This document shows, in pieces, positions 1-33,919 of a DNA stretch of 33,919 nucleotides (position 1 is its first letter; each line of letters begins with the position of its first letter). This DNA is from an uncultured Bacilli bacterium (GTDB taxonomy: Bacteria > Bacillota_I > Bacilli_A > RF39 > UBA660). The stretch covers positions 1 to 33,919 of the forward strand of contig CALVRA010000001.1 in the NCBI GenBank assembly GCA_944358415.1. Reading direction: 5' to 3'. Both the position numbers and the translations under genes were made by a program. The notes beneath the pieces were generated by a model. That model did not search any database. It worked only from the letters and a program-made list of their open reading frames with translations, and had not been told where the DNA came from.

Positions 1-12
1 TAAAAATCAATA

Positions 13-18
13 TATAAT
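13..18 (+). promoter_or_regulatory. -10-like hexamer before the first gene
   Basis: A perfect TATAAT lies 21 bases before the first start codon, and a Shine-Dalgarno AAGGAG follows at 26-31. The -35 position would fall outside the window, so the promoter cannot be confirmed. Confidence 0.35.
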
Positions 19-39
19 CAAAATAAAGGAGATGGTTAT

Positions 40-669
40 ATGTATAGGTTTAAGTATTATTATAAAGATGGTAGTACAAAATTAAGTGATAATGTTTACA
101 ATGATGTTAAAAACTTTGATGGTGAAATTCAAAAGCTAACTAAAAACAAAGATTTTAAAACTACTTATGATGAAAAACAAGATTTGAATAAATTCTTAAA
201 GTTAGCAATAAATGAATATGAAAAAAAGTTTAATGATATCTACCGCATAGATATTATTGATAATAATACTAATGAAATACTAGGCTATGTAGATAAAAGT
301 GAGTGTTTAGTTAATGGAAAAAAAGGGCATTTACTATATGATCCAGTCAGTGGTGAAGCCATAAATGCAAGAATTGAAGATAATTATGATAATTGTATTT
401 ATAGATTTAAGTTCTATTACAATGATGGAAACACAAAATTGAGTGATATTAGAGCAGAAAAACCAGAAGAATTATATAATGACTTTGATGGTTTAATAGA
501 TTGGGATGAATTTGATAGTTTTATTGAAAGAAAAGTAACAACTAAAGAAATACTAGAAACTGCTGTGAGGGCTTATAAAGGCTTTCTCCCCGATTTTTAC
601 AAAATTGAGATAATCAATGATAAAACAAATGAAATCGTTGATTATATAGATGTAAAGGAGGTGAAATAA
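40..669 (+). CDS. Hypothetical protein with a tandem internal duplication
   Basis: I do not recognise this 209-residue family. The protein is two copies of one module. Residues 1 to about 88 start MYRFKYYYKDGSTKLSD and end in YRIDIIDNNTNEILGYVD; residues about 120-206 start IYRFKFYYNDGNTKLSD and end in YKIEIINDKTNEIVDYID. The copies share their ends and differ most in the middle. There is no signal peptide, membrane segment or cysteine cluster, so it is probably a soluble acidic protein. The start is set by AAGGAG eight bases before the ATG. Its stop overlaps the next start (TAATG), so the two genes are translationally coupled. Uncharacterised pairs like this are common in accessory DNA, but nothing here proves a mobile origin. 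Confidence 0.8.
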   Translation: MYRFKYYYKDGSTKLSDNVYNDVKNFDGEIQKLTKNKDFKTTYDEKQDLNKFLKLAINEYEKKFNDIYRIDIIDNNTNEILGYVDKSECLVNGKKGHLLYDPVSGEAINARIEDNYDNCIYRFKFYYNDGNTKLSDIRAEKPEELYNDFDGLIDWDEFDSFIERKVTTKEILETAVRAYKGFLPDFYKIEIINDKTNEIVDYIDVKEVK

Positions 670-1052
670 TGGGTAAATTTGGATGGTTTAGTTCTGATGA
701 TGATGGTAATGTCATTGCCAAAACAGAAGTCCAAAGTGATGGAAGTGTTGATAGATATAATTATACCAAAGCAGATGACATTTCAGCTGGACACGGTCAT
801 GAAAAATGGAAAAGTATGGACAGTTATTTACATGATGATGAACACCCTGATAGAAAGTTTAGGGATAAAAACGATTCAGACAGTATTAATCGTCGTTGGA
901 GAGGACCTGGCTATGATTTAGCTTTAGAAATGCTAAATAATTTGTCTTTAGAAGAATTACAAGAACTTTTAGAAGTATCATCAGAAAATTATGTCCACAC
1001 TTCTGAAGAAATGTTAGTAAGAGGTACTCATAAACAATTAGTTCTTAAATAG
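669..1052 (+). CDS. Hypothetical acidic protein, coupled to the preceding gene
   Basis: This 127-residue protein is not recognised. It is hydrophilic, rich in Asp, Glu and His, and has no membrane segment. The N-terminus (MGKFGWFSSDDDGNVIAK) is followed by a His/Asp stretch around residues 41-65 and a leucine-rich helical segment near residues 84-103 (LALEMLNNLSLEELQELLEV). The start overlaps the previous stop by one base, with GGAGGTG just upstream inside the previous gene. This frame is preferred over the shorter overlapping plus-strand ORF at 679-921 because of the Shine-Dalgarno site, the coupling and the more ordinary composition. The two genes probably act together; the function is unknown. 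Confidence 0.75.
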   Translation: MGKFGWFSSDDDGNVIAKTEVQSDGSVDRYNYTKADDISAGHGHEKWKSMDSYLHDDEHPDRKFRDKNDSDSINRRWRGPGYDLALEMLNNLSLEELQELLEVSSENYVHTSEEMLVRGTHKQLVLK

Positions 1053-1070
1053 TCAAATTGATTACTAAAA

Positions 1071-1120
1071 ACTTATTTGCTGACAAATAAGTAACACACT
1101 ATGATATTGGCAAAGCCAAT
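1071..1120 (+). other. Two consecutive perfect hairpins downstream of gene 2
   Basis: ACTTATTTG (1071-1079) pairs with CAAATAAGT (1084-1092) around a four-base CTGA loop. ATTGGC (1106-1111) pairs with GCCAAT (1115-1120) around AAA. Neither is followed by a T-run. With the terminator at 1163-1195 they form a structured plus-strand tail that contains no ORF. I cannot match it to a named RNA family. Confidence 0.5.
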
Positions 1121-1162
1121 AACGAGATATGCTAAAGGGATCGCTCTTTGGAAACCCTATAC

Positions 1163-1195
1163 AACGCATTTATTAGTTAAGGTAATGCGTTTTTT
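1163..1195 (+). terminator. Rho-independent terminator of the first two genes
   Basis: AACGCATT (1163-1170) pairs with AATGCGTT (1184-1191) over a 13-base loop and runs into a stretch of T. The opposite strand lacks a T-run after the stem, so it acts on the plus strand. Confidence 0.75.
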
Positions 1196-1212
1196 CATGG
1201 TGAAAAATTTTA

Positions 1213-1238
1213 AGAAAAAAGAGCGAAAATTATTTCAC
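1213..1238 (-). terminator. Terminator of the sortase gene
   Basis: On the minus strand GTGAAA and TTTCGC form a short stem, with one G-U pair, around a four-base loop that contains part of the stop codon. It is followed by TCTTTTTTCTT. The stem is short, so termination may be partial. Confidence 0.5.
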
Positions 1239-1853
1239 ACTTTCTAAATAAGCAATATATATTGTTTGTTTTGTGTCATCGTTTTTAGTACAAGTAATCA
1301 TAGTTAAGGTTTGACGACTAGTATCTCTATATACTGTAACATTACCGTCTTTTGTTTCATTATAAATGTTATCTATTTTATAGGTATATAGATGTCCTTT
1401 ATATTCTATTTTAGCAATGTCACCAACTTTTAATTGATATAAATTTCTAAAATAAGCAATACGAGTAACACCAGAATGAGCAACTAAAATAACATTGCCG
1501 TTTTTTTCATCAGGGTAATTTGAAGGGCTTAGGAATGTAAGATTTTTACTTACATTGTTATTTTCGTTAGTTTTATCATAAAATCCTTGTTGTAGATTGA
1601 TTTTATCAATCGTTAAAATTCCTAGGTATCCATTAGGATTTGGTGTTGGTATATATTCTTCTTCAGTAGCTTCAATATTTTGTGGAGTATTATCTTGTTT
1701 TTTATTATTTATTTCGCTATATAATGAAATACTAACCTTTTGATAGGCTTTTTCTTTTTTTCCTTCTAGATAATCTGCAGATATTATTAAAATTCCACTA
1801 ATGATAGCAATGAAAGCTATTATAACAATGGTTCTATTACTTAATTTAGACAT
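1230..1853 (-). CDS. Sortase (membrane-anchored transpeptidase)
   Basis: Sortases cut a sorting motif in secreted proteins and link them to the cell wall or to pilin subunits. This 207-residue protein has one N-terminal membrane anchor (residues about 8-26), a low-complexity linker, and a sortase barrel from about residue 72. The catalytic histidine is in VILVAHSG (H126) and the cysteine in TLTMITCTK (C188). The usual catalytic arginine on the last strand appears to be Gln196 (KQTIYIAYL), with a lysine beside it. The length suits class B to D sortases; the class cannot be fixed. The start is supported by AAAGGA before the ATG. It lies 63 bases after a glycosyltransferase gene and has its own extended -10. 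No clear LPXTG substrate is encoded in the window. Confidence 0.88.
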   Translation of the reverse strand: MSKLSNRTIVIIAFIAIISGILIISADYLEGKKEKAYQKVSISLYSEINNKKQDNTPQNIEATEEEYIPTPNPNGYLGILTIDKINLQQGFYDKTNENNNVSKNLTFLSPSNYPDEKNGNVILVAHSGVTRIAYFRNLYQLKVGDIAKIEYKGHLYTYKIDNIYNETKDGNVTVYRDTSRQTLTMITCTKNDDTKQTIYIAYLESVK

Positions 1854-1872
1854 ATTTTATTCCTTTCTTTTT

Positions 1873-1908
1873 AATTACTTATGTAGTATAACACGGTTAT
1901 AAGTAATT
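1873..1908 (-). promoter_or_regulatory. Sortase promoter inside a perfect inverted repeat
   Basis: Read on the minus strand, AATTACTTAT and ATAAGTAATT form a perfect 10-base inverted repeat with a 16-base spacer. The spacer holds an extended -10, TGTTATACT (TATACT at 1885-1890 on the complementary strand). The sequence downstream is A-rich, so this is not a terminator. A repressor site over the promoter is a reasonable reading; the regulator is unknown. Confidence 0.5.
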
Positions 1909-1916
1909 TGGAATAT

Positions 1917-2984
1917 TTATATAAACTTTTGGTATATATTTTTATTTTTAAGATATGTATTATCGTTTTTATTTATTTTTCCAGCTTCTTCGTTAGCATC
2001 ATAAGCTTTTTGATATTCTTTTAGATAGTAATAGCAAAAGCCCAAATTGAGATAACAAAGATATTTTTCATATTCTGGATTATTTGAATCATCTTCTATA
2101 TTTAAAGCTAGTTCAAGATAATAAACAGCTAATTGATAATTTTTTTGTCTACGAAAACAGTCACCAATTTTATAAAGACAAGTTCTAGTTGGAATTTGAT
2201 TTTTTAAGATCAAAAATAAGGTATCTATTTCTTTTTTTGAATCATTTACAGCTTTATAACAATCAGCTAGTTCAATTAAGGCCATATATAGATAATGTTT
2301 ATTTTCATTATAATTTTGAATGGTTTCTTCAACAAATTTTTCGAATTTGTCGATAGCGTTTTGATATTCTCTACTTCGATATAGGCAATCGGCATAGCAG
2401 TATTTTTCTCTAATGGTGAAAGGATGATTTTCTTTAATCATTTTTTCAAATATTCGCCGGTTACGATTTGGTTCATTTATATGTATTTTATTATGAATAA
2501 TTGTAATTTCTGTTTGAACAATTTTTCCTTTAGGTTTTATAAATTCATGAATGGGGCTTTCCCAAATATAATTATTTTCTCTTTTTAATAGTCTATATTT
2601 TCTTTGAACATAAGTGGGCATGCCATTTTTATCTTGGCTATATATGTATTTCATAGTATACATATCTATAGTGCCATCTAACGATTCTTTTAATTTTTGA
2701 AATTTTGATATTTCTTCTTTTGGTAAATAATCATCGGCATCTAGCCATAAAATATAGTCTTTAGTAGCTTTAGAAAAAGAATAATTTCTAGCTTTTGAAA
2801 AGTCATCAACCCATTTAAAATCATAAATTTTGTCTGTATATTTTTTGGCGATTTCTTTGGTGTTGTCAGTACTTCCAGTATCTACAATAATTATTTCATC
2901 AACTAAATCTTTAACACTGTTTAAACAATTTTCTAAAACAAGGTTTTCATTTTTAACAATCATACAAAGTGATATTTTTTTCAT
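1917..2984 (-). CDS. Family 2 glycosyltransferase with C-terminal TPR repeats
   Basis: The N-terminal 100 or so residues are a GT-A glycosyltransferase fold: the start SLCMIVKNE, the nucleotide-sugar loop DTGSTD (35-40), and the metal-binding DADD (82-85). The C-terminal half (about 190-345) has repeated helical pairs with TPR character, such as YQNAIDKFEKFVE and YQLAVYYLELALNIEDD. Related proteins transfer sugars to proteins, peptides or cell-wall polymers; the TPR part probably binds the acceptor. There is no membrane segment, so it should act in the cytoplasm. The 355-residue length is normal for this architecture. It precedes the sortase gene on the same strand, which suggests a surface role, but no acceptor is visible. 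GGTGAG lies three bases before the ATG. Confidence 0.88.
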   Translation of the reverse strand: MKKISLCMIVKNENLVLENCLNSVKDLVDEIIIVDTGSTDNTKEIAKKYTDKIYDFKWVDDFSKARNYSFSKATKDYILWLDADDYLPKEEISKFQKLKESLDGTIDMYTMKYIYSQDKNGMPTYVQRKYRLLKRENNYIWESPIHEFIKPKGKIVQTEITIIHNKIHINEPNRNRRIFEKMIKENHPFTIREKYCYADCLYRSREYQNAIDKFEKFVEETIQNYNENKHYLYMALIELADCYKAVNDSKKEIDTLFLILKNQIPTRTCLYKIGDCFRRQKNYQLAVYYLELALNIEDDSNNPEYEKYLCYLNLGFCYYYLKEYQKAYDANEEAGKINKNDNTYLKNKNIYQKFI

Positions 2985-2987
2985 ATT

Positions 2988-3008
2988 CTCACCATTTTTA
3001 TTTTAGCA
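2988..3008 (-). promoter_or_regulatory. Extended -10 and very short leader of the glycosyltransferase gene
   Basis: The minus strand reads TGCTAAAAT (3000-3008), then AATGGTGAGAATATG. The predicted transcription start falls at or just before the Shine-Dalgarno GGTGAG (2988-2993), so the leader would be only about ten bases. The CoA-transferase gene at 18893 has the same arrangement. Confidence 0.45.
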
Positions 3009-3170
3009 GTTTATTACTTTTTTAGCAACATAATTATGGTGTCTCTTTATTCATATTTTTGTATTTTGTACAATTATATACTATTTATTAATATTTATAA
3101 TTATTCTAATATAACTTTTGAACATCATTTCTTTTTATTGCTTGCATTTATTATTTTTTACATTTGTACA

Positions 3171-3221
3171 CATTATTTTTTAGCACTTTTATACGCATTA
3201 TTTTTTTAGCACTCTTACTTG
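3171..3221 (+). repeat. Two 25-26-base tandem units holding CIRCE half-sites
   Basis: The units 3171-3195 and 3196-3221 both begin CATTATTTTTT(T)AGCACT. The first carries a lone half-site TTAGCACTT (3180-3188), and the second carries the left arm of the CIRCE element. The rest of the 307-base gap between the glycosyltransferase and clpB is AT-rich sequence without ORFs. Confidence 0.6.
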
Positions 3222-3232
3222 ACAAGTGCTAA
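3206..3232 (+). promoter_or_regulatory. CIRCE operator (HrcA binding site)
   Basis: TTAGCACTC, a nine-base spacer and AAGTGCTAA match the CIRCE consensus (TTAGCACTC-N9-GAGTGCTAA) with one changed base in the right arm. HrcA binding here would repress clpB until heat or misfolded protein ties up HrcA with GroEL. The hrcA gene is not in the window. Confidence 0.9.
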
Positions 3233-3247
3233 AAGTGGTGATATAGT
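3219..3247 (+). promoter_or_regulatory. clpB promoter overlapping CIRCE
   Basis: TTGACA (3219-3224) is 17 bases before TATAGT (3242-3247). The -35 lies in the CIRCE spacer, so HrcA would block RNA polymerase directly. A second candidate -10, TATAAT at 3248-3253, is too far from this -35. Confidence 0.75.
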
Positions 3248-3291
3248 TATAATGTGGTCTTGCATAAGATTAATTTTAAGGAGGTGTTAGT

Positions 3292-5403
3292 ATGAATGAA
3301 GCACAAGCTTATCAAGATGGATTACAAAATGTTTTAGAAAAATATGGACGCGATATTACTGAAGCGGTTAAGGACGGAAAAGTAGATCCAGTTATTGGCC
3401 GTGATGATGAGATACGTTCTATTACGCGTATTTTATCTCGTAAGACTAAGAACAATCCGGTTTTAATTGGTGAACCTGGTGTTGGTAAAACCGCGATTGT
3501 TGAAGGTTTAGCTCAAAGAATTATTAAAGGAGATGTCCCAAATAGTTTAAAAGACAAACGTATTTGGGAGCTTGATATGGGTTCTTTAATTGCAGGCGCG
3601 AAGTACCGTGGTGAGTTTGAAGATAGATTAAAAGCAGTATTAAAAGAAGTTAAGGACTCTGATGGTGAAATTATTATGTTTATTGATGAGATACACATGA
3701 TTGTTGGTGCAGGGGCTTTAGAGGGAGCAATGGATGCTGGAAATATGCTTAAGCCAATGCTTGCACGTGGTGAGATTCACTGTATTGGAGCAACAACTTT
3801 AAATGAATACAGAAAATATATTGAAAAAGATGGAGCTTTAGAAAGACGTTTTCAAAAAGTCTTAGTAACTGAACCTACTGTACTTGATACAATTACTATA
3901 TTACGTGGTTTAAAATCTCGTTTTGAGGTTTATCACGGAGTTACTATTAAAGATAGAGCTTTAGTTGCGGCAGCTAGTTTATCTGACAGATATATTACAG
4001 ACAGATTTTTACCTGATAAGGCTATTGATTTAGTTGATGAGGCATGTGCCACTATTAAAGTTCAGTTAGAGTCAGTTCCAACTTCTTTGGACAGTTTAAC
4101 ACGTAAAATTATGCAGTTAGAGGTTGAAAAACAAGCATTAAAAAAAGAGAAAGATGAATTTTCTAAGAATAGAATTAAGGAAATAGATGAGAAACTTATT
4201 TCTTTAAAAGATAAGGAAAAGGATCTTAGAAATGCTTGGGAACACGAGAAAGAAATTAACAGCTCAATTAATCATAAAAAAGAGGAGATTGAAAAAGCCC
4301 AACGTGATTTGGAATATGCGGAATCTAAGTATGATTTAGAGTCAGCAGCTAGACTTCGTCATGGAGTTATTCCTTCTTTAGAAAAGGAGCTTGAAGAGTT
4401 AAAGAAAAACAACAAAAATTCTATTTTAAGTGATGTTGTTGATGATGAGTCTATTGCAGCTATTATTTCTAAGTGGACAAATATTCCAATTAGTAAATTA
4501 GTAGGTACTGAGAAAGAGAAACTACTTCATTTAGAGGACAATTTGAAAAAGAGAGTTAAAGGACAAGATAAAGCTTTACATTTAGTAAGTGAAGCTATTA
4601 TAAGAGCGCGTGCAGGTATTAAAGATCCTAATAGACCAATCGGTTCATTTATCTTTTTAGGTCCAACAGGTGTTGGTAAGACAGAGGTGGCTAAGTCTTT
4701 AGCTTATGAACTTTTTGATGATGAAAGACATATTGTTAGAATTGATATGAGTGAATATATGGAAGCTCATTCGGTATCTAGACTTATTGGTTCACCTCCT
4801 GGATATGTCGGTTATGATGATGGCGGACAGTTAACTGAGGCGGTTAGAAGAAATCCTTACAGTATTGTTTTATTTGATGAGATTGAAAAAGCTCACAAGG
4901 ATGTTTTTAATATTTTACTTCAAATTCTCGATGATGGTAGAGTTACAGATTCACAAGGAAGAACAGTTGATTTTAAAAATACAATTATTATTATGACGTC
5001 TAATTTAGGTAGCGATTACATTTTAGAGGGGCATGATGATAGTGATGAAATGGTTATGAGTGAACTTAGAAGAACATTTAAACCTGAGTTTATTAACCGT
5101 ATTGATGAGATTATTATTTTTAATGCTTTATCTAAGAATGTTGTTTATGAGATTTTGGATAAGATTATTTCTGAGATTGAGTATAGATTACGCGATAAGA
5201 AATTAACATTGAAAGTAACTGATGCAGCTAAAAAATTTATAATAGAAAATTCTTATGATGAAAAATATGGGGCTAGACCTATTAAAAGATATGTCAGCAG
5301 AAACATCGAGACTTTATTAGCTAAAGCTATTATAAATGAAGATGTTAAGTTTAATTCTACAGTTACGATTGATGTAAAAAATGATAAATTTGTGATTATT
5401 TAA
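3292..5403 (+). CDS. clpB: ClpB-type AAA+ disaggregase without the N-domain
   Basis: ClpB works with DnaK/DnaJ/GrpE to pull proteins out of aggregates by threading them through a hexamer. The first ATPase domain has Walker A GEPGVGKT (60-67) and Walker B IDEIH (131-135); the pore loop KYRGEFE is at 104-110. A long charged coiled-coil middle domain follows at about residues 270-390, longer than in ClpC or ClpA and typical of ClpB. The second ATPase domain has GPTGVGKT (457-464) and Walker B VLFDE (526-530). At 703 residues it lacks the usual N-terminal substrate domain of about 150 residues, as short ClpB forms do. There is no ClpP-binding loop signature. The start has AAGGAGG upstream. Transcription is single-gene, under CIRCE control, with a strong terminator. 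Confidence 0.95.
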
Positions 5404-5426
5404 AAGCTATAAGGCTGTTTTAATAA

Positions 5427-5460
5427 AACCCCGTTTCTTAGACTTAGAAACGAGGTTTTT
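5427..5460 (+). terminator. clpB terminator
   Basis: CGTTTCT pairs with AGAAACG. The stem continues past one mismatch through CC/GG and A/T pairs and runs into TTTTT. The symmetric flanks could also act weakly on the other strand. Confidence 0.85.
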
Positions 5461-5540
5461 ATATCATTTAATATCTTTTTAATCTATTTTTAAGATATTA
5501 AAACACTAAAATCAAACATAATTGACTCCTTTATTTGAAT

Positions 5541-5562
5541 AAAGGAAGCTTAATGGCTTCCT
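5541..5562 (-). terminator. Terminator of the SPFH/TIM44 operon
   Basis: On the minus strand GGAAGC and GCTTCC pair around a six-base loop and run into TTTATT. The stem starts within the TAG stop codon of the last gene. A second perfect hairpin, CCTTTATT/AATAAAGG, follows at 5527-5544. Confidence 0.6.
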
Positions 5563-6421
5563 ACTTATATCTTTGTGATAACACTTGCTTTTTAGATAAA
5601 ATCCAATCATAGTTTTTACTGATAATTGTTGAATCACAGTATGGGCATTTACTTGAATTAACATTTTCTAAAGGTGCGCCACAGTTTGGACATTTATTAT
5701 CTTTGGTGCTCATGCCTTTATTAAATGTCATTGCATAGTTATAGATAACTTTTCTTTTTTTAGTTCCTCTTACTACTTTATTATCTTTATTAGTAATATA
5801 ATCAAAACATTCTACTTGCATGGTTACAGTTAGTGATACAAGTTCTTCTTTTACTTCCATGCCAATAATATTAAATCCTAGTAATTTGAAATCTTCCATG
5901 ACGTTTTTCTGTTTTTTGACTTTTAAAGTTGTTAACTGAGATTTATACATGTTATACATTTCATCAGTTACATTTTTTCTTAGTGTTTCATAGTCAAAAT
6001 TCATCCAAGCAATTTGAATATTTTTATATATTTCAAAGGTTTCTTTTTGAAATTTAGTTTCATCAAAGTCTTTAACATATTGCTTGAATTTGTCAGGATT
6101 ATATGGTGGAACATTTTTTAATGATGTTCTAGGTCCTTGTAAGGTTTGTTTTTTAGCACTTATAATTATAAATGCTGTAATGATAAGTACGAATGCTAGA
6201 GTAATAAAAGCCGCTATAGGATCTACTGGTCCACTGGAATAACTGCCATGATAAGAGGTTCCCCAACTAGTTCCTGATGAAAATCCACCTCCAAAGCTTC
6301 CTGATGAACCACCAGAATAGCTACCATCAAATCCTGAGTCGGCTCCAGGATGATAAATTGGTATTATAAAAAGAAAAAATACGATAATAATTAAAAATAT
6401 ATTTTTTACCTTTTTATTCAT
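5561..6421 (-). CDS. Membrane TIM44-like zinc-ribbon protein (YdjG/YdjH-like)
   Basis: This 286-residue protein begins with a hydrophobic segment (residues about 6-24), then a Gly/Ser-rich outer loop (about 28-66) and a second membrane helix (about 68-88). The cytoplasmic part (about 105-230) resembles the TIM44-like/NTF2-like fold: DYETLRKNVTDEMYNMYKSQL is the conserved helix region. A C-terminal zinc ribbon has two pairs, CPNCGAP and CPYCDS. It is the last gene of an operon with a second TIM44-like protein and an SPFH protein. In Bacillus subtilis a similar set (ydjG, ydjH, ydjI) is encoded with the PspA homologue YdjF and holds it at the membrane. A membrane-stress or scaffold role is inferred. 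No pspA gene is nearby in this window. Confidence 0.78.
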   Translation of the reverse strand: MNKKVKNIFLIIIVFFLFIIPIYHPGADSGFDGSYSGGSSGSFGGGFSSGTSWGTSYHGSYSSGPVDPIAAFITLAFVLIITAFIIISAKKQTLQGPRTSLKNVPPYNPDKFKQYVKDFDETKFQKETFEIYKNIQIAWMNFDYETLRKNVTDEMYNMYKSQLTTLKVKKQKNVMEDFKLLGFNIIGMEVKEELVSLTVTMQVECFDYITNKDNKVVRGTKKRKVIYNYAMTFNKGMSTKDNKCPNCGAPLENVNSSKCPYCDSTIISKNYDWILSKKQVLSQRYK

Positions 6422-6433
6422 AGTCCTCTCCTT

Positions 6434-6967
6434 TTATTTGGTTTCAATTGATGTTAATACCCAATCTTTGTCCTCTAAATTATAAATTGTTCCGCAGTAT
6501 ATGCATTTGCCATTTGCGTTAACATCAATAGAAGCTCCACACCCTGGACATTTTTTTACTGCACCTGTGGCTTGGAAATTAATTTTTTTAGTGAATGTTA
6601 GATAGTTTGATTTTTCACTACGAACATCGGTATTTCCACTTATATAATTTCCATCTTCATCCATAAGATAATCTAAATATCTTGATAATATATATACTTT
6701 TATATTCATTTCTTGATTAGTTATACTATAATTTAAAATTTCGGTTTGAGCAACGTTTATTTCATCGTACATTTGAATTAAGTGATTCTTAGTTAATTCA
6801 TCCACTTTCTTTTGATATTCATTATAAACTTCATCTGATAAGAAATGTTTGATATTTTCTAGTTCTTTGGTAACTACAGCTAAATGAAGTTGGATGAAAA
6901 CATTATCAACATAGGTTTTGAATTTACTTTCAGAAAATTCTTTATCATATTTTAATATTTCATTCAT
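6434..6967 (-). CDS. Soluble TIM44-like protein with C-terminal zinc ribbon
   Basis: A 177-residue shortened relative of the next gene product. Residues about 1-130 form the TIM44-like domain (ELENIKHFLSDEVYNEYQKK is the conserved stretch, followed by beta strands around ILNYSITNQEMNIKVYILS). A zinc ribbon CPGCGAS...CIYCGTI and a final segment ending KDWVLTSI follow; the membrane paralogue also has YDWILS there. It has no membrane helix. Its ATG overlaps the stop of the upstream SPFH gene, and the downstream paralogue starts 12 bases later, so the three are cotranslated. Partnership with the SPFH protein is inferred from this conserved gene order. Confidence 0.8.
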   Translation of the reverse strand: MNEILKYDKEFSESKFKTYVDNVFIQLHLAVVTKELENIKHFLSDEVYNEYQKKVDELTKNHLIQMYDEINVAQTEILNYSITNQEMNIKVYILSRYLDYLMDEDGNYISGNTDVRSEKSNYLTFTKKINFQATGAVKKCPGCGASIDVNANGKCIYCGTIYNLEDKDWVLTSIETK

Positions 6968-8127
6968 TATTTAGCTTCCTTACCACAATTACTGCAGAAT
7001 TTTCCGGTTAATTTAGCTCCACAGTTACTGCAGAATTTAGGGGTTTGAGTATCTGGTGTGCTTACAGCACCTACAGCTTGATTTGGAACTGTATTTTGAG
7101 CTTGAACAGTGTTTTGATTGGCCATTTGAGCATTTTGCATATTTTGATTAACGGCATTAATCATATTGGCTCCGGTTTGATTAGCTAGTCCCATACCCAT
7201 AAAGCCCATCATTGAACCGGCTTCGTTAGAAGCGGCATTTTCCATAGCTTCTGCAGATGCGCTTGCCATGAGTCCTGATTGTAGTGTAGGGTCTGAGAAG
7301 ATTTTTGCGTCATCAATACGCGAAACTCTTTTCATTGACTCTTCTGTTAGATTAATATCTCCCATAGCAACATCGGTAACCATTAAACCATATTGTTTTT
7401 TCCATGAATCATCTAGGCATTTATTCATTTCATCAGAGATGTCACTACCATAAAGTCCCATATCACCAAATGATACTTTTTTATTTCTCATAACGTTAGA
7501 AATAGCTACTGTTACTTTTTCAATAAATTTAGTTTTCAACTGGCTTCCTACTATTTCATCATAGGTTATTGTATCTTTTGGATTGGTACCAATTACACTT
7601 GCAATTAATATAGCAGGATCAACGACTCTAACAGCATATTCACCGAAGAAGGTTACTTCTAGGGTTCCATATTTTTCGTCTGTTATTTTTTTTGGCTGTG
7701 GACTACCAAATTTATTACCTAACATATTTTTTGTATTAACGTAATATACTCTTTGGTCATGAGCAGGCTGTCCACCATAGGTGATACGTCTACCTATGTT
7801 TTTTATTGTCTCTTTTACACCTTTAAAGAAACCACCATCAAAGACTGTTGGTTCACTGCTTTGTTCATAGGTGTATATTCCTGGTTCTGCAGAAAAGTCG
7901 GCAATGGCTCCATTATCAATAACCATCATTGCCATTCCTTCTGGAACAACTATTTGACTTCCTTTGGTAATAATTCCTTCTTCTGGATTTTTATTACCTT
8001 CTCCATGATTTACTTTTCCTCTTTGGATTAGTACGTTATTTGCAATTTGAGGGCATTCAATAAATTCTTTAAATTGATCTCCTAATCCAGATGATACTGA
8101 ACTAGTCACTGCTTTTATTAATCCCAT
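6967..8127 (-). CDS. SPFH/band-7 protein with double zinc ribbon (YdjI-like)
   Basis: The N-terminal part (MGLIKAVTSSVSSGLGDQFK, then ECPQIANNVLIQRGKV) and the SPFH core (about 30-290) match the YdjI family, once annotated as virion-core-like proteins. SPFH proteins form large oligomeric rings at membranes. A helical region rich in Ala, Met and Asn (about 285-350) follows. The extreme C-terminus has two CxxC pairs, FCSNCGAKLTGKFCSNCG, a small zinc ribbon. The 386-residue length exceeds YdjI mainly through the Asn/Gln-rich linker. AAGGAG precedes the ATG, which heads the three-gene operon. A role in membrane stress or membrane organisation is inferred from the Bacillus operon and is unproven here. 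Confidence 0.85.
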   Translation of the reverse strand: MGLIKAVTSSVSSGLGDQFKEFIECPQIANNVLIQRGKVNHGEGNKNPEEGIITKGSQIVVPEGMAMMVIDNGAIADFSAEPGIYTYEQSSEPTVFDGGFFKGVKETIKNIGRRITYGGQPAHDQRVYYVNTKNMLGNKFGSPQPKKITDEKYGTLEVTFFGEYAVRVVDPAILIASVIGTNPKDTITYDEIVGSQLKTKFIEKVTVAISNVMRNKKVSFGDMGLYGSDISDEMNKCLDDSWKKQYGLMVTDVAMGDINLTEESMKRVSRIDDAKIFSDPTLQSGLMASASAEAMENAASNEAGSMMGFMGMGLANQTGANMINAVNQNMQNAQMANQNTVQAQNTVPNQAVGAVSTPDTQTPKFCSNCGAKLTGKFCSNCGKEAK

Positions 8128-8151
8128 TATTATTCACTCTCCTTTATTTTA

Positions 8152-8180
8152 ATTATATACTAGTTATTTTTTTATAGCAA
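8152..8180 (-). promoter_or_regulatory. Promoter of the SPFH/TIM44 operon
   Basis: On the minus strand TTGCTA (8175-8180) is 17 bases before TATAAT (8152-8157). This is a standard vegetative promoter and sits directly after the terminator of the XRE gene. Confidence 0.8.
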
Positions 8181-8206
8181 GAAAAAACAAGTATTTTAAT
8201 TACTTG
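8181..8206 (-). terminator. Terminator of the XRE regulator gene
   Basis: On the minus strand CAAGTA and TACTTG pair around ATTAAAA and run into TTTTTT. It separates the regulator from the SPFH operon. Confidence 0.8.
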
Positions 8207-8216
8207 AATGTAGATT

Positions 8217-8483
8217 TTACTTTTTTGTATTTATTTCTTCAATATTAACATCATCAAATAATTGTCTCAATTCGATATTTAAAGCTCTGGCTATTCTAGC
8301 TAAGGTGTCAAGCCTTGGTCTTTTCATTATTTTTATTGCTTCTAAGCTTCTAATAAACTGATGAGAAAGTTCTGCTTTATCAGCAAGTTCTTGAGCAGTT
8401 ATACCTAGTTTTTTTCTATATTTTTTTATGTTTATTCTAGCTTGATAAAAACAAAAATCATCACTTTTTTTATCTATTTTCAT
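8217..8483 (-). CDS. XRE-family helix-turn-helix regulator
   Basis: A Cro/C1-type DNA-binding domain fills most of the protein: ARINIKKYRKKLGITAQELADKAELSHQFIRSLE includes the turn and recognition helix, and DTLARIARALNIELRQLFDD closes the domain. I place the start at the internal ATG (88 residues) because AAGGTG lies properly before it; the upstream ATG at 8513 has no Shine-Dalgarno site. There is no sensor or peptidase domain. It is divergent from the small membrane peptide and lectin-like genes, and a 7-base inverted repeat sits between them over their promoter. Control of those genes, and perhaps of itself, is inferred from this arrangement. Confidence 0.85.
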   Translation of the reverse strand: MKIDKKSDDFCFYQARINIKKYRKKLGITAQELADKAELSHQFIRSLEAIKIMKRPRLDTLARIARALNIELRQLFDDVNIEEINTKK

Positions 8484-8530
8484 TTCAATCACCTTATAAA
8501 AATATTTTCTCATTTTTCCAGAAAATTGTA

Positions 8531-8562
8531 TGTTGCCGGATTGGCAACAAATGTGATATAAT
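8531..8562 (+). promoter_or_regulatory. Promoter with palindromic operator
   Basis: TGTTGCC (8531-8537) and GGCAACA (8543-8549) are a perfect inverted repeat with a five-base spacer. It covers the -35 TTGCCG (8533-8538), 18 bases before the extended -10 TGATATAAT (8554-8562). This is a typical site for a small XRE repressor and probably controls 8598-9589. Confidence 0.7.
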
Positions 8563-8597
8563 TTTTATAACATAGGTGATTAATAGGAGGAATATTA

Positions 8598-8684
8598 ATG
8601 TTTGAAAAGTTAATAGAATTTTTTTTAAAATATATGATTGGTTTTATTTTAGGTGTTTTGATAGTTATTATATTTGATTTATAG
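8598..8684 (+). CDS. 28-residue single-span membrane peptide
   Basis: A short ORF with an excellent Shine-Dalgarno site (AGGAGG, then seven bases, then ATG). It encodes a short amphipathic start (MFEKLIEFFLKY) and one hydrophobic helix (MIGFILGVLIVIIF), ending in Asp-Leu. It lies between the palindromic operator and the lectin-like gene, 11 bases before that gene's ATG, so both should be on one transcript. It could be a leader peptide, a small partner of the membrane-anchored protein, or a toxin-like peptide; nothing in the sequence decides. Confidence rests on the ribosome site and position. Confidence 0.6.
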   Translation: MFEKLIEFFLKYMIGFILGVLIVIIFDL

Positions 8685-8695
8685 GGGGATAGTAT

Positions 8696-9589
8696 ATGAA
8701 AAAATATTTTAAAACTAATTTAATAGGTTTTATAATTGCAGGAATTATAGTAAGTGGAGGATTTGTATTTGCGGCCGTAACTTTTCCATCAAATGAAGTA
8801 TCATATTCAAATGGAACAAGTGGACTTAAAAGTACTGATGTTCAAGGGGCGATAGATGAATTATATGAAACATGTACAAGATTACCAACAGGGGAACAAA
8901 TAATAGAAAATGCCGGCTTAGAAAAAGATCCATATGAATGTCGATATTTCTTTACTGGAGCAACTCCAAATAACTATATAACTTTTAATAATGAAACATG
9001 GCGAATAATATCAGTCGAATGTGATGGAACAATAAAAATAATGAGAGAAGCAAGCATAGGTGATATAGCTTGGGATTCATCAAATTATAATAACTGGGCC
9101 AGACCAGCAAGTTTAAACACATATTTAAACAGAACATATTTGAATGGACTAAATTCAACTGCCCAAAGTCAAATAGTTGCCAAAGACTTTAGTATTGGTG
9201 TTGTAATAAATGGTAATAATGATTTAGAGAATCAAATAAATGATGAAAATAGTAAAAAATGGAATGGAAAAGTTGCCTTAGTTACAGTTTCAGAATATTT
9301 AAGAACAAACAGCAATCAAAATATGTGTGGGACATTTAGTAAAAATAATCGACAATATAGCGATTGTAAAAATACGAATTGGATGTTTAATAACAATAAT
9401 TGGTGGACTTTGTCGTTCTACGATAGTGCATATTATGACCCTGTGTTTTACGTGAGTGGCTCTAGCACTATCGCCAATAGTGGTACTACCGTTGCACTTG
9501 GTATCCGCCCAGCTGTTTATCTATCATCAGATATCAAAATAACTGGTGGAAATGGAAGTTCTAGTAATCCATACACAATTTCAAAGTAA
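8696..9589 (+). CDS. Membrane-anchored lectin-like (DUF6273-type) protein, possible DGR target
   Basis: The 297-residue protein starts with a membrane anchor or signal (residues about 8-27, NLIGFIIAGIIVSGGFVFAA). A short module follows (VSYSNGTSGLKSTDVQGAIDELY, written here in part) of a type often seen in phage tail-fibre and surface proteins. The rest resembles the DUF6273/formylglycine-enzyme-like C-type lectin fold: ITFNNETWRIISV, a TYLNRTYLNGL helix region, and the closing GIRPAVYLSSDIKI. From codon 236 (nt 9401) to about nt 9520, codon use changes sharply, with G/C third positions and long runs of NNY codons, unlike the A-rich remainder. Such lectin-fold C-termini are the usual targets of DGRs. 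It has GGGGG before its ATG and its own terminator. A surface-exposed binding protein is the likeliest role; the ligand is unknown. Confidence 0.82.
   Translation: MKKYFKTNLIGFIIAGIIVSGGFVFAAVTFPSNEVSYSNGTSGLKSTDVQGAIDELYETCTRLPTGEQIIENAGLEKDPYECRYFFTGATPNNYITFNNETWRIISVECDGTIKIMREASIGDIAWDSSNYNNWARPASLNTYLNRTYLNGLNSTAQSQIVAKDFSIGVVINGNNDLENQINDENSKKWNGKVALVTVSEYLRTNSNQNMCGTFSKNNRQYSDCKNTNWMFNNNNWWTLSFYDSAYYDPVFYVSGSSTIANSGTTVALGIRPAVYLSSDIKITGGNGSSSNPYTISK
9401..9520 (+). other. Candidate hypervariable (DGR variable-repeat-like) segment
   Basis: Between nt 9416 and 9493, 23 of 26 codons end in T or C. This is what A-directed mutagenesis of AAY codons produces. The stretch is followed by a G/C-rich conserved block (GGTATCCGCCCAGC, from 9500) where an initiation-of-homing site would lie. 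No template repeat or reverse transcriptase was found in the window. Confidence 0.4.
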
Positions 9590-9591
9590 AA

Positions 9592-9622
9592 AGAAGCAAT
9601 CTTGTTTTAGATTGTTTCTTTA
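9592..9622. terminator. Bidirectional terminator between convergent genes
   Basis: AGAAGCAATCT (9592-9602) pairs with AGATTGTTTCT (9609-9619), 11 bases with one G-U pair. A T-rich tail follows on the plus strand, and CTTCTTTTTA follows on the minus strand. It serves the lectin-like gene and the gene at 9630-10070. Confidence 0.85.
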
Positions 9623-9629
9623 TTTTTAT

Positions 9630-10070
9630 TTAAATTATCGATTTTATTTTCTGTAAAATGTTTTGATGAGGATTAATTTTATATTTATGTGAAATTATAT
9701 CTTCTAAAGGTACATCTAAATCAGTACATAAAACTGCATTTTCATTTTTACTAAATAAAATAACATTATCTGAATTTGCATATATTTTATATGTTGGTCT
9801 ATCTTTTATTCTGCTTGCCTGCTTTTTAGGTATTTCCTTAAAATAATTATATTGAATGTCATCATCATAATAATAATTAATGGTTTGTGTAAAACAGTGA
9901 TCAACAATTCTATTAGCTTTTCCTTCAGCTCTAATTTCAATTACATAATCATCGGAATTGTTCTTACGATAAATATCATAAACTCTTTGTCCTTTTTTTA
10001 AAAATGCGACTTCAGTAATTGTTTCATCCTCTGTAAGAGGCTTTAAATATATAATCTTATATGAATTCAT
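9630..10070 (-). CDS. Hypothetical protein
   Basis: I do not recognise this 146-residue protein. It is soluble, rich in Lys, Asp, Ile and Tyr, and has no signal peptide or membrane segment. Predicted beta strands dominate (YKIIYLKPL, VAFLKKGQRVYDIYRK, DYVIEIRAEG, NVILFSKNENAVLC), with a helical C-terminus. AAGGAG lies nine bases before the ATG. It has its own promoter and shares a terminator with the lectin-like gene, so it is a single-gene unit. No neighbour suggests its role. Confidence 0.8.
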   Translation of the reverse strand: MNSYKIIYLKPLTEDETITEVAFLKKGQRVYDIYRKNNSDDYVIEIRAEGKANRIVDHCFTQTINYYYDDDIQYNYFKEIPKKQASRIKDRPTYKIYANSDNVILFSKNENAVLCTDLDVPLEDIISHKYKINPHQNILQKIKSII

Positions 10071-10097
10071 GATTATTCACTCCTTTCTTAGTTTACT

Positions 10098-10125
10098 ATT
10101 TTATCACATTTAATTTTTTTAACAA
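10098..10125 (-). promoter_or_regulatory. Promoter of the 9630-10070 gene
   Basis: On the minus strand TTGTTA (10120-10125) is 16 bases before TAAAAT (10098-10103), which carries an upstream TG three bases before it (extended -10). Confidence 0.6.
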
Positions 10126-10169
10126 AATTTATATTATTTTACTGTGAAAATAGGAGGAGTGTAATGAAC

Positions 10170-10694
10170 TTATTTTTGGTTTTCATCATTTAAAATGGAT
10201 CTTTCTAGAATATTTAATAGTCTATTTTGGTTATTTAATAAAACTTCTATTTTATGGTGTAAATCTTCTAAGAGTAATTCGCTTTTTAAATCTACTTTAT
10301 AGTCATTTTGATTTCTTAGGCTATCTTTTTTAGAAGCTCTATTTTGACTCATCATAATGATTGGGGCTTGTAGGGCTGATATGCATGATAAAATTAAGTT
10401 TAACAATATGAATGGGTATGGATCGATTTGATTTTCTTTTAAAATAATGGTGTTTACAATCATCCAAGTTATTAGAAATATAACCGATATAAAGATAAAA
10501 GTCCAACTACCAGCTATTTCAGATATTTTATCGGCCATTTTCTCTGAAAATGTTAGATTTTGTTCTTCTTCTTTATCTACATCAATGGCTATTGATGAGT
10601 CGGCAAGCAGATCTATAATATCCTCTTTATCTTGTTTTTCTAAGTTTTGATTTAAAATCATTCTAGCTATTTTTCTTTTTTCTTTTTTAGACAT
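10170..10694 (-). CDS. DUF1003 integral membrane protein
   Basis: The protein has a charged N-terminal third, then two membrane helices (about 66-84, WTFIFISVIFLITWMIVNTI in part; and about 94-115, PFILLNLILSCISALQAPI). The DUF1003 signature ALQAPIIMMSQNRASKKDSLRNQND follows, quoted here in part as QAPIIMMSQNR, with a helical cytoplasmic tail. The biochemical function of DUF1003 is unknown. At 174 residues it is a normal size. It starts 44 bases after addA on the same strand, with no terminator seen between them, so it may be transcribed with addBA. AAGGTG precedes the ATG. Confidence 0.88.
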   Translation of the reverse strand: MSKKEKRKIARMILNQNLEKQDKEDIIDLLADSSIAIDVDKEEEQNLTFSEKMADKISEIAGSWTFIFISVIFLITWMIVNTIILKENQIDPYPFILLNLILSCISALQAPIIMMSQNRASKKDSLRNQNDYKVDLKSELLLEDLHHKIEVLLNNQNRLLNILERSILNDENQK

Positions 10695-10738
10695 AGTTTC
10701 ACCTTATAATTATTATGGTGATTCATGCTTTTATTTAT

Positions 10739-13700
10739 TCAATTTAAGTCTATTAATTGTTCATCAAGGATGGAATACAAATATATTTTTGTTTTTTTGT
10801 TTGTTATATTTTCAATATAGTTTTTATAACCATTTAATTGTTTTAAGTATGCATCATCTTGTGTGTTTTTTAATTTATAATCGATAATTATGTTTTCATT
10901 TTCTTTTTCTATAAGTAAGTCGATGATACCATGATAATTTTCATTATTTTCTTCATAGAAAAATTCATATTCTTTATATATTTTTTTGGCATTATTTAGT
11001 ATTTTAGTATTAATAAATGAAATCACTTTTTGTTTTTCAAAGTTATTTAGATAAGTGAAGTCTAGGTTGTTAAAGTCAATGTTTTCTAAGATACTATGCA
11101 TTTTTAATCCTAGATCAATGTTTTGCTGTTCATCTTTTGTATATAATGTGTTTGTTTGTTTAGAGAATTTATTTTGAGTTAGTATTTCTTTTTGGATATT
11201 CAATTCTTTGATGATGAGAGGAGTTGTTTTGTCTTCGTCTATATTTTTTATTTTGACTGGCAGGTTATATTCTTTAGTTAGGTTTATTTTATCTAAATCT
11301 ATTTGGGATAGATGTTTTTCTAATGTGGGATAGATTGAGTTTAAGAGGTGCTGGAAAGACATATATTTTAATCTGATATTATCATCTATAACTCCATCAT
11401 CTTTATAGGTTATGGTTTGATTCATATTAGTGATTAGAATCATTTTTTCTCTAGCTCTAGTTAAGGCGACATAGAATAGTCTAATTCTTTCGGATATTTC
11501 TTCTTTGATATAATTATTTTTAAGAAGAGTTTTTAAGATTGTACTTTTTGGAGTCTCATCGCAGTAAGGAATGACTAATCCATATTTATCTTGAAAGTAA
11601 AAGAGACTTTTTAAATCATCGATATTGAATTTTTTATTTAATGAACTAAAATAACATATTGGAAATTCTAGTCCTTTTGAGGCGTGAATGGTCATGATTT
11701 TTACAGAGTTTGAATCTTCTTTATTGAGTGCGAGTTTGATATCTAATCCATCTTCTAATACTTCATTTAAATAATTATAAAAGTCTTTTAAGTCATAGCC
11801 TAATTTATCACAGTTTTGGGAAACTTTTATTAAGGAGTCGATGATGGTAATTCTTTGGTGGATGTCTTTGGCAGTTATTATTTTTTGGTAGATGTCAAAG
11901 GTATCAATGATTTCTCTCATTAATATTTCATTAGTTTTTAATGATAAATTTTCTTTTAGTTTATTTATTTTATCTATTATTTCGGTTTTATCATAGTCAT
12001 TATTTTTTATATGGGTTAGTATTTCATTATCACTCATTTGAAAGAGATAACTTCTTGCGATAGATGTATATGAGTATTTATAATTTGTATCTTTTTTGGG
12101 TGATAATAAAAGGTTATAAATGTGTTTAAAAATTATTATTTCATCAGAGTTATTTATGGCTTTGTCACGGTATATAGTTATAGGGATATTTAAGTATTCA
12201 AATATTTTTTTATAAAGTTCGAAACTTGATGAGCGATCTATTAAGATGGCACAGTCTTTATATTCTAAGGATTTTGGTTTATTAGTTTCTTTATCCATGA
12301 TTTGAAAATTATTTTTTATTTTTTGTTTAATATCGTTTGCGATAATAAATATTTCTATCTCAGTTTGGGTATAGGTTTTATCTTCTGGTTTTTCATAGTT
12401 TAATATTTCCATGTTATAGTTTTCTTTATTTATTTCTTCATAGGCGGTATTTCCGAAAATCATTTGATGGCTTTCAATATAGTCTGCTCCACCGATGTTT
12501 GAATTCATTATTTGGTTAAACATTTCATTGATATTATTTAAGACTTCTTTTCTTGATCTAAAGTTTTTATTTAAGTCGATTTTTAAACCATTTTTATTTT
12601 GACTATAATTTTCATATTTTGTTTTAAAAAGCTCTGGATTTGTGTGTCTAAAACGGTAAATGGACTGCTTGATGTCACCCACCATATAAACATTATTTTT
12701 TTCAATATAAGAGATAAATGTTTCTTGAATGTCGTTGGTATCTTGGTATTCATCAATTAAAATTTCATGATATTTATTTTTTAGGTTTTCTCTAATTTCT
12801 TGGTTATTTTTTAATAGATTAATGGCAAGCCTTGAAATATCAATAAATTCATAGACGTTTTTTTCTTTTTTAAATTTATTTAATCTTTCATCTAGTTTTA
12901 AAATAATATCTATTATTACTTCAGCATAGGCTTTTGTTTTATAAATATTTTGTTTGATGGTTTGGAGATTTTCTTCGGTTAATTCTTTAAGTTCTTTAAT
13001 GATGTTTGATAAGGATGTTTTTAGGTTTTTTGCTTCTTCTGAACTATTTTTAGGTAGATTTGGTAGTCTATTTGGAAATGATTTTTGAATTTCATCATAA
13101 TTACTGGTATGTATTAATGTATTTAATACGGTTTCTAGTTTTTCTATATAGGTTCCGTCTGTATAATAGCTTAGGCTTTTGATGATGTTTTTAATGCTTT
13201 TTTGTTTTTCTTTGATAAGATTTAGGTACTCGTCTATATACTTATTTATTTGATTTTCATTATAATAATTAGTTAAATAGTTATTTAAATATTCATCTTT
13301 ATTATATAGGTTATTTAGACTATCATCTAGTTTTAAAATATTTTTTATTATTGATGAGTCATCTTTTACAGTAAAATTTGCAATGAGGTTTAGAAATTTT
13401 TGATCTTTTATTTCATAGTAATGGTTAAAGATGTCACCTATGATATGTTTTTTTTCTAAGGACATGATGCTTGCGTCAACGATTGAAAGGTTTGGTGAGA
13501 TGTTTAAGTAATGACTATATTTTTTAACTAGACTTAGGGCATAAGCGTCAAAGGTTGTAATATCGGCGGTATCTACTTTATCCGCTTCACTTTGGATATT
13601 AGCTTCGATTATCTTTTTTCTTATTCTCTCTTTCATCTCAGCAGCAGCGGCGTTGGTGAATGTAAGAATTAATAAGTTATCAACACTGATACCTTGTTTG

Positions 13701-13822
13701 ATTTTAGTTAGAACTCTTTCTGATAAGACCGCGGTTTTACCACTACCAGCACCGGCTGAAACGATGATATTTTGTCCTGATTTATCAATGGCTAGTTGTT
13801 GTTCCTTAGTCCATTTAGGCAT
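10739..13822 (-). CDS. addA: AddA/RexA helicase-nuclease subunit
   Basis: AddA is the motor and one nuclease of the AddAB (RexAB) complex, which resects double-strand breaks for RecA-dependent repair and degrades foreign linear DNA. UvrD-type motifs appear in order: Walker A AGAGSGKT (23-30), ILTFTNAAAAEM, Walker B ILIDEYQDT, GDIKQSIYRFR, the NFRS motif, TIHASKGLEFP and FYVALTRAREK. A C-terminal nuclease domain has GIIDLLIEK followed by IIIDYKLK. At 1027 residues it is shorter than the usual 1200 or so. I start at the second ATG, which has AGGAGG eight bases upstream; the first possible start (GTG) lies inside that site. It overlaps addB by eight bases (ATGCCTAA), which couples their translation. 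Confidence 0.95.
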   Translation of the reverse strand: MPKWTKEQQLAIDKSGQNIIVSAGAGSGKTAVLSERVLTKIKQGISVDNLLILTFTNAAAAEMKERIRKKIIEANIQSEADKVDTADITTFDAYALSLVKKYSHYLNISPNLSIVDASIMSLEKKHIIGDIFNHYYEIKDQKFLNLIANFTVKDDSSIIKNILKLDDSLNNLYNKDEYLNNYLTNYYNENQINKYIDEYLNLIKEKQKSIKNIIKSLSYYTDGTYIEKLETVLNTLIHTSNYDEIQKSFPNRLPNLPKNSSEEAKNLKTSLSNIIKELKELTEENLQTIKQNIYKTKAYAEVIIDIILKLDERLNKFKKEKNVYEFIDISRLAINLLKNNQEIRENLKNKYHEILIDEYQDTNDIQETFISYIEKNNVYMVGDIKQSIYRFRHTNPELFKTKYENYSQNKNGLKIDLNKNFRSRKEVLNNINEMFNQIMNSNIGGADYIESHQMIFGNTAYEEINKENYNMEILNYEKPEDKTYTQTEIEIFIIANDIKQKIKNNFQIMDKETNKPKSLEYKDCAILIDRSSSFELYKKIFEYLNIPITIYRDKAINNSDEIIIFKHIYNLLLSPKKDTNYKYSYTSIARSYLFQMSDNEILTHIKNNDYDKTEIIDKINKLKENLSLKTNEILMREIIDTFDIYQKIITAKDIHQRITIIDSLIKVSQNCDKLGYDLKDFYNYLNEVLEDGLDIKLALNKEDSNSVKIMTIHASKGLEFPICYFSSLNKKFNIDDLKSLFYFQDKYGLVIPYCDETPKSTILKTLLKNNYIKEEISERIRLFYVALTRAREKMILITNMNQTITYKDDGVIDDNIRLKYMSFQHLLNSIYPTLEKHLSQIDLDKINLTKEYNLPVKIKNIDEDKTTPLIIKELNIQKEILTQNKFSKQTNTLYTKDEQQNIDLGLKMHSILENIDFNNLDFTYLNNFEKQKVISFINTKILNNAKKIYKEYEFFYEENNENYHGIIDLLIEKENENIIIDYKLKNTQDDAYLKQLNGYKNYIENITNKKTKIYLYSILDEQLIDLN

Positions 13823-16097
13823 TTTTTTCACCTCCTATAATATCTTTGAATTTTACGGTTTTTAAATCGGTAATGTCATTTTCGGTTACAAAGCACAAAT
13901 CTTTGAATGGGCAATATTTACAGCTGATGTTGTCGTTATCTATTCTTTTTGGGTTTATTTTAAAGTTAGTGTTTAGAATATTATTAATAGCATTTTCGAT
14001 ATTTTTATTGGTAAGGTCACTTAGTTTATCGATTCCTTTTCTATCAATTAGTTTAGCATTTACATAAAAACCGTTTTTTGTGGTTTTTAGAGAGCTTATA
14101 ACTTCACTATTTTGATAGGTATCGTCTATTTGGCTAATGATATTTTCATCGTTTATAGTATAACCTTTTAGTTTTAAATTTTGTTTGATGTCTTTTTCAC
14201 TATCTTTACTATCTAGGGTTTTATTTGTTAAGAGAGTTTGAAGGTAAAAGCCATTTATTTTATATTTGTTTAGGCCATTTTGAGCAAGGTAAATATAGGT
14301 TGGAAGCTGCATGTTTAATCCATAATTGATATTATCTAGGGTGGCGTTTATACTTCCTGTTTTATAATCGATGATGATGGCATTTTTATCATTATATGAG
14401 AGTTTATCTATTTTTCCTTTAAATGTGATTTTAATATCTTTTGATTTATCTATTTCGATTGGTGTTTCGGTTAGATGGTTTTTATATGTACTATGTTTTT
14501 CTTGATTTTTAATTATTTCAATATCTTTATTTAAAGTTTCAAATAGTTTATCTAAATAGAAAGCTTCTTTTGGGGTTATTTGTTTATCTTTTAGAAAATC
14601 ATAGTACATTTCTTTTGGATTAAAGTTGTTATTATACATTTGAGATAGGACTTCGTGGAAGAGGTTACCTATTAAAAGGGCGAAGGTTTCTTCGAAAGGT
14701 TCTAGTTTTAATATGTGTTTAGCATAGAATTTAAATGGGCATAATGCATAATTATTTAAACTTGTATAGGATAGGGTTAGGTTATTATTTAAGTATTCTT
14801 TGAGAAGATTTTTTTCGATGTGATGATATTCATTTGAGTATGAGGCATAGTTTATATTTGGATATGTAGCTAGAAGTTTATTTAGGTTAGTATTTTTTTC
14901 GTTATATTTAAAGTAATCGTCTAACATAGTACCTAGATATATTTGATTAAATTTATTTGAGTATGTAAGATTTATTTGATGGTCTTTTTGAACGTTTAAG
15001 TTTAGTTTATTTATGATGGCGGAAGGATAGTAAGTATTAAAGGTGTCTTTTAATTTATAAGAAATTGTTAGATGTGGAAATGTTTTGATGATATATTCTA
15101 TTTGTTTTTGGTTTATTTTGTTTTTATCTAAGGAAGTTAAAATTCCAAGTTTTTCTTTTTCTTTATCGGTGATGATGTCATCATCTTTGTTTATGTGTGG
15201 AATAATTCCTTGATTAAAGCCTAAGATATAATAGTGATTTGTTTTATCGTTTATTTGGTTTATGTCGATTATTTGAACCGCGTTGTTTACTTTGGTTTCT
15301 ATAGTGATTTCTTTTAGCTTGTTTGTTATTATTTCTAATGATATATCATCGATAATTGGAAGCCTTAATGTATTTAATACGTTAATTATTTTATTTTTTA
15401 ATTCTGAATCTTTTAAAGCATCTAATGAGGTTTGAAGGTCTTTGGTTTTTATTAGTGTTTTAATAAATATCTGGACTACTTTTGAGCTATAAAGTGTATA
15501 AGGTTTATGGTTAAATGGAATATTAAAGAGGTTAAAGATTCTTATGAATTCACTTTTATAATCTTCGGTAAGACCTGATATATATATATTATTTATATCG
15601 ATATTATTATTTAATTTATTAATAATAGACTGAGCGGTATATATTATTTCATCTGTTTGTGATTGAAATTCATGGATGACTGGATTTAGGTTACCTATTT
15701 CATTTTTGATGATATTAAGGTTATATTTTTTTAAGGACTTTATTAAATATGGATCGAGTTCATAAGAAATGACAGTGATATTTTTTAAATTTTGTTTGAA
15801 ATAGGGATTTATTTCTATAAGGTTTGCTTCTTTTAGTTTTAAGAAGTATGGTGTTATTTCTTTACTATTTATAAAAATGTTATTTAAATATTTAATGGCG
15901 GTGTGGTAGTTTAGATTAAAATTTTTCATTAAAAAATATAAGCTTTCTGGTTTTAAAGAGCCATAGTAGTTTTTGATAAATTCTTCTTTGGTCATAAATT
16001 TTATGTTAATTAGTTTTTTTTCTTTGGATATTTGTTTTAGAATATTTTCTTTGATATAGTTTGGAGCAATAACAAGTCCTTCTTTTATATTAAGCAT
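13815..16097 (-). CDS. addB: AddB/RexB nuclease subunit, short form
   Basis: AddB partners AddA and carries a second nuclease and an iron-sulfur cluster that holds that domain together. The four cluster cysteines are visible: C453 (ALCPFKFYAKHIL) and C726, C729, C735 (CKYCPFKDLC). The nuclease motif is IIIDYKTG (D577), preceded by FKGKIDKL. The N-terminus has no Walker A; its start (GLVIAPNYIKENIL) resembles streptococcal RexB rather than Bacillus AddB. At 760 residues it is well below the usual 1100 or so, and most of the loss is in the inactive helicase-like region. It is the first gene of the addBA unit, behind an extended -10 promoter. Confidence 0.93.
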   Translation of the reverse strand: MLNIKEGLVIAPNYIKENILKQISKEKKLINIKFMTKEEFIKNYYGSLKPESLYFLMKNFNLNYHTAIKYLNNIFINSKEITPYFLKLKEANLIEINPYFKQNLKNITVISYELDPYLIKSLKKYNLNIIKNEIGNLNPVIHEFQSQTDEIIYTAQSIINKLNNNIDINNIYISGLTEDYKSEFIRIFNLFNIPFNHKPYTLYSSKVVQIFIKTLIKTKDLQTSLDALKDSELKNKIINVLNTLRLPIIDDISLEIITNKLKEITIETKVNNAVQIIDINQINDKTNHYYILGFNQGIIPHINKDDDIITDKEKEKLGILTSLDKNKINQKQIEYIIKTFPHLTISYKLKDTFNTYYPSAIINKLNLNVQKDHQINLTYSNKFNQIYLGTMLDDYFKYNEKNTNLNKLLATYPNINYASYSNEYHHIEKNLLKEYLNNNLTLSYTSLNNYALCPFKFYAKHILKLEPFEETFALLIGNLFHEVLSQMYNNNFNPKEMYYDFLKDKQITPKEAFYLDKLFETLNKDIEIIKNQEKHSTYKNHLTETPIEIDKSKDIKITFKGKIDKLSYNDKNAIIIDYKTGSINATLDNINYGLNMQLPTYIYLAQNGLNKYKINGFYLQTLLTNKTLDSKDSEKDIKQNLKLKGYTINDENIISQIDDTYQNSEVISSLKTTKNGFYVNAKLIDRKGIDKLSDLTNKNIENAINNILNTNFKINPKRIDNDNISCKYCPFKDLCFVTENDITDLKTVKFKDIIGGEKNA

Positions 16098-16120
16098 ACT
16101 GATACCTCTTTTCTTTATTT

Positions 16121-16129
16121 ATTATAACA
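16121..16129 (-). promoter_or_regulatory. Extended -10 promoter of addB
   Basis: The minus strand reads TGTTATAAT, a perfect -10 with the TG extension. No good -35 is present. Confidence 0.6.
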
Positions 16130-16162
16130 TGCAATGGTGGGTGTTGGACTTTTTAGACAAAG

Positions 16163-16187
16163 AAAAAAGCAGAAATTTTATCTGCTT
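16163..16187 (-). terminator. Terminator overlapping the end of the 16178-17002 gene
   Basis: On the minus strand AAGCAG and CTGCTT pair around a nine-base loop and run into TTTTTT. The stop codon (16178-16180) lies in the loop, so the last codons form the 5' arm. Confidence 0.8.
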
Positions 16188-17002
16188 AAATGATAGTACT
16201 GTCTATCTATTTTAGTTAATATTTTTTCACGCTTTCTTTTATATGAGTTTAGGACTTCTTTGATAGTTTTTGAAGGGTGGGTATAAAAGCTACTGCCTTC
16301 TAAGTATAAACCGTTTTGACAAATGCGTTCTAAATCATTCATAATGGTGTATTTATGAAAGTCATCATAAAGGTTTGGTGATATGATGTAATTGCGCTGC
16401 TTAGTTTCTATAATATCTTGGATTAACTGTGGGTTTGCTTGAATACCTTTGTTTTTCATCTTTTTTAGTAAATTTAAAACGTCAATAGTTGATATTTTAA
16501 GATGTGATGAAAAGTATGTTAGGTCATTAAACAAATCAAGCCAAGCATCTGTTACGCCATAACCACCACCAAAAACTTTTCTATCTACTCTTTCAATACC
16601 GCTATCTTTTGTTTTTTGATAACTGTTTATACAATTTTCTTTTAATAGGGCATAATAAACTTGGTCACAAACTAGGGATATGCTATTTAAGTTTCTTACT
16701 TTATCTGAGTTGAAAATTATTCTAGTGATATTTTTATAACTTTCATTATCAGTTAGTTGTTTTTTAGTTATTTGGTAACCAGTATTATTTAAAGCTATAG
16801 CATTTATAAGCTGTTTTATTCTTTTTACAGTAAAATAGTAATGGTGATCTTTTGAGTTTGAAACATAAACATAATGAGAGTCATTATTGAATCTATTATT
16901 TCTAATATCATAACATTCAAAACTATTATGTCCTTGAAATCTATAAAATTCTTTAGCTTCATTATTTATTAGTTCTTCTGATATTTGATTATATGTTGTC
17001 AT
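16178..17002 (-). CDS. Hypothetical protein
   Basis: This 274-residue protein is not recognised. It is soluble, and begins MTTYNQISEELINNEAKEFY followed by an aromatic, His-rich region (HYVYVSNSKDHHYYFTVK). A glycine patch KVFGGGYGVTDAW occurs near residues 143-155, and the C-terminus is helical and basic (SYKRKREKILTKIDRQYYH). No catalytic motif or zinc cluster is clear. It has its own promoter and a terminator overlapping its end. A divergent plus-strand promoter lies just upstream. Nothing nearby suggests a function. Confidence 0.8.
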   Translation of the reverse strand: MTTYNQISEELINNEAKEFYRFQGHNSFECYDIRNNRFNNDSHYVYVSNSKDHHYYFTVKRIKQLINAIALNNTGYQITKKQLTDNESYKNITRIIFNSDKVRNLNSISLVCDQVYYALLKENCINSYQKTKDSGIERVDRKVFGGGYGVTDAWLDLFNDLTYFSSHLKISTIDVLNLLKKMKNKGIQANPQLIQDIIETKQRNYIISPNLYDDFHKYTIMNDLERICQNGLYLEGSSFYTHPSKTIKEVLNSYKRKREKILTKIDRQYYHLSR

Positions 17003-17025
17003 ATTATCCCTTTCTTTGTGGTTAT

Positions 17026-17054
17026 ATATTACATTATTTTTTTTATTTGGTCAA
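17026..17054 (-). promoter_or_regulatory. Promoter of the 16178-17002 gene
   Basis: On the minus strand TTGACC (17049-17054) is 17 bases before TAATAT (17026-17031), followed by AAAGGGA before the ATG. Confidence 0.7.
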
Positions 17055-17061
17055 ATTTGGT

Positions 17062-17091
17062 TTGACTTTTGGCTGGAGAATGTGGTAGAGT
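17062..17091 (+). promoter_or_regulatory. Divergent promoter facing the hairpin region
   Basis: TTGACT (17062-17067) is 18 bases before TAGAGT (17086-17091), which has a TG three bases upstream. No ORF follows, so the product would be a noncoding RNA. Confidence 0.45.
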
Positions 17092-17097
17092 GTTTGT

Positions 17098-17165
17098 TAG
17101 AAAAGACGATTTATTTAAAATGACGCCAATTCTATTTGGTTTGCCATTTGAAATCGTCTTTTTTA
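17098..17165 (+). ncRNA. Candidate small structured RNA
   Basis: A perfect 12-base inverted repeat, AAAAGACGATTT (17101-17112) with AAATCGTCTTTT (17151-17162), encloses a 38-base loop. An inner stem-loop in it (AAATG...CATTT and CCAA...TTGG) gives one long branched-free hairpin ending in six T. With the promoter just upstream it would be a transcript of about 65-70 bases. Alternatively it is only a strong terminator. I cannot assign it to a known family. Confidence 0.4.
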
Positions 17166-17235
17166 GTACTATTTAAGATGACATAGAGAGTTAAAATAAA
17201 GGTTTAACCCTAAATACTTATTTAATTAAGATGAT

Positions 17236-17262
17236 GCGTTGGCATCTTTTTTTGTTTTCTGA
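17236..17262 (+). terminator. Second hairpin with a T-run in the same gap
   Basis: AAGATG and CATCTT pair (an alternative inner pairing is GATGC/GCATC) and a run of seven T follows on the plus strand. It lies about 70 bases after the first hairpin, in the 331-base gap that otherwise holds no ORF. A weaker inverted repeat, GTTAAA/TTTAAC, lies between the two. Confidence 0.5.
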
Positions 17263-17294
17263 TTTAATTATATCACATATTGTTATTTTTTTAA

Positions 17295-17329
17295 GAAAAA
17301 CTAGTACAAAACAATAAAGTCTGTACTAG
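17295..17329 (-). terminator. Terminator of the CoA-transferase gene
   Basis: On the minus strand CTAGTACA and TGTACTAG form a perfect stem and run into TTTTTC, five bases after the stop codon. Confidence 0.85.
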
Positions 17330-17333
17330 CCCT

Positions 17334-18893
17334 TTATATTTTTAAAATCATTTTTTCATCTTTGAATATACGTTTATCCATTATTTTAAGGTTTGGAGAT
17401 ATTTGTGGTTTAAATTCCATTTGATTTAAAACATCTTTTTCTAAGTCGATGCCTGGAGCTATTTCTATTAGTTCTGGGCCTTTTGCTGTTAGTTTAAAGA
17501 CAGCTCTTTCGGTTACATAAAGAATTTCTTGTTTATTTTTGATGGCGTTTTTAGCAGAGAAAGTGATTTGCTGAACTTTTTTCACAAATTTTTTATTAGT
17601 TCCTTCATTTAAGATATTTACTTTGCCATCTTTTATTTCTTCTTTTAAGTTGCCGGCTGTAAATGTGCCCATGAATATAACTTTTTTAGTATTTTGAGTT
17701 ATATTAATAAATCCACCTGGTCCAGTTACTCTTGTGCCAAATTTACTAACATTGACGTTACCTTCTTTATCTACTTCGGCAAGACCTAGTATAGCCATAT
17801 CTAGTGATCCACCATTATACGCATCGAATTGTTCGGCAGTTGGAATGACTGAGTCTGGGTTAATTGCACCACCAAAGGCAACTCCACCAATTGGAATACC
17901 ACCGGTTGGTCCTGATTCGACTGATAGAAATATATCATCACTTATTCCCTCTTCAGCACAGGCATTGGCAACTGAATCTGGCATACCAACTCCTAGATTG
18001 ACAACATAGCCTTTTCTAAGTTCCATGGTACTTCTTCTTCCACAAACTTTTCGATTATCTAATGGTCTTATTTTAATACTTTTTAAAGCAATTTTTTTAT
18101 CACCAGTTACTTCTGGACGGTATAATGGAATGTTATATTCACCTAGTGATAAATCTGGTTTTTCGACTAACACATAATCTACTAGAGATGAATGAATTAA
18201 AACATTTCTGGCTTTTAATGAATTTTTGGGAACTATTTGTTCAACCTGGACGATGACGATACCACCACTATTATGAGCGGCAATAGCCATATTATATTGT
18301 TCACCAATTACGGCTTCATGTTCTAAGGATATATTACCTTCTTCGTCAGCATAGGTTGCTTTGATGACGGCGACATTGATTGGAAATGATTTATATAATA
18401 ATTGTTCATGACCATCTATATTTAGAAGTTCAACAATTGGTTTTAATTTTTTTGCTTTTTCATTGGCACAGCATCCTTCTATTCTAGGGTCGGCAAAGGT
18501 GTTTAAACCAACTTTGGTGATGACACCTAATTCATGACCGGCAATGGCTCTATAAAGATGATTTATGACACCAAGTGGCAAGGCGAAAGCTGGAAATTGA
18601 TTATTTCCGATAGCATTTCCGAATACTCTTCCCATACCTAGATGAGCACATATTGCTTTAGCAACTAATCCTTTTTTAGCAAGCATATTCATACCTACTT
18701 CATCTTCTGTAAGGTTTCCTGGGCTGATGCCACAGGTTACGGTTAAGTTTTTAGGATGACCTGTTTTAACAAAGCTATCACTAATACCCTTGATGATGGC
18801 TTCGGCTGATCCAGAACCTCCAGAGCCACTGATGGCTACGGTGTCACGATCATGTATTAAATTTCTTAAGTCCCTTTTTTTTATTATTCTCAT
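17334..18893 (-). CDS. Single-chain family I CoA-transferase (YdiF/acetate CoA-transferase type)
   Basis: This enzyme moves CoA between an acyl-CoA and a carboxylic acid, such as acetate, through a glutamyl-CoA intermediate. Alpha and beta halves are fused in 519 residues, the normal size for the YdiF/propionate CoA-transferase type. The first half has the CoA-binding glycine loop SGSGGSGS (22-29); the second has the catalytic glutamate in SVESGPTGGIPIGG (E326) and AFGGAINPDSVI. There is no signal peptide, so it is cytoplasmic. In fermenting gut Bacillota such enzymes make acetyl-, propionyl- or butyryl-CoA exchanges; no other pathway gene is present here, so the substrate is open. GGTGAG lies three bases before the ATG. 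Confidence 0.9.
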   Translation of the reverse strand: MRIIKKRDLRNLIHDRDTVAISGSGGSGSAEAIIKGISDSFVKTGHPKNLTVTCGISPGNLTEDEVGMNMLAKKGLVAKAICAHLGMGRVFGNAIGNNQFPAFALPLGVINHLYRAIAGHELGVITKVGLNTFADPRIEGCCANEKAKKLKPIVELLNIDGHEQLLYKSFPINVAVIKATYADEEGNISLEHEAVIGEQYNMAIAAHNSGGIVIVQVEQIVPKNSLKARNVLIHSSLVDYVLVEKPDLSLGEYNIPLYRPEVTGDKKIALKSIKIRPLDNRKVCGRRSTMELRKGYVVNLGVGMPDSVANACAEEGISDDIFLSVESGPTGGIPIGGVAFGGAINPDSVIPTAEQFDAYNGGSLDMAILGLAEVDKEGNVNVSKFGTRVTGPGGFINITQNTKKVIFMGTFTAGNLKEEIKDGKVNILNEGTNKKFVKKVQQITFSAKNAIKNKQEILYVTERAVFKLTAKGPELIEIAPGIDLEKDVLNQMEFKPQISPNLKIMDKRIFKDEKMILKI

Positions 18894-18896
18894 ATT

Positions 18897-18917
18897 CTCA
18901 CCATTATTATCTTAACA
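18897..18917 (-). promoter_or_regulatory. Extended -10 and short leader of the CoA-transferase gene
   Basis: The minus strand reads TGTTAAGAT (18909-18917) and then AATGGTGAGAATATG. This is the same 15-base ribosome-site and start block as the glycosyltransferase gene at 2984. Confidence 0.4.
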
Positions 18918-18938
18918 CATTTTTTTTAGTTTATAAAG

Positions 18939-18968
18939 AAAAAAACAAAGCTAATTTTAACTTTGTTT
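18939..18968 (-). terminator. Terminator overlapping the acyltransferase stop codon
   Basis: On the minus strand AAACAAAG and CTTTGTTT pair around a ten-base loop that contains the stop codon (18957-18959), and the stem runs into a T-run. Confidence 0.8.
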
Positions 18969-20219
18969 TACGGTTTTTTTAGTTGTTTTCTTTTCTAATT
19001 TTGCAGCTTCTTTATTTTCTTTAAATATATCCATTAGTTCTTTTAATAGTGCACTTAGGACAATTGTAAATAGAACGGCTGGAATATATATTGCCCAGAA
19101 TGAATAAGTTGTAGCTGCAGTGTTTGGTCCAAGCATTTGCAAGATAAATATAGCAATTGGGTAGTGAAGCATATAGATATGTAATGAAATACTACCTAAA
19201 TAACTTAGAATGCCATTTGTATATTTATTATTTAAAGCGTTGGTTAGGCTATCTTTATTTAATAAAGTTAGTCCAATAACAATTATACATAATAAGGCAA
19301 CAGTCCATCTTTCTAAACCGAACCAAGTTGGTGGATATATGGTATACCATAGAAGTAATCCGCCGGCTACAAGGTTTAAAATTGTTAGTCCAAATTTACC
19401 AGCTGAGGTAAATTTATGATCTTTTACTTTTTGGATTAGATAATATAGCATTATTCCAGCAAGCATACCCATTAAAACGAAGATTAAACCGTTATTCATA
19501 CCAAATATGGCAGTTGCATCAGTTGCAGAACCACCAGTACCATTAGTTGAAGCAGTTTGCGTACCAAATGTAGACCAAGCAGTTTGTGAAGCTCTGGTAT
19601 CAGTAAAGCTCCACCATCCACCTAAGAAAATAAAGATAAATGGTGCGATTATTCCTGATAGGAAATCTTCATTTTTACATAGTCCCCAATAAAGGAAATA
19701 ACCAACGATAATTATGGCTGAGATAAACCAAAGAGGTCCATTTAGGTTGAAAAATTCATTGCCTAAGCTTCTAAGTCCAGCGGCATGAAAACCTAAGAAT
19801 TCCCATAAACTATTAATAATCATAGTACATATTTGTTGGAAATTATAGTCTGGATAATAGAAACTAGTACAAATGATAACACCAAGAATGTAGCCAATAA
19901 TTAAAACTGGAATTAAGGCTTTTATTCTTGACCAGGTGTATTCCCAAGCTTTTGATGAAGCACTTCTTTCTTTATAATCTTTATCAACATTTCTTTTTTT
20001 GAAATGAGATACCATGAAATATCCAGCGGTTATTGTAAAAATCCATAGTACTTCACTTGAGCCGAAGAACCAGTTTGATGTTTCTAGATAATAGCCATTA
20101 GCACCTTTACAAGTATTGGCAATGATGAATCCAATATGAAATCCAACGATAGCAATAGCTATTAGAAAACGCCATAATTCAATCGCACTATTTCTTTTTT
20201 TGGCTGTTTTTTCTTTCAC
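18957..20219 (-). CDS. Acyltransferase-3 (OafA-like) integral membrane protein
   Basis: Acyltransferase-3 proteins transfer acetyl or other acyl groups onto extracytoplasmic sugars or lipids. The first helix carries the family motif with conserved Arg and His (ELWRFLIAIAIVGFHIGF). About ten hydrophobic segments follow, with WEYTWSRIKALIPVL and NGPLWFISAIIIVGYFLYW among the recognisable positions. The C-terminus is a Lys-rich cytoplasmic tail. I start at GTG 20219 because GGAGGGG is correctly spaced before it; a 22-residue longer ATG form lacks a ribosome site. That gives 420 residues, a usual length. It is single-gene, with promoter and terminator. The acceptor is unknown; surface-polymer acetylation is the usual role. 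Confidence 0.88.
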   Translation of the reverse strand: MKEKTAKKRNSAIELWRFLIAIAIVGFHIGFIIANTCKGANGYYLETSNWFFGSSEVLWIFTITAGYFMVSHFKKRNVDKDYKERSASSKAWEYTWSRIKALIPVLIIGYILGVIICTSFYYPDYNFQQICTMIINSLWEFLGFHAAGLRSLGNEFFNLNGPLWFISAIIIVGYFLYWGLCKNEDFLSGIIAPFIFIFLGGWWSFTDTRASQTAWSTFGTQTASTNGTGGSATDATAIFGMNNGLIFVLMGMLAGIMLYYLIQKVKDHKFTSAGKFGLTILNLVAGGLLLWYTIYPPTWFGLERWTVALLCIIVIGLTLLNKDSLTNALNNKYTNGILSYLGSISLHIYMLHYPIAIFILQMLGPNTAATTYSFWAIYIPAVLFTIVLSALLKELMDIFKENKEAAKLEKKTTKKTVKQS

Positions 20220-20256
20220 TTTAGCCCCTCCTTCTAAGTAGTTTCCTACTATATCA

Positions 20257-20285
20257 ATTTTATCATTATCTTTTAAAATATACAA
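20257..20285 (-). promoter_or_regulatory. Promoter of the acyltransferase gene
   Basis: On the minus strand TTGTAT (20280-20285) is 17 bases before TAAAAT (20257-20262), which has TGA directly before it. Confidence 0.75.
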
Positions 20286-20293
20286 TATATTTT

Positions 20294-20322
20294 AAAAAAC
20301 TCATATAGCAAATTATGAGTTT
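20294..20322 (-). terminator. Terminator of the cadherin-like surface protein gene
   Basis: On the minus strand AAACTCATA and TATGAGTTT form a perfect 9-base stem with an eight-base loop and run into T. The first base of the stem touches the stop codon. Confidence 0.85.
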
Positions 20323-21188
20323 TATAGTTTATATTTTTTGTAATGTTTTGTGTTATTTATGTATTTCTTTTTATTTTTTAAGGATATAATTATTATAATG
20401 ATTATTAATGGTGATAATAGTATTAGCACGCCAATGATAGTACCGATGATGTCTGATATAGCCATGGTTTTATGATAATTAATATAATATTCTTGAGATG
20501 TGCCATTTTCAGCTTCGACAATTATTGTTACTTTGTTATCACCTGATTTAAGGTTTTCATTATTTTTAATGGTTATTTGGGCATTTTTATCTTCTGGAGT
20601 TACTTTTATATTTAATGATTTTTGATTTGAAGTGACAAAAAGATTATTGATGGTATTATTTTTGAATTTATATTCTTTGTTATCAATGGTTATTTTTTTG
20701 ATGTTATTATTGGTACTTAAGATTTTTTGTCTAATAATATTTAATTCGTAAGTTTTAGAAAGGCCAGCCATTCCTGTCACTTTAATTTGTACATTATTAT
20801 TTCCAATTTTTAGTTTTTTGTTTTGTTCGTATTCTATTTTTGCACCCTGATATGTAGGGGTAGCAATGATGGTTACTTGTTCATCATAGGTTTTGAATTC
20901 CATTTTATCAGATATTTGAATTTGGTTATTATTAACGGTTAATGATTTTAAGGTGGGGTCATTTGATGGAGTACATGGGTAGGTATATATTGGCTGTCCT
21001 TGGGCGATATACTGCCCATTTTGTAATATAGCTTGGTGCCAGTGATTATTATGAATACCATAAGTTATGCCAAAACACGTTCTTGGGCTATAGACTATGC
21101 CTTCATCGGCTTTGACCATACTTATAGAGGCAAATGATACACATAATATTAAAAAGAAATTTTTCAATTTTTTCAAACTACCACCCAC
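20322..21188 (-). CDS. Secreted, C-terminally anchored protein with two cadherin-like domains
   Basis: A signal peptide (hydrophobic core about 11-24, ending near SMVKADEG) exports the protein. An N-terminal module (about 28-75) has two cysteines and the motif GIHNNHWHQAI. Two repeats of the cadherin-like beta-sandwich type follow, about 78-155 (LKSLTVNNNQIQ to KTYELNI) and 160-240 (IKKITIDNKEYKF to EYYINYHKT). One membrane helix (about 243-268) and a basic tail (KNKKKYINNTKHYKKYKL) anchor it, with the repeats outside. There is no LPXTG, so it is not a sortase substrate. The start is GTG or the TTG four codons later; the ribosome site is weak. A cell-wall or adhesion role is inferred. Confidence 0.78.
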   Translation of the reverse strand: MGGSLKKLKNFFLILCVSFASISMVKADEGIVYSPRTCFGITYGIHNNHWHQAILQNGQYIAQGQPIYTYPCTPSNDPTLKSLTVNNNQIQISDKMEFKTYDEQVTIIATPTYQGAKIEYEQNKKLKIGNNNVQIKVTGMAGLSKTYELNIIRQKILSTNNNIKKITIDNKEYKFKNNTINNLFVTSNQKSLNIKVTPEDKNAQITIKNNENLKSGDNKVTIIVEAENGTSQEYYINYHKTMAISDIIGTIIGVLILLSPLIIIIIIISLKNKKKYINNTKHYKKYKL

Positions 21189-21237
21189 TTTTTCTTTCTT
21201 ATAGTATACAACAAGTTTTTAAAGATATGAATAAATT

Positions 21238-21456
21238 TTATTTAGTTTTCTTTTTTTGATTTTGATTATATTGGCACATCCAATCATAAATATATTCATC
21301 TAAGTCAAATAGTTCATAATCAATAAATGCATTTTCGTCCCAATCATAATCTATATAATGTGTATATAATTCTTCTTTTTTTAAATCTGCTATTAACGCT
21401 TTATATTTTTTTAATTCATTTATTAAGTATTCTATATATTCTATTTTATTAATCAT
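21238..21456 (-). CDS. Small acidic hypothetical protein
   Basis: This 72-residue protein is not recognised. It begins with a helical, lysine-rich stretch (MINKIEYIEYLINELKKYK) and continues as a Tyr/Asp/Glu-rich segment (YTHYIDYDWDENAFIDYELF), ending in a basic tail. There is no signal peptide. AAGGAG lies eight bases before the ATG and a perfect TATAAT (minus strand, 21490-21495) with a TG extension lies upstream, which supports real expression. It is divergent from the amidoligase gene. Its function is unknown. Confidence 0.7.
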   Translation of the reverse strand: MINKIEYIEYLINELKKYKALIADLKKEELYTHYIDYDWDENAFIDYELFDLDEYIYDWMCQYNQNQKKKTK

Positions 21457-21523
21457 TTTAATTACTCCTTTTTTATAATTTTGTTCTATATTATATCATG
21501 TATAAAATTTTTTTACTATGGAT

Positions 21524-21551
21524 TTGACATTCTTTTTTTTATTATTATAAT
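21524..21551 (+). promoter_or_regulatory. Strong promoter of the amidoligase gene
   Basis: TTGACA (21524-21529) is 16 bases before TATAAT (21546-21551), both perfect. AAGGTG (21560-21565) follows, then ATG at 21574, so the leader is very short. Confidence 0.85.
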
Positions 21552-21573
21552 AAATGATCAAGGTGAATGAACT

Positions 21574-22533
21574 ATGAATGAAAATGATTTATTTAGTGGG
21601 ATGAATAAGAAAGAAAAAAAGGATTTGCTTAAATTTTTAAAAGAATATTATATTGAATATAAACCTTATTTAAAGCTTGGTAATTTGAGTTTTGGGCTTG
21701 AGATGGAGTTTCTAGGCTCTGATGATATGGATGATTATTCTAATTATACACCGTTTAGTTTAGCATGTGAAGATTCTGTTGATAGGGTTAATGGTTATGA
21801 GCTTCAAAGTCCTATATTATATGATAATGAATTTAGCTGGATTATTTTAAAAAATACGTGTGATTATTTGAAGTTATTTGGCTCTTGTAATGAAAGATGT
21901 GGTGGACATATTCATTTTGGGGCGGATGTTTTTAAAGATAACTGCAATTATTTAAAGAATTTAGTATATTTATGGATGGCTTATGAAGATATAATATATA
22001 GGTTTGGAAATGGCGAGATGTTAAACACAAGGTTTGCGGCAAATACTTGGGCTAGACCAGCTTCTTGGACATTTAGACATTTTATTGATGATGATGAATA
22101 TTTTAAAAGTACAGATTATTTTTTAGGAACATTTAAAAATATTACTAGAAATTTAGGTATTAATTTTAATAATTATTATGCTTTTCGTGCAAATGAAAGT
22201 TTAGATAAAAATACTATTGAAATAAGGTGTCCAAATGGAACGTTAGAGGAGGTTATTTGGCAAAATAATGTTAATTTTTTTGGGAGTTTGATTAAGGCTT
22301 CGGTTAGAGATGATTTAAATTTACTTGACTTATATTTTTTGATTAGTGAGCGTGATTACTATAATGATTTAATTTTAGAGTATGGTCATATTAATTTAGA
22401 TAAAGCTTTATCTTTAGCTGATTTAATATATGATAACAATAGAGATAAGTTAGATTTTTTGAAACAATATATTAAAAATGGGAAGTATGCGAAAGGTCAT
22501 TCTTTAGTTAAAAGCAAAAAATTTTGGAAATAA
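21574..22533 (+). CDS. Amidoligase-family enzyme (GCS/COOH-NH2 ligase fold)
   Basis: Family members join a carboxylate to an amine with ATP and resemble glutamate-cysteine ligase and glutamine synthetase. Family signatures are present: FGLEMEF (40-46, metal and ATP binding), GYELQSPIL (74-82, substrate loop), CGGHIHFGAD (109-118) and TIEIRCPNGT (214-223). The 319-residue length suits the family. There is no signal peptide. Known relatives are predicted to modify peptides or make small amide metabolites, often beside a peptide or partner gene; here the neighbours are metK (convergent) and a small acidic protein gene (divergent), so the substrate cannot be inferred. A strong promoter and a shared terminator make it a single-gene unit. 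Confidence 0.8.
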   Translation: MNENDLFSGMNKKEKKDLLKFLKEYYIEYKPYLKLGNLSFGLEMEFLGSDDMDDYSNYTPFSLACEDSVDRVNGYELQSPILYDNEFSWIILKNTCDYLKLFGSCNERCGGHIHFGADVFKDNCNYLKNLVYLWMAYEDIIYRFGNGEMLNTRFAANTWARPASWTFRHFIDDDEYFKSTDYFLGTFKNITRNLGINFNNYYAFRANESLDKNTIEIRCPNGTLEEVIWQNNVNFFGSLIKASVRDDLNLLDLYFLISERDYYNDLILEYGHINLDKALSLADLIYDNNRDKLDFLKQYIKNGKYAKGHSLVKSKKFWK

Positions 22534-22558
22534 AATGAGGTTTTTAGTCCTCATTTTT
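22532..22558. terminator. Shared terminator of the amidoligase gene and metK
   Basis: AAAATGAGG (22532-22540) pairs with CCTCATTTT (22549-22557) around eight bases, with T-runs on both strands. The stop codons of both convergent genes lie within its edges. Confidence 0.88.
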
Positions 22559-23579
22559 AGTTTGTGAAATGGCCAAATTTAGCTTTTTCTTCATATATTG
22601 TTTGATATAGATGTAAGTCTTTGATGATGTTTTTTGGAGTGCATTCATTATATAACTTGGATGATGGTTCAATGTTTCCTTTATCGCTATTTATATATAT
22701 GGCCAAGGGTTTATCTAGACCAATAGCATAGCTTATTTGAATTTGGCACCATTTTAGGTTATGTTTTTTTAAATATTCTTTGGCAATCTCTCTAGCTTTA
22801 TATGCGCCAGATCTATCTACTTTAGATGGATCTTTTCCACTGAAAGCTCCTCCACCTACTTTAGCAAATGAGTGGTAACTATCAATAACAATTTTTCTTC
22901 CGGTTAAGCCAGCATCGCCATCAAAGCCACCAATTAAAAATTTACCGGTTGGATTAATTAGAAAATTTTCTATTTCGATGTTATAGTTTTGACATAGTTC
23001 TAGGCATTTTTCTTTAATTAAGTTATCGGTATAATCTCTATGCTTTTCATCATTTTGATAGGATACAGTAAAATATTTTATTTTTTGTAATCTCATATTT
23101 TCATCATAGTATCCAGTGATTTGAGCTTTTCCATCTGGAAGTAGATATGAACATTCTTTTCTTTTTTTATCATACCATTTACTTAATTTTTGAAGTATTA
23201 CTTGAGCAAGTGGAAGCATTTCTTTGGTTTCGTTTGTGGCATAGCCAAACATCATACCTTGATCACCGGCTCCACCGATTTCATCGTTTGTTCCAAGGGC
23301 AATATCCTCACTTTGTTTACCTAAGTTATTTATTATTTGATAATTTGTGTGGTAACCAATATCTTTTAAAACACGTTTTGTAATTTTTTCTATATTTATA
23401 TTAGCTTTGGATGTAACTTCTCCTGTGATAAAAATTTTTCCTTTACCGCCCATTACTTCGATGCCACATCTTGAATGTTTATCTTCTTTTAGGTAAGCAT
23501 CTAAAAGGGCATCACTGATTTGGTCACAGACTTTATCTGGATGACCACGAAATACTATTTCATTTGAATATAGTTTCAT
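22557..23579 (-). CDS. metK: S-adenosylmethionine synthetase
   Basis: MetK makes S-adenosylmethionine from methionine and ATP, feeding methylation and radical-SAM enzymes. Signatures: GHPDK (12-16), the GAGDQGMMFGYA loop (about 103-114) that closes over the active site, GGFDGDAGLTGRKI, and GGGAFSGKDPSKVDRSGAY with the phosphate-binding residues. At 340 residues it is shorter than the usual 380-400. It ends at KFGHFTN, where typical enzymes continue beyond GHFG by a tail of tens of residues, and internal loops are trimmed as well. All visible catalytic motifs are intact, so it should be active. AGGAGG precedes the ATG. A SAM-I riboswitch controls it, giving feedback by its own product. Confidence 0.95.
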   Translation of the reverse strand: MKLYSNEIVFRGHPDKVCDQISDALLDAYLKEDKHSRCGIEVMGGKGKIFITGEVTSKANINIEKITKRVLKDIGYHTNYQIINNLGKQSEDIALGTNDEIGGAGDQGMMFGYATNETKEMLPLAQVILQKLSKWYDKKRKECSYLLPDGKAQITGYYDENMRLQKIKYFTVSYQNDEKHRDYTDNLIKEKCLELCQNYNIEIENFLINPTGKFLIGGFDGDAGLTGRKIVIDSYHSFAKVGGGAFSGKDPSKVDRSGAYKAREIAKEYLKKHNLKWCQIQISYAIGLDKPLAIYINSDKGNIEPSSKLYNECTPKNIIKDLHLYQTIYEEKAKFGHFTN

Positions 23580-23609
23580 AAATTCCTCCTTCTTTAAACC
23601 TTTATAAAG

Positions 23610-23633
23610 AAAAAAACAAGCGAGGAACTTGCT
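23610..23633 (-). terminator. Riboswitch expression-platform terminator
   Basis: On the minus strand AGCAAG and CTTGTT pair, partly by G-U, around UUCCUCG and run into seven T. A competing antiterminator, AGGAACT/AGTTCCT, takes bases from both this stem and the aptamer P1 helix. That is the normal SAM-off switch. Confidence 0.7.
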
Positions 23634-23639
23634 ATAGTT

Positions 23640-23721
23640 CCTTATCGTCCGGCTTTAGCACCTAACTTAAATAGGTTGCTGTGATTTCATAGGGCCAGTC
23701 CCTCCATCACTCTTTATAAGG
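23640..23721 (-). promoter_or_regulatory. SAM-I (S-box) riboswitch aptamer of metK
   Basis: The minus strand shows the S-box landmarks in order: P1 5' arm CCTTAT, the kink-turn region AAAGAGTGATGGAGGGACTG, GGCCCTATGAAATCACAGCA with the conserved GCAACC, GGTGCTAAAGCCGG, and the P1 3' arm ATAAGG. When SAM is bound, P1 forms and the downstream terminator stops transcription before metK. Confidence 0.95.
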
Positions 23722-23731
23722 TTTCAAATAT

Positions 23732-23740
23732 ATTATATCA
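23732..23740 (-). promoter_or_regulatory. Extended -10 promoter of the metK leader
   Basis: The minus strand reads TGATATAAT about ten bases before the aptamer. The -35 is poor. It starts 26 bases after the stop codon of the preceding operon, with no terminator between, so some read-through into the riboswitch is possible. Confidence 0.6.
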
Positions 23741-23765
23741 TTGATTTTTTATTTTGTGTTTGTTT

Positions 23766-24200
23766 TTAGAAAAAATCATCAAAGTCCATGTTATCAAAGG
23801 CTGTCAATTCTTCTAACCAATCTTCCATATTTTCTTTAATAGATAGACATAAATCATCATAAGTATCTTTATCTATGTGATTTAATTCATACATACATTT
23901 ATAAAATTTTTTTATGCTTGTGGCATTTTCTTTAATTGATGTTATACTGGCCCATAAGCATTTATGAATAAACCAATCACCTAGGAATAAGTCTATTTCT
24001 TTGGCACCATCTTCCATTTTGATGACGTCAAAATAGTTTAAATAGGTATTTAAGTAAAATTTAATATTATTTAAATGCTTATTTATGGTTTTTTGTGAAA
24101 GTTTTTGTTTGTTCATTTCGTTTTTAAATTCTTTTAAAAATCTTTCATTTCTTTTAATGTTTTTTTGAACATTTTTTTCATATTTTTCATAATCATCCAT
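23766..24200 (-). CDS. Recombinase core-binding-like (SAM-like) protein without a catalytic domain
   Basis: The protein is all-helical. The segment from about residue 34 (LSQKTINKHLNNIKFYLNTY) to about 108 (TSIKENATSIKKFYKCM) resembles the N-terminal core-binding domain of tyrosine recombinases. No Arg-His-Arg-Tyr catalytic domain follows; the C-terminus is an acidic tail (NMDFDDFF). At 144 residues it is a stand-alone domain. It is the last gene of a four-gene operon and overlaps the DUF6429 gene by eight bases. It could be a DNA-binding accessory protein. The family match is from pattern recognition only. Confidence 0.65.
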   Translation of the reverse strand: MDDYEKYEKNVQKNIKRNERFLKEFKNEMNKQKLSQKTINKHLNNIKFYLNTYLNYFDVIKMEDGAKEIDLFLGDWFIHKCLWASITSIKENATSIKKFYKCMYELNHIDKDTYDDLCLSIKENMEDWLEELTAFDNMDFDDFF

Positions 24201-24465
24201 GTTTTTCTCCTTTTAAATATTTTTCTACTAGTTTTTGAGCTTTTTGTATACCTTTTTCTGATAGAGTAAGAGTTTTTCCTCTTTTTCTTTGATATATATA
24301 GTCTTTTTCTTCTAACAAGTTTAGTATATCAAAGTGATAACCTTTCCAGTTGTTTTTTATTTTTGTTTTTTGTAGGTGATTATTTTGATCATATTTATAT
24401 CCATCTTCTTCCCATGCAGTTAGATATAGAAGAAGGATGGTTAGTTCTTCTATGTTTTTGTCCAT
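24193..24465 (-). CDS. DUF6429 family protein
   Basis: The sequence fits DUF6429: ELTILLLYLTAWEEDGY at the N-terminus, WKGYHFDILNLLEEKDYI in the middle, and LTLSEKGIQKAQKLVEKYL at the end. The C-terminal half looks like a small winged-helix domain of the kind that binds DNA, but no function is established. It is 90 residues. Its TGA stop (24193-24195) is read as stop, and it overlaps the next ATG (ATGGATGA). It lies ten bases after the 514-residue gene, in the HNH operon. Confidence 0.8.
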   Translation of the reverse strand: MDKNIEELTILLLYLTAWEEDGYKYDQNNHLQKTKIKNNWKGYHFDILNLLEEKDYIYQRKRGKTLTLSEKGIQKAQKLVEKYLKGEKHG

Positions 24466-24475
24466 TTTTACCTCC

Positions 24476-26020
24476 TTATAAGTGATAGTATTTCATTAGT
24501 TCATTATATTGTTTATCAGCCAAGTTTGAAAATTCTGGTCCAAATGATATGTTTACTGTTTGAATTAATCCATCGTAAATTAGATTTTCTTTAAATGGAA
24601 TGATGGTAGTTGTAACAAATGTTGGAAATTTACTATATGAAATTACTTTGTCAATGTTATCATATAATCCTTTGACCATATATGTTTTATCGTTAGTCAT
24701 TAATGGGGTATATTCTTTTTCAAAGCGGTCTATGATAAAATTAGTTCTTATGCCCTTTTTAAATTCTAAAACAAGTTTTATTTCATCTTGATTAAATTTA
24801 TAAGGATTGTCTTTAGTGAATTGATCAATAATGGTATCTTTATTTTCCCAGAGTTTTTCGATAATTTGACTCATGACTTTGGTGTTTTTACCTTTTTGCT
24901 TTATAACGTTATATTTTGAATCTATTTGATATTTTTTATTTGTATAATTTAATAATGAAAAATATAGTTTATAAAATAATTTTGCATCTTTTAGATTAAT
25001 ATGAGCATTTGTTTGTCTAACATATCTTTTTTGTTTTTTTATTTCATTTTGCAATTGAATTTTTTTATATTCTTTAAGTTCATTTGGAGTTAGACCATTT
25101 AATGCACCTGATGGCATTTCATCCATGGCTTTATCCATTAATTTAAAGAAATTTGTGAGGTCAATATTTTTTAAGGCTGGAATATCTGTAATTGCATTTT
25201 TTAGAGATTTTCTATCTAAATTTAACAAGGCATATTCATTGATAGGTTCAATAGCTGAGAAAGAGAAGAATGGTAGTTTATATAATTCGTCATGAAATTT
25301 TTTTATGGTTTTATTATTCAAATTAAATTCATTATAAAAATTTGATATATAGTCTTTTGGGGTTAATTTTGGGAAAGCTCCGACACCTTGCTTTTGTCTA
25401 GCTTTGGCTAGTTCATCTTTTAGGTGGTAGTAATCATTGAATATTAGCATTTCTACATATTGATTTAATGATTCAATATATTCTGGTTCAATGGTAACAT
25501 AATATTTAAATACTCTATCATTATGTATATGATTATATATTGTTTCATTTGTTTCTTGTAAAAGTGTAGGAAAAAGTTCAATGACTGGTGGCACGAGAAA
25601 TGTTCCTTGAATTTTACAAAAGCTAACTAGAATTTCATTAATTTTTGTTTTATGTTTAACTTCTAGCCATTTTACCATGGGGAGAGCTTTTTTGATGTTT
25701 TCTAAGGCTTCTTCATATATTTCTATATCATTGGTTATTTCATAGTTAATTAAGAATTTCTTATGTAATGTTGTTCTTTCCCAGTCGTATTTGTTTTCTA
25801 GATATTCTTTATCGTTATTTAAATACATTTGAAGATATTTTAATTCTCTAAATGTACATATATCAATGATGTTTTGAGGATTTTCATATACTTTATATAT
25901 TTCTTTTATCATTTGCTTTTTGGTTATTTTTTCATAGTCTTTAAAGTTTTCTACTACTCTTGTATATATATCAAATACAAATTCTTTGCGGTAGTGATTA
26001 ATTTCTTCAAATATTTTCAT
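24476..26020 (-). CDS. Large hypothetical protein in the HNH operon
   Basis: I do not know this 514-residue protein's function. It is soluble and mostly helical, with no signal peptide or metal cluster. The last 130 or so residues look like a separate domain: FTKDNPYKFNQDEIKLVLEF, then strand-rich segments around TYMVKGLYDNIDKVIS, and TTTIIPFKENLIYDGLIQTV. I recall similar C-terminal regions in uncharacterised gut Bacillota proteins, sometimes with SEC-C/YecA-type neighbours; this is a weak recollection. A helical hinge near residues 315-345 (LNGLTPNELKEYKKIQLQN in part) separates it from the N-terminal part. It starts three bases after the HNH gene ends and is followed ten bases later by DUF6429, so the products probably act together. 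Confidence 0.75.
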   Translation of the reverse strand: MKIFEEINHYRKEFVFDIYTRVVENFKDYEKITKKQMIKEIYKVYENPQNIIDICTFRELKYLQMYLNNDKEYLENKYDWERTTLHKKFLINYEITNDIEIYEEALENIKKALPMVKWLEVKHKTKINEILVSFCKIQGTFLVPPVIELFPTLLQETNETIYNHIHNDRVFKYYVTIEPEYIESLNQYVEMLIFNDYYHLKDELAKARQKQGVGAFPKLTPKDYISNFYNEFNLNNKTIKKFHDELYKLPFFSFSAIEPINEYALLNLDRKSLKNAITDIPALKNIDLTNFFKLMDKAMDEMPSGALNGLTPNELKEYKKIQLQNEIKKQKRYVRQTNAHINLKDAKLFYKLYFSLLNYTNKKYQIDSKYNVIKQKGKNTKVMSQIIEKLWENKDTIIDQFTKDNPYKFNQDEIKLVLEFKKGIRTNFIIDRFEKEYTPLMTNDKTYMVKGLYDNIDKVISYSKFPTFVTTTIIPFKENLIYDGLIQTVNISFGPEFSNLADKQYNELMKYYHL

Positions 26021-26023
26021 ATT

Positions 26024-26977
26024 TTACTCCTTTTCATTAAATATTTTGTCTAATCTTACTCTATCATACATGTCATACAAGTATTGAATATCGTCTATTT
26101 CGATTCCACATTCTTTTAAGTTTTCTTTTCTTTGATTATATAATTTATCAATTAGCTCTTTATAATTTATGCCGTGGTGTATTTCATCATGACACAAACT
26201 ACAAAGTGAAACGATGTTTGCTTCAATATCTAAACTATATGGAAATAGATATTCAAATTCTAAGGGGATTAAATGGTGTCCCAAAATATATGGTTTACCA
26301 TTTGATTTATTTATAAAAGTTTGATGATTTGGATTTAGTTCACATTTATAGTTAGCTTTTTCTAAGGCTCTTTTTTTGACTAAGGCATCTCTTGATGTTT
26401 GTTTTAATGTTTGTTTGGTTTTAGTGTTTGTTTTCTTTTTAGGTTTATAGATTATTTTATTAGATGAAGAATTTTCTTTTTTTATATCTTGCATAATCAT
26501 TTCATTTTCTTTATATTTTAAATAATTTGTTTCAAGAGCAAATATTATTTTTTTTAGTTTTTCTAGTCTATAGCCAACATCTATTTTTCTTGTTTTTATT
26601 TCTAATTTAGGATTTAAATGATTCCAATCAATATCGTTTGTTTTTCTTTCAAAAAATTCTTTTTTTCCATTTAGTTGGCCAAGTGAACTTGCAATTGTTG
26701 GAATCATATCAATATAATATTTTAACATTTCTGGATAGTTATCTTGGATATAGTCATATAAAACTATTAAGTTTCTTATAAGATTTTCAAGGTTAAAATT
26801 AGTAAAGTTTTTTTCTTTTCGAAATTTATTTATTTGCTTTTGATTTAGATTAAATTCCTCTTTTAAAGCGTTATTAATAAAGCGTCCTTCGGAAAGTTTG
26901 AATAGATCTTCAATCTCTAATTGATTTATGGTGATTTCTTTATTTTTTATTTTTTCTTTTAATGTTTCTAACTGCAT
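26024..26977 (-). CDS. HNH-type nuclease
   Basis: The C-terminal region (about 190-265) has an HNH zinc-nuclease pattern: CELNPNHQTF, then LGHHLIPL with the histidine pair at 234-235, then NIVSLCSLCHDEIHHG with two cysteines and the final HNH histidines. Such domains cut DNA using one divalent metal. The N-terminal two thirds is helical and unassigned, with a basic Lys/Thr linker (KPKKKTNTKTKQTLKQT) before the nuclease. I start at the ATG at 26977, which follows AAAGGAG; an upstream ATG would add 30 residues that overlap the promoter. The protein is then 317 residues and is the first gene of a tightly packed four-gene operon. Defence is possible, but no known system matches. Confidence 0.85.
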   Translation of the reverse strand: MQLETLKEKIKNKEITINQLEIEDLFKLSEGRFINNALKEEFNLNQKQINKFRKEKNFTNFNLENLIRNLIVLYDYIQDNYPEMLKYYIDMIPTIASSLGQLNGKKEFFERKTNDIDWNHLNPKLEIKTRKIDVGYRLEKLKKIIFALETNYLKYKENEMIMQDIKKENSSSNKIIYKPKKKTNTKTKQTLKQTSRDALVKKRALEKANYKCELNPNHQTFINKSNGKPYILGHHLIPLEFEYLFPYSLDIEANIVSLCSLCHDEIHHGINYKELIDKLYNQRKENLKECGIEIDDIQYLYDMYDRVRLDKIFNEKE

Positions 26978-26999
26978 AAATACTCCTTTTGGTTTTATG

Positions 27000-27030
27000 T
27001 TATCACAGTTACATTTTATATTCAAGATGA
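27000..27030 (-). promoter_or_regulatory. Promoter of the HNH operon
   Basis: On the minus strand TTGAAT is 17 bases before TAACAT, which has TGA directly upstream. It lies between the hydrolase terminator and the HNH start codon. Confidence 0.6.
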
Positions 27031-27058
27031 TTGTAAAAATTATGCATTTATTAGATTT

Positions 27059-27089
27059 AAAAACCAAACTTTATAATGGTTTGGTTTTT
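27059..27089 (-). terminator. Terminator at the end of the hydrolase gene
   Basis: An 11-base perfect stem (AAACCAAAC with GTTTGGTTT, plus two A-T pairs) has a nine-base loop holding the stop codon, and ends in five T on the minus strand. Confidence 0.7.
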
Positions 27090-28099
27090 GTTTTTACTGG
27101 TTTTTTATTTGATTCGATGAACCAATAGGCATCTAATACTGATGGAAATATGGCATCATATAAGCAGTGTACTCCTTTATTTTCGGCATAATATATTTCA
27201 CTTAGATTATTAGCTATTCTATAGTTTTCTAGCTGTTTAAAGATTTGAGTTTGCATTTTTTGAGGAACTAGGACATCGTTTTGTCCTTGAATACAAAATA
27301 TAGGAATATCTAAAGAGGCAATGTTAGTTAAGAAGTTTTTAGAAAATTCTTTGACTTCTTTTAATGTTGATGGTCCCTCAACGGCATTGCCTAATCTAAA
27401 TTGTTTTCCGTTTTCCACAGCATTTTTCTTATTTATTAAAAATTCTGCTTCTTTTGGAGGATTAATAAATGAATATTCAAAGGTATAAAGTGGGGAAAAT
27501 AAGGTTAAGGAATTTGCTTTTTCTTTGTTTTCTTTTAAATATAGACCTAGGACAACGGTACCCATACATGTTCCTACGTAGTCAATTGTGTGAAATTCTT
27601 TTTTGATTTTTTTTGGTAATTTTTTCATGACTTCTTCTAAGTCATCTTTCATTTTAATAAAAGATAAATCTTGAATTGGAGGTCTATTTACTATATCTTT
27701 TATTTTAGGATATTTATTTATTAATTTATTTAGGGTTTGTTTATCTTTAGCTAACTCGGCTTTAATTATTATGTTTATATCTTTATTAGGAACATCTAAT
27801 GAATTTAATGTTTTGCTTAATGCATATATATCAATATTTTTTCCACTTTCTCCATGGTTTCTTTGGTCAATTCTTAAAATAGCGTAATCATGTTTTAAGA
27901 GATTTGTTAGATAATCATAGTTACCCAAGGGATTAAAATATATCTTTTGTTGATTTTTTATTTCTTTGATACCTCTTTCGTGTCTATCATATCCACCACT
28001 ATGAAGCATGACTATTAGGTTATCTGAGTCTATATTTCCTTCTATTTGTCCTTTAATTATTAAGCCATCTGACATTTCAAATTCTAATTTTTTATACAT
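27071..28099 (-). CDS. Alpha/beta hydrolase with a cysteine at the nucleophile position
   Basis: The fold is visible from the opening strands (LIVMLHSGGYDRHERG, the oxyanion region) and AILRIDQRNHGESG. The nucleophile elbow is GTCMGT, so the nucleophile is Cys178 rather than serine. The acid is Asp275 (IQGQNDVLVP) and the base His311 (NKGVHCLYD). A Cys-Asp-His triad is known in dienelactone hydrolases; most members of this superfamily use serine. A long insert (about 100-165) forms the cap. There is no signal peptide. At 342 residues it is larger than minimal hydrolases. Its ATG overlaps the end of the SWIM gene by eight bases. The substrate is unknown. Confidence 0.85.
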   Translation of the reverse strand: MYKKLEFEMSDGLIIKGQIEGNIDSDNLIVMLHSGGYDRHERGIKEIKNQQKIYFNPLGNYDYLTNLLKHDYAILRIDQRNHGESGKNIDIYALSKTLNSLDVPNKDINIIIKAELAKDKQTLNKLINKYPKIKDIVNRPPIQDLSFIKMKDDLEEVMKKLPKKIKKEFHTIDYVGTCMGTVVLGLYLKENKEKANSLTLFSPLYTFEYSFINPPKEAEFLINKKNAVENGKQFRLGNAVEGPSTLKEVKEFSKNFLTNIASLDIPIFCIQGQNDVLVPQKMQTQIFKQLENYRIANNLSEIYYAENKGVHCLYDAIFPSVLDAYWFIESNKKPVKTKTKPL

Positions 28100-28883
28100 T
28101 TAGTATTTCTCCTATCATATTTTCTAAGCATAAACTTTCAAAATAATTATTTTGTTTAATGTAGTTAAGCCATGATGTTATAGCATTTTTAATTGTTTGA
28201 TTTGATTTTTTATAAGTTATTTTTAGAATAAGATTTAACCAGTAATAAATATTGATTAGTTTATTATTATCTAGATTATCAGTATCTTTTAGGGCATTAA
28301 TAATGGCTTTAATTATTATAAATGAATTTGAATAATTTTTATTCTTTATTTTTATTTTTAAATCATTAATAAAGTCATCTAATGTTTCTAAATAATTATC
28401 ATCTAAAGTAAGACTATTATAAAGATTATTAAAGTAGTAGTTATAGGGCTGTGATGGCATATATTTGATGAAATGTTGTTCAAACTCTGTTTTATTGAAA
28501 TATGGCTCTTTTAAAAGATATTGTTTTAATTCCTCGGCTGGTATTTGACTGATAGTTTTTCTTATGCTTTGGGTTTTCTTTGGAATTTTTCTTTTTAGAG
28601 TTATATTTTTATAATTGTTAGTAAATATAGATAGGATGGTGGCAAATTCATGTTTACAATTAAAGTCACATGGGCAGGTGCATGACATTATTAAATCATT
28701 TCTGAAAAATTCTATTTTAACTTTATATTCAAATGTACCTTTTACTTTGGCAAAGTATGTGTTTTTATTTCTTAAGCAGGAAATGACATTACCTTTTTCA
28801 AAATAATCTAAGCCTCTTTGTTTAATTGTTTCGTTAAATTCATAGTGGGTTAGGTCATCTATTTGTTTTAATTTAAGGTTCAT
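28092..28883 (-). CDS. Stand-alone SWIM zinc-finger protein
   Basis: The N-terminal 80 residues are a SWIM domain: RGLDYFEKGNV and MSCTCPCDFNCKHEF, with ligands C68, C70, C76 and H78 (CxC-x5-CxH). SWIM fingers bind DNA or protein. The rest (about 95-263) is helical and unassigned, rich in Asn, Ile and Leu. The large helicase at 30577-33726 begins with a related SWIM finger, so the two could share a target. AAAGGA lies before the ATG. It is the first gene of a two-gene unit with the hydrolase. No catalytic domain is seen. Confidence 0.85.
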   Translation of the reverse strand: MNLKLKQIDDLTHYEFNETIKQRGLDYFEKGNVISCLRNKNTYFAKVKGTFEYKVKIEFFRNDLIMSCTCPCDFNCKHEFATILSIFTNNYKNITLKRKIPKKTQSIRKTISQIPAEELKQYLLKEPYFNKTEFEQHFIKYMPSQPYNYYFNNLYNSLTLDDNYLETLDDFINDLKIKIKNKNYSNSFIIIKAIINALKDTDNLDNNKLINIYYWLNLILKITYKKSNQTIKNAITSWLNYIKQNNYFESLCLENMIGEILNV

Positions 28884-29089
28884 GATATCATCCTTTCTAT
28901 TTTGTCATATATATCACAGTATTATATAGTTTTTACTTATTAATGTTATTATAAAATTCCGACTATTTATTGATGCTTTTTTCTTGGTATAATGCATATT
29001 TACTTTTTTTAGGTGTTTTTTATTTCTTGTAATTCTTTATTTTGAATGTTATTTAATTTTTTTAAGCGATCTTTAAACATGTAATAATT

Positions 29090-29308
29090 TTATAATGATT
29101 TAGAGGCTGACTCTTTTGGTCTAATGTCATATCCTTGATAAGTGATATAATGCTTTATATACAAGTTTCCTTGTTTTTGATTAATTACATTATTAATAAA
29201 CCAATTAATTTTTTTATATTCTTTTTCTGTAAAAGCCATGAAGATATAAATTACTTTATAATAATCATCTTGAGTATCTAATAGTTCTTTAAGATACTTT
29301 TTATTCAT
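29090..29308 (-). CDS. Small hypothetical protein
   Basis: A 72-residue soluble protein, not recognised: MNKKYLKELLDTQDDYYKVI, then FMAFTEKEYKKINWFINNVI and a basic, polar end. AGGA lies before the ATG. It sits in a low-density, AT-rich stretch beside possible IS-end repeats, so it may be a remnant of something larger. The 206 bases between it and the SWIM gene hold no other ORF that I can support. Confidence 0.55.
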   Translation of the reverse strand: MNKKYLKELLDTQDDYYKVIYIFMAFTEKEYKKINWFINNVINQKQGNLYIKHYITYQGYDIRPKESASKSL

Positions 29309-29324
29309 AAAATTTCCTGGGTGT

Positions 29325-29347
29325 AAATGTCAATACTAAAATGTACA
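29325..29347 (+). repeat. Direct repeat copy 1, IS-end-like
   Basis: The sequence is a 23-base variant with AAATGTC and a terminal ATGTACA. A second copy in the same orientation lies at 29494-29515, about 170 bases on. Multiple ATGTACA-type repeats are typical of IS21-family ends, but no transposase gene is nearby. Confidence 0.45.
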
Positions 29348-29493
29348 AAAATGGGAATTAAAGACCCAAAAATATCATTGATAATTATAAGTATCAAGAT
29401 AATACTTTTAAAACTTATTATTGAATAAATAATATTGTGCTTGGTAAAAAATTATAAATATTTATGTTGCTTAAGAAAATTAGTTGATATATA

Positions 29494-29515
29494 AAATGTC
29501 TACTAATAATGTACA
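29494..29515 (+). repeat. Direct repeat copy 2, IS-end-like
   Basis: This copy shares AAATGTC, TACTAA and AATGTACA with copy 1, with a small shift in spacing. It ends just before the stop of the 29522-30304 gene. Confidence 0.45.
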
Positions 29516-29521
29516 TTATAT

Positions 29522-30304
29522 TTAGCTTTCTTTGGTGGCAGATAATATTCTATAAATAAGGTGGCATATAGTTAGCCCATAGTTTATACAGAATGCTTTT
29601 TCTATATCAGTAAAAGTTTTTCTTTCTTTAATACTTTTTTCATCTGCATGCCTAAAACATTGTGTGTTTTTTCTAAAAGTTTTTACAATTTCATCAGTAA
29701 TATATCCCAAAGAATACGAACTATAATCGAGTGTTATAAATTTACCATTGACTTTAAGCATATTTTCTATTGCATTACATATAGTTTGTAATTTTTCATC
29801 ACTTTCCATATTTTCAAAGCAAGCTTTTCTTGTTGATATTGTTTTAAATATTTTATTTAAATCTAAGTCAGCTTTAATCAAATTATCATCACTTTTTTTA
29901 AATCGTATATTATCAATTAGTCGTCTTCTACTTTCCCATGTTACATTGTTAAAATTATCAACTCCATAAACTTGTTTGGCCTTAAGTCTAACATTATTAT
30001 TTGAAAATGTTTCTAAATCTGTTGGTCTTGCCAAAAAATCAGGAAATTCAACAATAGTATAACCATTTGAATATAAATAATAACATATCAAAATAAATTC
30101 CACTAATTCATAATTATAATATTTATTTTTAGGCTGAACTAACCTTTTAAAGGTTTGAATGGCATCTTCTTCGTCATAAACTTCATAACTATCCCAATTA
30201 CTTTTTATTCCCCCAGTATTATTAACTATATCAAAATATTTTTCATAAGCTCCTAGTTTCTTATTAGAAGCATTGCTAATAAAGTAAGTCCATAAATCAA
30301 TCAT
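29522..30304 (-). CDS. Hypothetical protein, possibly AbiC/HEPN-like C-terminus
   Basis: This 260-residue soluble protein is not recognised with confidence. The C-terminal 110 or so residues are helical: SDEKLQTICNAIENMLKVNG, IVKTFRKNTQCFRHADE and AFCINYGLTICHLIYRIL. The order (helix, Arg...His, then Ala...Asn helix) loosely recalls the C-terminal domain of abortive-infection proteins, where Arg-Asn and a later His are conserved; this is a weak pattern match. The N-terminus (MIDLWTYFISNASNKKLGAY) has no signal peptide. AGGAGG lies seven bases before the ATG. It lies downstream of tRNA-His, a common place for inserted DNA. A defence role is possible, not shown. Confidence 0.75.
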   Translation of the reverse strand: MIDLWTYFISNASNKKLGAYEKYFDIVNNTGGIKSNWDSYEVYDEEDAIQTFKRLVQPKNKYYNYELVEFILICYYLYSNGYTIVEFPDFLARPTDLETFSNNNVRLKAKQVYGVDNFNNVTWESRRRLIDNIRFKKSDDNLIKADLDLNKIFKTISTRKACFENMESDEKLQTICNAIENMLKVNGKFITLDYSSYSLGYITDEIVKTFRKNTQCFRHADEKSIKERKTFTDIEKAFCINYGLTICHLIYRILSATKES

Positions 30305-30355
30305 AATAAGTCCTCCTAATAATGTTTATCATCTCATCATACTACCCTTATAATC

Positions 30356-30392
30356 AAAAAAGCATAGTAGTTACAATGTCTACTAAGCTTTT
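30356..30392 (-). terminator. Terminator of tRNA-His
   Basis: On the minus strand AAAAGC...TAGTAG pairs with CTACTA...GCTTTT, with one mismatched pair, and runs into six T. Confidence 0.85.
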
Positions 30393-30425
30393 CTATCTTA
30401 AAGTCTATTCGACTTTTTTCCATTC

Positions 30426-30502
30426 TGGGGCGGAATATCGGGATCGAACCGATGCATAACGGAACCACAATCCGCCGTGTTAACCACTTCACCAATTCCG
30501 CC
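30426..30502 (-). tRNA. tRNA-His (anticodon GTG)
   Basis: A full cloverleaf with encoded CCA. The acceptor arms are GCGGAAT and ATTCCGC. An extra 5' G (30502) pairs with the discriminator C (30429), the hallmark of tRNA-His. The anticodon loop reads TTGTGGT, and the T-loop is GTTCGATCC. It is 77 bases with G-1 and CCA. Confidence 0.97.
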
Positions 30503-30520
30503 ATTTGAAAAGACAAATAT

Positions 30521-30549
30521 ATTTTATCAATAAATCTGCCTTTTTTCAA
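30521..30549 (-). promoter_or_regulatory. tRNA-His promoter
   Basis: On the minus strand TTGAAA (30544-30549) is 17 bases before TAAAAT (30521-30526), with TGA directly before the -10. Confidence 0.75.
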
Positions 30550-30576
30550 GTCATTTTGTGTGATTTATCTAAAATG

Positions 30577-33500
30577 TTACTCATTATCCATAGATAGTAA
30601 CATTTTAATATCATCTTCAGTAAGTTTAGAAAAGTTATTTTCGTTACTGTTTTCATTATCTATTAATAATTCGGCAAGTTTTCTTTTTTTGTTTTGTAGT
30701 TCTAGAATTCTTTCTTCAATAGTTCCTTTAGTAATTAGTCTAATAACTTCGACAGTGTTTTTTTGACCAATACGATGGGCTCTATCGGTTGCTTGATTTT
30801 CGACCTGCGGGTTCCACCATAAATCTAAATGAATTACTACGGTGGCAGAAGTTAAGTTTAATCCTGTACCTCCAGCTTTTAAGGTTATGATAAAGACATC
30901 AGTATCATCATGGTTAAATTTTTCAACTAATTCCATACGTTTTTTAGAAGATACTGATCCATCTATATAATATGATGATATGCCTATATTGTTTAATTTA
31001 GGTATTATTAAATCTAAAGCTTTTTTATAGGTTGTGAATATCAACATTTTATGACCATTGGCTTTGGTTTCTTCTACTATTTTTAAAAGCTCTTCTATTT
31101 TAGCACTTTCACCTTTATAGTTATCAAAGATGATTGATGGGTCAATACAGATTTGTCTTAGTTTGGTTAGTAACTGCAGAATTTTAAACCTAGCTTTAGT
31201 CCAGCCTTCTAGTTTGATAAGTTCATCTAGTTCCTCTTTAGTTTTTTGGACTTCGGCCATGTATACTTTTTTCTGGGTTTTACCTAAGTCGATATAAATG
31301 TTATTTTCTAATTTATCAGGTAAGTCTTTGACAACATCTTTTTTCTTTCTTCTTAGGATAAAGTATTTTATTTGCGTATTTAATCTATTTAAGTTACTAT
31401 TTTCTTTATCTAATTCTTTGACATTATATAAGGTTTGAAATTTATCACGGTTAGCTAAGTAACCTGGCATGATGAAATCAAAGATACTCCAAAGTTCAAG
31501 TAAGCTATTTTCAATAGGGGTACCTGTTAGGGCAAATTTTACTTTGGCATTCAAACTCTTAACGGCTTTAGCTATACCAGTATTTGGGTTTTTAATATTT
31601 TGAGCTTCATCGATGGCAATTAGTTCAAAGGACATTTGTTCATATTTTTCTAAGTCGTTTCTAATTAAACCATAAGATGTTATCATGATGTTTGTGTTAT
31701 CTATGTTATCTAATTCATTTAATCTTTGGGTTTTATTTTCGGCAAAAACTTTATATTTCAGTTCTGAGCCAAATTTATCAAATTCTTTTTGCCAGTTGTA
31801 GACTAGGGAAGTAGGGGTAACGATTAGAATTTTGGCTTTGGGATTTTCTTTAATGATTAGTTTAATTAAATAGATTAATTGAATTGATTTTCCTAAGCCC
31901 ATTTCATCAGCTAAAATTCCACCAAAACCTGATTTATATACATTGTATAGCCATTTGACGCCTGTTACTTGATAATCTCTTAATACTTTTAATTCTTTTT
32001 TATCTAATGGAATGTCTTTATCTTTATAAGTTTTAAATTGTTTTATAAGGTTATCAAAATTATCATTAGTTGATATTAGGCTATGGTAACTATTTTTTAA
32101 GCTATCTAGATAGAGTGCGCGATATTTGGGGATAGTTCCAAGACCTTCAGTTATTTCTTTTTTGGTTAGGTCTAATTCATCTGTGAGTTCTCCTAGGTTT
32201 TGTAGGTTTTTGTCTGTATTTAGGTCAATAATTGATCCATTTTTTAAACGGTGGTAGTGTTTTTTTGCTTTAAGTGATGATAGAATGTCAGTTAGTTCTG
32301 TTTGTTCGATGCCATCTAGATTGAAATTATAAGATAAGATATTATCTTTACCGATAGAGAAGGTGACACTATTTTGAGTTTGCTTGACGATATTTGTATC
32401 TTTTATTTTCTTTGAGGTAAATACTTCGTATTCTTCGCTTATTTCATAGATTCCTTTTTCTAAAAATTCGCCGATTTCATCAATGTCTTCTAGCGTTATA
32501 TGCGTTTGATTTACAGTGAAACCAAAATCTGATAATCTTTGGAGAATATTACCTTCGAATTCGGTATCACGAGATATAGTTGGATCTTTGGAAAAATAGT
32601 CAATTTCTTTATTGCTGTATGTTAGTTTGATTTGACATTCGATAGCGCTATAATAAAAATCAAAGTAAAGTTTAACTGTAGGTTTTGTGGGCATGGTTAT
32701 TTCAGTAATATTTTCATCTAAATGAATATTTTCTTTTAATAATGATAAAAGACCGCCAGTAAATTTACCTAAATCTTTTTTAGAAAACATAAAACTTTCT
32801 ATGTTGTTATCTTCCATTTGACGGTATAGTTTAAAGATATTTTTATCTACTTTATATATATTTTTACTATCAAAAAAATAATTTTTACCATCAATAACCG
32901 ATCTTAGGTCATTCATATTATCAATGCTGAGACTATAGGTGTTTTCGGTTTTTGTTAAGTTGATATTGAAGGGATTTTCTTCTTTATATCCATGATATGT
33001 TTGACCGTCTAGTGTAAAAGTTTTATCTTTTAAGACTTCCATAAAACCATCAATGTCATCTTCGGTTATAATACACTCATAATGACCATTTTGAAATATA
33101 TGAATATTATAGTCTAAGATTTTTTTATCAATTTTATCGAAGTAATACTCATTTGGGTCGTATGTTAGTTTGGTGGAAATTTTATATGGTCTATTTTGTG
33201 AATAGGCATACATGAAGTTACGATATTTATTATTTAGAGTATATGGTCTATCTAGGCCTATTTTATATGATACTTTTAAGAAATTGTTATAGTAATAGTT
33301 TTGAGCTGTTTCTATATTAATGGTTAAGAATAGTTTTTGTTTTATGGTGGATTTTTTTGGCTTATAGAAATTATCTAATATTTGTGAACCAAGATTTAAT
33401 TGGTATTCCAATGGGTCAATTTCGTCATCATTAAATAGGGCGTCTTCATATTTTAATATGCAGGCAGCTATGTGTTTACAAGTATCCATTTTTCCATATT

Positions 33501-33726
33501 GTGGGCAGGTACATTTATAATCGTGTATTTCTTCAGTTTCCTTATTTAAAAGCAGATAAACATGATAATCAAAGTTTATTCTTTCAGAAGTTACACTAAA
33601 ATAAGCTTCACGAATACCATCCTCATCTTCAATTTTGGTTAATTTAACTTTGTTTGCTTGATAATTTAAACCCTTCATAAAATCGGTTGTGCCGCAAATT
33701 CTGATTACTTTATCATATAAACGCAT
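30577..33726 (-). CDS. SNF2-family helicase with SWIM zinc finger
   Basis: SNF2 enzymes move along DNA or displace proteins using ATP. This 1049-residue protein starts with a SWIM finger (C72, C74, C83, H85 in KCTCPQYGKMDTCKH). A central region (about 100-580) of beta-rich SNF2-associated type follows, then the ATPase core: ADEMGLGKS with K613, IDEAQN with D706, LTGTPIEN, the second lobe with TTYKKALD, GGTGLNLTSA, and RAHRIGQ near 981-987. Firmicute homologues such as YwqA have this layout and are thought to act in DNA repair or transcription. GAGGTGG is well placed before the ATG. It is divergent from the Met-rich ORF and single-gene. Confidence 0.95.
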   Translation of the reverse strand: MRLYDKVIRICGTTDFMKGLNYQANKVKLTKIEDEDGIREAYFSVTSERINFDYHVYLLLNKETEEIHDYKCTCPQYGKMDTCKHIAACILKYEDALFNDDEIDPLEYQLNLGSQILDNFYKPKKSTIKQKLFLTINIETAQNYYYNNFLKVSYKIGLDRPYTLNNKYRNFMYAYSQNRPYKISTKLTYDPNEYYFDKIDKKILDYNIHIFQNGHYECIITEDDIDGFMEVLKDKTFTLDGQTYHGYKEENPFNINLTKTENTYSLSIDNMNDLRSVIDGKNYFFDSKNIYKVDKNIFKLYRQMEDNNIESFMFSKKDLGKFTGGLLSLLKENIHLDENITEITMPTKPTVKLYFDFYYSAIECQIKLTYSNKEIDYFSKDPTISRDTEFEGNILQRLSDFGFTVNQTHITLEDIDEIGEFLEKGIYEISEEYEVFTSKKIKDTNIVKQTQNSVTFSIGKDNILSYNFNLDGIEQTELTDILSSLKAKKHYHRLKNGSIIDLNTDKNLQNLGELTDELDLTKKEITEGLGTIPKYRALYLDSLKNSYHSLISTNDNFDNLIKQFKTYKDKDIPLDKKELKVLRDYQVTGVKWLYNVYKSGFGGILADEMGLGKSIQLIYLIKLIIKENPKAKILIVTPTSLVYNWQKEFDKFGSELKYKVFAENKTQRLNELDNIDNTNIMITSYGLIRNDLEKYEQMSFELIAIDEAQNIKNPNTGIAKAVKSLNAKVKFALTGTPIENSLLELWSIFDFIMPGYLANRDKFQTLYNVKELDKENSNLNRLNTQIKYFILRRKKKDVVKDLPDKLENNIYIDLGKTQKKVYMAEVQKTKEELDELIKLEGWTKARFKILQLLTKLRQICIDPSIIFDNYKGESAKIEELLKIVEETKANGHKMLIFTTYKKALDLIIPKLNNIGISSYYIDGSVSSKKRMELVEKFNHDDTDVFIITLKAGGTGLNLTSATVVIHLDLWWNPQVENQATDRAHRIGQKNTVEVIRLITKGTIEERILELQNKKRKLAELLIDNENSNENNFSKLTEDDIKMLLSMDNE

Positions 33727-33833
33727 TTTACCACCTCAATGATTTATGATACTAAAGTTTTTTAATAAATACAATATTTTTGCCTATACTTTGAAAAATT
33801 TATTTCATAAGATATCACGAAAGGGGAAAAACA

Positions 33834-33919
33834 ATGAATAATTATATGAATATGGGAGATATGTTTTCAAATGAGTTTATGATGGCTTATCCAGAAGCAA
33901 TGCCTAAAAATAAAATGCA
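33834..33919 (+). CDS. Partial methionine-rich ORF, cut by the window end
   Basis: GGGG lies eight bases before the ATG and the frame stays open to the window end. The visible 28 residues (MNNYMNMGDMFSNEFMMAYP and on) are rich in Met and Asn. There is no signal peptide in the visible part. I cannot name the family. It is divergent from the SNF2 helicase gene. Confidence 0.55.
   Translation, partial: MNNYMNMGDMFSNEFMMAYPEAMPKNKM

Follow-up and report, generated by a model that had tools for sequence, protein, structure and literature searches.

A DUF6273 lectin-fold gene of an uncultured RF39 bacterium as a probable, likely dormant remote target of a chromosomal DGR

One gene in a stretch of 33,919 nucleotides from an uncultured RF39 bacterium (GCA_944358415.1, contig CALVRA010000001.1; hereafter the window) encodes a DUF6273 protein with a hypervariable segment near its C-terminus. 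We conclude, with a probability of about 0.75, that this gene is a remote target paralog written by a DGR from a template other than TR1, the A-rich template found elsewhere in the genome. This other template would have been lost or replaced, or it would lie in unassembled sequence, and the copy is most likely dormant.

We first give the evidence from the rest of the genome. Judging from sequence comparison, the family of this gene contains remote DGR targets, because four DUF6273 genes match TR1 at their 3' ends over 102 bp, with mismatches at TR1 adenines (17/17 at C20:16356, 18/18 at C39:13952, 18/19 at C4:32067 and 20/21 at C1:53518). Congeners have live template and variable region (VR) pairs of their own, for example three loci with 22/22 and one with 17/17. 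Hence, the DGR origin of the family's variable segment is shown by these comparisons, and not merely inferred from the codon pattern.

The genome encodes three reverse transcriptases (RTs), on contigs C2, C4 and C9. The C2 cassette is a complete DGR, with TR1 upstream of a MutS-like gene, Avd and the RT. This RT (motif GNMTSQ) is preceded by a protein with MutS domain I and by bAvd; the C4 cassette has bAvd and an RT with the motif GNETSQ. The genome thus carries the DGR hallmarks of a GxxxSQ RT motif and Avd (bAvd PF22296 over the cut-off; PHROG Avd), and MutS-like proteins (PF01624) are reported DGR accessory proteins (PMC10053308). The C9 enzyme, an Ec107-like retron RT with no Avd seen beside it, was rejected as a DGR source. 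The C2 copy of TR1 sits within a truncated IS605 OrfB (TnpB-type) reading frame (L012:6639-7301).

The first-pass annotation of the window had proposed that the segment is the variable repeat of a remote target, with the DGR elsewhere in the genome and the RT outside the window. The cassettes on C2 and C4 agree with this location. The kind of element also stands, given a lectin-fold target family, a DGR elsewhere and paralogs mutated at adenines, but the template of this particular copy was not found. The search it proposed, for an RT with an A-rich repeat, recovered both an RT and TR1, but TR1 does not match the window segment. The near-copy of 9401-9520 that it expected was found neither in the assembled part of the own genome nor in 43 congeners, and by its refuting condition of no near-copy, present activity is not supported.

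The family is large. The own genome, assembled as 1.199 Mb in 40 contigs, is 75.8% complete. It contains more than 20 DUF6273 relatives of the target gene, some full-length and some partial, and congeners have up to ~40 matches each. Among 70 near-full-length homologs, the mean identity per ten residues ranges from 0.41 to 0.89 over residues 1-240, drops to 0.23, 0.24 and 0.16 at residues 241-270, where the alignments are uncertain, and returns to 0.65 at residues 271-280. The borders of the hypervariable stretch are sharp (9416 and 9505 in the window). When paralogs and congeners were compared, variation between otherwise similar homologs was confined to this VR, which has the same position as the adenine-mutated TR1 copies in the four paralogs. 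The G/C-rich block that follows it (Table 1) is a candidate IMH-like site; the window gene has ATCCGCCC here, against GTCCGCCC in TR1.

Table 1. Features of the target gene and of the DGR-related loci. Positions without a prefix are those of the window; L and C prefixes denote loci and contigs of the own genome.
Feature	Position	Strand	Remarks
Promoter-like match TTGCCG-18-TATAAT, TG before -10	8533..8562	+	Count of promoter-like matches in the region not above chance
Target gene	8696..9589	+	297 aa; DUF6273 (PF19789); hydrophobic segment at the N-terminus
Hydrophobic helix at the N-terminus (residues 2-20), then a low-confidence stretch	8699..8776	+	Sequence and model
Predicted lectin-fold domain, residues 63-297	8882..9586	+	Model confident from ~residue 80
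Conserved WWTLS motif (codons 236-240)	9401..9415	+	Directly before the VR; homolog comparison
VR, residues 241-270	9416..9505	+	Hypervariable among 70 homologs
Conserved G/C-rich block GGTATCCGCCCAGCTGTT	9500..9517	+	Where the homology to TR1 has its 3' end (GCGGTCCGCCCT)
Terminator-like stem-loop	9590..9621	+	13 pairs then T-rich, directly 3' of the stop codon
TR1, three identical 124-bp copies	L012:7148-7271 (C2:80147); C1:53207-53330; C4:31756-31879
Second DGR: Avd, 213-aa protein, RT	Contig C4, L013:7850-8080	-	Target VR fused to the template's 3' flank
MutS-like DGR accessory gene	Contig C1, L171:3635-4045	-	Directly after a remote TR1 copy
Ec107-like retron RT	Contig C9, L001:1267-2226	-

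The protein matches DUF6273 with 31 bits, above the Pfam gathering threshold of 23.5. Its predicted model has a pLDDT of 85, mostly above 90 in the lectin domain. The best fold match of this domain is to the Thomasclavelia ramosa IgA peptidase (9qa6), in its N-terminal part (Z 17.1 over 190 residues), ahead of any classical C-type lectin. Many C-type lectins give middling matches, and so does Treponema denticola TvpA (variable protein 1, 2y3c; Z 5.9 over 130 residues). A profile-based sequence search of the PDB returned chance-level hits only. Since the score of TvpA is middling, the predicted structure by itself gives moderate support for the lectin fold. DUF6273 has been likened to the C-lec fold (PMC10743442) and DGR variable regions have been reported at its C-terminus (PMC11792537). 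Homolog comparison, the model and this precedent together place the VR at the C-terminal end of a C-type-lectin-fold domain. The helix of residues 2-20, with the low-confidence stretch after it, is probably a signal or a membrane anchor.

The first clue to the segment was its codon usage, which we recounted. The 23 of 26 codons ending in T or C at 9416-9493 that the first-pass annotation had reported were exact in coordinates and counts, and so was the conserved G/C-rich block at 9500: GGTATCCGCCCAGC is kept in paralogs (residues 271-280, 65% identity). Of its segment 9401-9520, the part from 9416 is indeed variable, but the start at 9401, where codon 236 begins, had to be moved because codons 236-240 (WWTLS) are conserved. 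Over the whole VR, 26 of 30 codons end in T or C against 127 of 267 in the remainder of the gene (post hoc Fisher p = 3e-5), and GC is 0.44 against 0.31. This might merely mirror the amino acids of lectin loops (Y, S, D, T and G). When amino acids were fixed, with the codon usage of the other genes of the window as reference, the excess shrank to 17 of 21 against 12.6 expected (p = 0.033, in a test picked after the data had been seen). Other frames reach similar counts: 23/26 ranks second among the open frames of the window, behind 24/26 at 7897, in another frame, which overlaps an opposite-strand gene. However, composition leaves both the sharp-bordered hypervariability and the template-matched paralogs unexplained; it is contradicted as a full account and we consider it very improbable. 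The four template-proven variable regions of the genome score no better in the amino-acid-controlled test. For these reasons, the codon pattern is real but not diagnostic, and serves as a hint only.

We then searched for the template of the window's own copy. Adenine-tolerant pattern searches of the own genome (up to three mismatches) retrieved only the segment itself, both for 9401-9459 and for 9440-9505. A pattern of the positions expected to be fixed in siblings or template matched only the window across 44 genomes of the genus, and BLAST with the inferred all-A template returned the window itself, apart from short hits at chance level. Among 101 variable regions, none was clearly a sibling derived from the same template. 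Nothing in the assembled sequence was nearly identical to 9416-9505 with mismatches confined to adenines. These patterns and BLAST were run genome-wide, while gapped adenine-tolerant scans covered selected loci. Several candidate sources were rejected. TR1 aligns to the segment at background score. The C4 cassette is devoid of a template, its target being fused to the template's 3' flank. Templates with an RTCCGCCC end and AAY runs are represented in the own genome only by the three TR1 copies. Phage ancestry of the target gene was also rejected, as its peptide patterns hit no viral contig in a search that reaches close relatives only.

The members of the family separate when they are aligned codon by codon, with gaps and adenine tolerance, to 17 templates of the genus. 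The four live targets reach z 27-35, and five further paralogs are intermediate (z 28, 15, 9, 7 and 7) and apparently ageing. The window segment is at background (z 2.0; score 15 in another comparison), and of the 22 segments of the own genome in this alignment, 13 score close to or at background. Such numbers could also arise if positive or relaxed selection and recombination among lectin paralogs had produced the variation without reverse transcription acting here: no template is found for the window copy, and divergence and gene conversion could suffice. We find this unlikely. The variable borders are those of the retrohomed segment in the four proven targets, GC is raised in the variable segment only, and the segments of two close paralogs, L025 (73% identical to the window gene) and L027, are clearly template-derived.

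The gene could be a currently active remote target whose template lies in the quarter of the genome missing from the assembly, a sub-case that differs from our main reading only in present activity. A missing template is possible because the assembly is 75.8% complete, and its 40 contigs could, for example, have broken a template array. Relatives hold arrays of two to four templates beside one RT, TR1 copies exist far from the RT, and the T/C-ending pattern is still 26/30. On the other hand, all four live VRs of the genome use TR1, no congener has a template of the type that would be needed, and the GC3 of the segment (12/30) is half that of the live VRs (22-24/30), as if ageing. We thus regard current activity as possible but doubtful. 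The GC3 value lies between those of live VRs and gene bodies (~0.15), as would be the case for an older segment that drifts toward an AT-rich base composition.

Since the segment matches neither template nor sibling and has an intermediate GC3, we read the window copy as an orphaned DGR-written segment, the last step being an inference. According to this main reading, the gene would be a paralog among the remote targets (variable proteins) of a DGR system on the bacterium's own chromosome, and residues 241-270 would have been rewritten at some time by mutagenic retrohoming. The template RNA, presumably other than TR1, would have been copied by an Avd-RT complex with random bases placed opposite template adenines, and the cDNA would have replaced the VR as far as the conserved G/C block at 9500. 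Once orphaned, the copy would slowly ameliorate. The protein is probably exported, and its lectin-fold surface, including the variable strands, may bind something extracellular.

Dispersed TR1 copies and a VR-template fusion on C4 suggest routes by which templates are acquired and lost. The TR1 copies on C1 and at C4:31756 lie ~290 bp downstream of a target's VR, and their 3' flank is the C-terminus of a target gene, not the flank found at the RT locus. The MutS-like gene on C1 is without Avd or RT, and the genes after it resemble rpsF and ssb. The target of the C4 cassette ends ...NGYGVRPISYYS and runs on into the DNA that follows the template in congeners (CCAATTTCCTACTACAATTAGTAA...), where the counterparts of this target continue VINLNPNNLTFTG... 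The simplest reading of these sequences is that recombination between VR and template deleted the template and the C-terminus of the target; no other template was found for this target. In congeners, arrays of two to four different A-rich templates precede Avd-RT (L086:300-850, L085:548-853, L089 and L097).

Similar arrangements have been described. The TvpA family of T. denticola also has one chromosomal DGR and several dispersed lectin-fold targets (PMC4891356). It comprises 2-7 targets, against more than 20 paralogs here in 1.2 Mb and up to ~40 matches in congeners; the present system differs further in the DUF6273 type of its targets, its MutS-like and Avd accessory genes and its three template copies. 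Published targets of T. denticola include 'suspicious' ones that carry an excess of mutations and one leftover, SP32, with a VR fitting the template of a different strain type (PMC4891356). Cyanobacterial remote variable proteins are likewise dispersed C-lec paralogs, some with VR/TR homology (PMC7517822). Some are mere 'VP homologs' with less than 50% VR identity, a class that the window gene fits, and one has remnant TR-VR homology with no RT nearby. The cyanobacterial targets are mostly predicted to be cytosolic (PMC7517822), whereas those described here look exported. The targets of Faecalibacterium and gut phages share the DUF6273 domain, the C-terminal VR (PMC11792537) and the lectin-like fold (PMC10743442), but they are phage proteins (PMC11792537, PMC10743442), while here they are chromosomal, remote and multi-copy.

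Large metagenome DGR surveys can miss remote targets, and one of them indicated that its own approach would not detect these (PMC8144416). Here, one lectin family takes up more than 20 of the genes in a genome of 1.2 Mb, and four of them are visibly written from one template. Other members are in apparent stages of decay, so the stages in the life of a DGR target (written, ageing, orphaned) can be read in one genome. More speculatively, templates might turn over rapidly in this genus of Bacilli with small genomes, being copied beside targets, lost by VR-TR recombination and replaced, and the families of 20-40 lectins might be layered archives. We put this forward tentatively. If it is true, few members would be actively rewritten and many, including the window gene, would be frozen; such members could be reactivated or reshuffled once a matching template is acquired.

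Follow-up and report, generated by a model that had tools for sequence, protein, structure and literature searches.

Do four tightly packed genes of an uncultured Bacilli bacterium form a single system, or does their compact arrangement bring together genes that elsewhere go separate ways? The genes are located in a window of 33,919 nucleotides, i.e., the whole stretch of DNA that was analyzed, and encode an HNH nuclease, a 514-residue protein (P514), a DUF6429 protein, and a protein resembling the N-terminal domain of tyrosine recombinases (RecN). An initial annotation regarded the four genes as one unit and as a possible DNA-targeting or defense system.

Organization of the Locus

The four open reading frames of the initial annotation are all borne out in strand (minus), coordinates, and spacing: HNH and P514 are separated by a gap of 3 nt and P514 and DUF6429 by a gap of 10 nt, DUF6429 and RecN overlap by 8 nt, and an AGGAG-type site precedes every one of the four starts. 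The features of the locus and its surroundings are as follows.

26024..26977, minus strand: HNH gene, 317 aa, with a C-terminal McrA-like HNH domain (matches to PADLOC mREase_IV and PDB 6ghc)
26135..26425, minus strand: HNH domain of the HNH gene, residues 185-281 (GHHLIP at 233, ANIVSLC at 253, CSLCH at 259)
24476..26020, minus strand: P514, 514 aa, predicted SEC-C-less branch of the SEC-C protein family, without a family in the libraries
25316..25669, minus strand: winged-helix-like region of P514, residues 118-235 (VIA best Z 7.4)
24476..25015, minus strand: C-terminal domain of P514, residues 336-514, helical and OB-like
24193..24465, minus strand: DUF6429 protein, 90 aa, Pfam PF20008, winged-helix-like by eye only
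23766..24200, minus strand: RecN, 144 aa, stand-alone tyrosine-recombinase SAM-like N domain without a catalytic domain
27071..28099, minus strand: alpha/beta hydrolase, upstream neighbor, also adjoining P514 in L064/L098
28092..28883, minus strand: SWIM-type protein, upstream neighbor, matching the PADLOC candidate PDC-S62 in its N-terminal part
23639..23722, minus strand: SAM riboswitch downstream of RecN and ahead of metK, a separate unit
22557..23579, minus strand: metK-like gene, accessory in the genus, a neighbor outside the claimed unit

The SWIM gene overlaps the alpha/beta hydrolase gene by 8 nt, and 93 nt including a hairpin lie between this pair and HNH; the unit may extend upstream through both genes. 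Promoter matches at the locus were no commoner than in shuffles, and no transposase was found within the unit among the nine window proteins scanned (Pfam, NCBIfam, PADLOC). The metK-like gene was excluded from the parts because the window, its relative, and L048/L110 (one contig) are the only places where it adjoins P514.

Co-occurrence of P514, RecN, and DUF6429

Co-occurrence was counted across the host's family (291 genomes), where P514 is carried by 31, RecN by 20, and DUF6429 by 15, the last figure comprising matches over the cut-off and leaving out those under it (34 of 49 genomes, mostly short and inside long frames). P514 and RecN occur together in 10 genomes against 2.1 expected (P 3.9e-6), P514 and DUF6429 in six against 1.6, and RecN and DUF6429 in six against 1.0; with the window's own genome removed, the counts are nine, five, and five, respectively. 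By contrast, HNH and P514 are found together in one of the 291 genomes, the window's own (1.3 expected). The view of four genes as one unit thus stands as regards tight packing and the recurrence of P514, RecN, and DUF6429 above chance, and it fails for HNH, which shares only its own genome with P514 and is broken in the nearest relative. Gene neighborhoods show the same division: the trio stands side by side in other genomes, whereas HNH homologues elsewhere do not adjoin it. A fixed four-gene unit was rejected on the ground that the trio is not accompanied by HNH.

The trio itself is flexible. RecN lies beside P514 at six of its 22 places. Among 74 sequences anchored on P514 (the window plus 73 loci), each of the 10 RecN matches either adjoins P514 or comes directly behind DUF6429, and the gene order varies among these. 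The RecN label requires five changes on a 67-row P514 tree, built without L121 and without rows outside 440-620 aa. The core is considered optional, since 21 of the 31 P514 genomes are without RecN and 25 without DUF6429, and both partners are frequently found elsewhere with other genes. DUF6429 in one Clostridia family is preceded by a 257-260-aa protein in three of five genomes and by the fusion of the P514 C-terminal domain with PRiA4_ORF3 in one.

The nearest relative (L062), 98% identical, has a broken HNH gene and a clean deletion of DUF6429, with P514 and RecN intact, and its RecN is fused to PRiA4_ORF3. A C5-methyltransferase gene is encoded a few kb from the operon in this relative with the broken HNH, a methyltransferase/HNH contrast drawn from one genome pair, one member of which is 76% complete. 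Between the same two genomes, P514 has a dN/dS of 0.11, indicating purifying selection, and the gene is present in 23 of 150 genera.

The HNH Protein

The HNH protein matches PADLOC mREase_IV (1e-10), and residues 185-281 align to EcoKMcrA (PDB 6ghc, 4.5e-8), identifying an EcoKMcrA-related HNH nuclease domain, with a Pfam match below the cut-off. Residues 1-180 gave no sequence match in Pfam or PDB that would point to a recognized modified-base specificity domain (NEco, SRA, EVE, or wH). No relative was found in viral contigs, nor any match in phage records at E 1e-10. The protein is probably an independent McrA-like modification-dependent nuclease and an unrelated neighbor of the trio, and its substrate class would be modified DNA.

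The Proteins of the Trio

Searches of Pfam, NCBIfam, PADLOC, and PHROGs gave nothing significant for P514, the sole match being to NCBIfam at E 0.13; against PDB, phmmer returned nothing and a profile search one chance-level match (E 0.13). P514 aligns with the SEC-C proteins L251, L255, L256, and L266 over the N-terminal and/or C-terminal regions. The Cys-rich SEC-C motif is absent from P514 in the alignment and from 75 scanned relatives, and is present in distant members; as judged from sequence, P514 represents a SEC-C-less branch of the Firmicutes SEC-C protein family. The structure model of P514 has a pLDDT of 92.9 and that of its C-terminal domain 93.4. In VIA comparisons, whose rows for whole P514 cover mainly residues 118-243, residues 118-235 reached a best Z of 7.4, below the tool's clear-match level, in rows nearly all of winged-helix proteins, and the C-terminal domain is best matched by the RecO OB fold (Z 7.1, rmsd 2.9, 85 aligned), also below that level. 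Foldseek gave no match at E 0.001 for whole P514 against PDB and BFVD or for the C-terminal domain alone, the matches of both having E above 0.05. The modeled fold looks like a winged helix plus an OB fold. The reading of P514 as a phage gene was rejected, since the viral contigs and phage records searched contained no relative.

RecN of the window scores below the cut-off against the Pfam phage-integrase SAM-like N domains (20.2 bits against 27), and its homologue in L035 passes (24.5 against 22.3); the SAM-like core-binding domain of tyrosine recombinases is therefore assigned through the L035 homologue, the window copy being below the cut-off. The catalytic domain is absent, the protein ending after the N domain in 17 of 17 aligned copies. 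RecN was not found in viral contigs. The DUF6429 protein belongs to PF20008 (67.3 bits against a cut-off of 31.6) and was found in one viral contig, which carries a serine-recombinase-like ORF; the open-access literature searched yielded nothing on DUF6429. The expectation that the set includes DNA-binding proteins is supported in that RecN and P514 both look DNA-binding.

Links to Mobile Elements and Defense-Type Genes

In a Clostridia genome, the P514 C-terminal domain is fused to PRiA4_ORF3 (190 bits) and followed after 3 nt by DUF6429. In Ruminococcus albus plasmids, the same domain overlaps the end of the IS66 transposase gene in several copies and is an IS66 passenger. PRiA4_ORF3 bears the NCBI name "IS1096 element passenger TnpR." It is borne by transposons of the ISAzba1 group, certain of which also encode a serine or tyrosine recombinase (PMC3942029). 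In the Bacilli loci compared, nothing matched the IS66 genes of L299, and the fusion protein of the P514 C-terminal domain and PRiA4_ORF3 was not found in viral contigs. The open-access literature searched yielded nothing on SEC-C together with pRiA4b ORF-3 or on IS66 with a passenger and SEC-C, and the pRiA4b papers that it listed concern other subjects, mostly the plasmid.

Within 5 kb of 47 P514 loci, compared with a 374 kb control, SWIM (10 vs. 0), PRiA4-type (10 vs. 0), and AAA/DUF4143 proteins (10 vs. 1) are enriched, as measured with profiles partly seeded from the neighbors themselves and with PADLOC candidates, which are not proven systems. The neighbor set comprised 150 of 152 proteins (two dropped at random, with the HNH row taken from its ATG) and the control set 137 of 146 proteins drawn from 339 ORFs (nine left out, mainly ORFs at stretch edges). 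The defense-type neighbors include AbiE, PDC-S01, PDC-S62, and Cas9. P514, DUF6429, and RecN themselves had no significant match to PADLOC models (best 0.0072, for DUF6429) and fall outside the known systems modeled there.

Interpretation

A single four-gene DNA-targeting defense system, in which P514, RecN, and DUF6429 guide or license the HNH nuclease, is highly improbable. Tight packing, the McrA-like nuclease, and the defense-type neighbors at other loci agree with it, but HNH accompanies P514 only in its own genome, has homologues apart from the trio, and is broken where P514 and RecN are intact. Very little probability is likewise given to a fortuitous juxtaposition, in a compact and AT-rich genome, of accessory genes that have nothing to do with one another. 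At 1.2 Mb the assembly is small, genes lie close together in genomes of this kind, and HNH fits the explanation; for P514-RecN-DUF6429 it is disfavored by the co-occurrence P values and fusions. Toxin-antitoxin-like accessory genes, among which P514 or DUF6429 would act as the antitoxin or the regulator for neighboring TA/Abi genes, are suggested by an AbiEi-AbiEii-DUF6429 arrangement, by HipA-type, Fic, and Abi_2 neighbors, and by haloarchaeal plasmids in which a UPF0175-PIN pair is immediately followed by a gene homologous to the P514 C-terminal domain. However, no toxin is constant across loci and none is recognized among the four window genes (Pfam, NCBIfam, PADLOC), and this explanation is decidedly unlikely.

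It is possible, if on balance doubtful, that the genes are a transposon-derived regulatory set, i.e., IS66/IS1096/ISAzba1-like passengers that control transposition or target choice and persist as chromosomal remnants now without defense use. The IS66 passenger domain, the transposon-borne PRiA4_ORF3, its fusions with the P514 C-terminal domain and RecN, and the recombinase fragment that RecN represents all point this way, whereas the lack of an IS66 transposase near the Bacilli loci compared, the purifying selection on P514, and its persistence in many genera argue against it. The reading that we tentatively prefer, at somewhat less than even confidence, is a mosaic accessory operon with P514, RecN, and DUF6429 as its core and HNH as a separate gene, drawn from a mobile-element toolkit of probable DNA-binding proteins that gathers near defense-type genes. 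Because the P514 C-terminal domain occurs on IS66 and in a PRiA4_ORF3 fusion, and PRiA4_ORF3 is transposon-borne, the trio is placed in such a toolkit, which would also include PRiA4_ORF3 and SWIM proteins, travel with mobile elements, and collect beside defense-type genes. Since none of the trio has a recognizable catalytic domain, a DNA-recognition or silencing complex acting on mobile DNA is proposed: P514 would bind nucleic acid through its winged helix and OB-like C-terminal domain, RecN, a core-binding domain whose catalytic half is lost, would likewise attach to DNA, and DUF6429 may be a small partner or regulator. The task of the complex may be control of the carrier element or interference with other elements, and the McrA-like nuclease would be encoded ahead of the trio by happenstance.

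A bolder proposal, which we consider unlikely, is that P514, RecN, DUF6429, and PRiA4_ORF3 constitute an undescribed DNA-recognition machine built from transposon passenger genes and sensing or silencing foreign mobile DNA, in which RecN, a recombinase domain that has lost catalysis, would recognize the site and P514 would serve as an OB/winged-helix clamp. Families without an assigned function (DUF6429, PRiA4_ORF3, SEC-C-type proteins, stand-alone recombinase N domains, and SWIM) are tied together here by co-occurrence, gene order, and two fusions. The P514 domain riding on IS66 and the linked families provide a testable set for the role of transposon passenger proteins such as PRiA4_ORF3.

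Comparison with Known Systems

P514 shares N- and C-terminal regions with Firmicutes SEC-C motif proteins (PF02810), whereas P514 and its close relatives are without the Cys-rich motif. RecN resembles the N-terminal SAM-like domain of tyrosine recombinases in its Pfam Phage_int_SAM matches and differs in having no catalytic domain, full-length copies being 132-144 aa. PRiA4_ORF3 transposon proteins of the ISAzba1 group occur in fusions with the P514 C-terminal domain and with RecN (two genomes) and lie near P514 in several loci, although the window operon has no PRiA4_ORF3 gene. PDC-S62 (SWIM), PDC-S01 (AAA/DUF4143), and AbiE are neighbors of P514-type genes, but they vary and stand outside the trio, and the PDC models are candidates. 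Finally, the HNH protein shares with EcoKMcrA (PMC7145662) and other modification-dependent restriction enzymes a C-terminal HNH domain with HNH-type motif residues and the layout of another domain preceding HNH, whereas its N-terminal 180 residues have no match to EcoKMcrA.

Gene Organization and Protein Families

The four open reading frames (ORFs) proposed as an operon in the initial annotation are borne out in strand, lengths, and gaps by an ORF check of the window, and lie among the following features.

21574-22533: putative amidoligase gene (PF12224), adjoining metK on the opposite strand
22557-23579: metK
23639-23722: SAM riboswitch
23766-24200 (-): recombinase-N-like protein (RecN), 144 aa
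24193-24465 (-): DUF6429 protein
24476-26020 (-): 514-residue protein (P514)
26024-26977 (-): HNH nuclease
28092-28883 (-): SWIM-type protein

Ahead of the four ORFs on the same strand, the genes of an alpha/beta hydrolase and the SWIM-type protein overlap by 8 nt and are separated from HNH by a 93-nt gap with a hairpin, and the riboswitch and then metK follow on the 3′ side. metK is an accessory SAM synthetase: when 10 genomes of the genus were searched, only 3 had a match, one at 47% identity, and two copies, each adjoining P514/RecN/SWIM-type genes, occur in G636, the genome holding a near-identical relative of this region.

The DUF6429 protein is a clear Pfam member, and HNH is McrA-like by sequence comparison. 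RecN corresponds to the SAM-like N domain of a tyrosine recombinase standing alone (in Pfam, the window copy scores below the cut-off and one homologue above it), and no aligned copy has the catalytic part. For P514, a large unknown protein in the initial annotation, searches of Pfam, NCBIfam, PADLOC, PHROGs, and PDB sequences gave no significant match.

Co-occurrence and Distribution

Of 291 genomes in the host family, 31 carry P514, and a profile search over 395 genomes sampled from the class found it in 25. A GTDB contig scan gave 73 loci, nearly all in uncultured Bacilli; Traorella massiliensis and Longicatena caecimuris are among the named carriers. In the same 291 genomes, RecN was found in 20, DUF6429 in 15 (matches over the cut-off), and HNH relatives in 12. 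With P values that ignore genome relatedness, P514 and RecN occur together in 10 genomes (2.1 expected, P = 3.9e-6), P514 and DUF6429 in 6 (1.6 expected, P = 0.0023), and RecN and DUF6429 in 6 (1.0 expected, P = 1.6e-4). The proposal that all four genes act as one unit is supported for these three pairings but not for HNH, which accompanies P514 only in the window's own genome (1.3 expected). Of 22 RecN places, 6 adjoin P514. Among 74 P514-fetched sequences, the window included, all 10 RecN matches and 9 of 10 DUF6429 matches adjoin P514 or fall within the trio of P514, RecN, and DUF6429, in varying gene order; the tenth DUF6429 match follows a fusion, L133, described below. A P514 tree of 67 rows requires 5 changes for RecN adjacency (8.6 with shuffled labels) and 4 for DUF6429 adjacency. 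Conversely, RecN is missing from 21 and DUF6429 from 25 of the 31 P514 genomes, and other large proteins also serve as DUF6429 partners, which counts against a fixed system. We read the trio as an optional module that recurs and that comes from a toolkit of probable DNA-binding proteins linked to mobile elements, and HNH as a nuclease that is probably separate from it.

Comparison With a Close Relative

The same region is present in G636 at 98% identity. There, P514 and RecN are intact, P514 differing from the window's copy by 20 synonymous and 10 non-synonymous substitutions (dN/dS 0.11); DUF6429 is lost through a deletion of approximately 265 bp, whose ends lie in the ribosome-site/start sequences of the two genes DUF6429 and RecN, which resemble each other. 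HNH has lost 7 nt and contains an internal stop. The operon with the broken HNH is preceded, a few kb upstream, by a C5 DNA methyltransferase (212 bits) that adjoins a MutH/Sau3AI-type protein (L288:1387-4174), and no such methyltransferase scores above the cut-off in the window's genome, which is 76% complete. In this one genome pair, a methyltransferase with a broken HNH would be expected if HNH attacked 5-methylcytosine DNA. Separately, identity between the two regions starts approximately 20 nt ahead of the start codon of the SWIM gene (window 28903) and the genomes diverge beyond, so a recombination boundary is probable there.

Predicted Structure of P514

The AlphaFold models of P514 and of its C-terminal domain taken by itself are confident (pLDDT 92.9 and 93.4, respectively). 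A resemblance to winged helices is seen for residues 118-235 (best Z 7.4), and the C-terminal domain resembles OB folds, with RecO on top (Z 7.1, rmsd 2.9, 85 aligned); because both matches lie below the tool's clear-match level, DNA binding by P514 is something we infer from resemblance. In distant relatives, the linker contains a SEC-C motif; the P514 linker is without it, and a scan of 75 closer relatives found no SEC-C motif. One SEC-C relative (L264, the same place as L315) is fused to a GNAT acetyltransferase domain.

Neighborhoods and Mobile-Element Links

Genes lying no more than 5 kb from any of 47 non-redundant P514 loci (352 kb) were counted against 374 kb of control sequence from P514-bearing genomes, with profiles seeded partly from these same neighbors: SWIM and PRiA4-type proteins (each 10 versus 0), RecN, DUF6429, and UPF0158 (each 5 versus 0), AAA/DUF4143 (10 versus 1), and HipA-type proteins (5 versus 1) were obtained. 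The PADLOC candidate PDC-S01 was matched by 9 of 150 P514 neighbors and, for 137 control proteins, was not among the best 25 of 69 families. AbiE, Abi_2, Cas9, and a type I restriction-modification set assigned by reading the sequence lie next to individual loci.

In a Clostridia ORF (L133), the P514 C-terminal domain is fused to PRiA4_ORF3, a transposon-borne ORF family, and DUF6429 follows 3 nt later. A second locus in G636 holds a RecN-PRiA4_ORF3 fusion (L287:4345-5289), a second RecN, a SWIM protein, and the second metK. In Ruminococcus albus plasmids (L299, L300, L305), the P514 C-terminal domain, present in several copies, some split, is an IS66 passenger, its stand-alone form overlapping the 3′ end of the IS66 transposase. 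In haloarchaeal plasmids (L302-L304, L306), a conserved gene order places a distant homologue of this domain after a UPF0175-PIN toxin-antitoxin-like pair.

The trio may serve either to control its own element or to attack others. On a cyanobacterial plasmid, a few kb separate a RecN homologue from a pRiA4b ORF-3 protein; according to PMC3942029, a pRiA4_Orf3-like ORF is common to ISAzba1-group transposons, some of which carry a serine or tyrosine recombinase.
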